Below, piece by piece: positions 1 to 64,000 of a stretch of DNA of 64,000 bases (its first letter is position 1; the number at the start of each line of letters is the position of its first letter). The stretch is from assembly GCA_022483465.1 (NCBI GenBank), contig JAKVNF010000001.1, forward strand, positions 620,001-684,000, in the 5' to 3' direction. The notes below the pieces were generated by a model. The model saw only the letters and a program-made list of their open reading frames with translations, had not been told where the DNA came from and did no database searches. A program made the position numbers and the translations under genes. The DNA is from Lachnospiraceae bacterium (lineage in GTDB: Bacteria > Bacillota > Clostridia > Lachnospirales > Lachnospiraceae).

Positions 1-903
1 GGTTCCCATATTCTCCGAGACCTTTGCCATCCCGCCCGCGTAGGCAAAAAACGCCTCGTCCACCTGCGGGATCGCGGCAAGGTCGATGACAGAGAGCGTC
101 GCCTGGTCCGCGACGTCCCACGATTCACACTTTGCAAGGAAGCTGTCGCAGATGACCTGCCCGAGGGAGGCTGCAGAGAGGTCCGAATTTTCTGCAAGGG
201 CCGAGAGAAGTGCCGTGTAATCCCAGCCGTAGCCGGGCTCTGTCTCCTCCGAGGCGACGAGGACTTCCCCCGCATCCTGCAGGGCAACGGCAGTCTCAAG
301 ACTCCCCATGAGGCAGGCGTCAAAGCCGATGAGGTCAAAGGTGACCGGCGCCTCAGAAAAGGCTTCCGTCAGCTCCTCCCTGGTCAGCGGGTCCCAGTCG
401 TAGCGCTTGTCGTAGCAGACGCCCTCGGCGTTTGCGCCGCCGTGGTCCCAGAGGATAACGGCGGTCTGCTCTGCAGGGTAGGTTTCTGCGCCCCAGGTGA
501 GAAAGTCCGCCAGCGTGTCCGCCTCCCCCATGGAGGCCGAGGGGAGCTCGTCCTGTAACACCAGCTCCCCGTCCTGAAGGGCAAAGCGCTGCAGCACGGA
601 GGGGTCGATGTCATCCCGCTCCCAGGAATCGGCGCCGCCAGTCTCGATGACGACGTTGACCTTGTCCGAAGCCGGGGCATCGCACATCTCCTCGAGATTC
701 CAGGAGGCCATCCCGTCCTCGGACTCGAGGTCCGAGCCGCAGAGGTAGACCAGGACAGTCCAAGTGCCGGTGCTCTCCTCTTCCGAAGCCGTCGCCTGCG
801 CCCGCTCTGTCACCGCTTTGTTCCCCTCCTCATCGCCGCAGGCGCTCACAAGAAGCGAAAGGGCAAGGAGGGACAGCAGGATTTTTGCCGCGCGCCCTCT
901 CAT
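1..903 (-). CDS. Clostripain-like (peptidase C11) lipoprotein, 3' end outside window
   Basis: Predicted surface-anchored cysteine peptidase of the clostripain family. The N-terminus is a lipoprotein signal with lipobox LLVSAC. The catalytic dyad is visible as His154 in LWDHGG and Cys197 in FDACLMG, both typical of C11 proteases. The start codon overlaps the stop of the upstream gene (ATGA), so the two are translationally coupled. The gene runs off the left edge, so about 300 residues are seen and the C-terminal half cannot be assessed. Family members cleave after Arg/Lys; the substrate here is unknown. Confidence 0.85.
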   Translation of the reverse strand, partial: MRGRAAKILLSLLALSLLVSACGDEEGNKAVTERAQATASEEESTGTWTVLVYLCGSDLESEDGMASWNLEEMCDAPASDKVNVVIETGGADSWERDDIDPSVLQRFALQDGELVLQDELPSASMGEADTLADFLTWGAETYPAEQTAVILWDHGGANAEGVCYDKRYDWDPLTREELTEAFSEAPVTFDLIGFDACLMGSLETAVALQDAGEVLVASEETEPGYGWDYTALLSALAENSDLSAASLGQVICDSFLAKCESWDVADQATLSVIDLAAIPQVDEAFFAYAGGMAKVSENMGT

Positions 904-1178
904 ATCTTCTCCTCCCGGTTTTTGCGGATCTCCTCTTCGATCTCCCGGTCCTGCTTGGCCAGGGTCTTTTTGTCGTGCCGGACAAGCAGAAAGAGAAACA
1001 GCGCGTTCAGGGCAATGAGGAACATTCCCCCTTCCGGGGCCCCGGTAAAGAGCATCCAAGCGCCCAGCGCCGCCATGATGCCGAAAAAGACGTACAGGAT
1101 CATCCGCAGCCGGGTGACCCAGTTGCCCATCAGTATCTTCAGGCCTCTTCCCAAAAGTTTCATCATGTGCCCCTCCAT
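900..1178 (-). CDS. Small two-helix membrane protein, unknown function
   Basis: A 92-residue protein with two hydrophobic segments (about residues 26-45 and 51-67) followed by a charged, Lys/Glu-rich C-terminal tail, suggesting a membrane hairpin with a cytoplasmic tail. It lies just upstream of and overlaps the C11 protease gene by four bases, so it is probably made together with it. The start is uncertain: Met1 or the Met-Met pair at residues 5-6. I recognise no family. Confidence 0.6.
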   Translation of the reverse strand: MEGHMMKLLGRGLKILMGNWVTRLRMILYVFFGIMAALGAWMLFTGAPEGGMFLIALNALFLFLLVRHDKKTLAKQDREIEEEIRKNREEKI

Positions 1179-1282
1179 CCTTGATCATAAACGTTTCCAA
1201 TATGATTCTGCCAGCAGAGATTGACCCCCGGGTGCGGAAAAATGACCGTTTCGGACACAACCGGTACTTGACACGCCCCCTT

Positions 1283-1332
1283 TTTCATGTTTTCCCATGA
1301 AAAAGGGGCAGGACCCGTCGGATCCTGCCCCT
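1283..1332 (-). terminator. Intrinsic terminator downstream of lemA
   Basis: Read on the minus strand, the stem GGGGCAGGA / TCCTGCCCC (1305-1313 with 1323-1331) is followed by TTTTT. A second overlapping stem (1275-1289 with 1296-1309) uses the same GGGGC block, so the two hairpins are mutually exclusive. It separates lemA from the two-gene C11 protease unit. Confidence 0.8.
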
Positions 1333-1370
1333 CTTGTATTCTTATGCTGTGCGTAGGGCGCCGCTCCGCT

Positions 1371-1922
1371 TCAGATCACGGCCCGCATGGGCTCCCGCAC
1401 TTCCCGCTCCGGCACCTCGTAGAGGGCGGCCTTGCGGAAGCCGAACAGCTTTGCCGCGAGGTTCGACGGGAAGGTCTGCACCGCGTCGTTGTAGAGGCGC
1501 ACGCACCCGTTGTAGTAGCGCCGCGCGTTGGCGATGTCCTCCTCCACCTGCACCAGCTCCTCCTCGAGACTTTGATAGTTCTGGCTTGCCTGCAGTTCGG
1601 GGTAATGCTCCGCCAGGGCAATGAGGTGGGAAAGGCTCTGCCCGAGGGAGGCGTTGCTGCGGATCACCTCGGCCGGATCCTTGGAGGTCAGGGCAAGATT
1701 CCGCTCGCGCACGATCTTCTCCAGGATCGCCCGCTCATGGAAGGCGCAGCCCCGCACCGCGTTCAAGAGGTTGGGGACGAGGTCGTAGCGCTTGTGCAGG
1801 CAGCGGTCCATCGTGGAGAACGCCTCGTCCACCTGGTTTTTGCGCCGCACCAGGCAGTTGAAGATGGCAGCCAGTGCCAGGAGCACCAGGGCAATAACGG
1901 CTGCCAGGATCCATAACATCAT
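1371..1922 (-). CDS. lemA: LemA family membrane protein
   Basis: 183 residues: an N-terminal transmembrane segment (about 3-25) and a long helical domain with the LemA signatures RRKNQVDEAFSTMD, RYDLVPNLL and the C-terminal YN..VQTFPSN block. Length matches the family. Family members are membrane-anchored with a coiled-coil domain outside or along the membrane; their role is poorly defined. The gene ends in a clear terminator and follows the LytTR regulator at short distance, so they may share a transcript. Confidence 0.9.
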   Translation of the reverse strand: MMLWILAAVIALVLLALAAIFNCLVRRKNQVDEAFSTMDRCLHKRYDLVPNLLNAVRGCAFHERAILEKIVRERNLALTSKDPAEVIRSNASLGQSLSHLIALAEHYPELQASQNYQSLEEELVQVEEDIANARRYYNGCVRLYNDAVQTFPSNLAAKLFGFRKAALYEVPEREVREPMRAVI

Positions 1923-1945
1923 AACTTCCTCCTTCTGCCGCGCCC

Positions 1946-2680
1946 TCAGGGCGCGGTACTGTGCTCTCCCTGGGCGATCCCGAAGAGGGCCTCCTCATAG
2001 GCCCGCTTGGCCGCCCAAAACCTGCGCCGTGCGATGTAGGCCTGCTCCCTGCCCTGCAGGACAAAGACCATCAGCTCCCGGTCGATCCCCGTGACATAGA
2101 AGAGGTTGACCAGGTAGCTCTTGTGGCAGCGGAAGAACCCGGGGAGGGAGAGCGATTTCTCGATCTTCGTCAGGTTTCCGGGACCGGTCAGGACGCCGCC
2201 CCCCGCAAGGAAGACCCGGACGCTTCGCCCGTGCTGCTCCATCATCGTGATCTGATCATAGGGGATCCGGACCGGCTCCCCCTGCTGCCGCAGTTCCAGG
2301 TGCGGGAGCGACTCCTTCTTTCGCAGCTCCTCCCGCAAAAGCTCCTCCACGTCTTCTCTCACCGCCGGCTTTTCGAGGTAGCGGACCGCATGCATCCGAT
2401 AGCTCTCCAGGGCAAAGTCCCGGCTGGTGGTCACGATGCAGACGTCCACGTTGGGATCCGACTGCCGGATCCGCTCGAGCGCCTCGATCCCGGTGATGCC
2501 GGTCATGTAGATGTCAAGAAATAAAAGGTCAAACCTGCCCGGACGGAATGCGGCGAGGAGCTCCTCGCCGCTCTCCCCGGAGACGAGGGAGACCGGGATC
2601 CCGCTCTTTGTGATCATCTCCACAAGGCCAAGGCGCTCCCTGGCATTGTCCTCATATACCCCGATGCGAAGCTGTTCCAT
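1946..2680 (-). CDS. LytTR-type response regulator
   Basis: 244 residues from the ATG at 2680, chosen because AAAGGAG lies nine bases upstream; a longer reading frame upstream has no such site. The receiver domain has acidic residues E10/D11, phospho-acceptor Asp56 in LLFLDIYM, Thr84 and Lys104. The C-terminal LytTR domain (about 130-235) carries the conserved FFRCHKSYLVNL stretch that binds DNA. No sensor kinase is adjacent. Regulators of this class often control bacteriocin, virulence or cell-surface genes; the neighbouring LemA and C11 genes are plausible targets, by inference only. Confidence 0.9.
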   Translation of the reverse strand: MEQLRIGVYEDNARERLGLVEMITKSGIPVSLVSGESGEELLAAFRPGRFDLLFLDIYMTGITGIEALERIRQSDPNVDVCIVTTSRDFALESYRMHAVRYLEKPAVREDVEELLREELRKKESLPHLELRQQGEPVRIPYDQITMMEQHGRSVRVFLAGGGVLTGPGNLTKIEKSLSLPGFFRCHKSYLVNLFYVTGIDRELMVFVLQGREQAYIARRRFWAAKRAYEEALFGIAQGEHSTAP

Positions 2681-2795
2681 CCTGCAACCACTCCTTTCGC
2701 ATCTATTATGGTAACGGACGGGGGTGCCCGCGGCGGAACTGAAAAACAAGGGCCGGTGGCATATTCGGGTCTTGACTTTTTGGAGATTCTCCAGC

Positions 2796-2822
2796 ACAAA
2801 AAATGCGCCCCGAGAGGCGCAG
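2796..2822 (-). terminator. Terminator after the MATE gene remnant
   Basis: Minus-strand stem GCGCC / GGCGC (2805-2809 with 2816-2820) followed by a T run, just past the MATE stop codon. Confidence 0.7.
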
Positions 2823-2837
2823 GTATTTTATAGGAAC

Positions 2838-3812
2838 TTACGGTTTTCCAGCCATCCCGGCGACGGTCTTTCGGTAGAGCCGCCTTGTCAAAAGGACTGC
2901 CACAAGGCAGGCCGTCCACTCCCCGAGGGGGGTGGAGAGCCAAACGATAGACGCCGCTCCGGGAAGCATCGCAAGGGCTGCCGCCGTGGGGAGCGGAACC
3001 AGGATCAGCCGAACGAGGGAGATGAGAAGGGAGTTCTTCCCGTTCCCGAGGGCCTGGCAGACCCCCTGCAGGATCAGGTTGACGCCTGCTGCTGGAAACC
3101 CCAAGACGATGATCCGAAGAGCCATCCTGCAAAGATCCAGCGTCGTCTCCGACACCGCAAACAGGGAGACGATGGCGTTCGTCCGGAGGGATAACAGCAG
3201 CATTCCCGCCAGCATGATCGCGCTCACGTGGAAGAGAGCCCAGCGGATCGCCCGGGATATCCGCTCCTTGTGCTCCGCCCCGTAGTTGAAAGAGCGGATC
3301 GGGATCGAGGCGTTGTTCCGGCCGTAGGCCGGCACGAAGATGAAGTTCTGGAGTTTGTAGTAGACGCCGTAGGCGGTCACCGACGCCTCTTTGATGCCGC
3401 CGAGGATCCGATTCATACCGTAGGACATCACCTGCACCAGGATCTGCATCGCGATGGCGGGCACCGCGATCCGGAAGAGGTCCGAGAGGAGTCGCTTTTG
3501 CGGCACCGGATCGGCCCTGCGGATTGCGAGGATCCGGCGCTTTCCGACATAGTAGGTGCCGATCCAGAGGAGGGATACGAACTGGCCGACGACAGTCGCC
3601 AGGGCAGCACCCCGCACGCCCATCGCGGGAAAGCCGATCCACCCGCAGATGAGGACCGGGTCCAGGACGATGTTGGTGAGGGCGCCCGCGGACTGGGCGA
3701 GCATCGTGACCTTCGTGCGCCCGGTGGCGATGGTCGCCTTTTCAAGGCACATGTAGCCCAAAGTTCCCAGGGATCCCACAGAGATGATCCGCACGTAGAT
3801 GGCCCCAAGCTC
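2838..3812 (-). pseudogene. MATE family multidrug/Na+ efflux transporter, N-terminus deleted
   Basis: About 325 residues align with the last two thirds of a MATE transporter (usual length about 450): multiple hydrophobic helices and conserved blocks such as NIVLDPVLI and ALGNGKNSLL. The first three to four helices are missing. Upstream of residues ELGAIYVRI the reading frame is not MATE sequence but an out-of-frame reading of a short-chain dehydrogenase gene. A deletion has therefore joined the two genes; the product is unlikely to transport. Confidence 0.8.
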
Positions 3813-3969
3813 TGATTTCTTCCACAAGGCGCGCAAGCTTTTCCTTCCTTCTTGCCGCAAGCACCACCTGATTTCCCTGCTCTGCCAGGACCTTTGCCGC
3901 TGCGCTTCCGATGCCGCTCGATGCCCCGGTGATTACCACCACTTTGCTGATGTTTTTGCCTCCTGCCAT
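3800..3969 (-). pseudogene. Short-chain dehydrogenase (SDR) N-terminal remnant
   Basis: The frame starting at 3969 reads a Rossmann start with [12 protein letters not shown] (TGxxxGxG cofactor motif), then helix and strand up to VEEIRAWG, and then switches to MATE sequence in another frame near 3800-3812. Only about 55 of the usual 250 residues remain; the Ser-Tyr-Lys catalytic residues are lost. It lies divergent from the TetR gene, an arrangement common for TetR-regulated oxidoreductases. Confidence 0.75.
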
Positions 3970-4144
3970 GGTCCGCTCCCTTGCGCCGGGAGCGGTTTTC
4001 TGTCTTCGATGCAGGGAGCATAACATTGACGTTGACTTTAAGATCAAGCTTATTTTGCAGGGACTCTGTGCGCCTTTTTGGAGCTGCGGTATACTCCATG
4101 ATTATGGACCCCTTGCGGGACCCATGGCAGAAAGGATCCCAATC

Positions 4145-4477
4145 ATGCACAGACAGCCGCAGATCCAGGAGCGGACAAAGGAGAACCTGGCGGAGGCTCT
4201 GTTCCAGCTCTACGAAACCAAACCGCTGTACCGAATCTCCATCCGGGAGCTCACCGAGCGCGCCGGCTACCACCGCTCGACCTTCTACCTGTATTTCCGA
4301 AACATCGATGAACTGCTCCACTTCGCGGAAGACCATCTGATTCAGGAGATCCTCGCCTATCTGAACAGCCTCTCTTCGGGGAGCGGAAGGGAGGTCTACT
4401 TTGCCGGCGACTGTGAGAAGCCAAGAAAGATCTTCGATGCCGTGCACGCCAGTTTTGCCGTGACACGGACGATCTGA
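4145..4477 (+). CDS. TetR family regulator, probably truncated by frameshift
   Basis: The N-terminal helix-turn-helix of a TetR repressor is clear: TKENLAEALFQLYETKPL, then SIRELTERAGYHRSTFYLYF. Start 4145 is chosen for the AAAGGA site eight bases upstream. Only 110 residues are read before a stop at 4475-4477; the family is about 190. The -1 frame continues past the stop as a charged helix and crosses the IS4 insertion point at 4496, so both a frameshift and the IS probably disable it. It is divergent from the SDR remnant, its likely former target. Confidence 0.7.
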   Translation: MHRQPQIQERTKENLAEALFQLYETKPLYRISIRELTERAGYHRSTFYLYFRNIDELLHFAEDHLIQEILAYLNSLSSGSGREVYFAGDCEKPRKIFDAVHASFAVTRTI

Positions 4478-4495
4478 AAAGATATAAAAATATAA

Positions 4496-6144
4496 CTCAA
4501 ACTTCCCACTTGAAAAATGTTGTAACAGCCGATGGTTTCTTGCTCAACAGGTGATTTTTTGAAACTTGACAGCATTATGCAACTTTATCGCTTGTTAGAA
4601 ACAAATTTAGGAAGTCGCGGAACAGGTTCTGTATAAACTCAGGCTGTGTCGAAAACCAGTTTGTCAGGTCGCTACGCATCTTTTCGGAGATCTGAATGGA
4701 GACATCACCTGTTCTGACCCCCTCGATCAGCATTGCAGCAAGACGGTCAATCGACTGCTTCAGGGAAATATCCTGAATGTCATCACAGCAGACGAAGAAC
4801 AGCTCACAGATGGTCTTGGGATCATTCTTCTTGCGACGGATATACTCGAGAATGAGAAATCGTGTGAGCACGAGTGCAGTTGTGCTGTCGGTTACGTCGT
4901 AGCTGAGTCCTTGAAACTCCTTGCCAAGCTTGAGAAAGGACTTGCATGCCCTGAAGCATACCTCGATGCCCCACCTGTAGCCATAGATTCTGACTACCTC
5001 ACTGTCGGGCAGAGTCACCGCAGTGGTCAGAAGGATGATGTACTCATCCTTCTTGTTGCGATTGCGGACAAAGACCAGCTTGACAGGAAGCTGCTGATAC
5101 TTCGTTTTGACAACAATGGACCCGAACAGGTTCCCCTGCGGGCAATGACGGATGGCAGTCTTCGCAAGGCCTTTCAGGTTATACAGCCTGCCTTTGTACC
5201 AATACTGCTGCTTGGTATCTTTGAGCATGCCGATCACCTCAAGGCCGAGGTTCTTGATGTTGCAGATGAACGGTTCTGTCGTGAACCAGGTATCCATGAG
5301 CACGTATTCGGCTTTGATATCAGCGTCAATGGCGAAGCGAAGCAACTGAAGTGCAATCACGGGCTTTTGCGTAATTGCATCCACCCGTCTCTTGTACGCG
5401 TTGGTGTTATGACGCAGGTGCTTGTCGTATACGTCGCAGATGCGGCTCTTAGCCTTGGCCGAAGCAAGCATGATGTACTGGACCGGAAGGAAGCTGTATC
5501 CATCGGTCCACCCAAGAAGAAGGAGATTAAATCCCCTCTCGGTTCTGTGGATCACGTGATTGTAGACATTGGAGAGCAGCTCCACCTTTTTGGAACGGTT
5601 ACGGGCGATGACAGAGTCATCGAGCACGAAGCATCGTGCCCTGTTCTCGCGGGTAAGAGTAGTGAAATAGGCGGCAATCCTGGCGGAGAGGAGCAGGATG
5701 AACTTTCTCCAGTTGTAGCGTCCTTCATTCAGGAAGCGGTAGTAGGTGTTATCGTCATAGGCAGTATCCTTCTTCTTGGAGTTGAGGAAGTGATACAGGT
5801 TGCACTTCTGGAACACGAGGATTACAAGAAACTGAAAGAGCTCATATGCAGAGGCACCCTTCGCCTTGGTGATATTGGAGGCCTTCAGGAGAGCGCTTAC
5901 GCCAAGCTCTTTCATGGCGTTTCCAAACGCACATTCGTCCTCGAAATTAGCAGTTGCAATTGGCTTGTTTTGATGTATACTCATTGTGAGCACCTGTACT
6001 TTCTTTTGATTGTGGATGATCTTATTATAGAAGGCACAGAGTGCTTTTTCAATTGTCAAGAAGCCGAAAAACTCATAGTAAAAAGCTCGGTTTTGGGCGT
6101 ATTTTCAACGTTTTTCGAGGGTCGGACCAAGTGGGAAGTTTGAG
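4496..6144 (-). mobile_element. IS4-family element, copy 1
   Basis: 1649 bp bounded by inverted repeats CTCAAACTTCCCACTTG and its complement, flanked by a 7-bp target duplication AATATAA (4489-4495 and 6145-6151). A copy of the same length lies at 46924-48572; I count about six base differences, so both moved recently. Confidence 0.95.
4575..6059 (-). CDS. IS4-family transposase (copy 1)
   Basis: 494-residue DDE transposase. Catalytic Asp residues lie in FVLDDSV and YVLMDTW, and the Y-x2-R-x3-E-x6-K signature of the family is present as YGYRWGIEVCFRACK. An internal ATG at 5984 is an alternative start; in copy 2 this codon is GTG, which favours the upstream start or tolerance of both. A 410-codon open frame on the opposite strand is a shadow of this gene. 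Confidence 0.95.
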   Translation of the reverse strand: MTIEKALCAFYNKIIHNQKKVQVLTMSIHQNKPIATANFEDECAFGNAMKELGVSALLKASNITKAKGASAYELFQFLVILVFQKCNLYHFLNSKKKDTAYDDNTYYRFLNEGRYNWRKFILLLSARIAAYFTTLTRENRARCFVLDDSVIARNRSKKVELLSNVYNHVIHRTERGFNLLLLGWTDGYSFLPVQYIMLASAKAKSRICDVYDKHLRHNTNAYKRRVDAITQKPVIALQLLRFAIDADIKAEYVLMDTWFTTEPFICNIKNLGLEVIGMLKDTKQQYWYKGRLYNLKGLAKTAIRHCPQGNLFGSIVVKTKYQQLPVKLVFVRNRNKKDEYIILLTTAVTLPDSEVVRIYGYRWGIEVCFRACKSFLKLGKEFQGLSYDVTDSTTALVLTRFLILEYIRRKKNDPKTICELFFVCCDDIQDISLKQSIDRLAAMLIEGVRTGDVSIQISEKMRSDLTNWFSTQPEFIQNLFRDFLNLFLTSDKVA

Positions 6145-6160
6145 AATATAAGTGCCACTG

Positions 6161-6198
6161 CAGGGCGGTACCGCATGTGCGGTGCCGCCCTGTTTCGG
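6161..6198 (+). terminator. Terminator, formerly downstream of the TetR gene
   Basis: A 14-bp stem with one mismatch (6161-6174 with 6179-6192) and a 4-base loop followed by TTT. It lies just outside the IS4 copy and would originally have followed the TetR gene. Confidence 0.6.
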
Positions 6199-6660
6199 CC
6201 AGTGCCGATGATACGCTCAGACCGCAGTGAAAAGGGTCCTTTCATGTTTTGGATGGCTTTCTCTGGAGAAGGCGGTGCTGCCTGGCCTGGGCGATGAGCT
6301 GCCTTCCTGGTTCATCCAGGTGATCAGACCTACTGGCTGGTGCTAACGGTGACTGCTGTGAAGCCGGATTCGACGGGCTGATCATAGTCTGACCGTCCAG
6401 TCCGCATGATGAAAATGTGTTGAAGGCGCATCTCCAAGTACTTACAATGGTCTCATAAGACGGTTACCCAAGGCGGCGCAGTCCGGTGAAAGAAGGATCT
6501 TTTCGGCGATCGGAGGCAGGGCCGCAGATCGAAAGGAATCGCTGTATTGCGCTTTCCCTGCACACTCGTGATAAGGGAAGCCAGATATCTGATACTTGAT
6601 GCAGGTGGTGGCAGTTGGCAGAGATGTCAGCTGCTGCGGGTTCAATCGGCAATCAGCCAG
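6199..6660. other. Non-coding stretch upstream of the hydrogenase
   Basis: About 460 bases with no convincing gene. Several GC-rich partial palindromes are visible but no recognised riboswitch or RNA gene. It should hold the hydrogenase promoter; no clear -35/-10 pair was identified. Confidence 0.4.
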
Positions 6661-6671
6661 AGGAGGTTACA

Positions 6672-8531
6672 ATGTCAATGCATTTGTCGCCAGAAATCCG
6701 GGTTCCCATCGATCCGGAGAATCCATCCATTGAACGGCATGAGGATCTCTGTATCCGCTGCGGAAAGTGTCGCGACGTATGTCGTGACGAGATATCCGTT
6801 CTGACCTATTACGACCTTGCGAAGACCGGGGATGTCCCGATCTGCATCCACTGCGGTCAGTGCGCGAATGTCTGTCCCGTGGATTCGATTACCGAGAAGA
6901 GTGAGGTCGAAGCGCTGAAGGCAGCGATTGCAGATCCGGAGAAGATCGTCATCGTATCCACCTCGCCTTCGGTCCGTGTTGCCCTCGGAGAGGGATTCGG
7001 CAATGCTCCCGGCACCTTTTCCGAGGGGAAAATGGTTGCTCTGCTCCGCAAGCTCGGCGTCGACATCGTGCTCGACACGGATTTTGCCGCAGACATGACC
7101 ATTGTCGAAGAGGCATCGGAGCTGCTCTCCCGTGTCACAAAGAAGAGCGCGCCGCTGCCGCAGTTTACCTCCTGCTGTCCGGCCTGGGTGAAATTTGCTG
7201 AGACCTACTATCCGGATCTTCTGCCGCACATCTCGTCGGCCAAGAGTCCCATCGGCATGCAGGGACCGACCATCAAGACCTGGTATGCGAAGAAACAGGG
7301 GATCGATCCGAAGAAGATCGTGAATGTGTGCCTGACCCCCTGCACGGCCAAGAAGTTTGAGATCCGCCGTGCAGAGATGAACGATTCCGCTTCCTACTGG
7401 AACGATCCGGACCTGCGGGACATGGATCTTTGCATTACCACCAGGGAGCTGATCGGCTGGGCAAAAGAAGCCGGCATCGATTACGCGAACCTCCCGGAAT
7501 CGGATTTTGACTCTCTGATGTCCGAAAAGAGCGGCGGCGGCGTGATATTCGGCGCGACCGGCGGCGTTATGGAAGCAGCTCTCCGCGCAGCATATGAATA
7601 CCTGAACGACCGGCCTGCCCCCAAAGAATTGCTGCAGCTCTCGGAGGTCCGGGGATATGAGGGAATCCGCACGGCAACCGTGAAGTTGACAGACGCTCTT
7701 TCGGTCCGTGTGGCAGTGATCTTCGGGACAGCGAACGTGCGCCGTTTCCTCGAGGAGCAGAAGCTGGACGATTTTGATTTCATCGAGGTCATGACGTGTC
7801 CCGGCGGCTGCATCGGCGGAGGCGGTCAGCCCAAGCACCTCGAAACACCGGACGAGGCCAGGAAGGAACGCATCGAGGGCCTTTACGCAAAGGATGCGGC
7901 GATGGACGAGAAGGTCAGCACCCGGAATCAGGAGCTGAACGACGTGTATGCGTCCTTCTACGGAAAGCCCTTGTCGGATCTTGCCGAGAAGCTCCTGCAC
8001 ACGTCCTACCACCCCAGAGAGCAGGACCTTGGTGAGAGCGCTGAGAACTACCGGAAGTTAAAGAAAAACCAAAACCCGGAGAGTGATTATGTCGAGGTCA
8101 CAAAGGCGGGGGAGAAGACCCGGAAGTGGAAGTGTCGGATCTGCGGATATATCTACGAAGGGGCAACGCCGCCGACAGAATGTCCCGTCTGCCATCAGGG
8201 TGCCGATGCCTTTGACAGAATGAAGACCTGGAAGTGCAAGCTCTGCGGCTATACCTGTGAGGGCGTAACGCCGCCGGACGAGTGTCCCGTCTGCCATCAG
8301 GGCGCCGATGCCTTCGAGGAAGTGAAGACCTGGAAATGTAAGATCTGCGGCTATATCTGTGAGAGCGTTACACCGCCGGACGAGTGTCCCGTTTGCCATC
8401 AGGGTGCCGATGCCTTCGAAGAAGTGAAGACCTGGAAATGTAAGATCTGCGGCTATATCTGTGAGGGCGTGACGCCGCCGCAGGAGTGTCCCGTCTGCCA
8501 TCAGGGTGCTGATGCCTTTGAAGAGATTTAA
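6672..8531 (+). CDS. [FeFe]-hydrogenase with four C-terminal rubredoxin-like repeats
   Basis: 619 residues from the ATG at 6672, five bases after AGGAGG. Order: two [4Fe-4S] ferredoxin motifs (CIRCGKCRDVC, CIHCGQCANVCP, about residues 27-68); the H-cluster domain with all three signatures, L1 TSCCPAW (about 165), L2 CLTPCTAKKFE (about 220) and L3 EVMTCPGGCIGGGGQP (about 372); then a linker and, from about 486, four tandem 34-residue units each with two Cys pairs (CxxCGY ... CPVCHQG). All metal ligands look intact, so it should reduce protons or oxidise H2 in the cytosol. The repeats resemble the C-terminal domain of rubrerythrin and would bind one iron each, possibly relaying electrons. The gene has no partner subunit nearby. 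Its stop codon lies inside the target duplication of the IS66 element. Confidence 0.95.
   Translation: MSMHLSPEIRVPIDPENPSIERHEDLCIRCGKCRDVCRDEISVLTYYDLAKTGDVPICIHCGQCANVCPVDSITEKSEVEALKAAIADPEKIVIVSTSPSVRVALGEGFGNAPGTFSEGKMVALLRKLGVDIVLDTDFAADMTIVEEASELLSRVTKKSAPLPQFTSCCPAWVKFAETYYPDLLPHISSAKSPIGMQGPTIKTWYAKKQGIDPKKIVNVCLTPCTAKKFEIRRAEMNDSASYWNDPDLRDMDLCITTRELIGWAKEAGIDYANLPESDFDSLMSEKSGGGVIFGATGGVMEAALRAAYEYLNDRPAPKELLQLSEVRGYEGIRTATVKLTDALSVRVAVIFGTANVRRFLEEQKLDDFDFIEVMTCPGGCIGGGGQPKHLETPDEARKERIEGLYAKDAAMDEKVSTRNQELNDVYASFYGKPLSDLAEKLLHTSYHPREQDLGESAENYRKLKKNQNPESDYVEVTKAGEKTRKWKCRICGYIYEGATPPTECPVCHQGADAFDRMKTWKCKLCGYTCEGVTPPDECPVCHQGADAFEEVKTWKCKICGYICESVTPPDECPVCHQGADAFEEVKTWKCKICGYICEGVTPPQECPVCHQGADAFEEI
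8122..8531 (+). repeat. Four tandem 102-bp units coding rubredoxin-like domains
   Basis: Four near-identical 102-bp units (starting near 8125, 8227, 8329 and 8431) each encode WKC-x2-CGY ... PPxECPVCHQGADAF. High DNA identity between units suggests recent expansion by unequal recombination or slippage. Confidence 0.9.
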
Positions 8532-8971
8532 GGTAAGCATAACAACCAGCGTACGCTGACGAAACCTGCGTGAGGCGTTATCATTAAGGGGGAGGGTTCC
8601 AGTTGAAACCGCAAATACTTCAGAGATTCGCGGTTGACAGTGGAGGTGAATCTCTTTGCAGATGTATTGCTTTCGGCCTACGCATCTCCTGGGAATGAAC
8701 TGCGCAGGTTCGGATCTGGACTGCAGGTACGTCGGTTGTGATGGGGCGTCTCCGTGTACCTGGATAGGTTGGGCATCCGGGTCCCAGTCTCCTGTCACCC
8801 TGAAGCGATGGATCCAGACACAAGAAAGTCCGGCATGGCGATTCCTCAGGTGGGAACAATACCATGCCGGACGGTCAATTCTGCAGTTTCACTTATGCGA
8901 CTGCAAGTGGCCGATGCCTGCCTGTTCGGCAGACGTCGGCTACTCGGGTTGTTCTGTTTGTCAGGAGGTTA

Positions 8972-11203
8972 TCATGCTGCCGGGTATGGGCCGACCACCT
9001 TTCCATCTCGCATCCACCGGCCATTTACCAGGATGGGCTCTGTCTCAGATTGAAAACTGATACCTTTCCCGGCCTGTGTGGCTTCTCGCTGCTTCGCTTC
9101 GTACGCCCTGTATTCTTCAGACCAGCACATCATCTTTGGAAGATATTCATCTGGGTTGTCTCCCCGCCTCTGATGCTTGGGTATCTCGATGAGGAGATAC
9201 TGGAAGTAGTACTCCGGATCGGCATCATTCAATTCCGCTGTTGTTGCGATGGAGTTCGCAATCATGCGGTCGGTGGCACCTTCATCTGAATACGAAAAGA
9301 GACTGCTGTTTCTTTGCAAAGCAATCCTACGGATGTTTCTTTCGCAGTAAGTGTTGTCCGCAGGTACGTTAGAATCGTAGAGGAAGCTGTCGATGTGACC
9401 GCCTTTCTTGCAATCCTCAAAGTAGTTCATCGCCTTGCGCATCGTCGCGGTCATCGTTACTCGTTTTGATGGATCAGAGGAAGTACCATGCAGCGAGGCC
9501 TGATAGGCCTCCTCATACTCACAGACGTACTGCCAGGCCAGATCCAGGTGCGGCTTTACGTTTTTGATTCTTCCAGCAACCCGCTCCTCTCCGGACAGGC
9601 GCTTGAGCTTCGTATCCTCGCTCTCGGCAAGGCTGATCTCGCGCAGGATTTTCCATTCCCAGGTCTGTGCCAGCTGTTTTCTGCCCTCCTCCGTTTTCAT
9701 GAGGTCTTTTGAGGCCATCTTCACAATAAGCCAGGCAAGAAAGAACGGCCTTCTCAGATGCGCAAGGCAGAATGAGACCACGATCTTTCCTTCAGACTTG
9801 CGCTCCAGTTCCGGATATGCAGCATACTTGTCGTTCTTGCATACGACAGATGCATTTCCTGTCACTGTCGTAGGATCGGGCTCCGTTTCCTGTTCCGGCG
9901 GAGTTGTCTGGCCTGCGGTATCCGAACGATCCGCGTCCTTATCCGGAAGAAAGTCTGCAAACAGTCCATCCAGAAATGACTCAGCCCTGGAGGGATTGAA
10001 GAAATATGCGGCAGCCTTGGGGCCTTCCCGCAGCTCACTTGTAATCAGCAGCCAGATATAGGACTTTTCTCCCGGCTTCTCAGCATCATAGATAGATCTC
10101 CAGGTGGTTTCATCCATCTGAATGTACTTGCCTGTTATGATGAAGCTGACGAGATAATCGAAGACGGGAAGCAGATATCTTGCGGCACAGGTATTGCACC
10201 AGTAAACCGTTTTCTGTGTTTTCATGGGATAGCCCATGTGACAGATCAGAGCAGCGATGCGCTTGTACGGGATGCTCATGCTGGTCAGCATGTAGTACAT
10301 GAAGGCGACGATCTCCGGGGTTGCCCGGGATCCCGGCATGATATATCCCTCGCTGTAGGGCCGGTATAGCGTACGATTCACCTCATGACTGTCAGAATCG
10401 GATTTTTCTTCGTCGCTGACATCCTCTGAGTATGCGATGATTGGTTTCATGATTGTCAGCACGACGACATGAGCCTCCTCTATACTGAGTTTTTCGCTTG
10501 CTTCGAATCCCAGCTTAGATAAAGACTTTGCTTTTTCGATCATTTCCGGAGTCAGATCATCCACATCATAGCTGATTCTGTGCGGGAGATTCTGCGTATC
10601 ACGCTCCCAGATGCCCGGCTTGCGCTTCTGTTTTTCCTTTGATTCATCGGGTATCGGTTTTCTCGGGGGACGGCTGCTCCGCCTGGGTTTCCTGCCTTTT
10701 TCGCCAGCTCCGCCTTTCCTGGACGGATTCTCATCCTGAGTTTTTCCGTCACTGTCTTTCCCATTTTCGTCTGCATTGGCTGGCTCTGCAGGTTCTTCTG
10801 TCCCTGTCGTGTCTTTGGCCTGCTCTCCATCAGCGTCAGACTCTTCGGTGAGCGGATCTGTCTCCACATCCTCGCTGCCGCCTTGTGGAATCCCGGTTTC
10901 GAGTTCTTTCCCAGAGAGCTGCTCGTCCTTTTCCCCAAAGGCTCTCCTACGTCCGAGTTTGTTGTTCTCGTCCTTATTCTGCTCCTTCTGTTTGAGTTCC
11001 TCATTTTCCTTTTGCAGCGCTTTATAATCTTCAGCTGCTTTTTCAGCTGCCTTTATCAGCGCTGCAATGCGGTTCGTCTTGACGATGTCATCCACGATAA
11101 CCTCACTAAAGATGTTCGAGATGTCGCTCGGACTGAAAGCGCCACACTGGTACAGGAGGTTGTACTTATGAAGTCTCTGGACAGGGATCTCGGTTTCCAT
11201 CAC
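8972..11203 (-). CDS. tnpC: IS66 transposase TnpC
   Basis: 743 residues, longer than the usual 500-550 because of an acidic and then Lys/Arg-rich linker at about 60-210. The DDE core is visible: Asp in IQMDETTW, Asp in NDKYAAYPE, Glu in YCERNIRRIALQR. The N-terminal helix EKAAEDYKALQKENEELKQ is a likely coiled coil. Its ATG overlaps the stop of the small upstream gene (ATGA). Confidence 0.95.
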   Translation of the reverse strand: MMETEIPVQRLHKYNLLYQCGAFSPSDISNIFSEVIVDDIVKTNRIAALIKAAEKAAEDYKALQKENEELKQKEQNKDENNKLGRRRAFGEKDEQLSGKELETGIPQGGSEDVETDPLTEESDADGEQAKDTTGTEEPAEPANADENGKDSDGKTQDENPSRKGGAGEKGRKPRRSSRPPRKPIPDESKEKQKRKPGIWERDTQNLPHRISYDVDDLTPEMIEKAKSLSKLGFEASEKLSIEEAHVVVLTIMKPIIAYSEDVSDEEKSDSDSHEVNRTLYRPYSEGYIMPGSRATPEIVAFMYYMLTSMSIPYKRIAALICHMGYPMKTQKTVYWCNTCAARYLLPVFDYLVSFIITGKYIQMDETTWRSIYDAEKPGEKSYIWLLITSELREGPKAAAYFFNPSRAESFLDGLFADFLPDKDADRSDTAGQTTPPEQETEPDPTTVTGNASVVCKNDKYAAYPELERKSEGKIVVSFCLAHLRRPFFLAWLIVKMASKDLMKTEEGRKQLAQTWEWKILREISLAESEDTKLKRLSGEERVAGRIKNVKPHLDLAWQYVCEYEEAYQASLHGTSSDPSKRVTMTATMRKAMNYFEDCKKGGHIDSFLYDSNVPADNTYCERNIRRIALQRNSSLFSYSDEGATDRMIANSIATTAELNDADPEYYFQYLLIEIPKHQRRGDNPDEYLPKMMCWSEEYRAYEAKQREATQAGKGISFQSETEPILVNGRWMRDGKVVGPYPAA

Positions 11204-11577
11204 CGGGCCTCTTTGTCTACGGAAGCAAGGCTTGCGCTGGCCTTCTGAACGGCATCCTGATAGGCGCGGAGAGCCTTCCTCAGCTGTGTATTCTCATTCC
11301 GCAAAGATGCATTTGCCTCCTCCAGCTCTGTTATTCTGGAAATCAAAGTTTTCGTCGAACCTTCAGCCCGAACAGAGTTTGCCTGCTCTGCTGGTGCGTC
11401 GGAGGCCGATGCCTGCTTTCGAACGTACTTCCTGGTGGGCACAACCTCCCCTGTAACGGGATCAAGCTTCCCGATCAGCTTCCGGTCTGTCTTGTGCTGT
11501 TTAGCCTCCTTGTCCCAATAGCTGTGTGAAGAATAAACGTATACCGTATCCCCCTGTCTCAGATGAATGGTACCCAT
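11200..11577 (-). CDS. Small IS accessory protein (YW..K..RKLIGKLDP domain)
   Basis: 125 residues, start 11577 with AGGAGG six bases upstream. The N-terminal half has a compact beta-rich motif (YVYSSHSYWDKE, RKLIGKLDP, TGEVVP), the C-terminal half a heptad-like coiled coil (ITELEEANASLRNENTQL). A protein of the same design stands beside an unrelated IS4-like transposase at 60926. It is not one of the standard IS66 genes tnpA-tnpC. It has its own promoter with a palindrome. A DNA-binding or regulatory role is my inference. Confidence 0.75.
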   Translation of the reverse strand: MGTIHLRQGDTVYVYSSHSYWDKEAKQHKTDRKLIGKLDPVTGEVVPTRKYVRKQASASDAPAEQANSVRAEGSTKTLISRITELEEANASLRNENTQLRKALRAYQDAVQKASASLASVDKEAR

Positions 11578-11616
11578 GTCAGACCTCCTGAGAGCTGCTT
11601 ATCAGTTCTCAGGAGT

Positions 11617-11667
11617 ATAGTAACATATCTATACCCTCTTGTCAACCGAAAATAAGGGTATAGATAT
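11617..11667 (-). promoter_or_regulatory. Promoter with overlapping 13-bp inverted repeat inside the IS66 element
   Basis: On the minus strand TTGACA (11640-11645) and TACTAT (11617-11622) are separated by 17 bases. A perfect inverted repeat ATATCTATACCCT / AGGGTATAGATAT (11625-11637 with 11655-11667) overlaps the spacer and -35, as expected for a repressor operator. It would drive the accessory gene and tnpC. Confidence 0.75.
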
Positions 11668-11722
11668 CTGAATATTTATACTCCCCACTGAAGTAGCCTG
11701 AAAGTTCAAAAACCGCGTGTTT

Positions 11723-12112
11723 TCAGGATCTCTGGGATTCTGCGGCCACCTGATCAGGCATGTCGATGTGCGGGTATACTTCGCGGATGGTACCGTCAAG
11801 TGCGATTCCGCTCATGAGCTGACGGTACTGCTCCGGAGAAAGAGATCTGGCTTCGTCCGCATTCCTGGGATACTGGAATGAGTTTCCCGGCGCAAGGCGA
11901 AGCGTATAGAGCACAGTGCCGATTCCCTCGAAGCAGATCCCCTTGATCGTTCTGGCAGATCTGCCACGAAAAAGATAGAGAACTCCACGGTCCGTTGGAT
12001 CCAGGTGATAGTTCAGCATGACATAAGCGGAGAGTCCATCAACGCCGCGGCGCATATCCACCCTCTTCGTGCAGAGAATGATCTTCCTGAAGCCGATGCC
12101 GTCAACAAACAT
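11723..12112 (-). CDS. tnpB: IS66 TnpB
   Basis: 129 residues beginning MFVDGIGF at 12112; the ATG overlaps the end of tnpA in another frame. It carries the TnpB signature of IS66 elements: TKRVDMRRGVDGLSAYV and LYLFRGRSARTIKGICFEG. It is required for transposition in studied members; mechanism unknown. Confidence 0.9.
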   Translation of the reverse strand: MFVDGIGFRKIILCTKRVDMRRGVDGLSAYVMLNYHLDPTDRGVLYLFRGRSARTIKGICFEGIGTVLYTLRLAPGNSFQYPRNADEARSLSPEQYRQLMSGIALDGTIREVYPHIDMPDQVAAESQRS

Positions 12113-12620
12113 GAAAAGCCTCCTTAAGCATGGAGAGGGTCTCGCGCCGGACAGAAGAGTAGAGATAGAGCCGACAGGACCGTGTCTCCAGGATAACTTC
12201 CGGAGACACGGCAGGCCCTCCCGGCCTGCCTGGAACAGATCCGGCATTTCCTTCTTCCGGTGTACCGGTGATCCGCGGAAGATCAGAGTGGTTCGACCGG
12301 CTGCGGGAACCCGAGTCATCAGCAGTACCCGGTTCCGAGCCTATTGTATTGACATCAGGGCGTGCCTGTCCGTTTACGATGTCGGTGATGTCTACGAAGT
12401 TCTCTGTCTCTGGCACTGAACCAGAGGATGCCTTCCTGTTACTGGCGTCCGTCTCCCTGATCACGTTTTTCCAGTAGTAGAAGAGTGAGGCGTTGATCTC
12501 ATGCTCCCTGCACCATTGTGCAATCGACATCAGCTTCGTTTCTCTGTTCTCGTACGCATTGATGATCGGCCTCCAATAGCGAAGCTTCTCCTCACGAACC
12601 ATCTGCTGTCTCTTGTCCAT
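12102..12620 (-). CDS. tnpA: IS66 TnpA-like helix-turn-helix protein
   Basis: 172 residues. The N-terminal region (YWRPIINAYENRE...SIAQWCREHEINASLFYYWK) is the helix-turn-helix of IS66 TnpA. The rest is low complexity with a second conserved patch near the C-terminus (CRLYLYSSVRRETL). First gene of the element, eleven bases overlapping tnpB. Confidence 0.85.
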   Translation of the reverse strand: MDKRQQMVREEKLRYWRPIINAYENRETKLMSIAQWCREHEINASLFYYWKNVIRETDASNRKASSGSVPETENFVDITDIVNGQARPDVNTIGSEPGTADDSGSRSRSNHSDLPRITGTPEEGNAGSVPGRPGGPAVSPEVILETRSCRLYLYSSVRRETLSMLKEAFHVC

Positions 12621-12759
12621 AAAAAAGCCTCCTCTGTAGAACGCAGCTAGTAGTTTCCTAGCCTCATTCTACAGAAGAGGTTGATCCGGGTCATGGTACG
12701 TCCGTTGTTACGCTTACGATTTAAGATTGCGAGCGGGAATTCTTGGCAATTCAACCTAA

Positions 12760-12929
12760 CTGGAGAGTTGAAAGTTTGACTTGAAAAAGCGCAAACGTCT
12801 CCAGCTCTTTTAAAAGTGAAATCATTACTTCTATTGTAAAGTTTAAGTTATTGCCTGCTTTTTCGCCTATGCGGCCAGGTCCTCATCTGGATAGTGGGCC
12901 TGCAGCGCAGAAATATACCGGGTTAGGAA
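12760..12929. mobile_element. 170-bp remnant of the IS4-like element found intact at 59326
   Basis: The sequence from CTGGAGAGTTGAAAGT onward matches 59326-59495 closely, including the end of the transposase frame, then stops abruptly at 12929 where ISAzo13-like sequence starts. It is the left tip of a diverged second copy, truncated by later events. Confidence 0.85.
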
Positions 12930-12952
12930 TTGACACATAATAAATTAATCAG

Positions 12953-12981
12953 TTGGCACGTAATAAATCGACTGCTATAAT
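12953..12981 (+). promoter_or_regulatory. Promoter, probably of the ISAzo13-like transposase
   Basis: TTGGCA (12953-12958) and TATAAT (12976-12981) with a 17-base spacer, followed by GGAGG near 13000 that has no start codon behind it. The ISAzo13-like start ATG is now at 14021, separated from this leader by the IS200 element. Two imperfect repeats (TTGACACATAATAAAT, TTGGCACGTAATAAAT) at 12930-12970 look like the outer end of that element. Confidence 0.6.
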
Positions 12982-13143
12982 AGCCTTATATCTCGGATCG
13001 GAGGCAGTCGAATCAGTACCACCAGCTTTGCTGGTGGTCTGTGTTCGCCCCTCCGGGGCTTACCGGTGCGTTTCCGCCTAAAGGCGGTCTAGCAAACCGT
13101 TCTTACATTACTGGTGGCCGCCTAAAGGCGGCTCCCTTTTTGA

Positions 13144-13882
13144 CTACTTTTCGGGATCTCCTTCCAGTCGATCCCTTTCGTACTGTTCTGCAATATACTT
13201 CTTGATTGTCTCTTCATTGACATTTCCCACCGTTTCGCAATAGTAGCCTCTTGCCCAGAAATGTCTGTCGTATCTTTGGCGATATTCTGGATGCTTGTCG
13301 AAGATCATGAGAGAACTTTTTCCTTTGATGCGGCCAACTACCTTTGCCACACTCATTTTCGGTGGGATCGACACATACATATGTACATGATCAGGCAAGG
13401 TGGCCGCTTTGATAATCGTGACTCCTTCCATCTTGCAGACCTTCCCTATAATTTCGCCTAGGCGTTAGTAAAGAACCGGGTTGATGGGTTCCATACCACA
13501 ACCTCCATGGTGAACTCTCGACGCGATAATGTCCGATGAAGATATAGAATCCCCATTTGGAGCTCTTTTCTTCTCCGCATAATGCCTATCTTGTTATTTA
13601 TAGTCACATACTCGGCAAGTGAGTGTATGTGTTTAGGCAATCTAGGTGATGCTTTGTTACATGATGCAACACAGCACGGATAGGAGTGTACCCAGCTCGA
13701 GCTCAAAGTGAGGTATTAGTGGTCTCATGCTAGGCGATCGCTTATCAACCCGTTTCTTAACTAACGCCTTCGCCTATTTCCTTCCGCAGCTCCCCGAACA
13801 TTACTTTTCGTCTATACTTCGGAATGAACACTATATGATATGTGCAGTTATATCGACTGTGTGCTAAACTCAAATCGTCCAT
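13144..13882 (-). pseudogene. tnpA: IS200 transposase TnpA split by MITE
   Basis: The N-terminal part (13882 down to 13769) reads SRYNCTYHIVFIPKYRRKVM; the C-terminal part (13460 down to 13144) carries the HUH motif DHVHMYV and the catalytic Tyr in ETIKKYIAEQY. Removing the MITE and one copy of the 8-bp duplication restores one 140-residue frame (KEIGE joined to IIGKVCKM), the normal TnpA length. The gene was intact when the MITE arrived. Confidence 0.9.
13461..13768. mobile_element. 308-bp MITE, copy 1, with IS1595-type ends
   Basis: Ends GGCGTTAGTAAAGAACCGGG and the complement of GGCGTTAGTTAAGAAACGGG form inverted repeats of about 28 bp, flanked by the exact 8-bp duplication TTCGCCTA (13453-13460, 13769-13776). 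The ends match those of the IS1595 elements at 14516 and 15737. It encodes no transposase. The reverse complement recurs at 46469-46776. Confidence 0.95.
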
Positions 13883-14020
13883 GGGCGCCTCCGCTGTCTT
13901 GAAGTGGTTTGCTAGACCTACTTCATTGTACAGCGGAGGCTGTTTTTTGTTACTCCGCTTGCCGCCACGGGCTTCTGTCACTCCCCCAGCTCCGCTGGGG
14001 GATTAAGATCTGTTTCATTC

Positions 14021-14515
14021 ATGGCTTCACCAATATATGATAGCGACCACGTTGATCATATTTTATCCAATATTTCCGTCATTTTGCCCTATGTCAATGA
14101 GCGCCAGAGACGGCTGATTATAGGAGCTCTTTCTGATGCACTGGGTTATGGCGGCAAGTCTGCGATCAGTGAAAAATGCGGTGTGGCACGTAATACCGTG
14201 CGCAAGTCCGACGAAGAGTTCAAGCTCATTATCGCTGATGCTGCCGGCGAGACTTCTACTTCCACAGAGACAGAAACCAAAAGTGACGAAGCAGAAGACT
14301 CTGGCACTACGGATACCGATAAGGATTCTGAAATGTTGCTGGAAGCAACTCCAGAGCAGATTGTCGGGCTTTATGATGGCTCCGTCAGCCTTTCTTCACT
14401 TGAAAGCAGACGGCGCCGCGCGGGTGGTGGCAGAAAAAGTGAAGCTGCGAAAAATCCGGAACTGATTCCGGCATTGATGGAGATCCTTGACGACTACACC
14501 TATGGTAATCCGGAA
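14021..14515 (+). pseudogene. ISAzo13-like transposase, N-terminal fragment
   Basis: 165 codons of an ISAzo13-family transposase N-terminus: a helix-turn-helix region (ALGYGGKSAISEKCGVARNTVRK), an acidic Ser/Thr-rich spacer, then RRRRAGGGRKSEAAKNPELI and DDYTYGNPEG, the stretch just before the DDE domain. It is cut at 14515 by IS1595 element A. The catalytic part is not found beyond either IS1595 element, so it has been deleted. Confidence 0.75.
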
Positions 14516-15729
14516 GGCGTTAGTAAGAAAACGGGTTGATAAGCTCCAAAGCGTTTTAGCAGAAGTATAAAATATGCCGTTTTGTACATTCTGCTGTACA
14601 ACGGCCTTCTCTAACTTGAACTACAATAGTCTTGCCAGGAGGGCAAGACTATGAGCTGCATTGAGCGCATACTGACCGAAGCCAGAGATCTTTCCAGGGA
14701 CGACCTGATTCTTCTTGTTAACAAGCTCATGGAGGGCTTCTCCCATGAGAGTGCAACCTCTTCTCCGAAGAAGATGATTGCTCCCCGTTTGGATTGTCCG
14801 ATCTGCCATTCCAATGCTCATGTTGTTAGGAATGGACACAAACATGGAAAACAGGCATACATCTGCAGGCAATGTGGAACGTCATTTGTTACAACGAGCA
14901 ACACTTTGCTCTCAGGCTCACACTTTGGTACTGAGATCTGGACCAAGGTTCTGGAAGAGACGCTCAGGGGGACCTCTCTGGATAAGACGGTCAAGTCACT
15001 TGCCAGCCATGGATGCAAGATCAGCCATAGCAGTCTGTTCTTCATGCGGCATAAGATCATGCTTGCTCTCGAGGACATGCAGGTGGAGCAGCCAGCCACG
15101 GTGGAAGATGTCGTGGAAGCGGATGAAACCTACGTTCCGGAGTCCAAAAAAGGTACGAAATTTGGCCCTGATGCCAGTCGAAAGCCCCGCAAGCGTGGCA
15201 CTCCCGCATCCAAACGCGGCCTTTCAGACGAGCAGATCTGTATCTGCACCGCAGTACAGCGCAAGACTGGCGATCTGATCGTGAAATCCGAGAACCGGGC
15301 AAGGCCTTCCAGTGCAAATGTTGTTGATATCTATACTGGTCATGTCCAGAAGGGCACACTTTTCCTGACGGACGGCATGAATGTGTATCCGAGGCTGGGC
15401 AAGATCCTGGGAATCACGGTCATGAATGTGAAGAAGGAGTCGGCAGGTTTCTTCAATCTGAACACTGTGAACAACCTTCACTCTTTTATCAAGCGCCGAT
15501 ATACCGAATATCGCGGTGTCGCCACCAAGTATTTGAACCGTTACAACCTCGTATTCAGGGCAGCGTACAGGCAGAGGACAACGATTGGGGAACTTGCGGA
15601 AACTCTCTTTGCATCCAGGAATCCCAAGAAGGTACACCATTATGGAGATGTTAAGGAGCTCAATCTGCTTGCAATTTGATGACTACAAGATGCACTTATT
15701 GCTTATCAACCCGTTTTCTTACTAACGCC
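14516..15729 (+). mobile_element. IS1595-family element A
   Basis: 1214 bp with identical inverted ends GGCGTTAGTAAGAAAACGGG... of about 29 bp. No matching target duplication is found at its two flanks, which suggests recombination with element B after insertion. It is separated from element B by only seven bases. Confidence 0.9.
14651..15679 (+). CDS. IS1595-family (ISXO2-like) transposase A
   Basis: 342 residues. An N-terminal zinc ribbon (CPICHSNAHV...CRQCGTSF) is followed by the IS1595 DDE-type domain with VEADETYV, LFLTDGMNVYP and NNLHSFIKRRYTEYRGVATKYLNRY. A GGAGGGCAAGACT leader precedes the ATG. It closely resembles transposase B, and either could mobilise the two MITE copies in this window. 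Confidence 0.95.
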   Translation: MSCIERILTEARDLSRDDLILLVNKLMEGFSHESATSSPKKMIAPRLDCPICHSNAHVVRNGHKHGKQAYICRQCGTSFVTTSNTLLSGSHFGTEIWTKVLEETLRGTSLDKTVKSLASHGCKISHSSLFFMRHKIMLALEDMQVEQPATVEDVVEADETYVPESKKGTKFGPDASRKPRKRGTPASKRGLSDEQICICTAVQRKTGDLIVKSENRARPSSANVVDIYTGHVQKGTLFLTDGMNVYPRLGKILGITVMNVKKESAGFFNLNTVNNLHSFIKRRYTEYRGVATKYLNRYNLVFRAAYRQRTTIGELAETLFASRNPKKVHHYGDVKELNLLAI

Positions 15730-15736
15730 TTCTGAT

Positions 15737-16923
15737 GGCGTTAGTAAAGAAACGGGTTGATAAGTAACGATCCCAAAAGTTTTTCCGGATTTGTACATTT
15801 AAATGTACGACGCCCTTTTAGGACTTGACCTATAATAGTCGTGTCAGGAGGGCACGACTATGGGTAACATCGAACGCATACTGGCTGCAGGAAACAACCT
15901 CTCTGATTCGGATCTTAAGATTCTCGTTAACAAGATCATGGACCGTCTGAACCATGAGAAGGCGTTTGCTTCTTCGGTGAAGATCGTTCCCCGGATGGAA
16001 TGTCCGGTCTGCCATACCAGTTCACATGTTGTTAGGAACGGTCACAAGCATGGCAAGCAGGCATTTCTGTGCCGGGCATGCGGAAAGTCGTATGTTACAA
16101 CAAGTAACACACTTCTGTCTGGCTCACATTACAGCAGTGATGTCTGGAAGACCGTCCTTGCTGACACACTGATGGGCGTATCCCTTGATGATGATCTTCA
16201 GCATATCCGGATCAGCCATACCAGCCTCTTCTTTATGAGGCATAAGATCATGCTGGCGCTTGAGGATCTTCAGGAGGTCAGTCCTGCAATGGTCGAGGAA
16301 GTTGTCGAGGCTGATGAAACCTACATACCAGAGCCGGAGAAAGGGACAAAATTCGGGCCCGACGCCAAGAGAAAGCCCCGTAAGCGCGGTACTCCGGCAT
16401 CCAAGCGCGGCCTTTCGGACGAGCAGATCTGCATCTGCACTGCAGTTCAGCGCAAAAGCGGCGATCTGGTTGTAAAGTCAGAGAACCGGGCAAGACCTTC
16501 CACAGAGGATGTCGTTGACATCTACACAGGTCATGTTAAGAAGGGGACCCTCTTCCTTACGGACGGAATGAACGTATATCCGAAGCTGGGCAAGGTACTG
16601 GGACTCAGCGTTATGAATGTGAAGAAGGAGACAGGCAGCTTCTTCAGCCTGAACACGGTTAACAATCTGCACAGCTTCATCAAGAACCGCTACTACGACT
16701 ACCGCGGTGTGGCTACCAAGTACCTGAACCGCTACAACATGGTATTCCGTGCAGCATACCGGATGAGGATGTCGGTGGATGAACTTGCAGAGAAGCTCTT
16801 CCTGGTGCGTGATCCGAAGAGAGTGCATCACTATGATGATGTCAAGGAACTGAATATGTTTGCTGTATAAATATGTTCCTACGAATTTTATATTGCTTAT
16901 CACCCCGGATCCTTACTAACGCC
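15737..16923 (+). mobile_element. IS1595-family element B
   Basis: 1187 bp; left end GGCGTTAGTAAAGAAACGGG, right end diverged (complement of GGCGTTAGTAAGGATCCGGG). It lies tandem to element A. No target duplication is visible. Confidence 0.85.
15860..16870 (+). CDS. IS1595-family (ISXO2-like) transposase B
   Basis: 336 residues with the same zinc ribbon (CPVCHTSSHV...CRACGKSY) and catalytic blocks (VEADETYI, LFLTDGMNVYP, NNLHSFIKNRYYDYRG) as transposase A, from which it differs throughout while keeping all motifs. It looks functional; its right terminal repeat is the less well conserved part. Confidence 0.95.
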   Translation: MGNIERILAAGNNLSDSDLKILVNKIMDRLNHEKAFASSVKIVPRMECPVCHTSSHVVRNGHKHGKQAFLCRACGKSYVTTSNTLLSGSHYSSDVWKTVLADTLMGVSLDDDLQHIRISHTSLFFMRHKIMLALEDLQEVSPAMVEEVVEADETYIPEPEKGTKFGPDAKRKPRKRGTPASKRGLSDEQICICTAVQRKSGDLVVKSENRARPSTEDVVDIYTGHVKKGTLFLTDGMNVYPKLGKVLGLSVMNVKKETGSFFSLNTVNNLHSFIKNRYYDYRGVATKYLNRYNMVFRAAYRMRMSVDELAEKLFLVRDPKRVHHYDDVKELNMFAV

Positions 16924-17012
16924 TTTTGAAAAAGTGTTCTTAACTTCAAAATAATCCGACATATTTGTAATGCAACAAGCAAGACTGCTCCTTTCTATCA
17001 GGAGGACGGCAT

Positions 17013-18743
17013 ATGGGATTCAAGCGTTTCAGACCGGAAAATGAGAATCGTACTGCTTATCGGCTTTTATGCCCTCGCCATGTTATCGCATTTGAGGCAG
17101 ACATAGATGAAGACAACAAACGGCATACTTTTTCCAAAAACGATACCCTGCGCATAGCTGATAATGAAACGATAGCCATCATGCGCAAACGGATTGATCA
17201 GCTCAAGCGTACACGGAAATATCGTGCTCTTCAGAAAGACTACCTATGGAAGAAGCAGCATCTTGTCAAGCTGGATCCCGAATCCGATGCGTATCAGCAG
17301 CTGGATGAGGCAAGAAAACATACTGCCAATCAGATGGCTGCAATGCAGCGTAAATTTCAGGTCTCAAAATCTGAGGTTCAAAAATTAATGCAGGAAGCGG
17401 CAAAAGATCACAAGATTCCTTCTGTTCTTGCTGCTACCAGTGCGGATAATATCTGGCAGGGCATTCAAAAAGTCCTGTACTCCAATGGGAAGAATATCCA
17501 CTGCCACAAGCGCGGCGATCTGCCTGTAATGCGGGCGAAAGAAATCAATCGCATTATCGTTCTCAAAGTCGATAAGGAAACAGAGCGTCTTGTGGTTCAT
17601 ATAGATGGACTTGACCCGATGCCATTGCTGGTCCCGAAGGATGATCAATATCTGATCGACGAATACAACGCACTGCTGGATTATATGGAACACCCAGAGG
17701 TGGAAGATACGGCAGTGCGTACATACAGCGAAACCAATAATGTTGTTCCTGTTTTCCGCCCCTGCTATTGTGCGATTCAGTGCAAGAAAATCCGTGGGAA
17801 GCTCCGCTGTTTTGTGCTGATCACCATTGCTGCTCCCCCTATGCCAAAGAAGGATAAGTATGGCAGACCGAGAGTCGTCCGTGGAAACGGACGGGTTGGC
17901 TGCGATATTGGAACGCAGTCAGCAGCTGTAGTGTCTCAAAACTCTGTAGAACTCTTCAATCTGGGAGAACGCAATCAGGGTGCATATCAGAAAAACGATA
18001 AGCGGAAAAAGCTCCTGCTGCGTAAGATGGATGCCAGCCGCAGAGCTATGAATCCGGAACGGTTCAACAAAGACGGTACTTATAAGAACGGCACACATGG
18101 CAAGTGGAAGGTGTCGAAATCCAATCGCAAGAGGCTGTATAAATATCGGGAACTCTGCAGAAAGGAAGCCGCAACCAGACTGTATGCCAACCAGGAAGCT
18201 GCCAATCATCTGCTTTCGCTAGGCAATGTCCTGATCACGGAACCTTCGAATACAGCAGCACTTGCACACAGGTCGAAGAAAAAGGCACAGCGATCTGACA
18301 AAGCATCGCAGATTCCGCAAAAAGACGGCACAACGAAAACGGTCCACAAGTTCAAGAAAAAGAAACGGTTTGGCGCTTCCGTATTAAGGCGAAGTCCTGC
18401 TGGTTTTCAGGCAGAGCTTCGTAAGAAATTTGGGCCCGGCTACCATGAAGTACCACGTATGACTTATCGAGCGAGTCAGTACGATTTTATGCTTGACGCA
18501 TACATCAAAAAGAAGCTCGACGAACGATGGCATTCACTTCCGGATGGACGGCAAGTCCAGCGGGACATTATGTCAGCTTTCCTGTTATCGTGTGCAGACG
18601 ACGAATTCCAATCCATAGATCGAAACCGGTGTCTGCAAGCATTTGATCACTTTTGGCAGATGCACCAGCAATGTATCAACACCATCATCCAGAATCACTT
18701 AACGATTTGTAATTCCGGCATTAAGTTGGATAAAGCAGTGTAA
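17013..18743 (+). CDS. Large TnpB-like RuvC protein, putative RNA-guided nuclease
   Basis: 576 residues, start 17013 with GGAGG seven bases upstream. The N-terminal half is basic and helical (about 40-140), followed by a segment ending in RGDLPVMRAKE. A RuvC-type nuclease can be traced: Asp298 in RVGCDIGTQSAAV, Glu410 in VLITEPSNT, Asp518 in VQRDIMSAF. Between motifs II and III, where TnpB usually has a CxxC zinc ribbon, there is no cysteine, and the protein is longer than typical TnpB (about 400). No tnpA lies directly beside it. Alternatives are a diverged IS605 OrfB or a Cas12-like relative. A structured, gene-free tail follows the stop codon. Confidence 0.65.
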   Translation: MGFKRFRPENENRTAYRLLCPRHVIAFEADIDEDNKRHTFSKNDTLRIADNETIAIMRKRIDQLKRTRKYRALQKDYLWKKQHLVKLDPESDAYQQLDEARKHTANQMAAMQRKFQVSKSEVQKLMQEAAKDHKIPSVLAATSADNIWQGIQKVLYSNGKNIHCHKRGDLPVMRAKEINRIIVLKVDKETERLVVHIDGLDPMPLLVPKDDQYLIDEYNALLDYMEHPEVEDTAVRTYSETNNVVPVFRPCYCAIQCKKIRGKLRCFVLITIAAPPMPKKDKYGRPRVVRGNGRVGCDIGTQSAAVVSQNSVELFNLGERNQGAYQKNDKRKKLLLRKMDASRRAMNPERFNKDGTYKNGTHGKWKVSKSNRKRLYKYRELCRKEAATRLYANQEAANHLLSLGNVLITEPSNTAALAHRSKKKAQRSDKASQIPQKDGTTKTVHKFKKKKRFGASVLRRSPAGFQAELRKKFGPGYHEVPRMTYRASQYDFMLDAYIKKKLDERWHSLPDGRQVQRDIMSAFLLSCADDEFQSIDRNRCLQAFDHFWQMHQQCINTIIQNHLTICNSGIKLDKAV

Positions 18744-18994
18744 TCTTTCTGCTTATACCATAGCAGGGCGTTTGACTTAGCGCCCGGTTCTTGAAACAGA
18801 GAACGAATTGAACCCAGTAAAGTACCGTCAGCTCTGAGCTGACCGGTCAGAGGTTTAGATGGCTGGCTCCGGAGTAAATACCTGTCCCAAAGCAGCTTGT
18901 CTGTGAGTACGACACGAAATACCTCCGTGTGGAAGACCAACATCTTCCCCAACCAGAATCCCTCGCGTGCGAACCCCCGTGGCTCGCCACGGGG
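18744..18994 (+). ncRNA. Candidate omegaRNA-like scaffold 3' of the TnpB-like gene
   Basis: 250 gene-free bases that can form four stems: GGGCG/CGCCC (18766-18785), GTTCT/AGAAC (18787-18804), GTCAGCT/AGCTGAC (18827-18843) and CCCCGTGGC/GCCACGGGG (18975-18994). In TnpB systems the guide RNA scaffold overlaps the right end of the element just after tnpB, and the last hairpin is at that end. This placement fits, but the assignment is inference. The guide would be read from about 18995 onward. Confidence 0.45.
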
Positions 18995-19031
18995 TAAGTC
19001 AGATCTTTTGTCTGACATCCGGAGGTATCCC

Positions 19032-19913
19032 ATGCGCCCGCTCTACGAATCCCTGCAGGACGACTTTGAGATCTACGAGAGGGAGTCCTTTCACTTCTCT
19101 CCCCAGATCCACAACTTTGTCGAGTGCTTCTACATCACCAGCGGCACCTTTGAGCTGGGCCTGGACCAGCACCTGTACCACATGGAGACGGGGGACTTTG
19201 CGATCATCTTTCCCGGGACGATCCACCACTCCCAGGTCTTTGACCCGGGCCCCTGCACCAACATCGACATGCTGTTTTCCACCTCGTACACCGGGGTCTT
19301 CAGCGACACGCTCCTGCAGAACCGGCAGATCGACCCGGTGATCCGGGCGAAGGATCTGCACCCGGACGTGCCCTACGCGATCCACTCCCTCCTCGCCGAC
19401 AAGCAGGCGGGAAAGCTCAGCCAGGTGCTGGCCCAGTCCTGGGTGCAGATCATCCTGACCCGCTGTATGGCGGTCTACCAGCTCGAGCCCCGCTCCGCCA
19501 CGGTCAACAACGATCTGATCTTCCGGAGCGTCTCCTACATCGCCGAGCACTTCGCCGAGCCCATCACTCTGACCAAGATGGCAAAGGATCTGTACGTGTC
19601 CCCCTATGCGATCTCCCGCATGTTCTCCGGGACCTTCCACACCAACTTCAACGGATACCTGAATGACACCCGGATTGAGTACATCTGCTCGCTCCTTCGC
19701 TACACCGACCAGTCAATCACCGAGGCCTACATCAACGCGGGCTTTGAGAGCCAGCGCACCTTCAACCGGGTGTTCCAGGAAAAGATGCACATGACCCCCA
19801 GGGAGTACCGGATCAAGTCCCGGGGCCTCAAGAATCCGGCAGGTGGCGCGGCGGTATCTCCCACAGCCGACCCGCAAAAGGGCGGCGAAACCACCCCGGA
19901 AAAAACCACGTGA
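19032..19913 (+). CDS. AraC family transcriptional regulator
   Basis: 293 residues; start 19032 with GGAGG six bases upstream. The N-terminal cupin sensor domain (FHFSPQIHNFVECFYITSG, GDFAIIFPGTIHHS) precedes two AraC helix-turn-helix motifs (LTKMAKDLYVSPYAISRMF; ITEAYINAGFESQRTFNRVF) and the typical MTPREYR end, then a Pro/Gly-rich tail of 30 residues. Without the 13.7-kb inserted element it would lie next to the esterase and GH3 cluster, so it probably regulates sugar use. The upstream promoter region is now the end of the TnpB-like element. Confidence 0.9.
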   Translation: MRPLYESLQDDFEIYERESFHFSPQIHNFVECFYITSGTFELGLDQHLYHMETGDFAIIFPGTIHHSQVFDPGPCTNIDMLFSTSYTGVFSDTLLQNRQIDPVIRAKDLHPDVPYAIHSLLADKQAGKLSQVLAQSWVQIILTRCMAVYQLEPRSATVNNDLIFRSVSYIAEHFAEPITLTKMAKDLYVSPYAISRMFSGTFHTNFNGYLNDTRIEYICSLLRYTDQSITEAYINAGFESQRTFNRVFQEKMHMTPREYRIKSRGLKNPAGGAAVSPTADPQKGGETTPEKTT

Positions 19914-20045
19914 CAGCTTGATTTTCGAAACGACCAAATACCTCCGGGACAGCGATCTGGTCCGGTCCCCGTCAAGTGGATACTGAAAAATAATAATGCA
20001 ACCGTCAGTTGGATCTATCACCAGGTAGATCTGACTGGCGATTTT

Positions 20046-20423
20046 TTACGCTGCCTCATAGTATTTCTTGTGGTATGAGATTGGTGTGAGAAGATGCAGC
20101 CTGCGCTGCGTACGCTCCGTGTTGTAGTAATAGATGTAATTTCTGATCATGGACTCCAGCGAACTGCGATCTGTAAATCTTCTGCCGTAGTAACTTTCGC
20201 GCTTGAGCATTCCCCAGAATCCTTCCATCGGCCCGTTGTCAATGCAGTGGCCTACCCTGGACATACTCTGCGTCATCTTATGCTCAACAAGTCTCTGATG
20301 AAACTCTCTGCTTGTATATTGGAACCCTCTGTCACTATGAAACAGTGGGTGAGCATCAGGCTCTGCTGCGACGGCCTCATCAAACGTCTTCATCACCAGG
20401 GGCTTGTCATTATGATCGCTGAT
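20046..20423 (-). pseudogene. IS150-like orfB, 3' part
   Basis: Codes the end of the rve/DDE integrase domain: Asp in PLFHSDRGFQYTS, Glu in PMEGFWGMLKRE, and the terminal YYNTERTQRRL. It is separated from its 5' part (24247-24753) by the IS21 element. Removing the IS21 and one CGCTGAT copy joins AYEIS to DHNDKP in frame. Confidence 0.9.
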
Positions 20424-20516
20424 TGAGTATTCCGGAACAATGAAGCATGCTCCGTCGTGTGGACGGAGCATGCCTTCCGTGAATTAAACCTCTGTTTCCG
20501 CTCTTCAGTGCCACCT

Positions 20517-21305
20517 TCAGTTGGCTGTCGCCCCGAAGGAGCCCAGAGATGGCGGATCCCGGTGCTCGAAAACTGCCCGGAAGTCGTTCTCTCCAGTGTT
20601 CAGTACGATGACATTGTGTGTAAACCTCTCGATGATCGACTCGGAGAGGGCCCCCTCTCCAAGACAGGCCAGCCATTCGGCTTTGTCATGAAGGGTGGCG
20701 AAAATCGTACTGGTGGAGTCGAAGCGGCGCTCTGCCAACTCATATAGAAAGCGAACCTCATCCTCATCTACGCCAGTGGTGAGCCATTCGTCGATTACGA
20801 GTACCTGGTACTGGCTGTACTTCCGCAGCAGCCGCTTCTCCTCGCGAATCCCGGATATGCGTGCCTCTTCATCAGCGCTGAGAAGATCACTCATCCGGAT
20901 GTAAGCGGTCTTGTAGTGCTTCTTGCACGCCTCTTTCGCGAAGGCACAGGACAGGTAAGTCTTGCCTGAGCTGGGATAACCCTGGATGATCAGACTCGTG
21001 TGCTGCTCCACGAAGTGGCAGGTGGCGAGTTCATCCACAAGCTCCCTGCTGAATGGCCTCTTATCGTCGTACAGGATCTGAGTGACATCCGCAGTGGGAA
21101 TCCTGAGATGAGCAGCCTTCAGGAGATGCTCTACTTTCTCGTTGTACTTGGCCTGATAGGCTGCATCGACCAGTTCAGCAAGCCGCTTCTCAAACGGCTG
21201 GTTGACCCGATCCATGGATTTCGTTTGTTCCTGATACGCAACAACCATCTCCGGGACGCCCAGCACCCGGAGCTTGCGGTCGGTTTCTGCATCAAGCATT
21301 GCCAT
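20517..21305 (-). CDS. istB: IstB, IS21 helper ATPase
   Basis: 262 residues from the ATG at 21305, which overlaps the end of istA by 14 bases. AAA+ ATPase motifs are clear: Walker A in QGYPSSGKTYL and Walker B in VLVIDEW. IstB is needed with IstA for IS21 transposition and target choice. Length is normal. Confidence 0.95.
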   Translation of the reverse strand: MAMLDAETDRKLRVLGVPEMVVAYQEQTKSMDRVNQPFEKRLAELVDAAYQAKYNEKVEHLLKAAHLRIPTADVTQILYDDKRPFSRELVDELATCHFVEQHTSLIIQGYPSSGKTYLSCAFAKEACKKHYKTAYIRMSDLLSADEEARISGIREEKRLLRKYSQYQVLVIDEWLTTGVDEDEVRFLYELAERRFDSTSTIFATLHDKAEWLACLGEGALSESIIERFTHNVIVLNTGENDFRAVFEHRDPPSLGSFGATAN

Positions 21306-22947
21306 TGGCAGCTGCCTCCTTACTGCTCTGACCGTCTGAACTGCTCTGAACCTGCCCAGACGCACTGTGATTTCCAGATGCATTCTGGTAATAACTGCTC
21401 CCCCGCAGAAAGCCTCCTGTTGCCTTCTGTCCCTGCTCCTTCTCATAAGCGGCTTCCTTTTCCCGATACACGATATCCTGGCTGTCAGAGAGGATGGTGT
21501 TCAGGATCCGGTACCGCGGCAGGGGAATTCCGCGTGACAAGGCGATTTCGCAGGAGGTTTCCAGCTGTTCCGGTGAGTACTTTTTGCTCAATGCGAGCAC
21601 CGCATGGCAGGAGTTATACGCCTGCTCTGGGATCTTCACGCTTCGGAAGAGCATGTCAATGACGGTGCTGGTATGCGGCCCGATTGACTTGGCCCAGCTC
21701 CTATAGCGATCTTCTGTCCAGGGGGAGAGGTTTTGGAACTGCGGCGGCATATCCTCCGGATGCGTAGAGTACTTGTTCTTTGCAAACGACGGAAACAGCG
21801 GATGCGAGGTGAGCCTTGCTCCCTTGTAGTAGATCGTGAGGGTGGTACTTGAAACAAGCAGGTCTACCTTCTTCCGGTAGTACTGGTAAGGGCAGGAGTA
21901 AGAGTTCCGCCTGTACCTGACGTGGAAGTCCTTCTGCACCTTGTAGCCCATCTCCCAATGGGTGATCTCGAATGGCGTGGGAGGAAGCGCGCGGAGCTCT
22001 CCCTTCTCCTCACTCATGAATACCTCGTACCGGGAGCCCTCGCGTTTCTGAAAGGGTTTACGGTTAAATGCCTCGAGCCACTTCCTGGCATCCTCCTTGA
22101 TCTCCTCCAGGGAGTGATACTCTTTGTTCCTCGTCGCACCGATAAACGAATTCGCAAGCGTGTTGACCGATCCCTCTGCAGAACTCTTTTGCTTCGGTTT
22201 TCTGACCCCTGCCGGCATGATTGCACAGCAGTAGTACTCTCCAAAGGATTCGTACAGGTCTGTAAGGACGATTTCTCCTTCCCTGGGATGCTCCACGACA
22301 CCGGCCTTGAGGTTGTCACAGATGATCTTTCGGGTGACTCCGCCGAAGTAATTGAACATGTGCACCTGGGCGAGGATGAAGGTATCCATCTTCATGTCAC
22401 CGCAGGGCTCCAGGTACGCATGCATGGAGTATGGAAGCGCCGCAACGAAGAGATAGACCTTAACCTGTTTCTTTTCGTCCAGGGCGGTGTAATGCATGGT
22501 ATCGCCTGCCCAGTCCACCTGGACCGCCTCCCCGGGCTTATGATCAAGGTGGTTGGTCAGTTCGTTCAGACGGGTAAATTCATCGTAATCATCGTAAAAC
22601 TTGGTTTTTCCGACAGGAAGCAGCCCCTCTGAATTGCACTTGGCGAGGTATTCCTGATAGAGCAATGCCATGGTGACATCTTTCCTGCGCAGCTCATTGT
22701 GAATGTATTCGTAGTCCGGTACAGCAAAAGCAGCACTGTCAGCGTCCTTGTTGGGGAAGAACTTTTTGTAGACAGCGGCATCATCCAGCGTGCTTATATC
22801 CTGGTAGTGAATTTCCTCCGAATCCGCGATACGAAAGACTTCTGATACCGAGTTTCGGGAGACCTTTCTTGTACAAGCGATCATGCGTTGGGATATGCCT
22901 GCATCCTTCAGCTGAACAATTATTTTGACCGGGATTTTCCTGGCCAT
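21292..22947 (-). CDS. istA: IstA, IS21 transposase
   Basis: 551 residues, start 22947 with AGGAGG five bases upstream. An N-terminal helix-turn-helix (LKDAGISQRMIACTRKVSRNSVSEV) precedes the integrase core: Asp in VQVDWAGDTM, Asp in ICDNLKAGV, Glu in SSAEGSVNTL. The C-terminal tail is rich in Ser, Gln and Gly. It would bind the repeats at the element ends. Confidence 0.95.
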   Translation of the reverse strand: MARKIPVKIIVQLKDAGISQRMIACTRKVSRNSVSEVFRIADSEEIHYQDISTLDDAAVYKKFFPNKDADSAAFAVPDYEYIHNELRRKDVTMALLYQEYLAKCNSEGLLPVGKTKFYDDYDEFTRLNELTNHLDHKPGEAVQVDWAGDTMHYTALDEKKQVKVYLFVAALPYSMHAYLEPCGDMKMDTFILAQVHMFNYFGGVTRKIICDNLKAGVVEHPREGEIVLTDLYESFGEYYCCAIMPAGVRKPKQKSSAEGSVNTLANSFIGATRNKEYHSLEEIKEDARKWLEAFNRKPFQKREGSRYEVFMSEEKGELRALPPTPFEITHWEMGYKVQKDFHVRYRRNSYSCPYQYYRKKVDLLVSSTTLTIYYKGARLTSHPLFPSFAKNKYSTHPEDMPPQFQNLSPWTEDRYRSWAKSIGPHTSTVIDMLFRSVKIPEQAYNSCHAVLALSKKYSPEQLETSCEIALSRGIPLPRYRILNTILSDSQDIVYREKEAAYEKEQGQKATGGFLRGSSYYQNASGNHSASGQVQSSSDGQSSKEAAANGNA

Positions 22948-23064
22948 GAGCGCCTCCTTTCCATGAACGCACTTCAACCAGGCTTCATCAGCCAGAGAAG
23001 TCGATTATACAGACTGGTTACCGGCCAGTTGGTCTTATAGGTGTTGTCACTGCAGTGAGCGGAC

Positions 23065-23622
23065 CTAAAGCGTCTTCGTTTTAGGCTCACTATCATGATA
23101 TCGGAGGGTCAGAAGGCTGTCAGTTACCGTTATCTGGCACAGAACAGTCGTTCGGCATCTGGTATGCGCCGGATGCGGTGCAATCTGTCTTGATCTGATC
23201 ACAATCAGAAGAGACCGGAGAATCAGACAATTCAGGTCCTGCATAAAGGCGGCTTTCCAGCGGTACAGGGTTGTAACCGCGATTCCCGTCCGGCTGCAGA
23301 GATCCCGCACCGATTGGCACCGCCTGCACTTGTAGCAGTAAAGAGTAAGGAAGATGAACGATTTGGTGTATTGATAGTGCGGGAGCAGAAAGCAGGGAAG
23401 CATGGTGTAACGCTTGCCCGTTGCACGCGAATAGCGTCTTGGTATTGAGACCCTCATGGGCATAATCGAGGTTGCCGGATCGGTCGTGATCACTCCGCGG
23501 TCGTATTGGTTCTGCCCGACAACGTTTATGAGATGCTCAAGCGAAGACTGTGACCTGGCGTCCATGTCAAGGAGTGTCTCCACTATCGCAGAATTGAATT
23601 TGTTCTGGTATTCGGCTATCAT
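23065..23622 (-). CDS. Small IS21-associated protein with helix-turn-helix
   Basis: 185 residues; start 23622 follows GAGGACAG. Features: an N-terminal helical part, then RYSRATGKRYTMLPCFLLPHYQYTKS, a Cys pair (CYKCRRC) and a helix-turn-helix-like RDLCSRTGIAVTTLYRWK. The middle resembles small zinc-ribbon proteins that travel with some IS elements (DUF6431-like, from memory). It lies upstream of istA inside the IS21 ends, so it belongs to the element. Function unknown. Confidence 0.55.
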   Translation of the reverse strand: MIAEYQNKFNSAIVETLLDMDARSQSSLEHLINVVGQNQYDRGVITTDPATSIMPMRVSIPRRYSRATGKRYTMLPCFLLPHYQYTKSFIFLTLYCYKCRRCQSVRDLCSRTGIAVTTLYRWKAAFMQDLNCLILRSLLIVIRSRQIAPHPAHTRCRTTVLCQITVTDSLLTLRYHDSEPKTKTL

Positions 23623-23836
23623 AGGGCTGTCCTCAAAAGGATGATTCACAACTGCTGGTAACAGTTGTGATGCGTTGAAGAAAGGGCAGCTGGCTGAGCT
23701 TGGACCTTTCTTCTTTTTTTGCGCTGATACAATCAGTATATACTGATTTGATTCTGTAGAATAGTTATCTATAGAGAAAGCTTGATAATTGCGTGCTTCT
23801 GCATCTGAAATGTCGAAATCCGATGGCTCTCCTTAT

Positions 23837-24240
23837 GGAAGCCATGCTCAAAAGCCGGAATGCTACTGGAAACATGCAGCGGAAAGCATGCTCCGAATGC
23901 GGAAGAATTGCTCTGAGATGTGAAATAGAAATGGCTCCGATCTTCGGAATTCATGCCCTCACTGCGGAAAGCAGAACTGCTCTGAAAATCGGAACCGATG
24001 ATGATCTGAATGGCGGAAGGAAACAATGCGCTGACCGTCGGAATAGATGCTCTCGCATGTGAAACATCTGCTCTGTCTGCGGAATTGGGTATGCTCCCAA
24101 GTGCGGAAGCCTGGCAGACCTGCGGAAAGTGCTATGCTCTGAGCATCGGATAGGTGGCTCTGTCAATCTGGAAACGCCGATTCAACGATGAACGGAAAAG
24201 TGGCTCTGACTCGCGGAAGACTGGGCCCAAACGTCCGGAA
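23837..24240. repeat. About 19 imperfect repeats at the IS21 right end, 19-25 bp period
   Basis: Units of the form GCTCTGA-(N)-TGCGGAA recur with their GGAA blocks starting at 23837, 23857, 23881, 23901, 23946, 23966, 23991, 24015, 24040, 24081, 24105, 24124, 24170, 24194, 24215, 24237 and variants between. Spacing averages 22 bases, two helix turns. The left end has only about three units (20430-20500). They are most likely transposase binding sites; the number is far above the two or three described for IS21. Confidence 0.8.
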
Positions 24241-24246
24241 TATTCA

Positions 24247-24753
24247 CGCTGATCTCATAGGCCACGATCCTGCGGTCATACAGGTCCAAAATCGCGCTCA
24301 GATAGAGCTTGTGGACCTCTATACCAGTGTAGTACTTAAACTCGGATACGTCCGTCAGCCACTTCTGATTGGGACGCTCTGCCGTAAAGTCACGATGCAG
24401 GACATTCTCAGCGACATACATGGGATCTCCCGAACTTCTGGTGCATCCCTTCGGTCTCCACTTGATCGTCGACTGTATGTGTTTCTTCCTGCAGATCCGA
24501 TGTGCCCTCTTGTCATTGATGTGGATGTGATCTTCCGTTTCCAGATCGTCCCGAAGACGGCGATATCCTTTCTCCGGATGTTCCTCATGGTGCTTCTTCA
24601 TAAGCGCTGCAATGCGTTCATTCTCGGCCTCACGGGCTGATTTGGAATGTTTCCTCCATTTGTAATACGCAGAAGGGGCCACATGAACATATCTGCAGAG
24701 CCTGCGTACCGGATAATGCTTTGTTTTCGCAAGCTCGCTGATCGCACAGTATT
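24247..24753 (-). pseudogene. IS150-like orfB, 5' part
   Basis: Reads ISELAKTKHYPVRRLCRYVH, VAPSAYYKWRKHSKSAREAE, EKGYRRLRDDL and PNQKWLTDVSEFKY, the N-terminal half of an IS3-family OrfB up to the first Asp of the DDE triad. Its first codons lie beyond the IS91-like element at 32807 and above: joining across GTATT gives LIKYCAISELAK in frame. Confidence 0.9.
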
Positions 24754-24996
24754 GTACTAAGCCGCTTCGCGGCGGCGTTGCTACCTCAAGTCTTCGGCTA
24801 AAGATTTACATTTTCGCTGCATCAAAAAAAGCAGCCCTTGATGGCTGTGGTAAAGTTAAGTTACGACACAAAACAAACCCAGCGCAGAAGAACTGCCGGG
24901 GTTTATATTACCACACTCGATCATTACCAACAATGGCATATCCTCCTGTCGGGTTTGCTTTCTGCCAGCAAATTTACTCATGCAGGAGGCTTTACC

Positions 24997-25857
24997 ATGG
25001 ACGATTACCTTGCTCAATTCAAAAAGATGCTTGATTGCAGGAACCTGTCACCACACACTCGTGATCAGTATGCATCTACAATTACCCAGTTTCTGGACTA
25101 CTTCGATACTCAGCTTCATAAGGATCCTGCCAGTTTTGAATGGGGCGAAATACGCGCCTTTTTTGACCGGCTTAAAGCTACAAAAAATCTGAGCGACCGT
25201 ACCATCAACAGCGACATTGCACATCTGGAAAACTTCATAATCTATGTTCTCCATAAGCATTGGGATCCAACTCAGGTTCCCAAGCGCAAGTTCGATAAAT
25301 ATATCCCGTTTGTTCCTACAAAAGAACAGTTCCGCACTTTGCTCAATGCAGCAGATAACATCAGATACAAAACCATGCTGATTATCATGTATTCTGCTGG
25401 TCTGCGCTGTCAGGAGACCTGTAATCTCAGATACTGTGACATCCATGTGAAAGAGCATCGTATTTATGTTTCGGTATCCAAGAACAGATCTGATCGTTAT
25501 GCAATTCTTGGGAAAGCGACCGTTCAGGCTCTTACTGACTACTGGAAATCTCTTGGCAGTCCGGAGATAGAGGATAAGACCGAGTATCTGTTTCCGTCTC
25601 CGATGATCCCTTCGATGCCGATCTCTACAACCAGTGTCCAGACCTATGTCCGTAAGATCGCAGATTCAATTGGACTGGATAAGCTGACCTGCCACAGTCT
25701 GCGGCACGCCTTTGGAACGGAATGCTATCGCTCTGGCGTAGATATTTTCCGTCTGAAGGAGCTCATGGGGCATAACAGTATTACTTCAACCCTGATTTAC
25801 ATTACTCTGGCACATCAGGATTTCAATGGAATCACAAGCCCTATCGATACTCTTTGA
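24997..25857 (+). CDS. Tyrosine recombinase of the IS91-like element
   Basis: 286 residues, start 24997 with AGGAGG upstream. A SAM-like core-binding N-terminal domain (YLAQFKKMLDCRNLSPHTRDQY) precedes the catalytic domain with Arg in SAGLRCQE, His-x-x-Arg in CHSLRHAFG, His in LMGHNSI and nucleophile Tyr in STLIYITL. All catalytic residues are present. Integrase-like genes accompany the transposase in several Firmicute IS91 elements. Confidence 0.9.
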   Translation: MDDYLAQFKKMLDCRNLSPHTRDQYASTITQFLDYFDTQLHKDPASFEWGEIRAFFDRLKATKNLSDRTINSDIAHLENFIIYVLHKHWDPTQVPKRKFDKYIPFVPTKEQFRTLLNAADNIRYKTMLIIMYSAGLRCQETCNLRYCDIHVKEHRIYVSVSKNRSDRYAILGKATVQALTDYWKSLGSPEIEDKTEYLFPSPMIPSMPISTTSVQTYVRKIADSIGLDKLTCHSLRHAFGTECYRSGVDIFRLKELMGHNSITSTLIYITLAHQDFNGITSPIDTL

Positions 25858-25867
25858 GGTACCGATC

Positions 25868-26029
25868 ATGAGTATAAAGATCGTATCACGAGAGCAGGCA
25901 AAGGCTGCCAATAAGAAGACTCACCCCATTCAGAATATAATGGCTCAGTCGGAAATTTTGCTTAAACCGGCAATACGACGTGTTGCACCACATGAGAAAG
26001 CCTGTAACCACGGCAGTTGTTCAAGATAA
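25868..26029 (+). CDS. Small unknown ORF after the recombinase
   Basis: 53 codons starting MSIKIVSREQAKAANKK, ten bases after the recombinase stop with GAGGTACC upstream. Basic, no recognised motif. It may be a real third gene of the IS91-like element or the start of a gene cut by the IS3 insertion. Bases 26030-26175 beyond it hold no gene; 26141-26170 resembles the tip of the IS at 30561. Confidence 0.3.
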   Translation: MSIKIVSREQAKAANKKTHPIQNIMAQSEILLKPAIRRVAPHEKACNHGSCSR

Positions 26030-26258
26030 AATTCACTATTTAGAACATTGCCGACCGGTAACGCAATAAACAGTGTGTTTATATCGATCACAACCCAGTA
26101 AACACAAGGCTTTCATCGAAAAAACGCTTTACCGCTTGTTCGGTAATTACCGGTCTATTGTAAATTTCCGTCAGTTGTCAAGACAAAAAATTGAGGTTTT
26201 TATAATGAACTGATCGCCATGTCAAGGGGAGGCTGACCTCCCCAAAGCAGCCTGCAGA

Positions 26259-27131
26259 TTATGCGGCATCCCTGGCTGCATCGAGGAGCAGTGCAGGATA
26301 ATAAGCTGATGCCGGTGTGATGTTTCCGATCGCCGAGTGGCATCTCTCAAAGTTATATGTGTGAACGTACGCTTTGATTGCAGCTCTGGCTTCCCGGATG
26401 TTCCGCCATTCTGTCAAATAGGCTTCTTCGTATTTGAAAGAGCGGAACCATCTCTCGATCATGATGTTGTCTGCCCAGCGGCTTTTCCCATCCATGCTTT
26501 GCCGGACGCCGTTCTCTTTAATGAACTGCTTGTAGTCGCTGCTGGTGAACTGACATCCCTGATCAGAGTTCAAAATCATGGGTTTCGCCACCTTGAACGC
26601 CTTTTTACAGGCTTCGATGCACGCTCTGGTATCAAGGGTATCGTCAAGCTCCCATCCGACGATACATCTGCTGTACCAGTCGATGATGGCTGTAAGATAC
26701 AGGAAGCCGTGCTTCATCGGGATATAAGTGATGTCTATCGACCACGCCACGTTGGGACGGTCGATCTCCGTGTTCCGGAGAAGATAAGGTACGACGGCCG
26801 CCTTCTGAAGGCATTTTGAAAGATTGGGCTTTGGATAGATCGGATCTATGGCCATCTCGTTCATCCAACGTCTGGCTCTTCTCCTTCCGATGTGGTAGCC
26901 GCGTCCCTTCAGCTGCGAGGACATCTGCCTGGCTCCCCATGTCGGGTGGTCTGTGTGGAGGTGATCAATGATCTCCTTGCACTTCAGTTCCATTTCTGAG
27001 ACAGGAGAACCTTTGTAATAGATGCTTGTCCGGTTGATGCCGGCAAGTTCCGCCGCCACGCTGACAGGAATTTCGTGATCGTTATTCCTGGAAAGGCTTC
27101 GGACTAAATTTACTCTCGTAGTCAGGTCCAA
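26259..27131 (-). CDS. IS3-family OrfB transposase
   Basis: 290 residues with the HTH_21-like start (MSSQLKGRGYHIGRRRARRWM) and an rve integrase domain: Asp in VAWSIDITYIP, Asp in ILNSDQGCQFTS, Glu region RWFRSFKYEEAYLTEW. The frame opens with TTG at 27131 but really continues upstream into orfA, so it is probably made as an OrfAB fusion. Confidence 0.9.
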   Translation of the reverse strand: MDLTTRVNLVRSLSRNNDHEIPVSVAAELAGINRTSIYYKGSPVSEMELKCKEIIDHLHTDHPTWGARQMSSQLKGRGYHIGRRRARRWMNEMAIDPIYPKPNLSKCLQKAAVVPYLLRNTEIDRPNVAWSIDITYIPMKHGFLYLTAIIDWYSRCIVGWELDDTLDTRACIEACKKAFKVAKPMILNSDQGCQFTSSDYKQFIKENGVRQSMDGKSRWADNIMIERWFRSFKYEEAYLTEWRNIREARAAIKAYVHTYNFERCHSAIGNITPASAYYPALLLDAARDAA

Positions 27132-27429
27132 GCATTTCCTCAGATTTTTTTTTCAGCCAGTCCACCTGCATGGTGAGCTGCCCGACCTTTTTGGCATATT
27201 CAGATTTCTCCTTTCGTTCCTCCTCGAGTTTTTCCTTGAGGTTCTCCTCGCGGTTCTCGTCGAAGACGATGGAGGCCTTCTCAAGGAACTCCTTCTTCCA
27301 GTTTCGGAGAAGATTCGGTTGAATCTGATTCTCAGTTGCGATGACGTTCAGTTCCTTCTCGCCCTTGAGAACTTCAAGGACCAGATCGGTTTTGAACTTG
27401 GCAGAAAAGTTACTTCTGGTACGGGACAT
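27082..27429 (-). CDS. IS3-family OrfA
   Basis: 115 residues from MSRTRSNFSAKFK at 27429 (GGAGGATCC upstream). A helix-turn-helix (VLEVLKGEKELNVIATENQI) and a coiled coil with WLKKKSEE form the usual OrfA. A run of nine A on the coding strand (27145-27153) lies in the overlap with orfB. Confidence 0.85.
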   Translation of the reverse strand: MSRTRSNFSAKFKTDLVLEVLKGEKELNVIATENQIQPNLLRNWKKEFLEKASIVFDENREENLKEKLEEERKEKSEYAKKVGQLTMQVDWLKKKSEEMLGPDYESKFSPKPFQE

Positions 27430-28394
27430 AATGGATCCTCCTGTATGAAATAAGCATATCAGATTCATTAGGAACCGTCCCAGATTCTGTCTTAATTTAT
27501 GAGGCCATTATAGAAGATCTTTCAGCTCGGATGGCCGCAGTATCAGAAAGACTATGCAGGACACATCACTTCCGAACAGTACAAAGCTGCCGATTGTATT
27601 TCCAAGTGTCGGACGGAAGCAATGGGCTATAACAAAGTAGAATGCCCCCGCTGTGGTTATACCGAAATTCACTACAACTCATGTGGTAACCGTAACTGCC
27701 CAATGGATCAGTATGTCAACAAGGAAATCTGGGTTGATGAACGCCAGTCTGAGCTTGTGGATTGCTCATACTTTCATGTCGTCTTTACCGCTCCATGTGA
27801 GCTGAATCCTCTGATCTTTGCCAACAAGAGTCTGCTCTATGATCTGCTGCATAAGGCTTCAGGACAGACACTTGTGGAACTGATGCAGAATAAAAAGTTT
27901 CTCGGTGCAACACCCGGTGTCATTCAGGTGCTTCATACATGGGGAAACAACATGATGTTCCATCCGCATATCCACTGCATTGTTTCCGGAGGCGGGCTGA
28001 AGGGAAAGCCAAAGCGATTTGTTAAAGGGAAAAAGAAACACTTCTGTCTCCCTGTAAATGTCCTGAAATCAAAGTTCAGAGGTAAGTTCATGGCCGGCCT
28101 GCAAGAGCTTTATGATGCCGGGAAACTGATCATGCCCGGTGATGACAGCATCAGAACTCCTCAGGACTGGCAGGCTTTCAAGGACAGCATGTATAAAAAA
28201 TCCTGGGACATTGATATCAAAGAGACACTATGCGGCAAGGGCAATGCCATCCAGTATCTCGGCAGATATGTTAATCGTGTCGCAATCAGTGAGGGCAGGA
28301 TTCTCAGCTATGACAGAGAAACAGTAACGTTCAAAGCCAAAGACAATAAGCAGGGTGGAAAATGGGTAGTTATCAAAGTCCGCTTACCTATAGC

Positions 28395-30123
28395 TCCCAA
28401 GCCTAATTCTCACTACGCTCGTCTTCCCTCTCGATGAGTTTTGGAGGGTTTAGGTTGAACATACGGTAGATCTCGTTATCCTCGCGGCATGGTTCGTATG
28501 GCACCAGTGCCTTATCGAATACCTTACACTTCTGATTGCGAAGTTGCATAAAAGCCTCAAAGATATTGACCTTATCGCCCTTTTTCCGTTTAGCCAGCAA
28601 AGCACTCTGCAGCCTCTGCAGAATAGCTGTTGCGATGAAGCAAAGAAGCAAATGCCCACGAAACGTCATCTCGTTGTCAACACGGATAGGAAGAATGTCG
28701 GCATAGTTCTTCGTGACATCGAAAACCTGCTCTACCTGCTGTCTTGTGTAATACAGCGGCAACACCTCTTCCGTGCTGAGCGCCTCTGAGGAGACGATGA
28801 CGAAAAGCCCCAGCCGCATCATCTGTCTGTCAATCTCGTCAGGGTCAATACCATCGCTCAGGTATCGGAGCATGGTTTTGGCACTCTGCGCATTGTGCGA
28901 GACAGCGTCTATGCCTATAAAGACGTAAATGTCATGATCATAGAGACGTCTTGCAACCCTTTTTAGATATACCAGGCGCCCGCCGTAGTTGACAGCATAT
29001 CTTGCACTTTGAAGATCTGAGATGCTCTCGTTGTTATTGCCGACAACCTCTTTGAAGAGTACCCGATTGGGGGCAAGCCTTGTGATGAAGGGAACTCCAT
29101 TTTCAAACAGTTCTCTAACGTTCTCCTCGCTGAAATATCCGGCATCCATGATTGCATAGCTGATATCAATGCCGTACTGCTTCATCTCATTGAACGTTGT
29201 GATCAGGGTTGAGACGTCGATGATGTTTCCCTGAACATAGCGAAAGTAGATGGGCATACCGTTTTTGCGGTCGATCACATAGATGAGGCGTACCTCAACG
29301 TTAATGTCACCGTTATGGTTGCTGAGCTGCGTGACCTGCATCTTGGTAGCATTCGGGATACCGGTACTGTCGATCAATATGCCTGTTGCTCCATTCTTAC
29401 CATAGAGAAGGCTGATGTAATGGTCAAAGAACTGGTGCTGGATCTGCTCACTGCCGAGGTCCTCCAGGACAAGACTGATGTGCTGGCTTTTCAGATTTGC
29501 CAAAGGGAAGAGCATGGAAGCGTAGTTTCCACGCCACCAGGTTAACGCGTGCATACTGGCCTTTTGGTCTGTCAAAACCTTGTAGAACAGCAGTGACATG
29601 ACTGTGTCTGCGTCATGAGGGATCAGATCTCTCACGATGTTGGTCAGATTCAACTCCTTCATGTACCAGTCAAGGAAGAAGGCATCGCCAAAATCGATCG
29701 GCATCCTCTCATTACCATAGGACCGCTCTTCTGGCTCAGGACCATTTTGACGTTCTTCAGCTATAGCAACATCCTTCGCGCTGGCCTCGGAGTATCCATC
29801 TTCAATCGTGTAGCGGTAATATCCGCGCTTTCGATTTTTGAAGATCCCCTTCTCTTTATCGATTACCCGGCCGAGATTTCCGCCGTACTTTGAGCTGATC
29901 TCATCCTTTATGCGGGAACTGGACTGGAGGCAGGCGTATTCAACACCATTTTTTGTGTAGTAACGGATGAACATATGGCAACCTCTGTAGTGAGAATATG
30001 TTTCTTACTACATGCTACCACTGCGGCAGCTTACCATCAAGTGAAAAGCAGCCTAAATTTCCCGAGTTTCTTAGCTTATTTGACCTTGAGGACTTGACCG
30101 TAGTGAGAAATCGTAATGGGAAT
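28395..30123 (-). mobile_element. IS1634-like element in the IS91-type transposase
   Basis: About 1.73 kb. Ends TCCCA...TTCTCACTACG (28395 on) and the complement with CGTAGTGAGAA (30100-30121). TATAGC occurs directly outside the left end (28389-28394) and at 30124-30129. Confidence 0.8.
28403..29974 (-). CDS. IS1634-like DDE transposase
   Basis: 523 residues. Catalytic core: Asp in ILIDSTGI, Asp in YAIMDAGYFSEEN, Glu in RQQVEQVFDVTKNYAD. A short beta-rich N-terminal domain precedes it. The region before its start contains a near-perfect palindrome of GTAGTAAGAA / TTCTCACTAC (29985-30011) that repeats the element's end motif. Confidence 0.9.
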   Translation of the reverse strand: MFIRYYTKNGVEYACLQSSSRIKDEISSKYGGNLGRVIDKEKGIFKNRKRGYYRYTIEDGYSEASAKDVAIAEERQNGPEPEERSYGNERMPIDFGDAFFLDWYMKELNLTNIVRDLIPHDADTVMSLLFYKVLTDQKASMHALTWWRGNYASMLFPLANLKSQHISLVLEDLGSEQIQHQFFDHYISLLYGKNGATGILIDSTGIPNATKMQVTQLSNHNGDINVEVRLIYVIDRKNGMPIYFRYVQGNIIDVSTLITTFNEMKQYGIDISYAIMDAGYFSEENVRELFENGVPFITRLAPNRVLFKEVVGNNNESISDLQSARYAVNYGGRLVYLKRVARRLYDHDIYVFIGIDAVSHNAQSAKTMLRYLSDGIDPDEIDRQMMRLGLFVIVSSEALSTEEVLPLYYTRQQVEQVFDVTKNYADILPIRVDNEMTFRGHLLLCFIATAILQRLQSALLAKRKKGDKVNIFEAFMQLRNQKCKVFDKALVPYEPCREDNEIYRMFNLNPPKLIEREDERSEN

Positions 30124-30668
30124 TATAGCTTACAGGAATTCATTCGCAGATTTCTTCTTCATATCCTACCTAAGGGCTTCCAGAAGATCCGATACTATGG
30201 GTATCTGAGTAATTCTCAAAGGAAGAAGAATGTAGCCCGTATTCAGAAACAGCAAAAGAAGCAGAGGTTTGTCTCACGTTTTGCTGGCATGGGTAAAAGC
30301 GAGATACTCCTTGAGCTATTTTCGGATGATTATCATATTTGTCCAAGGTGTGGCGCTGATATGGTGAAAGTAGATTTCAAGCCAAGGCCTGAAGCTAAAT
30401 CCAACAGCGCATAAAAAGCAAAGCCGAATATCTTTTATCGGCTCCTAACCATGGGGCCTTTTTGTTGTACTCATTTTTAATTCGAAGATGCAGATACTAT
30501 GCCTCTAAGCAGTTGATTTCCAGGATTTTAGAAACATCAGCATTGCATCTACGATGTTACACGCAAATTACCCGTAGATCGGTAATAGACCATTGGATTT
30601 AGCCTTCATCGCTCTACGATGATGTCGAAAACCCCTTGAAATCAAGGCGTTTTTCGGACATCAGCCTA

Positions 30669-30724
30669 TTGATTTTATATTTATAATTGTCTATAATATA
30701 GATGACCTATCGGTAATCTATATT
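30669..30724 (+). promoter_or_regulatory. Transposase promoter with operator-like inverted repeat
   Basis: TTGATT (30669-30674) and TATAAT (30692-30697) with a 17-base spacer; AATATAGAT / ATCTATATT (30695-30703 with 30716-30724) forms an inverted repeat over the -10 and the expected start of transcription. Confidence 0.65.
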
Positions 30725-30737
30725 GAGGCTATTATAA

Positions 30738-32588
30738 ATGTCCCACATATACTGGAATAAAAAAGAAGTCCCGATACCAAAAGAAGCTTATATCAACCAC
30801 AACGATGGCCGAGTATTCGTCATTATTGACGGTCATCGCAAGGTGATTGGGCATGCTGCCTCAGATACAACCATGTATCCGAACGAAGCGTACCGCACAC
30901 TATACAGCGACCAATGGCTGCAGAATTATGGTGCAAAGGATTCTCTCCCTTTCGAGGTGAAAGTAGGTCTGTACATGCTGACCCTTGGGGCTGCATCACA
31001 GAATGGCATCTACTCGATCCTGACGGATGTATACGGTCCGCTGCATGCAAACGCCATCATGGACTACGTGATGTTCTCTCTGCACAGCAAGTCAGATATC
31101 ACACAACTGTACAGCGAGTTTGCGCAGGATCAGGTCCTCTTTTCAAGGAAGCCTTACAGTGATGCCTGGTACTCCGATCTGTTCCGCTCCCTTATGACAG
31201 ACCAGCAGGAAGGTGATTTCAAGGTTGCCTGGCTGAAGCACTGCAGGAAGCAGGGGATCACCAAGGCTTGGATTTCTATCGACGGTTCCAATAACGACTG
31301 CGAGGTCAGAGAATCCGACCTGTGTGAGTATGGAGCGGATAAGTCTCATAACGGCGGTACCATTGTCAGCTACATCTATGCTGTCGATGTGAAGACCGGC
31401 ATGCCGATCACATATTTTGTGTATGAAGGCAGTAAGGTAGACAGCAAAGCATTCCAGAAAGTGCTGACATTTTTCAACGGATACAGCATTGAGATTGAAG
31501 GCGTTCTAATCGACCGTGGCTTCTGCACTCATGATGTTGTACAGGCATGCATTGACAGCAAGACAGATTACATCATGATGGTCCCATCCGACACCTACGG
31601 TCACCAGCAGATGATGGAGGAATGCTCCGAAGATATCCGCTGGGAACCAGACAGGATTGTTGACGATGATGGCATCTTTGGCATTGCCAGGGAAAAGCAG
31701 CTGTTCCGCAATCACCCGGAAACAGCATTCATGAACCTGTACTTCAATGGTACGTCAAGCTCCATTCAGTCGATACGCCTAATCCGAGAGATCCGGAAAG
31801 AGGGTCGAAAAGCCGAATTGGCTGTCGCTGAAGGCCGTGTGCCAAGTGTCTCGAAGACCTGCAAAAAATACATCAAGGTCGAGCAGACAGATACAGGCGG
31901 CTATGCTGTTTCCTATGACTTCAAGGCATGGAAGAAATCCATGCTTGGCAAGGGTTTCTTCTCTCTCGCTTCCGGCAAGAACCATGGTCCCCAGGAAGCA
32001 TTTGACCTGTACCGGCTCCGCGATGCATCAGAAGTGCAGTACGGGATCCTAAAGTCCCAAGAGGGCTTCGATAGTACCCGCATACACTTCACAAGCAGCA
32101 TCTATGCAAAGTTCCTGATTTGCTTTGCTGCAAGCTGTGTCAGAGCGAGCATCCTTAACGCCTGCAAAGATCTTTCTCTTGCTACGAATGAGATGATCCA
32201 GAAGATGGACCGGATACACTTCATTCTTCGTGAAGGTGGATCATACCTTCCGGTTAAGGATCTATCGAAGGAGTTGGAAGAACTGCTCATGAAGTTCGGC
32301 ATCGACCGGAATTCACTGTCCGACTTCGCTTCGGAGTATAACAGCCGTTCGAATCCGATCGGCTCCCTGACCAGAACTGTGCCAAAGTCACAGCCCAAAG
32401 AGAAGGGACACCGTGGCAGAAAACCAGGTTCCAAAAACAAGAAGACGCTCGAGCGAGAGGCACGCGGCGAAGCAAAGATTAAACATGCGAAGCCAGGACG
32501 TCCGAAAGGAAGCAAGGATACCAAGCCCAGGAAGCCAAGATCCGACAAAGGTAAGAAGCATAAAAAGGCTTCTGACAAAGAAGTTTAA
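30738..32588 (+). CDS. IS1634/IS4-like DDE transposase
   Basis: 616 residues. Asp in WISIDGSNNDCE, Asp in VLIDRGFCTHDV, Glu in RDASEVQYGILKSQ. An N-terminal beta-rich domain (GRVFVIIDGHRKVIGHA) precedes the core. The C-terminus is a Lys/Arg/Gly/Pro-rich tail of about 60 residues with AT-hook-like KPGRPKGSKD and RGRKPGSKNK. Confidence 0.9.
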   Translation: MSHIYWNKKEVPIPKEAYINHNDGRVFVIIDGHRKVIGHAASDTTMYPNEAYRTLYSDQWLQNYGAKDSLPFEVKVGLYMLTLGAASQNGIYSILTDVYGPLHANAIMDYVMFSLHSKSDITQLYSEFAQDQVLFSRKPYSDAWYSDLFRSLMTDQQEGDFKVAWLKHCRKQGITKAWISIDGSNNDCEVRESDLCEYGADKSHNGGTIVSYIYAVDVKTGMPITYFVYEGSKVDSKAFQKVLTFFNGYSIEIEGVLIDRGFCTHDVVQACIDSKTDYIMMVPSDTYGHQQMMEECSEDIRWEPDRIVDDDGIFGIAREKQLFRNHPETAFMNLYFNGTSSSIQSIRLIREIRKEGRKAELAVAEGRVPSVSKTCKKYIKVEQTDTGGYAVSYDFKAWKKSMLGKGFFSLASGKNHGPQEAFDLYRLRDASEVQYGILKSQEGFDSTRIHFTSSIYAKFLICFAASCVRASILNACKDLSLATNEMIQKMDRIHFILREGGSYLPVKDLSKELEELLMKFGIDRNSLSDFASEYNSRSNPIGSLTRTVPKSQPKEKGHRGRKPGSKNKKTLEREARGEAKIKHAKPGRPKGSKDTKPRKPRSDKGKKHKKASDKEV

Positions 32589-32672
32589 AATCGAGTCGAA
32601 ACAATAATTACCGATTTACGGGAAATTTGCGTTACATTTGAATACAATCTACATACGAAAAACTGAGTTTCA

Positions 32673-32797
32673 CCGTCTCCGGGAGCTCGCTCCCGGAGAC
32701 GGAAAGCGGGGGCCGCCCGCTCAGCGTCTTACCACAAACGCGAAGTATGAGGTTCGTCCATCCTGGGCTACGCCCAGCTCCTCACCTCATACTTCGC
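32673..32797. repeat. Two strong hairpins near the IS91-like element tip
   Basis: A perfect 14-bp stem with a two-base loop (32673-32702) and a second 14-bp stem GCGAAGTATGAGGT / ACCTCATACTTCGC (32740-32753 with 32784-32797) enclosing a smaller TGGGC/GCCCA hairpin. Terminal hairpins are typical of rolling-circle IS91-type ends. Confidence 0.7.
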
Positions 32798-32821
32798 TTA
32801 GGTATTTGATTAGGTTGTGAA

Positions 32822-33514
32822 CTAAAGAGAGCGATCTTTCATCTTCAGTTCCCTTAGTTTTTTTAGGAGATCATTCTCCATCCGCAGGTCTCTATTCTGA
32901 CGCTCCAGCTGGGCGATCCTGTCCCGGAGTTCTTCCTCCGGAGTCCTGCTCGGCTCAGTCCCGGCACGGTGGCCGCGCCTATCCTCAAGCCCGCTTTTGC
33001 CCATGGCGTCGTATTTTATGACCCAGTTTCGAACCTGCTGGTAGGAGCATTCATACCGGATAGCAGCTTCACCGTAATTTCTGTCGTGATCAAGACAGTA
33101 CTGAACGATCTCTATTCTCTCCTCAAGAGTTGTCTGTCTCGCTTTCTTCATGTAGCTTCCGCCTCCACTTCCACGAGAACTGATTGTCCCTTGAGTATTA
33201 TACGTCTTGATCCAATCGCGCAGCCGAGTCCAATCCCTTAAACCATATTTACTGGCGATCTCTGCCATAGAGCCTTTTCCATCAAGGTAGTCCTCAACCG
33301 CTATGAGCTTGGTCTCCTTGGAGTAATACTTATTGTGCTTTTGATCCAGGAGCCCGGTGGGACCTTCTGATTTGTAGATGGCGATCCAGGCTGAAAGTGA
33401 TTTATCATCTACTCCTACCTTTTTGGCTTCAGCCGATATGCTTGACCTGCCTGAGATCACCTCCTCTACAGCTTTTACCTTTATAACCGGATCTATCTTT
33501 CCCTTTCTGGACAT
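32822..33514 (-). CDS. IS150-like OrfA
   Basis: 230 residues from MSRKGKIDPVIKV at 33514 (GGGGGACATTTC upstream). Three successive helix-turn-helix units (VISGRSSISAEAKKVGVDDKSLSAW; YLDGKGSMAEIASKYGLRD; CLDHDRNYGEAAIRYECSYQQVRNW) and a C-terminal coiled coil. It belongs to the same element as the orfB pieces at 20046 and 24247. A hairpin GTAGGACACT / AGTGTCCTAC lies just upstream (33541-33568). Confidence 0.9.
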   Translation of the reverse strand: MSRKGKIDPVIKVKAVEEVISGRSSISAEAKKVGVDDKSLSAWIAIYKSEGPTGLLDQKHNKYYSKETKLIAVEDYLDGKGSMAEIASKYGLRDWTRLRDWIKTYNTQGTISSRGSGGGSYMKKARQTTLEERIEIVQYCLDHDRNYGEAAIRYECSYQQVRNWVIKYDAMGKSGLEDRRGHRAGTEPSRTPEEELRDRIAQLERQNRDLRMENDLLKKLRELKMKDRSL

Positions 33515-33658
33515 GAAATGTCCCCCTCCGTAGGACACTTATATTTCAGTGTCCTACAGAGGGGGATCATATCAATCTGCTGTCCCGGAGGTATTTTTTT
33601 ACGCTAAGGATCGAATGGTTTGGCAGCTCTGGTTTTAGAAGCCTTCTTTTGGCTTTTT

Positions 33659-35287
33659 TCAGACTTCCGCCGGCATCGCGGGGATGTCCGCCCGGTTGTA
33701 GAGGTTTACCTGGTACCAATGCTCTTTTGCGATGGCAGCGTGGAGCGGCACATCCCTTCGGAATGTGGGCGAGGACAGGATGACCTCGTCTCCCCTCACC
33801 TCGCCGCCGCAGTCCTCAGAGCGGATCACCGTGTCTTTCTGCGAGAGCACGGCGCCAAGCATTCTCCCCTTAGGGAAGTGCTCCCCGTAGAGGCCCTCAT
33901 CCGAAAGGTAGAGGCGCCCGCCGGTATTTTGGAAAGTGAGAACCGCTCTTCCGTCTTCTGCCTTTGCCTTGACAAGGAGCGGTGCCTCGCAGAGGACCGT
34001 CTCATCGCCGTAAATCCGGTTCTTGGCGAGCAGGGCCAGGCGGTGTCCCACCACCTTCTTGATGATGGGGTGAATGTTCCAGCGCATGCCGTCATCGCTG
34101 ATCACCGCCATACCGGTGTTTGGCACCGTATCTGCGGTCTTTTTCTGCGCCTCCCGCACCTCACCGCACCAGTCCCCGGTGTTCATCATCCACTTCTCAT
34201 AGATTGCCAGCTGGACGAACAGAAACGGCAGATCGGGATCGCGAAACAGCCCTCTCCAGTGGGCAATGAGGGCCGGGAAGGTCTTCTCGTACAAGTCTGC
34301 CCGCGCCTTTTCATCCCCGTCCGATTCCCCCTGGTACCAGAGGATGCCGCGGAGCGTATAGGGGACAATGGGCAGCAGCATGGACTCGTAGAGGCCGCAG
34401 GGGCGGTTCGGATGCTTCGGTCCCATGGGGAGCTGTGCCGCGGCAGCCGCCTTTTCATCCGGCATCGGAAGCCCCTGTCTCTTCATCATCTCCGCGATCT
34501 TCTTCCCGAGCTCTGTCAGATGGTCCTCGCCATAGTTGCCATGCATGATAAAGTCCTGGATCTCACTCCCGGGAAACTCCAGCTGATTGGTCCGGTAGGC
34601 GAGCGGGTAGGCGTGGAAGGCCTTCTCGTACGCAGCAAGGTCCAGGTCTTTCACGGCCTCCTCATACTCTGTCAGGTACGCCTCGCCTCCGCAGGCGCGC
34701 AGCACCTCTTCGGGGAGCCAGCAGCCGATGTTGGTGCCGCCCCAGTTGCAGCCAATGATGCCGACCGGCACCCGGAGCTTTTCCCAGAGTTCTACCGCAA
34801 AGTAGTAGGAGACAGCGCTCCACCACTGGAGGTTCTCCACATCCGCCCTTCTCCAACGCCCGTACTCCTTTTGGTAGTCCGCCTCCTTAAGCTGCCCCGG
34901 GTACGAAACCTCCGGGTAGTCGAAAAAGCGAAGATGGGGATTTGCCTCCTTCGCAAGCTTCTCCCGCTCCTTCGGAAAGTCCCGGTCATAGCGCATGGCA
35001 AATTCCATGTTGGACTGGCCGCCCGCAAGGTACACCTCCCCGACGGCCACATCCTCAAGAAGAAGCCGGGTTCCCGCCTGGGAAATCTCCATCTCCTCTT
35101 TCTCCGAGCAGGAAAAAGGCCCGATTTCTGCCAGCCACTTTCCATCCTCTCCCGGCACCGCCGTGGCGGTCTTTCTCTGCATGCGGACAACGACAGGGTC
35201 CCTTCGGTCGGTGGTCCCAAAGACCGCCACCTTCCTGTCCCGCTGCAGAACCATGCCATCCCGGAACATCATCGCAGGTTTCAACAT
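33659..35287 (-). CDS. SGNH sialate O-acetylesterase-like enzyme
   Basis: 542 residues, cytosolic (no signal peptide). SGNH hydrolase motifs: nucleophile Ser92 in AGGQSNMEF, GCNWGGTNIG, the ILWYQGESD block, and a likely catalytic His in RWNIHPIIKK. Resembles bacterial sialate O-acetylesterases and related acetylxylan/carbohydrate esterases; it would remove acetyl groups from imported sugars. It is downstream of GH3 on the same strand, 200 bases away, and probably part of the same locus. Confidence 0.85.
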   Translation of the reverse strand: MLKPAMMFRDGMVLQRDRKVAVFGTTDRRDPVVVRMQRKTATAVPGEDGKWLAEIGPFSCSEKEEMEISQAGTRLLLEDVAVGEVYLAGGQSNMEFAMRYDRDFPKEREKLAKEANPHLRFFDYPEVSYPGQLKEADYQKEYGRWRRADVENLQWWSAVSYYFAVELWEKLRVPVGIIGCNWGGTNIGCWLPEEVLRACGGEAYLTEYEEAVKDLDLAAYEKAFHAYPLAYRTNQLEFPGSEIQDFIMHGNYGEDHLTELGKKIAEMMKRQGLPMPDEKAAAAAQLPMGPKHPNRPCGLYESMLLPIVPYTLRGILWYQGESDGDEKARADLYEKTFPALIAHWRGLFRDPDLPFLFVQLAIYEKWMMNTGDWCGEVREAQKKTADTVPNTGMAVISDDGMRWNIHPIIKKVVGHRLALLAKNRIYGDETVLCEAPLLVKAKAEDGRAVLTFQNTGGRLYLSDEGLYGEHFPKGRMLGAVLSQKDTVIRSEDCGGEVRGDEVILSSPTFRRDVPLHAAIAKEHWYQVNLYNRADIPAMPAEV

Positions 35288-35486
35288 CGCATCGATCCTC
35301 CTCTATTTATGAAATCCTCAGCCCGAATATGCGACATCTGTCTTCTTTCCTTCCCCGTGTGAACCATTCGGCCCGCGAAGGACCGAACTGGTTTCTATTT
35401 TAGGGGGGCCGGCCGCCCGGTGTTAGAACAAATCCGCGGCGGATAGGACGATTTTTCATATCTGGATCTGCCGCATCGCTGTGTCG

Positions 35487-38141
35487 TTACGCAAATCTTG
35501 CGATTGTGCGGACGAGCTGCGCGGCATTTTCCTGGAGCCTTGCAAGCGGTATGGTCCCGTCCTGCACGCCCCGGACGATCGGCGCGGTGTAGGTGTCATC
35601 AAGGGAGCCGGGCGTGATCCAGGAGATGCCTGCCTTAACCATCTCGGCCACATCCACCGTGTCGTAGGTGCCCCAGTCCGTCATGACAAAGCCGTCAAAG
35701 CCGTTCTCCTTGCGCAAAAAGCCCTGGATCAGGTCGGGATCGGCGGAGGTGGGTCTGCCGTTGCAGGCATTGTAGGCAGTCATCACCGCGGCAGGCATAT
35801 GCACCTCCATGCAGTAGGCAAACGCCCGAAGGTAGATGTCCCGCAGGGTGCGCTCGCTCACCACCGACTGGTTTCTCTTTCTTGCGGTCTCCGCGTTGTT
35901 CACCGCGAAGTGCTTGATGCAGGCGGCAACGCCGGTGCTCTCCAATCCCTTCGTGTACCAGCCTGCCATCTCCCCCGCGAGGAACGGATCCTCGGAGAAG
36001 TACTCGGGCTGCCGCCCGCAGAGGGGATTCCGGTGGATGTTGAAGGCGGGGGCCAGGATCATGGGCATGTGGAGCGCCCGGGCCTCCTCGCCGATCACCT
36101 TTCCGACCTCCTCACACAGCGGCCGGTTGAAGGTTGCGCAGATCGTCGCGCCGCTCGGCATGCCGATGTTCGGGATCCGCAGGTTCACCCCGGAATTGCC
36201 ATCCGACACCGGGAAATCCGGAAGATCAGAGCCGTGTCCCTGCTCCGGCCGGAAAACTCTTCCTGCCTCGCCGACACCCTGCTGCCCCCAGCCCGCGGAG
36301 GCGCAGACCACAAGGCGCGCCAGCTCCTCGGTGGAGAAGGCGGCGACATAGTCCTCCGCCCTGGAGAGGTCCTTTCGAACGTCCGCAAATGTCGTCGGGT
36401 GCGCAGCGCTGCCGGTAAAGACGGCCGGATAGGTCTTGCGCGCCGCATAGGGGAGGAAGCTCTCCTTTCCCTCCACGACGCCGGAGTGCGCCCCTTTCGG
36501 GAAGGTGCTCTCCGGGTGCTTCTTGGAGAGCTCCTCAAGCGGTCCGGGATTTCCAAAGAGGTTTGTCACCTTCTTCGTGACGATGGGATCTGCGATGGCA
36601 AAGGAGGCGCAGGGGAGTGCCTCCGCGCTGTTTCCGACATACACCCGGTAGCTGCCCTCCGCCGCGATGTAGGCCGCCCGCGCCGACACGTAGGAGGCAA
36701 GATGGGAGACCGGGATCTTCGCCTCGATGATCTCCTCCTCCTTTGGCTTAAGGAGCCTGGTCTTCTGGAAGAACACCAGCTCCTTTTCCGGGTTCTCCAC
36801 CAGGGTGTCAGGCTTCCCCACGTAGATCTGCAGCACTTCCTTTCCCGGCCTTGCGCCCATGTTTCGAACAATGGCGCGCACCTGCAGCTTGTGCCCGTCA
36901 AAGGAGGCCTCCCCCGGCTCGATCACGAACTGTGTATAGGACAGGCCAAAGCCAAAGGGATAGGCGCAGGGCTTGCTGAACGTCGTGAAGTACCGGTAGC
37001 CGACATAGATGCCCTCCTCGTACACGGTGTCCACGTAGAGGTTCGTCGAGTCCGCATCCAGGCGGGGCTTGTCCACCGCATCGTAGAAGTTCTGACTCGA
37101 AGGGATGTCGTGCCAGTCCAGGGCCCAGGTGTCCGGGAGCTTGCCGGAGGGGTTTTCTGCGCCCTTGAGCACATCCATCAGCGCGCGGCCGGCGAGCATG
37201 CCGCCAAACCCGTTGTAGAGAAGGCCGCTGACATGGTATTTCTTTGCGAAGGTCACATTGATCGGGTACCCGACGTTCAGGATCACGATGGTCCGGGAGA
37301 AGGTCTCGGAAAGGGTGCGGATCAGGGCATCCTCCTCCGGGGTCAGGTTGAACTCCCCCGCACCGCTTGCGTTGTCCATGTTTTCGCCGCTGGCCCGGGT
37401 GAGCAGCATGATCGCAAGATCCGACTTTGCCTTTGCCCGCGCCAGGATGTCCCTGTCCGGAATCCGGTCCTCGTCGCAGCGGTAGAAAGCCAAGAGTTCC
37501 TCATTGACCGGATAGTCCTTCTCCTCCCGGAGCGCATCGACGAGGCTCACGTGGTAGCGGGGATTGATCTTTCCCGCGCCCACGGCGCTGTCACGGAATT
37601 CCCAGACGCCCTTTCCGAAGAGGTTGATCGCGGTTCCCGCGGGAAGGGGCAGGACGTTCTTCTCATTTTTGAGAAGGACAATGCCCTCCGCGGCCGCCTG
37701 CCTGGCAACCGCCTCGTGCGCCGCATCCTTCGGGTCGGGGAGCACCTGCTCCTTTCCGATCACCTGGAAATCCCTGGGGAGCATCTCGTTGCCGTCGGTG
37801 TCAGTAAAGCCCTCCATGTGGAGCGTGTACGTGCGCCCCGGCTCGGTCACAATGCCGCGAAGCGGAATGCCGACGATCCACATGCCGTGCATCATCGCCA
37901 TGGGCTTGAGGACGTAGTGCTCCACCGCTCTTCCATCCACACGGATGCGGCCCGGAACGGACGGGTCCATCTGCTTTGCCCAGGTCAGAACCAGGCACCC
38001 GGACAGCGCATGGTCCAGCATGTACATCAGCCCGTCAATGTCGTGCATGTCGTAGACGAACGGCTCCCGGGTCATGCCAAAGCAGATCGGCCTGTCTTCC
38101 TTCCCGGTGGGAAGATTTGCCAACGGATTTTCCTGTGCCAT
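35487..38141 (-). CDS. GH3 beta-glycosidase with swapped domain order
   Basis: 884 residues, start 38141 with GGAGGAG five bases upstream. No signal peptide. The first half holds the alpha/beta sandwich domain (VLLKNEKNVLPLPAG..NLFGKG) and a fibronectin-III-like part; the TIM-barrel comes last, with KHFAVNNAET, RDIYLRAF and nucleophile Asp822 in FVMTDWGTYD. This reversed order is known from Butyrivibrio and Ruminococcus beta-glucosidases. It likely hydrolyses short beta-linked oligosaccharides in the cytosol; exact linkage unknown. A 900-codon open frame on the opposite strand is a shadow. Confidence 0.9.
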   Translation of the reverse strand: MAQENPLANLPTGKEDRPICFGMTREPFVYDMHDIDGLMYMLDHALSGCLVLTWAKQMDPSVPGRIRVDGRAVEHYVLKPMAMMHGMWIVGIPLRGIVTEPGRTYTLHMEGFTDTDGNEMLPRDFQVIGKEQVLPDPKDAAHEAVARQAAAEGIVLLKNEKNVLPLPAGTAINLFGKGVWEFRDSAVGAGKINPRYHVSLVDALREEKDYPVNEELLAFYRCDEDRIPDRDILARAKAKSDLAIMLLTRASGENMDNASGAGEFNLTPEEDALIRTLSETFSRTIVILNVGYPINVTFAKKYHVSGLLYNGFGGMLAGRALMDVLKGAENPSGKLPDTWALDWHDIPSSQNFYDAVDKPRLDADSTNLYVDTVYEEGIYVGYRYFTTFSKPCAYPFGFGLSYTQFVIEPGEASFDGHKLQVRAIVRNMGARPGKEVLQIYVGKPDTLVENPEKELVFFQKTRLLKPKEEEIIEAKIPVSHLASYVSARAAYIAAEGSYRVYVGNSAEALPCASFAIADPIVTKKVTNLFGNPGPLEELSKKHPESTFPKGAHSGVVEGKESFLPYAARKTYPAVFTGSAAHPTTFADVRKDLSRAEDYVAAFSTEELARLVVCASAGWGQQGVGEAGRVFRPEQGHGSDLPDFPVSDGNSGVNLRIPNIGMPSGATICATFNRPLCEEVGKVIGEEARALHMPMILAPAFNIHRNPLCGRQPEYFSEDPFLAGEMAGWYTKGLESTGVAACIKHFAVNNAETARKRNQSVVSERTLRDIYLRAFAYCMEVHMPAAVMTAYNACNGRPTSADPDLIQGFLRKENGFDGFVMTDWGTYDTVDVAEMVKAGISWITPGSLDDTYTAPIVRGVQDGTIPLARLQENAAQLVRTIARFA

Positions 38142-38186
38142 ATTTCTCCTCCTTCGGTGCATCAGTGCACCTTCTGTACTACTCCT

Positions 38187-38451
38187 ATTCTACCCGCGCC
38201 AGCGTGTACATGAAATAAATACTTTGCGCTGCCTGCTCTTTGGGGAGGAGCTCGCGCACAGTCTGTTCGATGTCGTGAGGGCGCCGATCCGGACCTTCTG
38301 CGCGCCGTACACCATCCTGCAGTGATAGAGGGCATCCGGCCGGTATCCCCAGAGGACCGCCGCCAGCTTCCAGGCAAACCGTGGGTGTTTCGCGTCGATC
38401 CCCAGGGGGGTGCTGGCGGTATTCCACGGTGATCTCTTTGATGGCTGTCAT
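38187..38451 (-). pseudogene. Remnant of a GH78-like alpha-L-rhamnosidase N-terminus
   Basis: From the ATG at 38451, MTAIKEITVEYRQHPPG followed, after a one-base shift in a C run, by GIDAKHPRFAWKL, is the usual opening of GH78 rhamnosidases. The match fades within about 35 residues; the rest is gone. It starts two bases before the end of the transporter gene. Confidence 0.45.
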
Positions 38452-38452
38452 G

Positions 38453-39253
38453 TCATGCCTCCGCTTTTGCCTTGGCAGCCCCCTCCGCGCGCTTTTTCGC
38501 CAGTACGCCGTCGAGCTTGTACACCATACAGAGGATGGCAATCAGCAGGTACGCCGCGGCCGGAATGAAGCTGAAGCAGAGCTTGATGCCCAGGATCGCC
38601 GATGCCGACTGGGCCACGGCGGTTCCGTCATATCCAAAGGCCGTCAGGATGCTGCCGATCACGACGCTCCCGAGTCCTTGACCGACCTTGGTCGCAAAGG
38701 AGCTGAGTGCGCTCAGAGAGGTTTCCATCCGCTTCCTGCCGCACAGCACGTTGTGCTCCGCGCAGCCGAGGGTCACGACGATGCCGCCGTAGGAGTTGAC
38801 CTTCACGATCTTCTCGTTGGTGTCAAAAGCCCGCAGCATGTATGCCGTCTGGTTGGAGTACAGGGCCGTCGCAAAGATGGAATTGACGAATACGTACATG
38901 AAGAAGACCCAGATGTACTTGGCAGTGGTGCCAAAACCCTCCGGGCAGGAGAAGAGGAGCCAGGTGCAGATCCAGAGGGGGAACAGGGCCAGCTCATAGG
39001 GCCTTGCCTTGCCGAGCTTCGTGTGGGTGTTGTCGATGATGAGGCCGGCCACCAGGTCGGTGAATGCATCGACGATCTTGGACACCAGCATGATCGTTCC
39101 GACGATCGCGGCGTTCAGCCCCAGGGTATCGGTGCAATAGATCTGCAGATACCCCAGAATGATCACCATGCTGCCCATGGAGATGGCGCGGGCCTGCCAG
39201 CCCCAGAACTTCGCAATACCGATCTTTTCGGACGGATTTTGTTTTGCCTTCAT
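38453..39253 (-). pseudogene. GPH (MelB-type) sugar:cation symporter with internal deletion
   Basis: 266 residues instead of about 450. The N-terminal five to six helices are present (KFWGWQARAISMGSMVIILG ... VNSYGGIVVTLG) and the last helices too (LSSFATKVGQGLGSVVIGS), but about 180 residues between them are missing at the junction TLG/CAEHNV near 38763, without breaking the frame. Transport is unlikely with half the bundle absent. Start 39253 follows GGGAGGTATCACAATC. Confidence 0.8.
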
Positions 39254-39499
39254 GATTGTGATACCTCCCTTTCCCACCATCATGGGATTGCTGCGATGAT
39301 TTGTGTTTCTGACAGGCCTTATCCTAGCGGAATCCGGGGGGATCACTATTACGTATGTTTCTTTTCTGGCATGGATTTGACAAAACGGCATTTCCGAAGC
39401 CGGGAAGGGACCCAGGGCGCGAAAAAGGCAGCGGCCCGGGGGATTCCCGGCTGCCGCTGCTTTCCTGATTTCATGTGTGATTGCTGCTGGTTTCTCTTC

Positions 39500-41053
39500 T
39501 CAGCTTCGAAGGGCTGCAAAGGACTGGGGGCCAAGAACCAGGTTTCCATCCTGCTTGGTCAGCGTCCCGATGGTGTAGAGCGGGGTGCCGTCTGTCCCCG
39601 CGGGGAGCGTCTTCTCCTCCCCCGAGGGATTGAGCGCAAGGAGAATTCCGCCCCTTCGATAGACAAAGAGAGGATCTTCCTTCTTTTCATAGACGACGGC
39701 AAAGGATCCGTCCGCCTGCAGCTCTTTCTCCCCGTGGCGCAGGGCAAGAAGATCCCGCACGGTGTGAAGGAGCGATCCGGGATCCGCCTCCTCGGCTGCC
39801 ACGTTGACCTTCTCATAGTCCGCATCCACCGGGAGGTAGAGGTCCTTTTCGTCCCCGTCGGAAAAGCCCGCGTTTTTGCCCGCACTCCACTGCATCGGCG
39901 TGCGGCTCCCGGTTCTCGTGTAGCCGCCCTCCTTTGTGGGAAGCTCCGACTGGTAGCGCATCCCGATCTCATCCCCGTAGTAGAGGAAGGGGACGCCGGG
40001 GAGGGTCGCAAACAGCGCATAGGCAAGTGCCGTCTCCCGGCGGTCTAAGTGGTAAGAGATGCGGGGCGTGTCGTGGTTTCCGGTCAGAAAGCTGATGTAG
40101 CCCTCTCCCGCCGTCTTCTCGTACTTGGGCAGGTAGTCCGCAAGGAACCGCTCGATGTCCCCACCGCGATCCTTTGCAAAGTAGCTGTGGTCGCCGCCTT
40201 TGGTCTCATAGTCCCGCACCAGGGTGTTGTAGCCGTTCCCCGGGTGGTCGAGGTAGAAGTCCATGTCAAAGGAGGCACCAAGGAGCGACTGCGCCGGATT
40301 GGACCACTCGGAGACAAAGGCCGCCTGCGGGAACTCCTTCCGGAGCGACCCCAGGATGTCCTGCCAGACCTCGCCGGTCTTCTTCTTGCCCTCGTCCTCC
40401 TTGACCAGGGAGTCCGCCATGTCGACGCGGAAGCCGTCGCACCCGTGGCCGAGCCAGAAGCGGCAGACGTCCCTCATCGCCTCTCTGGTCGCCATGGGGT
40501 CCGGATCCTCCGGGCGTTGCTGCCAGGGATAGTCGATCTTGGCAAAGCCGTAGTTCAGCGCCGGCTGGCACTTGAAGAAGTTCAGCATGTAGACGCCGTT
40601 GCGCTCGCACTCCCCGCCGATGTAGGGGTGGTTCGGAATGCCGTAGAGCCAGAAGTCGGTCCAGATGTAGCGGTCGGAGTACTCATTGCGCGCAGCCTTC
40701 CCGCTCTCCAAAAACCAGGGGTGCTCCTCGGAGGTGTGCCCCGGCACCAGATCCAGGAACACGTGCATGCCGAGCTTGTGGGCCTCGTCAAAGAAGTGGT
40801 ACAGATCTTCATTGGTTCCGTACCTTGGCGCCACCTTTTTGTAGTCTCGCACGTCATAGCCCGCGTCCTTGAACGGGGAGTCAAACAGGGGGTTCAGCCA
40901 GATGGCGTTGCAGCCGAGGCTCTTGATGTAGGGAAGCCGGGACGTCATACCGGGGATGTCCCCGATGCCGTCGCCGTTGGAATCCTGATAGGACTGGGGA
41001 TAGATCTCATAGAAGACCGCATCCTTCAGCCACTCCGGCATTGTTCGATTCAT
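39500..41053 (-). CDS. GH13 alpha-glucosidase / oligo-1,6-glucosidase type
   Basis: 517 residues, cytosolic. GH13 regions: DLVPGHTSEEHPWF (101-114), nucleophile Asp211 in DGFRVDMADS, acid Glu249 in AFVSEW, Asp328 in LTGNHDTPR. YQDSNGDGIGDIPG at 21-35 is shared with oligo-1,6-glucosidases and trehalose-type enzymes. It would degrade maltodextrins or isomalto-oligosaccharides delivered by the malEFG importer. AGGAGG precedes the start by seven bases. Confidence 0.9.
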   Translation of the reverse strand: MNRTMPEWLKDAVFYEIYPQSYQDSNGDGIGDIPGMTSRLPYIKSLGCNAIWLNPLFDSPFKDAGYDVRDYKKVAPRYGTNEDLYHFFDEAHKLGMHVFLDLVPGHTSEEHPWFLESGKAARNEYSDRYIWTDFWLYGIPNHPYIGGECERNGVYMLNFFKCQPALNYGFAKIDYPWQQRPEDPDPMATREAMRDVCRFWLGHGCDGFRVDMADSLVKEDEGKKKTGEVWQDILGSLRKEFPQAAFVSEWSNPAQSLLGASFDMDFYLDHPGNGYNTLVRDYETKGGDHSYFAKDRGGDIERFLADYLPKYEKTAGEGYISFLTGNHDTPRISYHLDRRETALAYALFATLPGVPFLYYGDEIGMRYQSELPTKEGGYTRTGSRTPMQWSAGKNAGFSDGDEKDLYLPVDADYEKVNVAAEEADPGSLLHTVRDLLALRHGEKELQADGSFAVVYEKKEDPLFVYRRGGILLALNPSGEEKTLPAGTDGTPLYTIGTLTKQDGNLVLGPQSFAALRS

Positions 41054-41065
41054 GTCATTTCCTCC

Positions 41066-41854
41066 TTATGATTCTGCTGTCTCCTCCGGCATGCGCAGCA
41101 CATACCGGATGTCGCCGGACATCTGCATCTGCAGATCCGGCTGAATGCCCTCCTCCCGCATACGCTCCAGCCAGTTTTTGACCTCCTGCAGGGGGACGTT
41201 GTAGGTGTTAAGAAAGAGCCCCCGCACGCCGCACCTGGCGGCGATGCCCATGTCGGTGTCGAGCTCGTTTCCGATCATCAGACACTCGCTGCGGAGCAGC
41301 TGCTCCCTTTCGATCAGCTGCTCTAAGTAGGCGGGGTCCGGCTTTTTGATGCCCGCATCCGAGGAGATCGAAATCCCGTCAAAGAGGTCCTCGATCCCGG
41401 TCTCGCGAAGCTCCGGCACCGTGAAAAGGCGCTGGGCGTTAGAGAGCAGGTACACCTTCTTTCCCCGCTCGCGCAGGGCGATGAGCACCTCCTTTGCGTG
41501 GCTGTAGAGGCGAAAGCGCTTCATGGACAGGGCCCGGAACTCGTCCGCCGTGTGCTGGAGCAGGTCTTTCGTCACCTGCTCCGGGCAGGCGCTCTTTGCC
41601 GGCGCCTCCTCGTAGAGCCTTCGAAAGACCGCTGCCAGGTCCGACTCCGGCCAGCGGGAGCCGGTCTCCTGCCGCTTCTTTTCGGTCTCCTCTTCGCAGA
41701 AGGTCCGGTAGGCCTGCCGCAGCTCCTCCGGCCGGTACTTCGCGCCGCGGCGCGCGAGGATTCCCGCCATCTGTTTCCAGAGCCCCCGGGTCTCCTCATC
41801 GGTGTGGATATCGATCAGGGTCCCGTAGAGGTCAAAGATATAGTTCTGATACAT
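41066..41854 (-). CDS. HAD superfamily hydrolase (DxY type)
   Basis: 262 residues, start 41854 with AGGAGG five bases upstream. HAD motif I is FDLYGTL: nucleophile Asp8, but the second acidic position is Tyr10, as in 2-haloacid dehalogenase-like members rather than DxD phosphatases. Motif II LLSNA, motif III Lys in IKKPDPAYL, motif IV GNELDTD. It sits between two GH13 genes with 12-17 base gaps, so it is co-transcribed; substrate unknown, a sugar phosphate being possible. Confidence 0.85.
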   Translation of the reverse strand: MYQNYIFDLYGTLIDIHTDEETRGLWKQMAGILARRGAKYRPEELRQAYRTFCEEETEKKRQETGSRWPESDLAAVFRRLYEEAPAKSACPEQVTKDLLQHTADEFRALSMKRFRLYSHAKEVLIALRERGKKVYLLSNAQRLFTVPELRETGIEDLFDGISISSDAGIKKPDPAYLEQLIEREQLLRSECLMIGNELDTDMGIAARCGVRGLFLNTYNVPLQEVKNWLERMREEGIQPDLQMQMSGDIRYVLRMPEETAES

Positions 41855-41871
41855 GATACCTCCTGTCTTGT

Positions 41872-43560
41872 TCACTGTCCTGTCAGGAAAGCCATCGCGT
41901 GCGCTGGGAGCGTGAGCACCGTGCCCGAGAGGTCCACCTCCTGCGCATCGACGGTGAGAACCGCAGAGAGGGTGTCAAAGAAAGCTCCCTCCCCGGCAAG
42001 GTCCACCTGCGTTTCCTCGTCGCCGGCATTGACGGCCACGAGGACCGGGGTGGTGCTATGATCCGCATCCGTCCTGGAAAAGACCAGCACGTCGTGGCCG
42101 GAGAGATCGGAGAAGACCTTCGTGTCCCCGCTTCGCAGCGCCCCGAAGGCGTTTCGGATCCGGTCCGCCGCCTGAAAGTAGTTCCGAATCGAGAGGGGAT
42201 CCTCTGCCTGCTCCTCCTCAGATGGAAACTTCATGTCAAAGGAATCCATCCCCGGCGGCGGATCGCACATGCCCGCCTCGTCCGCGTCCGCCGACCAGTA
42301 CATCGGCGCCCGCTTGTTCTCATCCTTCCCGGAGCCCTTCATGCCCAGCTCCTCGCCGTAGTAGACAAAGGCATTGCCCTGCTGGAGCAGGTTCAACGCC
42401 CCAGCAAACTTCGTCTTGCTCCCGTCCGCGTCCTGGGTGAAGTACCCGGCGCTGCGGGCCATGTCGTGGTTCGTGTAGAAGGGTGCGTTCACGCAGTCCG
42501 GGTTCACGGAGGCATAGAGTGCCTCCTCGTCCTCCATCGCCTGCCCAAAGGTCAGGGCGGAGAGCTTCCCACGGGCGAGCTTGGCCACATCCCCCTCGCT
42601 TCCGGAGAAGGCAAAGTCGAAGAAGGAGTCGACGCCGCTGGCGTAGTAGGAGGCATAGGTCTTCTGATCGGTCCAGGCCTCTCCCACCAGGTAGGCGTCC
42701 GGTTTGATCTCCTTCACCGTTTCATTCAGCCAGGTGAGGAAGGCGATCGTCTTCTCAGCGGACTCCGTGTAGTAGGAGGTGACCGCATCCAGCCGAAAGC
42801 CGTCGGCCCCCTCGTTCAGCCAGAACCGGACGATGTCGGAGATCTCCCCCCGCACCGCCTCGGAGTCGAGGTTTAAATCCGGCATCGAGTCGGAAAAGCG
42901 CGCCTCGTAGAACCAATCGGTGCCGGGCAGGGCGGCATAGCCGTCCTGGGCGGTGTCGCTAAAGTTGTAGTAGTCCACGCAGGGGCAGACAGAAGTATCC
43001 GGCTCCTCTCCCGCGGGGAGGCTCTCCAGGTATTTCTGTGCCGCAAGAAACCAGGGGTGCTCGCTGCTTGTGTGGTTTAAAACAAGGTCGTTAAGCACTG
43101 TGACGCCTCTGTCATGGCAGGCCTTCACCAGGGACTCGTAGTCCGCAAGGGTCCCATACTCGGAATCCACGTCCTCGTAATCCGTCACGTCGTACTTGTG
43201 ATAGGAGGGGGAGGGGCAGATCGGCATGAGCCAGATCTCGTCAAAGCCCATGATGTCCGCAATGTAGGGCAGCTTTTCCTCCACCCCCGCAAGGTCTCCG
43301 ATCCCGTCCCCGTTGCTGTCGTAAAAGCTCCGTACGAAGATCTCGTACCCGGTGCGGCAGTTTCCCTCCTCCTTGTCCGCAGAAAGGGCAGCGGAGAGGG
43401 TCTCCATCTGGGTGGCGGTGGTCTCCTGCGCCTGCGTTGTCTCAGCTTGCGCCTCTGTCTTTGCACTCGTCACGGCAGAAGCAGAAGGGCCTGCCGCGCC
43501 GCAGCCTGCAAGGAGCAGGGAGAGCAGCGCCGCCGCGGCGGCGCATCCTCTTTTTTTCAT
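41872..43560 (-). CDS. Secreted GH13 alpha-amylase lipoprotein
   Basis: 562 residues from the ATG at 43560 (GGAGG eight bases upstream). Lipoprotein signal with lipobox LLAGC (Cys20), then a Ser/Thr/Ala/Gln-rich linker to about 65, then the GH13 barrel: DLVLNHTSSEHPWF (159-171), nucleophile Asp258 in DGFRLDAV, Glu294 in LVGEAW, Asp366 in TNHDMAR. It would cut starch or maltodextrin at the cell surface to feed MalE. It is preceded by a terminator after malG. Confidence 0.92.
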   Translation of the reverse strand: MKKRGCAAAAALLSLLLAGCGAAGPSASAVTSAKTEAQAETTQAQETTATQMETLSAALSADKEEGNCRTGYEIFVRSFYDSNGDGIGDLAGVEEKLPYIADIMGFDEIWLMPICPSPSYHKYDVTDYEDVDSEYGTLADYESLVKACHDRGVTVLNDLVLNHTSSEHPWFLAAQKYLESLPAGEEPDTSVCPCVDYYNFSDTAQDGYAALPGTDWFYEARFSDSMPDLNLDSEAVRGEISDIVRFWLNEGADGFRLDAVTSYYTESAEKTIAFLTWLNETVKEIKPDAYLVGEAWTDQKTYASYYASGVDSFFDFAFSGSEGDVAKLARGKLSALTFGQAMEDEEALYASVNPDCVNAPFYTNHDMARSAGYFTQDADGSKTKFAGALNLLQQGNAFVYYGEELGMKGSGKDENKRAPMYWSADADEAGMCDPPPGMDSFDMKFPSEEEQAEDPLSIRNYFQAADRIRNAFGALRSGDTKVFSDLSGHDVLVFSRTDADHSTTPVLVAVNAGDEETQVDLAGEGAFFDTLSAVLTVDAQEVDLSGTVLTLPAHAMAFLTGQ

Positions 43561-43587
43561 CTTGATTCCTCCCGCGTTTCCCCGGGC

Positions 43588-43624
43588 CAAAAAGAGGCGG
43601 CGGATCTTGTTCCGCCGCCTCTTT
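43588..43624 (-). terminator. Terminator between malG and the amylase gene
   Basis: Perfect 12-bp stem AGAGGCGGCGGA / TCCGCCGCCTCT (43593-43604 with 43611-43622), followed on the minus strand by TTTTT. It should set the amylase genes at a lower level than malG or require their own promoter. Confidence 0.85.
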
Positions 43625-43641
43625 CAAATCTGGCAAATGGA

Positions 43642-44520
43642 TTATCCCTTGACGGCACCGCCCGTGACGCCTTCCACGTAGTACTTCTGAAGGGCCATGA
43701 ACAGGATCGTGACCGGGATCGCAACAAGCACACCGCCCGCGCAGAACCGGGTGAAATATCCCTGATAGTCGTTGGTCTTCACCCAGCGGGTCATGGCAAC
43801 GGCGACGTTGTAGGACTTGTCGGTGCCAAAGGCCACGTAGGAGGCGAAGATGTAGTCGCACCAGGGCGCCATGAATGCGGTCAGTGCGGTGTAGATGATG
43901 ATGGGCTTGGACAGCGGCAGGATCATGATGTTCATGATCTGGAACCGGTTGGCGCCGTCAATCCGCGCTGCCTCGTCCAGGGCCTTGGGAATCGTGTTAA
44001 AGTAGCCCTTGCAGACGTAGTATCCCATGCCGGAGCTGGCGATGTAGGTCAGGATCAGGCCGGGGACCGCGCCCTCCTGGGTCAGTCCGAACTGCTTCAA
44101 CAGGAAGTACATGCAGATCATGGTCAGGAAGCCCGGGAACATGCCCAGCACCAGCCAGACCCGCATCAGCAGGGTTCTGCCCTTGAAGCGCATTCTCGAG
44201 AGGGCGTAGGAGACGCACAGCACGATCAGCGTCTGGAGGATGGCCGTCACAAAGGCGATGATGACGGTGTTCCCATACCAGCGCAGGTAGTTGGTCTGGC
44301 CGGAGAACAGGAACCGGTAGTTGTCCAGGGAGAAGTGCTTGGGGATGATGTAGTCCACCATTCCGCCGTACTCGGTGTCATAGGAGCGAAAGCTCTGCAT
44401 CACCAGTCCGAAGAACGGGAACAGCCAGATGATGCTGATCAGGATCAGAACCAGGTAGGAGAAGAAGTTCCCGATCTTCCGGTTCCGCGACATCGATGAA
44501 GTTTTCTTACCGTCAGCCAT
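43642..44520 (-). CDS. malG: Maltodextrin ABC transporter permease MalG
   Basis: 292 residues from the ATG at 44520, with AGGG five bases upstream. Six hydrophobic segments and the ABC permease EAA loop DEAARIDGANRFQIMNIMI. It forms the membrane channel with MalF. An ATPase (MalK/MsmX) is not encoded in the window, so a shared ATPase is likely. It is separated from malF by 4 kb of IS DNA. Confidence 0.93.
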   Translation of the reverse strand: MADGKKTSSMSRNRKIGNFFSYLVLILISIIWLFPFFGLVMQSFRSYDTEYGGMVDYIIPKHFSLDNYRFLFSGQTNYLRWYGNTVIIAFVTAILQTLIVLCVSYALSRMRFKGRTLLMRVWLVLGMFPGFLTMICMYFLLKQFGLTQEGAVPGLILTYIASSGMGYYVCKGYFNTIPKALDEAARIDGANRFQIMNIMILPLSKPIIIYTALTAFMAPWCDYIFASYVAFGTDKSYNVAVAMTRWVKTNDYQGYFTRFCAGGVLVAIPVTILFMALQKYYVEGVTGGAVKG

Positions 44521-44589
44521 TACTGCCCTAACTTCTTGAAAAAATATAGGCTCGTAGGCCTCTCGGCTTACTTCCAATGCTGAGCACAG

Positions 44590-46377
44590 TTACTGTGAAA
44601 GTTGCTTGCATTGCTCATCGATGTCTGTTTCGCTCAGCCCAAAGCATCCCAAAATGCTGTTTTGCTTTCGGGTGAGCTTGTACCGTCGTTTGTATGTATG
44701 GCCTGGCAGTTCCCGGTCAGCCTTGATTGCCTCCAGTTGGTCTACCATGGACTCTGTTGTGTAGCTCTTTCTGTCTGTTGCACGAAGCTTATCTGTGAGG
44801 TTGAACAACAGCGCGTGCATGATGGACGCAGTGAACCAGACCAGCCCCTTGCCATGAATCGCCTCTTCAGTTGTGACGCTGATCTTGTCCATCCCGAGAT
44901 GACTCTTCAGAGCCTCGAACGCTTTCTCTACGCAGTCGCGTTTGTGGTACCGTATCTCAGCTTCCTGTGCAGTCATCTCATCACGCGACAGCATCACGAT
45001 GATGCCAGCCTTCATGATCTCACGGTTGATTGCGGCTTCGTCATCTTCATATCCGGTGATTAGGACGGTTGGTTTCTCAACCTCCTTGGTTCCTTCACCG
45101 CGGCCGCGCTTTTTCTGTATAACAACCCTGGGCTTACCGGGAGCTGTCTTCAGCCTGAAGTAAGCAGGAAACCTGTTCTCGAGTTCCTTCGGATCTGTTC
45201 CGGTGCCCTGAGACTGGATGAATTGCTCCAGTTCAGCACGTTTGCATTCAATCGCTGCCATCGCTGCCTTGCGCTTTTTGCTATAGTAACTGGCACTCCA
45301 GTATAAGTGGGCATAGCACAGAGGACCATCCTCGTACATCTGGCGCGGCACCGTGATACCGTACCGCTCATCATCGTCAGCCGTTACAATGACGTTCTTA
45401 TAGGAACGGATTGTGTCAATGTACGAATCGGCAAGATCCTGAAAAAGGCGCAGATCCGACCTAAGCATCATCAGATAGCTGATGCCTGCCTGATCCATCT
45501 TCTTCAGATTGGCGACGGAAATGTAGCCCCGGTCGCAGATGAGACACAGCGTCACATCAATCTGGGTGAGCTTCTTTGTATCATCAATGAACCGGATCAT
45601 CTCCCCGGCCTGTACGATGTCGGTTACCGATCCCGGAGAATGGAGATATGTCAGTGGCAGTCCATCTTCCTGCCGGATGACATAATCGGTGTTTACCTGA
45701 CCCAGTGTAGGGTCATCCTTGGCATGTCCCCGCTGTACGATGGCAACACCCTCGGCCTGCGAGTTGACATTCGTAGAGTCATAGCAGAGGTAGACATATC
45801 CGGTGCCGATGTTCCTGGAAAGCCATAGTCTGCGGAACATTTTGATCTTCGGAATTGTCAGATGCTCTTTCAGGAACGTACCGATATAGCTGTCACTGCG
45901 TATGTCCCCCGAAAAGTGGGCATGTTCACGTGCCCATGCGGGGAAATGCTGCATGACGGCGGATTCCCTTGAGACCATATAGGAAGCGAGATCGAGCACA
46001 AGAGCGGCATCTGTTGAGCCGAAAGCTGTTGTGAGATCCTCGGCGAGTCCGGAACTTTCACTGAATTCGCGGACAACAGCAAGCAGCCCAACAGCAATAC
46101 TGTCGGCGATATCCGGAGGATCAGGAAGTTCTTCAAGCTGATGATTGGAACGATACTTATCGTTTGCATAGAACATGCGGCATTTTTTGTCCTCTGGTTT
46201 TTCCAGGACGCCAATACACTCGCCGGTGTGAGTGGTGTAACCTTTACCGTCGGATTTTCGCTCTGAAGCACTGATGTACTTCGAGCTGGTGTTCACGTAA
46301 ACATACCCTTTGCCGACAATGTACGCACCTGTGGGCAGCGGAAACAGGTTACCTGGTACCTTCTTAATCCTGGCCAT
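44590..46377 (-). CDS. IS1634-family transposase
   Basis: 595 residues. Asp in LCYDSTNVNSQAEG, Asp in CLICDRGYISVANL, Glu in KRDCVEKAFEALKSHLGMD, as in IS1634. The N-terminal 90 residues form a separate beta-rich domain (GKGYVYVNTSSKYIS ... ECIGVLEKPEDKKCRMF). AGGAGG precedes the start. Confidence 0.93.
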   Translation of the reverse strand: MARIKKVPGNLFPLPTGAYIVGKGYVYVNTSSKYISASERKSDGKGYTTHTGECIGVLEKPEDKKCRMFYANDKYRSNHQLEELPDPPDIADSIAVGLLAVVREFSESSGLAEDLTTAFGSTDAALVLDLASYMVSRESAVMQHFPAWAREHAHFSGDIRSDSYIGTFLKEHLTIPKIKMFRRLWLSRNIGTGYVYLCYDSTNVNSQAEGVAIVQRGHAKDDPTLGQVNTDYVIRQEDGLPLTYLHSPGSVTDIVQAGEMIRFIDDTKKLTQIDVTLCLICDRGYISVANLKKMDQAGISYLMMLRSDLRLFQDLADSYIDTIRSYKNVIVTADDDERYGITVPRQMYEDGPLCYAHLYWSASYYSKKRKAAMAAIECKRAELEQFIQSQGTGTDPKELENRFPAYFRLKTAPGKPRVVIQKKRGRGEGTKEVEKPTVLITGYEDDEAAINREIMKAGIIVMLSRDEMTAQEAEIRYHKRDCVEKAFEALKSHLGMDKISVTTEEAIHGKGLVWFTASIMHALLFNLTDKLRATDRKSYTTESMVDQLEAIKADRELPGHTYKRRYKLTRKQNSILGCFGLSETDIDEQCKQLSQ

Positions 46378-46398
46378 AGAGGTTCCTCCTTAGAGCCT

Positions 46399-46427
46399 AT
46401 ATTATGGGCTCGTATTGAGGATGTCAA
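46399..46427 (-). promoter_or_regulatory. IS1634-family transposase promoter overlapped by end-like motif
   Basis: Minus strand TTGACA (46422-46427), 17-base spacer, TAATAT (46399-46404). GAGCC...ATAGGCTC around the -10 repeats the inverted end of the element, so the transposase may bind and repress its own promoter. Confidence 0.7.
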
Positions 46428-46468
46428 CCTGACATTTTCATCTGGTCAGAATGCCGCATATTCAGCTT

Positions 46469-46776
46469 GGCGTTAGTTAAGAAACGGGTTGATAAGCGAT
46501 CGCCTAGCATGAGACCACTAATACCTCACTTTGAGCTCGAGCTGGGTACACTCCTATCCGTGCTGTGTTGCATCATGTAACAAAGCATCACCTAGATTGC
46601 CTAAACACATACACTCACTTGCCGAGTATGTGACTATAAATAACAAGATAGGCATTATGCGGAGAAGAAAAGAGCTCCAAATGGGGATTCTATATCTTCA
46701 TCGGACATTATCGCGTCGAGAGTTCACCATGGAGGTTGTGGTATGGAACCCATCAACCCGGTTCTTTACTAACGCC
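46469..46776. mobile_element. 308-bp MITE, copy 2
   Basis: Reverse complement of the MITE at 13461-13768; I see no difference between the two. Flanked by the exact 8-bp duplication TTCAGCTT (46461-46468, 46777-46784). The 60-80 codon open frame inside is unlikely to be a gene. Confidence 0.95.
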
Positions 46777-46923
46777 TTCAGCTTTTACCAATGCCTCAGG
46801 AATGCCCTATTTACGGCATTTCCGAGGAATCTGATTTAGTTTGGCAACTGCTGCTTGCTCACCCTATTCTGCGGTTTACCAGAGGGGAGAGCCTATATTA
46901 TTGCAGTAAGTTGAGGTTACTGA

Positions 46924-48572
46924 CTCAAACTTCCCACTTGAAAAATGCTGTAACAGCCGATGGTTTCTTGCTCAACAGGTGATTTTTTGAAACTTGACAG
47001 CATTATGCAACTTTATCGCTTGTTAGAAACAAATTTAGGAAGTCGCGGAACAGGTTCTGTATAAACTCAGGCTGTGTCGAAAACCAGTTCGTCAGGTCGC
47101 TACGCATCTTTTCGGAGATCTGAATGGAGACATCACCTGTTCTGACCCCCTCGATCAGCATTGCAGCAAGACGGTCAATCGACTGCTTCAGGGAAATATC
47201 CTGAATGTCATCACAGCAGACGAAGAACAGCTCACAGATGGTCTTGGGATCATTCTTCTTGCGACGGATATACTCGAGAATGAGAAATCGTGTGAGCACG
47301 AGTGCAGTTGTGCTGTCGGTTACGTCGTAGCTGAGTCCTTGAAACTCCTTGCCAAGCTTGAGAAGGGACTTACATGCCCTGAAGCATACCTCGATGCCCC
47401 ACCTGTAGCCATAGATTCTGACTACCTCACTGTCGGGCAGAGTCACCGCAGTGGTCAGAAGGATGATGTACTCATCCTTCTTGTTGCGATTGCGGACAAA
47501 GACCAGCTTGACAGGAAGCTGCTGATACTTCGTTTTGACAACAATGGACCCGAACAGGTTCCCCTGCGGGCAATGACGGATGGCAGTCTTCGCAAGGCCT
47601 TTCAGGTTATACAGCCTGCCTTTGTACCAATACTGCTGCTTGGTATCTTTGAGCATGCCGATCACCTCAAGGCCGAGGTTCTTGATGTTGCAGATGAACG
47701 GTTCTGTCGTGAACCAGGTATCCATGAGCACGTATTCGGCTTTGATATCAGCGTCAATGGCGAAGCGAAGCAACTGAAGTGCAATCACGGGCTTTTGCGT
47801 AATTGCATCCACCCGTCTCTTGTACGCGTTGGTGTTATGACGCAGGTGCTTGTCGTATACGTCGCAGATGCGGCTCTTAGCCTTGGCCGAAGCAAGCATG
47901 ATGTACTGGACCGGAAGGAAGCTGTATCCATCGGTCCACCCAAGAAGAAGGAGATTAAATCCCCTCTCGGTTCTGTGGATCACGTGATTGTAGACATTGG
48001 AGAGCAGCTCCACCTTTTTGGAACGGTTACGGGCGATGACAGAGTCATCGAGCACGAAGCATCGTGCCCTGTTCTCGCGGGTAAGAGTAGTGAAATAGGC
48101 GGCAATCCTGGCGGAGAGGAGCAGGATGAACTTTCTCCAGTTGTAGCGTCCTTCATTCAGGAAGCGGTAGTAGGTGTTATCGTCATAGGCAGTATCCTTC
48201 TTCTTGGAGTTGAGGAAGTGATACAGGTTGCACTTCTGGAACACGAGGATTACAAGAAACTGAAAGAGCTCATATGCAGAGGCACCCTTCGCCTTGGTGA
48301 TATTGGAGGCCTTCAGGAGAGCGCTTACGCCAAGCTCTTTCATGGCGTTTCCAAACGCACATTCGTCCTCGAAATTAGCAGTTGCAATTGGCTTGTTTTG
48401 ATGTATACTCACTGTGAGCACCTGTACTTTCTTTTGATTGTGGATGATCATATTATAGAAGGCACAGAGTGCTTTTTCAATTGTCAAGAAGCCGAAAAAC
48501 TCATAGTAAAAAGCTCGGTTTTGGGCGTATTTTCAACGTTTTTCGAGGGTCGGACCAAGTGGGAAGTTTGAG
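46924..48572 (-). mobile_element. IS4-family element, copy 2
   Basis: 1649 bp, same ends as copy 1, with 7-bp duplication TTACTGA (46917-46923, 48573-48579). The right copy contains the malF stop codon, so MalF is unchanged. Confidence 0.95.
47003..48487 (-). CDS. IS4-family transposase (copy 2)
   Basis: 494 residues, differing from copy 1 at three residues (Lys13 to Met, Met26 to Val, and Phe to Leu in the CKSLLKL segment). The Y-x2-R-x3-E-x6-K motif and both catalytic Asp are intact. The alternative internal start is GTG here. Confidence 0.95.
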   Translation of the reverse strand: MTIEKALCAFYNMIIHNQKKVQVLTVSIHQNKPIATANFEDECAFGNAMKELGVSALLKASNITKAKGASAYELFQFLVILVFQKCNLYHFLNSKKKDTAYDDNTYYRFLNEGRYNWRKFILLLSARIAAYFTTLTRENRARCFVLDDSVIARNRSKKVELLSNVYNHVIHRTERGFNLLLLGWTDGYSFLPVQYIMLASAKAKSRICDVYDKHLRHNTNAYKRRVDAITQKPVIALQLLRFAIDADIKAEYVLMDTWFTTEPFICNIKNLGLEVIGMLKDTKQQYWYKGRLYNLKGLAKTAIRHCPQGNLFGSIVVKTKYQQLPVKLVFVRNRNKKDEYIILLTTAVTLPDSEVVRIYGYRWGIEVCFRACKSLLKLGKEFQGLSYDVTDSTTALVLTRFLILEYIRRKKNDPKTICELFFVCCDDIQDISLKQSIDRLAAMLIEGVRTGDVSIQISEKMRSDLTNWFSTQPEFIQNLFRDFLNLFLTSDKVA

Positions 48573-49940
48573 TTACTGAAAGCCCTCCTCATCTTTAACC
48601 GAAGGAAGCATGTTGTAGACAATCAGGGAGACAATCGCGGTGACGGCGAAGACCATGATGCCGATGACCGCGGCCATCTTGTAGTTCGTGTCGGTGACCG
48701 TCATCTTGTAGAGCCAGGTGACCAGAAGGTCGGTGGAACCCGCGTTGCCCACCATCGAGACGGACTGCGGACCGCCGCCGGAGAGCAGGTAGATGACGTT
48801 GAAGTTGTTCAGGTTTCCGGTGAACTGGGTCAGAAGGAAGGGGCCTGTCACGAACAGCATGTAGGGGAGCGTGATGTACCAGAACATCTGCGCGCCGCTG
48901 GCGCCGTCGATCCTGGCGGACTCATACAGATCTTGGGGGATGTTCATCAAAAGGCCCGTTGCGATCAGCATCATGTAGGGAATACCAATCCAGATGTTGA
49001 TGCCGATGATCGTGACCTTGGCCAGAATCGGATCCGTCCAGAACGGAATTGCCTGGTCGATCCAGCCCCACTTCAGCAGGGTCCCGTTGATGATGCCGTC
49101 GCTGGCAAACATCTTGGAGACGTACAGCAGGGAGACGAACTGGGGCACCGCGATGGTGATGACCAGGATCGTCCGCCAGAGCTTCTTGAAGCGGATGCCT
49201 TTCTTGTTGATCAGCATGGCCACCGCAAGACCCAGGAAGTAGTCCAGGAAGGTGGCGAAGAACGCCCAGATCAGAGTCCATGCCAGAACCTTCAGGAAAG
49301 TGGAGCCAAAGCCCGCGGTTCCGAAAGAGAACAGATTTCCGAAGTTCTCCAGTCCAACCCAGGTGAACAGGTGGGCAGGAGACTGGTGGTTCTTGTCATA
49401 GTTCGTGAAGGCGACGCAGATCATGAACAGGATCGGCAGCACCGTGAACACGAAAATCCCCAGGCAGGGAAGGGTCAGCAGGGTCTTGTCGAAGTTCTCA
49501 TCCAGGAGGGAGGCAAGGGCCTTCCGGTTGGTGGGAAGGGACTTCCCGGCCTTGAGCTTTTCCTGCTCGATCATGTTCTCGCGGATGTTCATCCGCCACA
49601 GGAAGATGAAGGCTGCGATGATGACGATGGTCAGGATGCCGAACAGCAGGATGAAGAAGCTGTTGTCGCCGTACACCGTCTTGCGGTGGATCTTCTGGGT
49701 CTCGATGGTGCCCAGTGTGTTGAACTTGGACAGGTACTGCAGTCCGAACCGGAACAGATAGACGAAGAACAGGACCTCACAGGCAAGAAAGGCGATGCCC
49801 TTGACCAGCTGTCCCCGCATCAGAGGTCCGAAGCCCAGGATCACATAGGAAATCCTGGTCTTCCAGTCCCCGTCCCGGAACGTCATACCGATTTCAGCGA
49901 ACTCCCTCCCGAGGGAATTCCGTTTGGTGGTGCCGCTCAT
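48573..49940 (-). CDS. malF: Maltodextrin ABC transporter permease MalF
   Basis: 455 residues, start 49940 with GGAGG five bases upstream. An N-terminal cytosolic stretch and extra helices, then the permease core with EAA loop ESARIDGASGAQMFWYITL. PHLFTW-like and LFTWVGLENFGNLF are typical of Gram-positive MalF. The last codon and stop are duplicated by the IS4 insertion but the protein is complete. It partners MalG and MalE. Confidence 0.93.
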   Translation of the reverse strand: MSGTTKRNSLGREFAEIGMTFRDGDWKTRISYVILGFGPLMRGQLVKGIAFLACEVLFFVYLFRFGLQYLSKFNTLGTIETQKIHRKTVYGDNSFFILLFGILTIVIIAAFIFLWRMNIRENMIEQEKLKAGKSLPTNRKALASLLDENFDKTLLTLPCLGIFVFTVLPILFMICVAFTNYDKNHQSPAHLFTWVGLENFGNLFSFGTAGFGSTFLKVLAWTLIWAFFATFLDYFLGLAVAMLINKKGIRFKKLWRTILVITIAVPQFVSLLYVSKMFASDGIINGTLLKWGWIDQAIPFWTDPILAKVTIIGINIWIGIPYMMLIATGLLMNIPQDLYESARIDGASGAQMFWYITLPYMLFVTGPFLLTQFTGNLNNFNVIYLLSGGGPQSVSMVGNAGSTDLLVTWLYKMTVTDTNYKMAAVIGIMVFAVTAIVSLIVYNMLPSVKDEEGFQ

Positions 49941-49991
49941 TTTTCCTCCATGCCGCCGCTTCGGCGGTACTTCTTTTATTTTCAATACAAA

Positions 49992-50018
49992 GGCCGGCAA
50001 AGGATTTCTCTGCCGGCC
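49992..50018 (-). terminator. Stem-loop between malE and malF
   Basis: GGCCGGCA / TGCCGGCC (49992-49999 with 50011-50018) followed on the minus strand by TTTGT. A weak terminator or a 3' stabiliser that would keep malE mRNA more abundant than malF-malG, a common design in importer operons. Confidence 0.65.
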
Positions 50019-50055
50019 CGCAGCCTGTTCTCAGGCCGTTGGTATTGGATGGAAC

Positions 50056-51423
50056 TTACTGTGCGCTTGCGTAGGAGATGCAGGTATCCTGGAAGGTCTG
50101 CAGAGCAGCCATCAGGTCGTCATCAGAAGTATCGGAGGTAAGGTTGCCCTGGATCACATCGTCGCCGAGGCCGGTAGCAAGAGTCCAGTAGTCTCCAGGA
50201 TACTGACCCTGAGGAACATCATACTGCATCTGATCGTTCAGAGCGGCGAGTGCGACATCAGCCTGCACATCTGCGTTCTGCTGATCGTTCGTGTTGGACG
50301 GGCCCCAAGCAACGGACTGATAACGGGCCAGCTGCGCCTCTTCGCCGGACAGGTAGTTTGCCAAGTCATCGCAGATCTGGAGCTTGTCCTCATCCTCCTG
50401 CGGCTTCACACCAAGGAGCTTGTATCCGGAGAAGCCGGAGAGCTGATAGGTATTGCCGTCAGAGCCGGTGAAGGAAGGAAGCTTTGCGCAGGCGAAGTTG
50501 TCGCCAAATGCCTGCTTGACCGTATCCACATCCCATGTGCCATCGACGATGGCTGCATAGTTGGTAGCATCGCCTGCGGAGGACCCGTTCTGGAAGCTCT
50601 TGGAGGAGGCGAGCTTGATCATCTCCTTGAGGGCAACCACGCCCTTGTCGGATGCGTAATCGACGTTGCAGTTGGTGAAGTTGCCGTCGCTGTCGGTGTC
50701 GTAGGTCAGCGTGCAGCCGGTTCCGAAGAAGAACGAAGTCTGATACCAGCCGGAGTTAATCTCGAAGTAGAAGTTCTTGCCTGCTGCCTCGCAGTCTGCA
50801 ATGATCTGATCCAGATCGGAGGGATCGGTCACAACGCTGCTGTCATAATACAGGAAGTAGCCGTTATCCGAGGTGAGCGGATAAGCATAGAGGGTATCGC
50901 CGACGGTAGCGGCGTTGACAGAGCCCTCATCGTTGCGGCTCTTGACATCGTCCACATAGTCCGGATTGACTTCCTCAAGGGCGCCTGCGGAAACCAGTCT
51001 TGCGATCTGATCCTGTGCAAAGCCAAAGACATCAGCAGAACCCTCGACATCGGTGATGACGTTGGAAGCAGCATCGCCCTCGCCCACTGGCTCAACCGTG
51101 AAGGTCACGCCGGCGTACTGAGGATAAGCTTCCTGGAACTTGGCGATCTCATCGTTGGTGAAGTCCACGATGTTATCTGCCACCCAAACCTTGACCTCCT
51201 TTCCGTCATAGGTTGCGGGATCGGTCGAAACCGTGGAAGCAGCCTCGGTGTCAGCCGCAGCGGCATCATCTGCAGCGGCTGCATCGGTAGCCGTCTCAGC
51301 TGCTGCCTCAGTGGCAGCGGTGGTTGCCGCCGTATCGGAGCTGCTGGAGCTGGAGCCGCAGCCTGCCAGCATCGAAGCAGCCACAACGCCTGTGAGCAAT
51401 ACGGATACTACGTTCTTCTTCAT
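50056..51423 (-). CDS. malE: Maltodextrin-binding lipoprotein MalE
   Basis: 455 residues; of two adjacent ATG codons, 51423 has the better spacing (five bases) from GGAGG. Lipobox MLAGC, then a Ser/Ala/Thr/Asp linker to about 68 and a type I solute-binding fold (EVKVWVADNIVDFTNDEIAKF, GSADVFGFAQDQIARL, AAIVDGTWDVDTVK). It captures maltodextrins at the surface and delivers them to MalF-MalG. Confidence 0.92.
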   Translation of the reverse strand: MKKNVVSVLLTGVVAASMLAGCGSSSSSSDTAATTAATEAAAETATDAAAADDAAAADTEAASTVSTDPATYDGKEVKVWVADNIVDFTNDEIAKFQEAYPQYAGVTFTVEPVGEGDAASNVITDVEGSADVFGFAQDQIARLVSAGALEEVNPDYVDDVKSRNDEGSVNAATVGDTLYAYPLTSDNGYFLYYDSSVVTDPSDLDQIIADCEAAGKNFYFEINSGWYQTSFFFGTGCTLTYDTDSDGNFTNCNVDYASDKGVVALKEMIKLASSKSFQNGSSAGDATNYAAIVDGTWDVDTVKQAFGDNFACAKLPSFTGSDGNTYQLSGFSGYKLLGVKPQEDEDKLQICDDLANYLSGEEAQLARYQSVAWGPSNTNDQQNADVQADVALAALNDQMQYDVPQGQYPGDYWTLATGLGDDVIQGNLTSDTSDDDLMAALQTFQDTCISYASAQ

Positions 51424-51556
51424 CATTTCCTCCTGTTTTTGGTTCTGCCCCCGGACAGCTCCGGCAGGTTTCCCTTGTGATGAATCCCACGATTCGAATC
51501 AGCGATGGAGCATGTTTCGAAATAATTCGTAATCGCTCGTAGTTTTGTCCTCGCTG

Positions 51557-51613
51557 TTTTCGTGTTTTTTCGTGTTCTGGATATAATCTAAATTTGATTG
51601 GCCAATTTGTCAA
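51557..51613 (-). promoter_or_regulatory. malE promoter with repeated TTTTCGTGT motif
   Basis: Minus strand TTGACA (51608-51613), 17-base spacer, TAGATT (51585-51590). Two TTTTCGTGT repeats on the plus strand (51557-51565, 51567-51575), ten bases apart, cover the expected start of transcription; the same 9-mer occurs before lacI at 53899-53907. They may be the LacI-type operator. Confidence 0.65.
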
Positions 51614-51727
51614 CGGAATCCAGCCAAAATCTTGGAAATCGTGATTTTGCCTAACGGGAGTTTCGACATTTCAGCATGAAAACGCGGAGTTTTGACCGTG
51701 TTTCCATGCTTTTTTGTTGGCCTAAAT

Positions 51728-51844
51728 GTATCGCCCTATTACTTCTATGTGTAGACTATTGATTTATGTCCTATTTCATTGACTTATCGAACACATATTG
51801 ATATAATAATCAAGCATTTAAGGGATATATAGGTAGGGCGATAC
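51728..51844 (+). promoter_or_regulatory. Transposase promoter and start-site occluding inverted repeat
   Basis: GTATCGCCCTA (51728-51738) is the exact complement of TAGGGCGATAC (51834-51844), which ends at the transposase ATG and includes its ribosome site. The internal promoter TTGACT (51779-51784), 17 bases, TATAAT (51802-51807) lies between, so only read-through transcripts contain both arms. Confidence 0.8.
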
Positions 51845-53758
51845 ATGGCGTCAATCAGAAAGAAAACCAAAAAGGGACATGATTACTACTACATCGTCAC
51901 CAGTAGACGGGCTCCAGGGAGCAAGTACCCCAAAGAGGTCGTCCTGGAATACATCGGCCCTGTTGACAAACTCTTCGATCGTGTGCTGAACGAGTATTAC
52001 CTCCGGACAGGTGACCCAAAGGGAAACGCATCTGGAAAACAGGCGGAACATGAAACTGGCGGGGTGAGGTTCAAGTGCTATTCGCATGGCGGACCGATGG
52101 CGATGTTCCGCATGGCTCAGTACATTGGAGTCGAGAAGATCCTGGACGAGGCGTTTTCATCCAAGACAATCCAAGGGATGTCCCGCAGCAGAGTGCTCCT
52201 GCTTGCTGCTATTCACAGAGCAATCGATCCTGCCAGCAAGAAAGCGTTTTCCGCCTGGGCGCAGACAACAAGTCTCCCGTATCATCTCGGCTTCGCACCG
52301 GAAGCCCTGTCTTCCCAGGCATTCTGGGAAGCGATGGACGGGATCTCCGAGGAGGAAGTCCACAAAGCACAGCAGCTGCTCACCAAAAGACTGCTCGAGA
52401 TGTACCCCGATGAGTTGAACGACCTGCACCTCGACTACACGAATTACTTCACCTACATCGACACCCGGAACGGCCGCTGCGTGGTGTGCCAGCGGGGGCA
52501 CAACAAGCAGAAGCGGACTGATCTGCGGCAGTTCAGTCTTGCGATGATCACCAGTCATCTGCTGCAGGTTCCTGTCCTCTGGGAGATGTATGAGGGAAGC
52601 AGGAATGACAAGGCAGAGTTCGGTGCATTCATGGAGAAGGTACAGAAGGATCTCCCGGATACAATCGGGAAATCTCTGGACGAAGTCACGGTTTCTTTCG
52701 ATGGCGGCAGCAATTCGGAGGAGAACTTCAAGTCCCTCCGGGTACACTTCATCTGCGCCCACTCACTCGACTCCCATAAAGAGCTGTATGACATCGACGT
52801 GGATCAGTACCAGGAAGTGAAGCTTGCAAACGGCCACACAAGACGTGCATACCGCATCGACGGGCTCACATTTTCCGGAATCACCGGAACGGGCATTCTG
52901 ACGTACAGCGAGGATCTGTACATCGGCCAGGAAGCGCAGATGGGCCGGGACATCGAGAAGTTCAAGGCAAAGTTTGAGGAGTTCAGGTCTCGCTGCCAGA
53001 ATCCCAGATCCCGCATCTACTCTTCCATGAGGAAGCGCAAAACCGAGGTAGAAAAGCAGATCAGCGAGGTCACGAAGGAAAACGAGGAGCTGCTGAAGGA
53101 GCAGAAAGATCAGGCGAAGAAGGGACGAAAGAAGAAGCCAAAGGAGGTCCCGGTATGGGACGAAGCCAGTGAGTTTCTGAAGCTTACCCGCAGCTGTTTC
53201 ACGGGGCTGCGCACGCTGGAGCAGTTCATCACCATCATCCCTTCCGGAAACATGGAGAGCGGATACGATGTGAGCTTCCAGCTCGATGAAGCGAAACTGG
53301 CAGTCTATAAGAGAAAGTACTACGGCAAGAAGCTGACCTGCACCGACAGAACGGACTGGTCGACGGAGGAGGTCCTCTCTTCGTATGCTTCACAGGAGTG
53401 CATTGAGGATCTCTTCAAGACGAGCAAGAAAGTGGACCACTTTGCCGTACGCCCGCAGTATCACTGGACAGACGACAAGATCCGGGTACACGTCTTTCTC
53501 TGCTTCCTCGCGATCACGATCGCAGAGGTACTTCGAAGACGGATGGCAGATGAAGGTCTTACCTATACAAAGGCGGCAATGCTGGACGAGTTGTGCAAAA
53601 TCCACGACGGATGGATTCTGATGCCGGGTCAGAAGAAGGCAGTCAGGGCACTCGAGGAACTAACGCCAAGTCTGCAGAGCATGTGGAATATCGTCGAGAA
53701 GATACCTTCGCCAGATAATGTAAAAAGGGATAAAAAAAGAAAACTAAGAAAGAATTAA
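51845..53758 (+). CDS. IS1634-like transposase
   Basis: 637 residues. N-terminal beta-rich domain (IRKKTKKGHDYYYIVTSRR ... VLEYIGPVD), core with Asp in HLDYTNYFTYID, Asp in VSFDGGSNSEEN, an inserted Lys-rich coiled coil (about 385-430), and Glu in SQECIEDLFKTSKK. All catalytic positions look intact. Confidence 0.92.
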   Translation: MASIRKKTKKGHDYYYIVTSRRAPGSKYPKEVVLEYIGPVDKLFDRVLNEYYLRTGDPKGNASGKQAEHETGGVRFKCYSHGGPMAMFRMAQYIGVEKILDEAFSSKTIQGMSRSRVLLLAAIHRAIDPASKKAFSAWAQTTSLPYHLGFAPEALSSQAFWEAMDGISEEEVHKAQQLLTKRLLEMYPDELNDLHLDYTNYFTYIDTRNGRCVVCQRGHNKQKRTDLRQFSLAMITSHLLQVPVLWEMYEGSRNDKAEFGAFMEKVQKDLPDTIGKSLDEVTVSFDGGSNSEENFKSLRVHFICAHSLDSHKELYDIDVDQYQEVKLANGHTRRAYRIDGLTFSGITGTGILTYSEDLYIGQEAQMGRDIEKFKAKFEEFRSRCQNPRSRIYSSMRKRKTEVEKQISEVTKENEELLKEQKDQAKKGRKKKPKEVPVWDEASEFLKLTRSCFTGLRTLEQFITIIPSGNMESGYDVSFQLDEAKLAVYKRKYYGKKLTCTDRTDWSTEEVLSSYASQECIEDLFKTSKKVDHFAVRPQYHWTDDKIRVHVFLCFLAITIAEVLRRRMADEGLTYTKAAMLDELCKIHDGWILMPGQKKAVRALEELTPSLQSMWNIVEKIPSPDNVKRDKKRKLRKN

Positions 53759-53790
53759 CTACAGAATAGTAATTGGGCGATACAAAAGTG

Positions 53791-53839
53791 AACCCTTGCG
53801 AAGCCGCTAAACATCTGGCTTCGCAAGGGTTTTGCTTTG
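53791..53839 (+). terminator. Terminator at the end of the IS1634-like element
   Basis: Perfect 15-bp stem AACCCTTGCGAAGCC / GGCTTCGCAAGGGTT (53791-53805 with 53817-53831) followed by TTGCTTTG. Confidence 0.85.
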
Positions 53840-53880
53840 TCCTAAATCGAAACTCCCGCTAAGATAAGGTGGACGCTTTT

Positions 53881-53949
53881 GTGAAATTTCACGTTTTATT
53901 TTCGTGTAGTTTCGCCTTCATTGCTTTTTCGATTTCGTGAATTTATAAT
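53881..53949 (+). promoter_or_regulatory. lacI-type gene promoter and operator candidate
   Basis: TTGCTT (53921-53926), 17 bases, TATAAT (53944-53949). Upstream lie the perfect palindrome GTGAAATTTCAC (53881-53892) and TTTTCGTGT (53899-53907), the motif shared with the malE promoter. Confidence 0.6.
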
Positions 53950-53984
53950 AAATTGATTGAAATTTACTGTGGAGGGTTTCTGCT

Positions 53985-55055
53985 TTGGGCGCGACAATCA
54001 AGGATATCGCAGAGAGGCTTGGTGTCTCCGTCAGCACCGTTTCCAAGGGGCTCAATGGCGGACGGGACATCAGCGAACAGCTCCGGCAGTCGATACTCGA
54101 GACGGCCGTGGAGATGGGATATGAGAACCGAAGGGCCAGGAAACTGGATCACCGCACCGTGGCCATCTTCGTCGAAAATATGGATTATCAAACTCCGGGC
54201 GACTTCGGCTATGACATCGTCCTGGGCTTTCGGCAGGCGGCCTTCTCCGCCTCCTGGGACGTGGACCTGGTTCCGGTGTCCCCGGCGTTTCAGGAGGAGA
54301 ACCGCTATGACACCCTGATGATGGAGAAGAGCTGCAAGGGAGGATACTTCGTGGGCTTTTCGCTGGAGGATCCCTGGATGAAGGAGCTGCAGACGACCAC
54401 GATCCCGACCGCGCTCCTCGACAACCGGGTGGACAACCCCAACGTCTCCTACGTCGGCACCGACACCGAGGCGTCCATCGACAGCGCCATCTCCTATCTC
54501 ATCAGCCTGGGTCACGAGAAGATCGCCTTTCTCGACGGCTCCACCGGGTCGATGATCTCCGACGACCGCATGGCGGCCTACCTGATCTCACTGCGCAAGC
54601 ACCACCTGCCCATCGAGCCGAACATGGCCATCTATTCCTATTTCACTGCGGATGCGGCCCACTACCATGTGCCAGGTCTTTTGGAGCTGGGCGCCACCGC
54701 GATCCTTTGCGGAAACGATCTCATCGCCCAGGGCGTCATCGACAGCTGCCGTGCCCAGGGCATGCGGGTGCCGGAGGACGTCTCCGTCATCGGCTTCGAT
54801 GACATCCCGCTTGCGGCGGAGCTCACCCCACCGCTCACCACGATCCGGCAGGATCGGAGCGCCCTGGGAAAGAGCGGCTTCTTTGCCCTGTACTCGATCA
54901 TGAACGGCACCAGCATCAGCAAGACCCTGCTGCGGGCGGAGCTGGTGGTGCGGGAGTCCACCGCCACCGCAAAACCCCGGCTCGTCACCAAGCGAAACGT
55001 GGACACCGACTGCGTGCTGTGCAAGAACCCGCTCCTGTACGAGCGCTATGCCTGA
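53985..55055 (+). CDS. LacI family transcriptional regulator
   Basis: 356 residues from a TTG start with GGAGG nine bases upstream. LacI helix-turn-helix IKDIAERLGVSVSTVSKGLNG, then a periplasmic-binding-protein-like sensor domain ending VSVIGFDDIPLAAELTPPLTT. It is divergent from malEFG and is the likely maltodextrin-responsive regulator of that operon. The intergenic control region is now interrupted by an IS. Confidence 0.92.
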   Translation: MGATIKDIAERLGVSVSTVSKGLNGGRDISEQLRQSILETAVEMGYENRRARKLDHRTVAIFVENMDYQTPGDFGYDIVLGFRQAAFSASWDVDLVPVSPAFQEENRYDTLMMEKSCKGGYFVGFSLEDPWMKELQTTTIPTALLDNRVDNPNVSYVGTDTEASIDSAISYLISLGHEKIAFLDGSTGSMISDDRMAAYLISLRKHHLPIEPNMAIYSYFTADAAHYHVPGLLELGATAILCGNDLIAQGVIDSCRAQGMRVPEDVSVIGFDDIPLAAELTPPLTTIRQDRSALGKSGFFALYSIMNGTSISKTLLRAELVVRESTATAKPRLVTKRNVDTDCVLCKNPLLYERYA

Positions 55056-55076
55056 TGTGACGGAAAGGAAAACGAG

Positions 55077-55595
55077 ATGGAAATTGAGCGCAAGTGGCTG
55101 GTGAATGGCTGGCCCGAAGATCTTCCTCTTTTATTTGAACAGCACATGGAGCAGGGATACATCAGCGTCCACCCGACGGTCCGGATCCGCCTCGAACAGG
55201 CCGCAAAGGAAGCACCCCACTACGTTCTCTGCTTCAAGTCCGAGGGGCTCCTCTCCCGCAAGGAAATTGAAATGGAGATTCCAAAGGATAAATTTGAAGA
55301 CCTGAAGGATCTCATCGGCCTTCCCCTGATCCCCAAGACCCGCAGAACCTATCAGCTGCCCCATGATCTGCGTCTGGAGGTCAACCACGTGGACGCCGAC
55401 TCCCCCGATGCGTTCTGGTACGCGGAGGTGGAGTTCCCGACGGAGGACGCGGCCCGCGCCTTCACCCCTGCCGAGGCGGGGCTCTCCTCCTATCTCTCCC
55501 GGGAGGTCACCATGCAGCCAGGTGAGTCCATGGGCGCCTTCTGGATCCGCACCCGCCTGCACGGCGGCGAATCCACACCAAAAACAGGACTTTGA
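55077..55595 (+). CDS. CYTH domain protein (triphosphate tunnel metalloenzyme)
   Basis: 172 residues opening with the CYTH signature MEIERKWLV, followed by basic and acidic strands (RIRLEQAAK, YVLCFKSEG, KEIEMEIP, TRRTY, LEVNHVD, EVEF) that would line a tunnel binding triphosphate and metal. Family members hydrolyse inorganic or organic triphosphates. It starts 21 bases after lacI and ends in a terminator, so it is probably co-transcribed with it. Confidence 0.88.
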   Translation: MEIERKWLVNGWPEDLPLLFEQHMEQGYISVHPTVRIRLEQAAKEAPHYVLCFKSEGLLSRKEIEMEIPKDKFEDLKDLIGLPLIPKTRRTYQLPHDLRLEVNHVDADSPDAFWYAEVEFPTEDAARAFTPAEAGLSSYLSREVTMQPGESMGAFWIRTRLHGGESTPKTGL

Positions 55596-55622
55596 CTGAA
55601 GCGAATACCGCACGCATCACCG

Positions 55623-55666
55623 CCCCCGGGGCGCCTGCCTTTGACAGGTGCTCCGGGGGACTTTTC
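55623..55666 (+). terminator. Terminator after the CYTH gene
   Basis: 15-bp stem with one mismatch (55623-55637 with 55645-55659) followed by CTTTT. Confidence 0.8.
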
Positions 55667-55751
55667 ATGCAATGAAAGAAAACGAGGACTTCGGTTGTAA
55701 AGTCAATTTCGGAAGCGGCTTTTTGCAACACAGCGCGAAAGGAGGCAGGGG

Positions 55752-56429
55752 ATGCCACGCATACTGGTGGTGGATGAGGAGTCGGATATCTGCCGGCTGA
55801 TCCAGAGAAATGCCGAACACGACGGCTATGACACGGTGGGCGTCTCGGACGGGGCCGCGGCGGCTGCCCTGTGCCGGCGGGAGGACTTCGACCTGGTCAT
55901 CATGGACATCATGATGCCGGACATGGACGGGTACACAGCCTGCCGCAGGATCCGGGCATACAAAGACAACCCGGTGCCAATGCTCTCCGCCCGGGGCGAG
56001 GAGGTGGATAAGCTCTTTGGCTTCGAGGTTGGCGCCGAAGACTGCGTCACCAAGCCCTTCTCCCCAAGAGGGCTGATGGCGCGCATCCACGCGATCCTGT
56101 CAAGGAGCCGGCGGACCGCACCCGCCGAAGAAAAGCCCGCCATCCTCCGGGCCGCCGGCCTTGCACTGGACACCCTGGGGCGTGAACTCTTTGTGGACGG
56201 GGTGCGGACCGAGCTGACCGCCAGGGAGTACGATCTTCTCTCCTATCTTGTGCAGAACTGGGGCATCGTCCTCACCAGGGAGAACATCCTGAACGCGGTC
56301 TGGGGCGTCGACTTCTTCGGGGAGGACCGCACCGTCGACTGGCAGATCAAGCTCCTGCGGGGAAAACTGGGAAAGTACCGGGATCTCGTCCGCACGGTCC
56401 GGGGCGTAGGGTACAAATTCGATGCATAA
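55752..56429 (+). CDS. OmpR/PhoB family response regulator
   Basis: 225 residues, GGAGG upstream. Receiver with phospho-acceptor Asp52 in VIMDIMMPD and Lys101 in VTKPFS; winged-helix DNA-binding domain with LTAREYDLLSYLVQNWG and the final RGVGYKFDA. The stretch NPVPMLSARGEE appears two residues shorter than usual in the beta-4 region, which may impair switching. Its kinase gene, overlapping at the stop codon, is destroyed. Confidence 0.88.
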   Translation: MPRILVVDEESDICRLIQRNAEHDGYDTVGVSDGAAAAALCRREDFDLVIMDIMMPDMDGYTACRRIRAYKDNPVPMLSARGEEVDKLFGFEVGAEDCVTKPFSPRGLMARIHAILSRSRRTAPAEEKPAILRAAGLALDTLGRELFVDGVRTELTAREYDLLSYLVQNWGIVLTRENILNAVWGVDFFGEDRTVDWQIKLLRGKLGKYRDLVRTVRGVGYKFDA

Positions 56430-56553
56430 GACGAAATCCTTCCGCACCAGACTCTGGACCTGCTTTCTTCTCTGCACGGCCGTCATCTTCTCCCTCCTCT
56501 AGGTCCTGCAGACGGTCTTTCTGCAGCGCTTCTTCTCCTTTCAGTCAGCTTGA
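56422..56553 (+). pseudogene. Histidine kinase N-terminal remnant
   Basis: Starting in the end of the response regulator (ATGCATAAG), the frame reads a basic start and a hydrophobic helix (SFRTRLWTCFLLCTAVIFSLL) typical of a sensor kinase first membrane segment, meets an in-frame TAG at 56500-56502, continues as VLQTVFLQRFFSF and stops at 56551. No kinase domain follows. Confidence 0.75.
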
Positions 56554-56672
56554 TGAGAGACTCCGCCCTGTTGCTAAGCAGCTTCAGGATGGGACAGGAG
56601 TTTGGAGGCTCTTTGGAAGGAATGAGGAATCTGTGTGGAATTTTCCCCAGCTGGCAGCGAAAAGGACAGGAA

Positions 56673-56722
56673 AGAGCGCCCCGCAGGCCTGTGCTTCTGC
56701 ACAGGGCCCTGCGGGGCGCTCT
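56673..56722 (-). terminator. Terminator downstream of the alanine symporter
   Basis: Long GC stem of about 20 pairs (AGAGCGCCCCGCAGG... at 56673-56694 with 56699-56722), followed on the minus strand by TTTCC and another T run. Confidence 0.85.
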
Positions 56723-56739
56723 CATGTTTCTTTTGCAGC

Positions 56740-58173
56740 TTATGCGGTCTCTGCCTCAGGCTTTGCAGCCTTGGCGATGGACTTTTCCTGCTCGATCACA
56801 GCCTGGTAGCGGTCCACTTCCTGCTTGATCGTGCCGGACATCACCAGCAGGCAGATCAGGTTCGGGATTGCCATCAGAGCATTGGCGATATCGGAGAAGT
56901 TCCACACAAGGTCCAGAGTCTGGGTGGCACCCACATAGGCGACCAGGGAGAACAGAATCCGGTAGGCCATGATGGCCTTGCGGTTGGAGCAGATGTACTC
57001 AAAGCACTTTTCTCCGTGATACTCCCAGCCGATGATCGTCGAGAAGGCGAACAGGATGATGCCGATGGAGACGATGTAGCGGCCGATCGGTCCGATGAAA
57101 GCGGCAAAGGCAGCCATGGTCAGGTTGACGCCCTGGAGCGGGGTGCCGGTGCCGTCGGAGGTTCCCAGAACACCGGAGGATGCGATCACAAGGCCGGTCA
57201 TCGTGCAGACGATCGTGGTGTCAAAGAAGGTGCCGGTCATGTTGATGTAGCCCTGGCGGACGCAGTCATCGGTGGTCGCTGCAGCAGCCGTGATGGCCGC
57301 GGAGCCCATGCCTGCCTCATTGGAGAAGCAGCCTCTTGCAAAGCCGTAGCGGACCTCGTTCATGACGGAGACGGTGATGGCGCCGAGGACGCCGCCGCCC
57401 ACTGCCTTGGGAGCAAATGCCATCACGAAGATGTGATACAGGCCGGAGGGGATGTTGCGGAAGCCGACGATCAGGCAGACAACCGCTGCGATGACGTAGA
57501 ATACGGCCATGGCGGGAACAACCACGCTCGAGACCCTGGAGATCGATTTGATGCCGCCGACGATGATGAGCAGTGCCAGCACCGTGACGATCAGGCCCGT
57601 CACCCACAGCGGAACGCCGAAGGTGGTGTTCAGGGCGCCGGAGATCGAGTTCGCCTGGGTCATGTTTCCGATACCGAAGGAGGCGATGACACCGAACAGG
57701 GCAAACAGAAAGCCAAGCGCTGCGCCGACCTTCTTGTTGCGGAAGCCGTTCTTCATGGTGAAGGCGGGGCCGCCGACCATCTCACCCCTCGCATTGGTCT
57801 CGCGGTACTTGACCGCCAGCATGCACTCCGAGAACTTGGAGGTCAGACCGAAAGCCGCGCAGACCTCCATCCAGAACAGGGCGCCGGGGCCGCCGGCGAA
57901 CATGGCCGTCGCCACACCGACGATGTTGCCGGTGCCGATCGTGGCCGCCAGAGCGGTGCAGAGGCAGGCGAAGGGGGACACATCACCGGTGCCCCGTCCC
58001 GTGGACCGGGCCTCCTTGGAGAGCACACTGTGGAGCGCGTACCCCAAGTTCCTCCAGGTTCGGAATCGAAGTTTTACCGTCAGGAAGATGCCGGTGCCGA
58101 TCAGCAGAACGATCATCACAGGTCCCCAGACGAAGCTGTCGACTGCACTGACGATGTTGTTTAAGGTTTCCAT
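56740..58173 (-). CDS. AGCS family Na+:alanine/glycine symporter
   Basis: 477 residues; the ATG at 58173 has GGAGG five bases upstream and is preferred over the in-frame GTG two codons earlier. Ten to eleven hydrophobic segments with the family signature PFACLCTALAATIGTGNIVG and FSNEAGMGSA. It imports alanine or glycine with sodium. It is 90 bases downstream of the aminotransferase gene, so the two probably form an operon for alanine and D-alanine supply. Confidence 0.92.
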   Translation of the reverse strand: METLNNIVSAVDSFVWGPVMIVLLIGTGIFLTVKLRFRTWRNLGYALHSVLSKEARSTGRGTGDVSPFACLCTALAATIGTGNIVGVATAMFAGGPGALFWMEVCAAFGLTSKFSECMLAVKYRETNARGEMVGGPAFTMKNGFRNKKVGAALGFLFALFGVIASFGIGNMTQANSISGALNTTFGVPLWVTGLIVTVLALLIIVGGIKSISRVSSVVVPAMAVFYVIAAVVCLIVGFRNIPSGLYHIFVMAFAPKAVGGGVLGAITVSVMNEVRYGFARGCFSNEAGMGSAAITAAAATTDDCVRQGYINMTGTFFDTTIVCTMTGLVIASSGVLGTSDGTGTPLQGVNLTMAAFAAFIGPIGRYIVSIGIILFAFSTIIGWEYHGEKCFEYICSNRKAIMAYRILFSLVAYVGATQTLDLVWNFSDIANALMAIPNLICLLVMSGTIKQEVDRYQAVIEQEKSIAKAAKPEAETA

Positions 58174-58262
58174 ATCCACCTCCCCGGCCGTTTCGGCCTG
58201 TCTTGTTGTGCTCCGGGTCAGATGCCCCGAAACTTCCTCCTCTCAATGACTGTTGATTTTGT

Positions 58263-59114
58263 TTACTCGGTCGCCTCCAGGAACTCGTCGATCAGATGGC
58301 TGCGAAGATCCTCGAGCATCTCCGGTGCGCGGCCGCCCACCGCCACGCCGTCGAGCTTGTTGCACCACAGGCACAGGTTCGAGGAACTCGTGACCAGGAT
58401 CTCCTCCGCGCCCCGGAGCGTATCCAGGTCGTAGGGGGTCTCCGAAACCGCATAGCCCAGCTTCTTTGCCATGCGGATCAGGTGCGCTCTTGCGATGCCC
58501 GGCAGGATCAGCTCATCCGTGGGTGCGGTGAAGATCTTGCCGTCCAGAATGATGTGGACGTTGGAGTGTGCGCACTCGGTGACCCGGTTTCCGAGGTTCT
58601 TGCGGTAGAGGATCGTCTCCTGCACGCCTTCCTTCTTGGCGTGCTGTGCTGCCATGACGGAGGGCATCAGGTTCAGGGTCTTCACGTTGCAGTGGTAAAA
58701 CCGGGTATCCGGCTCGGTCACGCAGGCGATGGGCTCCTTCCCGTCGCGGATCGAGGCGGGCGTCAGGGTCACCCAGAGGTTTGCGGGGATCTCGGGATCA
58801 AAGGCGTGGTTGCGGTTGGTGGTGCCGCCCCGGGTCACCTGGTAGTAGACGAACAGGTTGCCGGTGTCCATCTTCTTGACGAGCTCATTCAGAAGATCCT
58901 TCAGCTGGTCCTTGGTGACCGGCATCTTGATGTCCATCAGCGCCGCACTGTTGAAGAAGCGGTCCACGTGTTCGTCGATGGCGAAGATGTGGTAGTTCCG
59001 GCAGGGGCCGGCATCATAGACGCCGTCACCGAACCAGTGAACCCGGTCGTTCATCGGGATCATCATGTTCTCGATCTCATCGTATTTCCCGTTGTAGTAT
59101 CCAAGTGTCTTCAT
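58263..59114 (-). CDS. D-amino-acid (D-alanine-type) aminotransferase, PLP class IV
   Basis: 283 residues. PLP lysine Lys145 in NVKTLNLMPSV, Arg/His substrate carboxylate patch RNHAF at 101-105, and Glu180 in RVTECAHSNV follow the D-alanine aminotransferase pattern rather than branched-chain aminotransferases. It interconverts D-alanine and D-glutamate for cell-wall synthesis. GGAGC precedes the start. The gene is led by a promoter and a terminator-like hairpin. Confidence 0.88.
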   Translation of the reverse strand: MKTLGYYNGKYDEIENMMIPMNDRVHWFGDGVYDAGPCRNYHIFAIDEHVDRFFNSAALMDIKMPVTKDQLKDLLNELVKKMDTGNLFVYYQVTRGGTTNRNHAFDPEIPANLWVTLTPASIRDGKEPIACVTEPDTRFYHCNVKTLNLMPSVMAAQHAKKEGVQETILYRKNLGNRVTECAHSNVHIILDGKIFTAPTDELILPGIARAHLIRMAKKLGYAVSETPYDLDTLRGAEEILVTSSSNLCLWCNKLDGVAVGGRAPEMLEDLRSHLIDEFLEATE

Positions 59115-59150
59115 TCACAGCTCCTTGTCCGCGGCTCCGTTCCGGAACGT

Positions 59151-59271
59151 AAAAAAGCGCCCGGCAGCTGATGCTGCCAGGCGCCCTTGCCCTCTTATTC
59201 CGAAAACGGTTTTTCTTCTGCCGCTTTACTTTATTGATTGACATAATACGACCGATATTGGTACACGTCAA
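59151..59271 (-). promoter_or_regulatory. Aminotransferase leader: promoter followed by terminator hairpin
   Basis: Minus strand TTGACG (59266-59271), 17 bases, TATTAT (59243-59248). About 50 bases into the transcript a 12-bp stem GCGCCTGGCAGC / GCTGCCGGGCGC (59157-59184) is followed by TTTTTT, 40 bases before the gene. It could be an attenuator, or a leftover terminator of a lost upstream gene. Confidence 0.6.
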
Positions 59272-59432
59272 CGGCTATTGTGTACAAATCGAGCAGAAAA
59301 GTTCATATATTTTTCATCAATTTTACTGGAGAGTTGAAAGTTTGACTTGAAAAAGCGCAAACGTCTCCAGCTCTTTTAAAAGTAGTGTTATTGCTTCTAT
59401 TGTAAAAGCTAAGTTATTGCTTGCTTTTTCGC

Positions 59433-60875
59433 CTATGAGACCAGGTCTTCATCCGAATAGTGGGCCTGCAGTGCAGAAATATACCGGGTTAGGAAGGACT
59501 CCGGCCTCGAGAGCAAACTGCCCAAAAATGTGTGGCGCAGATAGTACAACAACGTAGCTTCTGAAATGTACCCATCTCTCTGTGTCCTCACATACCGGAA
59601 GTCCTGTATCTTCCTGACGTCCTGGATCCGATACGTCATCAGCTGAACAAGCCCCATGGCGATCTCTGCAAACAGAACGAAGCGCTCTATCGCGTCGACG
59701 GTATTCAGGATCTTCTTCTGCGCTGCCGGATCCTTTACATGGCTGAGACGATCAGGCTCATCTTTCTTCTTGAAGTGGTTGAGCTTCGCAATGCTTCTGG
59801 TCCAGAAGTGGTACCCGAAGCCTCCAAAGCGTTGCTTGAATTCGCGGAAGAATTCTTCAATCGAAAATCTGTATGCGTACAGTGTAATGATGAGATTGGG
59901 CGCATACTTTTCGGTGCATACAAGGATTCCCCGCTTGGGGCCTCCATCATCTTCGTACTCTACGAGGACAAAGCGGAGCTCCTGGTAAAGCTTTGTTCCC
60001 CAGAGAAGATCCAGATACATATGGCGCACGGTCCGTTTTCTCCCGTAAAGGTACATGACCTCGGTCTCGAAATGACTTTTCTTCGAATCAAACAGGTCGT
60101 TCAGTTTGACGGGTGTTCCCTTCTTACGGGGGCGGCCGCGGGTTTTCCGGAGTGTCGGGATTGGCTGGCGGTAAGCGATGACATTCCTCTTTGCTTTGGT
60201 GATGATGGCAATCCGATTGCCTCCATCTGACGAGTTCAGCTCATTCATCGCGCTGATGGCAGGTACAGTCAGGAAGTAACGGTCCAGGATCAGAAAGCTT
60301 CTTCCCAGTGTCCTGGCGGCATCATAAGCGTTACGGATGATCTGAACCACATGGCTTTCTGCACTGATGCCGCTGTTCTCCCAGCCTGCAGCATCTCGAA
60401 GTCCGTCCTGAATGCTCATGTGGAGTGGCAGGCACAGGTGATGCTGTTTGGTGCCAATGAGGACGCCGATGGCGCCAAACATGTGGCCGAAGATGTACTC
60501 TCCCTTGGAGGAATCTTCCGACTCCTGATGAAGCTTCTTTACTCCCGGCATGTATCTTGCTTCCTTGGACTGCTTGACCCCATCACCTATGAGAATCGTA
60601 CGGCCGTCTGCCAGGAGAAAGTTTGCCGAGTCACGGACAAAACGATACCACGCCAGCCTCACCATCTGCGTCTGATAGGCTGATGAATGGAAAAAGTGGA
60701 TAAGCGTGTCGTAGCATCCATGGTTCAGTGACAAAGCCCGGATGGTTGAAGTTACTCCGAGGTGATCCTCCCTCAGGATAAACATGAGGATGACGAGGAC
60801 GAACCAGCGGAAAGCCCTCTCCTTGAAGAAGCAGGAGCGGAACGACTGCAGCGACTTTTCCAGATATTCGGCCAT
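59433..60875 (-). CDS. IS4-like DDE transposase
   Basis: 480 residues. Asp in TILIGDGVKQ, Asp in FLILDRYFLT, and the Y-x2-R-x3-E-x6-K signature YAYRFSIEEFFREFK. Complete and apparently functional. It follows the accessory gene by 50 bases on the same strand. Confidence 0.93.
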   Translation of the reverse strand: MAEYLEKSLQSFRSCFFKERAFRWFVLVILMFILREDHLGVTSTIRALSLNHGCYDTLIHFFHSSAYQTQMVRLAWYRFVRDSANFLLADGRTILIGDGVKQSKEARYMPGVKKLHQESEDSSKGEYIFGHMFGAIGVLIGTKQHHLCLPLHMSIQDGLRDAAGWENSGISAESHVVQIIRNAYDAARTLGRSFLILDRYFLTVPAISAMNELNSSDGGNRIAIITKAKRNVIAYRQPIPTLRKTRGRPRKKGTPVKLNDLFDSKKSHFETEVMYLYGRKRTVRHMYLDLLWGTKLYQELRFVLVEYEDDGGPKRGILVCTEKYAPNLIITLYAYRFSIEEFFREFKQRFGGFGYHFWTRSIAKLNHFKKKDEPDRLSHVKDPAAQKKILNTVDAIERFVLFAEIAMGLVQLMTYRIQDVRKIQDFRYVRTQRDGYISEATLLYYLRHTFLGSLLSRPESFLTRYISALQAHYSDEDLVS

Positions 60876-60925
60876 GAGTTGTCAGCCGCGTGGCACAAAC
60901 CCTGGAGAGCAATGCTTTTCTAGTG

Positions 60926-61330
60926 TCAATGGTACTTTCTGAAAAAGGACTCCAGATCAGCCTTGAACTTCACAACTTCTGCACGGTATGCGTCTGCCTG
61001 ACTTCGAGCCTTAGCCAGTTCTGCCTGTGTTTCAAGAAGCTTACGTCGGCATTCCTCATATTGATAGCGGAGATCATCAGAGTTTTGTGAACCTGATCCA
61101 GAGGCCTTTGGTGCTGATGAAGCAGTGGTAACTACAACAGTAGTGCTGTCTGGCTGGACTTTGCGCTTTCTGCCTCTTCCGGAGGTAGGAATGATTTCGC
61201 CTGTATCCGGGTCGAGTTTGCCAATCAGTTTACGCTTCGAGCGAGGCTGTTTGATGTCCTTACGCCAATAGCTTACATTGTCATAAACATACGTTGTTCC
61301 ATTTTTGGTTTTTTTGTAAATATAGCCCAC
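60926..61330 (-). CDS. Small IS accessory protein (YW..K..RKLIGKLDP domain)
   Basis: 134 residues from a GTG at 61330 with GGAGG upstream. The N-terminal domain (YVYDNVSYWRKD, KRKLIGKLDP, TGEIIP) matches that of the protein inside the IS66 element at 11200; a C-terminal coiled coil (YEECRRKLLETQAELAKARS) follows. A Ser/Thr/Gly linker joins the two. The upstream region holds repeated ATAGTG/CACTAT sites (61346-61430). Role unknown; regulation of, or partnership with, the transposase is my inference. Confidence 0.75.
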   Translation of the reverse strand: MGYIYKKTKNGTTYVYDNVSYWRKDIKQPRSKRKLIGKLDPDTGEIIPTSGRGRKRKVQPDSTTVVVTTASSAPKASGSGSQNSDDLRYQYEECRRKLLETQAELAKARSQADAYRAEVVKFKADLESFFRKYH

Positions 61331-61515
61331 GCGGCACCTCCATAGTGGTATTGTATCATATTCACTATTCATAGCGCTACTACAAAATAGTGACCATTAG
61401 TCATTCATTTACCACTATAATTGTACCATCCGCGTGTCTATTTGTCGTCAAAATGGAGTTGCTTTATTCACTTACAAAGGGAGAACTTTCAACTCTCCAG
61501 AATTTTACTGATCGT

Positions 61516-62105
61516 TTAAATTTGGTCCTCCGGTTCCGGAATGCCGAGCTCCTGCCGCACCGCTGCCACGTACGCCTCGTCGACGCCGCAGAAGTAGGCG
61601 GTGTTGCCGTCGTCATAGCCGTCCCGCAGCATTGAGATCACATACGTGCGCTGCCGGTCCTCCTCGTCGTCCTCTTCGTCCTCCCGAAGGTCCAGGGCAT
61701 AGAGGTCCGCGTCCTGATAGAGTCCGTCCCGGCAGAAATACCCAGGGATCGTCCCCTCCTTTGCAAAGCCGCAGTCCTCCAGCGCGTGGGAAAAGGCCCC
61801 CTCTCCTGCCGGCACCATGCAAAGAACGAGGGTGACCTCCGTCCCAACAAGGCGCTGCAAAAGAGCTTCTGTCAGTGTCCGCAGCACCTCCTCCGGCGTG
61901 TCCGGAAGATAGGACAGCAAAAGCTCTCCCCGGTGCGCTGCCCGGTCATCTGTAAGGATGCTCCCCTCCGCAGCGGGCTCTTCCCCAAAAGGGCGGCCAG
62001 AACCTCCTCCTCGGGGAGGGGCGTTCCGCTCTCTGTCAGCTCTTTTTCGAAGGCTTCGAGCTTCTCCTCCGGCACCTTCTCCTTTTCCAGTGTGATCACA
62101 TCCAT
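61516..62105 (-). pseudogene. GNAT-like acetyltransferase with frameshift
   Basis: The N-terminal frame (MDVITLEKEKVPEEKLEAFE ... VLAALLGK) and the C-terminal frame (DRAAHRGELLLSYLP ... FSHALEDCGFAKEGTIPGYF) join as one protein of about 195 residues if one G is added to the GGGG run at 61983-61986. The GF..EG....YF.DG motif resembles the C-terminus of GNAT acetyltransferases. It overlaps the end of the YolD gene, so it was the third gene of that operon. Sequencing error at the homopolymer cannot be excluded. Confidence 0.6.
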
Positions 62106-62626
62106 TCCGTATCCTCCCTGTTCTCTTCGCCCTGCACATCGGTTCCGCGCTCCAGATCCAGGATGTCGGCAAGGGGCACCGCACTCCCGTCAGCAAGCAC
62201 CAGCGCCCGCTCCGGGGTCCGAATGCGAACGGCGGTCACATCCCGCACCGCAATCTGCCCGCCCTCTTTTCTTGCATCCGGGATGAAATACGTGATGCGG
62301 ATGCTCCGATCCTTTGCGGCGAGCACCTCGCGCAGCTTCCGGTCGAGTTCTTCCTTCTGGTCCTCATCGATCTCCGGGCGTTTTTCGGTCCGCCTTGCGG
62401 TCTCCTTAATCGCATCCCCGAAGCCGGTGAGGGCCGCAAAGGGGGCAAACTGGGCGGCCCGAAGGTCCATGGAAAGGTGCGGGTGCTTTGTCGACTCGTG
62501 GTGCGGCAGGTCGATGATGTCCCCGTACTGCAGAAGGGCCTGCCGCTCTCCCTCCTCCAGGTCCTTCCGGGAGGCACCCCGCACGTTGTGCCAGCTGTTC
62601 TGCAGACTCTCGTCCAGATCCTTCAT
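62096..62626 (-). CDS. YolD-like protein
   Basis: 176 residues with the YolD signature HPHLSMDLRAAQFAPFAALTGFGDAI and a C-terminal beta domain. Its ATG overlaps the polymerase stop codon (ATGA). YolD-like proteins regularly accompany UmuC/DinB-type polymerases in Firmicutes; the role is thought to be in the SOS response. Confidence 0.9.
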   Translation of the reverse strand: MKDLDESLQNSWHNVRGASRKDLEEGERQALLQYGDIIDLPHHESTKHPHLSMDLRAAQFAPFAALTGFGDAIKETARRTEKRPEIDEDQKEELDRKLREVLAAKDRSIRITYFIPDARKEGGQIAVRDVTAVRIRTPERALVLADGSAVPLADILDLERGTDVQGEENREDTEWM

Positions 62627-64000
62627 GCCCGGTGTCCTCCGATCTGCTCATTGCGGTCCCGGGCCGTGGCGCCCTCCTCGAGGTCCATTCCCTTGAGCAC
62701 CGCATTCTTTCCAAACTTCCTGCGAAGGTCGAGCACCGCGCCCTGGAGGGCCTCCTCCTTTTTGCGCTTTTTTGCTTCCTCCTGCTTTTTCTTTCCCGCC
62801 TCGCCAAAGTCTGCGAAGAGGTCCAGCTGGTAGCAGTCCTCCTCCTGCTGCTTCTGTACATGGCCTGCGGTGAGGTAGAGCTTTCGCACCAGAAGGGCCG
62901 GGTGCACGATCCGGTCATAGAGGCGTACCGCCGCCTCGTCCAGCAGTCTTGTGGAGGCGGTCAGGCTCCCCAGGCGCTCGGTGCCGTGGGCGTGGCGAGG
63001 CACCACGCGCCCGTACCAGTCCTGCTCCATCTCGCCGTGGTAGGCCGCCGCGGCCTTCGGATCGTCCAGGCTCGTCCTGTCGTAGCAGACCGTGAGGACC
63101 AGCTGGTCGGTCACCTGGTGCTTTGCAGCAAGGTCCAGGGAGAGGGCATCTGCCATCTCCTTCAGGATCAGCCTTGCCTCATCCGGGGCAGTGGCACAAT
63201 GGAGCACCTGCCCCTGGCCGACGCTGGAGGCCTTGGGCTTGTAGTGCTTGATGGCCTCCATCGTGCAGGGCTCCCACCCCCAGGCGTGATCGATCAAAAA
63301 CTCCGCGTTGACCCCGAACAGGTGGTAGAAGAGCTCCTCGTCCGACAGACTCGTCCGCGCGATGTCCCCCATCGTGAAGATCCCGTACTTTGCCAGCTTG
63401 TCCGCGATGCCCCGGCCCACCCGCCAGAAGTCCGTCAGCGGGCGGTGGGTCCACAGCGACCTGCGGTAGCCCGCCTCGTCCAGCGTGGCGATCCGCACCC
63501 CGTTCCCGTCCGCCGGCATGTGCTTGGCGATGATGTCCATCGCGATCTTGGCCAGGTACATGTTGGTGCCGATGCCGCCGGTGGCGGTGATGCCGGTCTT
63601 GTCATAGACGTCCCGGATCATGGTCCGCACCAGCTCCTCGGCGCCCATCCCGTAGGTGCCCAGGTACTCCGTCAGGTCAACAATCACCTCGTCGATGGAG
63701 TAGACGTGGATGTCCTCCGGGGCAAGGTACTTGAGATAAATGTTGTAGATTTCGGTGCTGATCTCCATGTACTTTGCCATCTGCGGCGGCGCGGTGACAA
63801 AGGAGATGGCAAGGCCAGGATCTGCCGAAAGCGCCGCATCGTCATAGGATTCTCCGGTCAGGGACTTTCCCCCGTTGTCGTGGATTCGCTCCCGGTTCAG
63901 CCGCTCCACCTTCTGCAGCACCTCAAACAGGCGGGGCCTGCCGGGAATCCCCCTTGCCTTCAGGGCCGGGGAGACCGCCAGGCAGATCGTCTTCTCGGTG
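62623..64000 (-). CDS. Y-family DNA polymerase (UmuC/DinB-like), 5' end outside window
   Basis: At least 458 residues, open to the right edge. Palm-domain catalytic motif VYSIDEVIVDLT, helix-hairpin-helix region RVGRGIADKLAKYGIFTMGDIA, and a little-finger domain, with a Lys/Glu-rich C-terminus. It carries out error-prone translesion synthesis. Operon with YolD and the GNAT-like gene. Confidence 0.93.
   Translation of the reverse strand, partial: TEKTICLAVSPALKARGIPGRPRLFEVLQKVERLNRERIHDNGGKSLTGESYDDAALSADPGLAISFVTAPPQMAKYMEISTEIYNIYLKYLAPEDIHVYSIDEVIVDLTEYLGTYGMGAEELVRTMIRDVYDKTGITATGGIGTNMYLAKIAMDIIAKHMPADGNGVRIATLDEAGYRRSLWTHRPLTDFWRVGRGIADKLAKYGIFTMGDIARTSLSDEELFYHLFGVNAEFLIDHAWGWEPCTMEAIKHYKPKASSVGQGQVLHCATAPDEARLILKEMADALSLDLAAKHQVTDQLVLTVCYDRTSLDDPKAAAAYHGEMEQDWYGRVVPRHAHGTERLGSLTASTRLLDEAAVRLYDRIVHPALLVRKLYLTAGHVQKQQEEDCYQLDLFADFGEAGKKKQEEAKKRKKEEALQGAVLDLRRKFGKNAVLKGMDLEEGATARDRNEQIGGHRA

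What the first reader, a model, noticed from the sequence alone, without database searches (positions are those of the whole stretch)
17013..18995. Large TnpB-like RuvC protein without zinc ribbon, followed by a structured RNA-like tail
The 576-residue protein has a traceable RuvC triad (Asp298, Glu410, Asp518) but no cysteine pair between motifs II and III, and is well above typical TnpB length. A 250-base gene-free tail with four stems follows and ends in a GC hairpin at the presumed element end, where TnpB systems place their guide RNA. It may be a diverged or compact RNA-guided nuclease lineage.
Basis: partly seen in the sequence, partly recalled or inferred. Interest (0 to 1): 0.72.

Follow-up and report, generated by a model that had tools for sequence, protein, structure and literature searches.

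The report
Zinc-free TnpB with its guide RNA
A jumping gene in a gut-type bacterium carries a member of a large group of RNA-guided DNA cutters that seems to have lost the zinc-binding part normally found in this protein family, and the structured RNA that should guide it lies directly behind the gene.

Summary
Both halves of the finding hold. The 576-aa protein (17013-18743) is a very diverged TnpB: its predicted fold matches TnpB/Cas12, and Asp298/Glu410/Asp518 are kept in 61 of 61 tree rows. It is not compact. No cysteine lies between RuvC-II and RuvC-III. The tail 18766-19002 is its omegaRNA: in 17 homologous tails 95.1% of pair cells are paired (40-46% when slid), with a 7-bp pseudoknot between the stem-1 loop and the last bases before the guide. 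Copies in the same genome fix the ends: left flank GTGAC (4 of 5) or GTAAC (1 of 5), right end ...AAGTCAG, then the guide; joined flanks of one copy give an open GGDEF-type frame. A Y1-type TnpA ORF lies upstream in 6 of 14 close relatives. So: an IS200/IS605-type tnpB element, TnpA presumably supplied in trans. Unusual is the TNB domain without a zinc-ligand set, in 52 of 61 tree rows (0-2 Cys), with CxC..CxC intermediates and at least two changes of state. New variant of a known kind; cleavage and metal content are inferred.

The parts
17013..18743 (+). tnpB-like gene, 576 aa, TNB domain without zinc ligands (protein P0001)
   Evidence: fold; relatives
17904..17906 (+). codon of RuvC-I Asp298 (GRVGCDIGT)
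   Evidence: invariant in A1 and A2; 61 of 61 tree rows
18240..18242 (+). codon of RuvC-II Glu410
   Evidence: invariant in A1, at least 90% in A2; 61 of 61 tree rows
18462..18560 (+). TNB position (residues 484-516, TYRASQYDF...GRQVQ): the place of the zinc ribbon, all four Cys ligands absent
18564..18566 (+). codon of RuvC-III Asp518 (QRDIMSAF; typical TnpB has DRDxN)
18766..18785 (+). omegaRNA stem 1 (18766-18770 with 18781-18785), loop TTTGACTTAG
   Evidence: helix 1: 95.1% of cells paired, 3 of 6 pairs changed on both sides
18773..18779 (+). 5' strand of the pseudoknot, TGACTTA in the stem-1 loop
   Evidence: helix 2: 100% of cells paired, 2 of 7 pairs changed on both sides, 4 never vary; for the wider family
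18975..18994 (+). right-end subterminal hairpin CCCCGTGG-CTCG-CCACGGGG
   Evidence: helix 4: 97.5% of cells paired, 4 of 7 pairs changed on both sides
18995..19001 (+). 3' strand of the pseudoknot, TAAGTCA; scaffold and element end at 19002
18761..19002 (+). omegaRNA scaffold as matched by the covariance model R1; the true 5' end of the RNA is unknown
   Evidence: the window is one of the rows the model was built from
19003..19018 (+). predicted 16-nt guide (host sequence next to the right end)
   Evidence: element end; guide length by analogy with ISDra2 (PMC10097598, passage)
16924..17012 (+). remaining 5' part of the tnpB element upstream of the gene; the left end itself is missing in this copy
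15737..16923 (+). IS1595-type element inserted in the 5' part of the tnpB element (TTTTGAAAA on both sides in the L016 copy); a passenger

Best explanation
It is a mobile TnpB of the IS200/IS605 type, from a lineage whose TNB domain no longer has the cysteine ligands of the zinc ribbon. Shown by sequence: the tnpB gene with its RuvC residues, the structured and covarying RNA directly behind it that ends at the right end of the element, several copies in the genome with sharp ends, and a left-flank motif GTGAC/GTAAC. Inferred: the transcript running from the gene through the right end into the flank gives an omegaRNA whose stem-1 loop pairs with the bases just before the guide; the protein holds it and cuts, with the D298/E410/D518 RuvC centre, DNA that reads GTGAC (the TAM) followed by the guide sequence. 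That is the sequence of the site from which the element has just been excised, so the cut favours keeping a copy. Also inferred: excision and insertion are done in trans by a Y1 TnpA, and the TNB binds no zinc. The TNB keeps the SQ...KK.LS.R...G..QRD framework of the zinc ribbon.
For: Fold: mean pLDDT 85.9; PDB matches 8hr5 1.9e-11, 8iaz 9e-11, 8h1j 1.3e-8. Sequence: family profile to RdCas12n 9j09, whole-sequence E 1.6e-4; 10 of 10 relatives tested match NF040570 guided_TnpB, E 1.4e-14 to 3.3e-34, 3 of 10 above its cut-off; NF040570 also matches the C2 copy of this very gene at E 3.1e-4, 20.4 bits, below the cut-off. RNA: 17 rows, 24 pairs, 95.1% of 405 cells paired, 56 cells changed on both sides against 17.3 shuffled and 3-19 slid; tails not used for the model found at E 8e-37 (L161) and 1.6e-13 (L007); exact pseudoknot 6-mer in 23 of 42 family tails, re-dealt mean 6.3, maximum 13 in 2000. 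Element: 4 right ends, 5 left ends; GTGAC in 4 of 5 and GTAAC in 1 of 5 left flanks; 233-codon frame without a stop after joining the flanks of the L016 copy, while the other two frames hold 4 and 7 stops. TnpA beside relatives.
Against: P0001 alone has no significant match in Pfam, NCBIfam, PHROGs or PDB sequences; the link runs through relatives. In the RdCas12n match no single stretch passes E 0.01 on its own, and RuvC-I lies in a separate stretch of i-Evalue 2.6. pTM is 0.49 and TM-scores to the TnpB/Cas12 structures named are 0.33-0.53. None of the 36 TnpA-like matches in this genome lies inside a copy, and the nearest is 40% identical to a relative's TnpA. The window copy has lost its left end. 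In one search one measure, further pair types, was reached by 64 of 500 shuffles; 4 of 7 pseudoknot pairs never vary; helix 3 is only 82.4% paired. The exact pseudoknot match fails in 19 of 42 tails, 10 of them also with G-U. Of 32 sources searched with the RNA model 25 gave nothing at E <= 0.01, most of the distant relatives among them. No transcript or cleavage was seen, and the missing zinc ligands could mean weak or no cleavage.
Confidence: 0.9

Rival explanations
1. It is a TnpB-derived protein that binds RNA and DNA but no longer cuts, a TldR-like repressor or a decayed passenger, and the loss of the zinc ligands marks the loss of nuclease function.
For: The zinc ligands are gone; P0001 is far from known families; of the matches in this genome only two are full length without a stop, the rest are pieces; relative L030 does not show the triad.
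Against: D/E/D is kept in 61 of 61 tree rows (L030 is among the rows left out of the tree) over a deep clade with element ends; the covarying omegaRNA is kept; two full-length open copies exist in this genome.
Confidence: 0.12
2. It is a type V CRISPR effector (Cas12-like) rather than a transposon nuclease.
For: The best Foldseek matches include Cas12f, Cas12p and Cas12m.
Against: No CRISPR-like array among the 20 largest of 39 direct-repeat families of 12000-24000; several copies with transposon ends; Y1 TnpA partners in relatives.
Confidence: 0.03
3. The tail is only the transposase-recognition hairpin of the right end plus spacer, not a guide RNA.
For: The terminal hairpin resembles the left-end hairpin, as TnpA sites do.
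Against: Stem 1 and the pseudoknot, about 200 nt further in, are kept and covary; TnpA end recognition would not need them.
Confidence: 0.05

Closest known systems
ISDra2 TnpB with its omegaRNA/reRNA (PMC10097598, passages seen)
   Same: RuvC DED centre, TNB inserted before RuvC-III, guide next to the right end, pseudoknot between the stem-1 loop and the bases before the guide, 5' motif next to the target.
   Different: ISDra2 TnpB has 408 aa and a CCCC zinc finger (C331, C334, C351, C354), its omegaRNA overlaps the end of the gene, and its TAM is TTGAT. Here 576 aa, no Cys ligands, conserved stem 1 starts after the stop codon (15-48 nt from it in the 19 rows), motif GTGAC/GTAAC.
Typical and Derived TnpB clades of the survey in PMC10278001 (section 13 read in full)
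   Same: IS200/IS605 setting, 3' hairpin within 10 nt of the guide.
   Different: Those clades are defined by RuvC-III DRDxN or NADxN; here QRDIMSAF. Figures are not held, so whether this lineage is in that tree cannot be told.
RdCas12n (PDB 9j09), Cas12f and Cas12m
   Same: Weak sequence homology over RuvC and TNB for RdCas12n; fold for all.
   Different: CRISPR effectors (recalled); RdCas12n keeps CxxC..CxxC in the alignment.
Acidithiobacillus caldus pLAtc1 'RNA-guided endonuclease TnpB family protein' and Scytonema plasmid 'transposase, IS605 family protein' (L085, L086)
   Same: Same QRD framework; tnpA annotated next to it in L085.
   Different: They still have four cysteines in the TNB, in the shortened spacings CxC..CxC (L085) and CxC..CxxC (L086).

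Membership tests
TnpB superfamily (RuvC nuclease of IS200/IS605 and IS607 elements) | RuvC D-E-D triad in an RNase H fold of TnpB/Cas12 type | tested here: met
TnpB superfamily (RuvC nuclease of IS200/IS605 and IS607 elements) | guide RNA scaffold at the right end, guide next to the end | tested here: met
   by conservation and covariation only; no transcript seen
TnpB superfamily (RuvC nuclease of IS200/IS605 and IS607 elements) | RNA-guided DNA cleavage with a TAM | not testable with these tools
   TAM candidate GTGAC/GTAAC from 5 left flanks
Typical TnpB clade | RuvC-III DRDxN (definition from PMC10278001 section 13) | tested here: not met
   QRDIMSAF
Typical TnpB clade | CCCC zinc ribbon in the TNB domain | tested here: not met
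   0 Cys in residues 410-518; relatives
IS200/IS605 element | subterminal hairpins at both ends, no target duplication, fixed 5' target motif | tested here: met
   both ends shown on the copies of L016 and L017, single ends elsewhere; the window copy has the right end only
IS200/IS605 element | Y1 transposase encoded by the element | tested here: inconclusive
   none inside the copies of this genome; Y1-type ORF upstream in 6 of 14 close relatives, adjacent in L022, L082, L085, L087, L159; tnpB-only elements are known (IS1341 group, recalled; ORF B-only IStrons in passages of PMC4227781)
Type V CRISPR-Cas (Cas12) | adjacent CRISPR array | tested here: not met
   none among the 20 largest of 39 repeat families of 12000-24000
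TldR (nuclease-dead TnpB; definition recalled) | broken RuvC triad | tested here: not met
   D298, E410, D518 present
IStron | group I intron in the element | tested here: not met
   no Rfam family reaches its gathering score in the window
IscB | HNH domain between RuvC-II and RuvC-III (recalled) | tested here: not met
   no HNH family among Pfam matches up to E 10

The most novel reading that the evidence does not exclude
A large clade of mobile TnpBs with an intact catalytic triad, found here in Bacillota, Spirochaetota, Fusobacteriota, a Mycoplasmatota plasmid and viral contigs of up to 281 kb, has replaced the zinc ribbon of the TNB domain by a metal-free module. It went through CxC..CxC intermediates, and a second loss arose separately in Skermanella. 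In the clade of this window the conserved guide scaffold lies wholly behind the gene. If these proteins cut, zinc is not needed for TnpB target loading, and the clade shows how a Cas12 with a zinc-free nuclease lobe could have arisen from TnpB.
Probability: 0.6. Interest if true: 0.6.

Novelty: new variant of a known kind. Interest (0 to 1): 0.47.

Why it matters
A CCCC zinc finger is described in the TNB domain of ISDra2 TnpB and Cas12f and as shared with a Fanzor (passages). A deep lineage without it, with intermediates, makes the role of the zinc in target loading directly testable. Annotation largely misses it: of 8 members without zinc ligands that I scanned, none passes a Pfam TnpB cut-off and 1 passes the NCBIfam one. 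The RNA scaffold, pseudoknot and TAM candidate make an experiment simple to set up.

Tried and rejected
P0001 alone as query found no relative in viral contigs or genome contigs; alignment queries did. Pfam, NCBIfam, PHROGs and PDB by single sequence gave only chance-level matches. The idea that the 1.5-kb insert in the C4 copy is an intein was dropped: it is an ISAzo13-type transposon on the other strand. The idea that the IS200 TnpA at 13144-13981 belongs to this element was dropped: it is a separate IS200 inside an ISAzo13-type element, with further copies in the genome. The first estimate of the left end (16938) was wrong: in the L002 copy that point is where the IS1595 remnant meets the tnpB part; the left end lies upstream of the passenger. 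A promoter scan gave 2 sites where shuffles give 3.4, so nothing is claimed. The helix at alignment columns 30-46 is only 82.4% paired; by eye the rows window, L002, L045 and L103 do not fit it. Rows left out: one search kept ORFs reaching profile position 530, one per distinct C-terminal 200 aa (54 rows); one per distinct C-terminal 150 aa (76 rows with the canonical ones); one search dropped 15 of those 76 as fragments or near copies; one search dropped 3 near copies and found no end in 9 of the remaining 51 loci. L030, a 468-aa relative without the triad, is among the 15. In one search the upstream stretch was at most 1400 bases, and 955 and 1059 in L048 and L025, so a more distant tnpA would be missed. 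Literature: none of the titles and abstract starts listed speaks of TnpBs without zinc ligands. I saw passages of PMC10097598, PMC10711439, PMC10278001, PMC10432273 and PMC4227781, and in full only section 13 of PMC10278001. Many subscription papers, and the large TnpB/Cas12 survey cited there, I did not see, so absence from print is not shown.

Full report
Observation. The ORF at 17013-18743 encodes 576 aa. Asp298, Glu410 and Asp518 are at the stated positions and there is no cysteine between residues 410 and 518. The stretch behind it holds only overlapping ORFs for which I sought no support as genes, and 18744-19020 folds better than its shuffles (z -2.97, 2 of 200 as good). No Rfam family at its gathering score and no tRNA was found in the window.

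What the protein is. Alone, P0001 matches nothing significant (Pfam, NCBIfam, PHROGs, PDB sequences). Relatives were found first in genomes of the same genus and then, with alignments or tblastn, in genome contigs (25 loci), viral contigs (30 loci), plasmids (13 records) and phages (7 records). Some loci are copies or the same contig under two names. Genomes with a match at E <= 0.001, own genome included and some matches weak: 6 of 61 relatives, 12 of 295 in the order, 9 of 391 in the class: patchy, as for a mobile element. Ten of ten relatives scanned match NF040570 (RNA-guided endonuclease TnpB family), three above its cut-off; the same model reaches the C2 copy of this gene at E 3.1e-4, below the cut-off. 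A profile of 19 rows finds RdCas12n in the PDB with a whole-sequence E of 1.6e-4; no single stretch passes 0.01 (RuvC-I stretch 2.6; RuvC-II to RuvC-III stretch 0.062), but the RuvC motifs and the TNB line up. AlphaFold2 gives mean pLDDT 85.9, block means of 82-93 over residues 481-520, and pTM 0.49. Foldseek ranks CnCas12f1, ISFba1 TnpB, Cas12p and Cas12m at the top, ISDra2 TnpB at rank 10; the TM-scores of these are 0.33-0.53.

The zinc ribbon. Canonical TnpBs of the same genome read SSKTCCHCG...YICPVCGNIIDRD. Scytonema (L086) reads LSQTCLCGN...HNCSECGLRMQRD, G366 (L093) LSQMCQCGR...HRCECGINMQRD, Acidithiobacillus (L085) LSQSCHCGD...HDCSCGAHAQRD, Skermanella (L157) LSQFSHDTG...HVFADGSRVQRD, and the window protein RASQYDFML...HSLPDGRQVQRD. 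The framework around the ligands stays and the ligands go. Of 61 tree rows, 9 have four or five TNB cysteines, 40 have none, 11 have one and 1 has two. The state needs two changes on the tree; read with the canonical TnpBs as outgroup, that is one loss before the 51-row clade and one in Skermanella. The tree flags long branches (L151, L144 and others) and odd letter make-up, L157 and L085 included; the 51-row fork has support 94/98, just short of its star. Most of the clade has a His after the SQY(D/N) motif, the window protein a Phe, so a metal held in another way is not excluded for all.

The RNA. In 17 homologous tails (window, the near copy L002 and 15 other loci; A4) I wrote out four helices. 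Of 405 cells 95.1% are paired; sliding the partners by 1-3 columns gives 40-46%; 12 of 24 pairs change on both sides (shuffled mean 8.2); 0 of 500 shuffles reach the covariation score, though 64 of 500 reach the number of further pair types. I named the structure after looking at these sequences, which favours it over the slid versions. One helix is a pseudoknot between the loop of stem 1 and the last bases of the element: TGACTTA with TAAGTCA in the window, CTGACTG with CAGTCAG in Spirochaetales, TTGACGA with TCGTCAG in phage clone L083; 2 of its 7 pairs change on both sides and 4 never vary. This is the arrangement known from ISDra2 (PMC10097598, passages) and ISXfa1 (PMC10711439, passages). 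Further out the pair becomes TGAAAC/GTTTCA, TGAACC/GGTTCA, TGACAC/GTGTCA and TGATAC/GTATCA; exact 6-mers occur in 23 of 42 tails against a mean of 6.3 and a maximum of 13 in 2000 re-deals, and with G-U in 32 of 42 against 15.3 and 24; among the 21 tails that do not end in GTCA the figures are 7 exact and 15 with G-U, shuffled loops 6.1 and 13 with G-U. Some G-U matches lie far from stem 1 and may be chance; ten tails show none. A covariance model from A4, searched over 32 sources, matches 7 at E <= 0.01: tails not in it are L161 (E 8e-37), the remnant L007 of the same genome (1.6e-13; L019 is the same place) and, weakly, a Finegoldia plasmid copy directly behind its gene (L160, 0.0044); L107 and L170 are near copies of rows in the model, and the window is a row. 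The other 25 sources, most of the distant relatives among them, give nothing at that level.

The element. Four right ends all stop at ...CCACGGGGTAAGTCAG and then diverge. Five left ends start ATAAAATGCG(G/A)GCGGCGGGTTCAAGCCCC, preceded by GTGAC in four and GTAAC in one; GTGAC occurs at 0.00074 per base in the window. Joining the flanks of the L016 copy at these ends gives 233 codons of a GGDEF-type frame without a stop and no duplicated bases, while the other frames hold 4 and 7 stops. Homologues in two other genomes align across the region at low identity and with gaps near the join, so the frame is the stronger argument. The joined C4 and L017 flanks gave no such test. This is insertion of the IS200/IS605 kind, without duplication and 3' of a fixed motif. 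Similar left-end hairpins, with TTATA before them, occur upstream of 10 relatives shown. An IS1595-type transposon sits inside the left part, flanked by TTTTGAAAA on both sides, and is shared, whole or as a remnant, by copies at different sites, so it moved with the element. In the window a second IS1595-type element adjoins it and the left end is gone, so this copy is probably stuck.

TnpA. None of the 36 TnpA-like matches of this genome lies inside a copy; the nearest is 40% identical to a relative's TnpA. Of 14 close-clade loci scanned, 6 have a Y1-type ORF (found by its HxH motif) upstream; Pfam confirms Y1_Tnp for the relatives L020 and L022; records annotate IS200-like or IS200/IS605 transposases beside the Geobacillus virus E3, Acidithiobacillus, Pontibacillus and Mycoplasmatota homologues. 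Which TnpA moves this element is not known.

Mechanism. Shown: conserved catalytic residues, conserved guide-RNA scaffold, element ends, 5' motif. Inferred: transcription through the right end, RNP formation, cleavage of GTGAC-guide sites left after excision, and so retention of the element. The host is probably a Lachnospiraceae: contig C10 of G015, placed in the same genus, has the length (30,831) of ONEK01000024.1, an uncultured Lachnospiraceae that holds the matching homologue.

Novelty. TnpB with an omegaRNA is a known kind. The TNB without zinc ligands, the RuvC-III motif QRDIMSAF and a conserved scaffold that starts only after the stop codon (15-48 nt from it in 19 rows) set this lineage apart from the clades described in the section I read (PMC10278001 section 13). 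The searches listed no paper on TnpBs without zinc ligands, but the main survey was not seen. I rate it a new variant of a known kind.

Noticed in passing
window 13015-14017: An IS200-type element (Y1 tnpA in two pieces, minus strand) sits inside an ISAzo13-type element and is itself interrupted by a roughly 310-bp sequence with IS1595-like ends (13460-13771), a MITE-like insertion.
   Followed up: partly
window 14513-16923: Two IS1595-type elements (stretches 72-78% identical) lie back to back; the right one is the passenger of the tnpB element.
   Followed up: partly
L015 6545-8063 (G000:C4): An ISAzo13-type transposon splits another copy of the tnpB gene just before RuvC-I; it also shows the uninterrupted site of the IS200 seen in the window.
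   Followed up: yes
G000, whole genome: Rich in IS200/IS605-type genes: 25 matches to the guided_TnpB family (one of them the C2 copy of this gene) and 36 TnpA-like matches.
   Followed up: no
L166 (G000:C1:474312): A left end of the same element without the IS1595 passenger at that point, followed by other DNA with an IS1595-like end further on; could be an older form.
   Followed up: no
window about 8110-8528: The protein at 6615-8531 ends in four similar CxxC..CxxC repeats (rubredoxin-like, name recalled; read by eye from the translation).
   Followed up: no
L157 1372-2937 (Skermanella rosea plasmid): A separate loss of the zinc ligands in a relative without an annotated tnpA beside it; possibly a domesticated copy.
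   Followed up: no
L030 (G246:C23): A 468-aa relative whose triad columns do not read D/E/D; either misaligned, a fragment or a nuclease-dead member.
   Followed up: no
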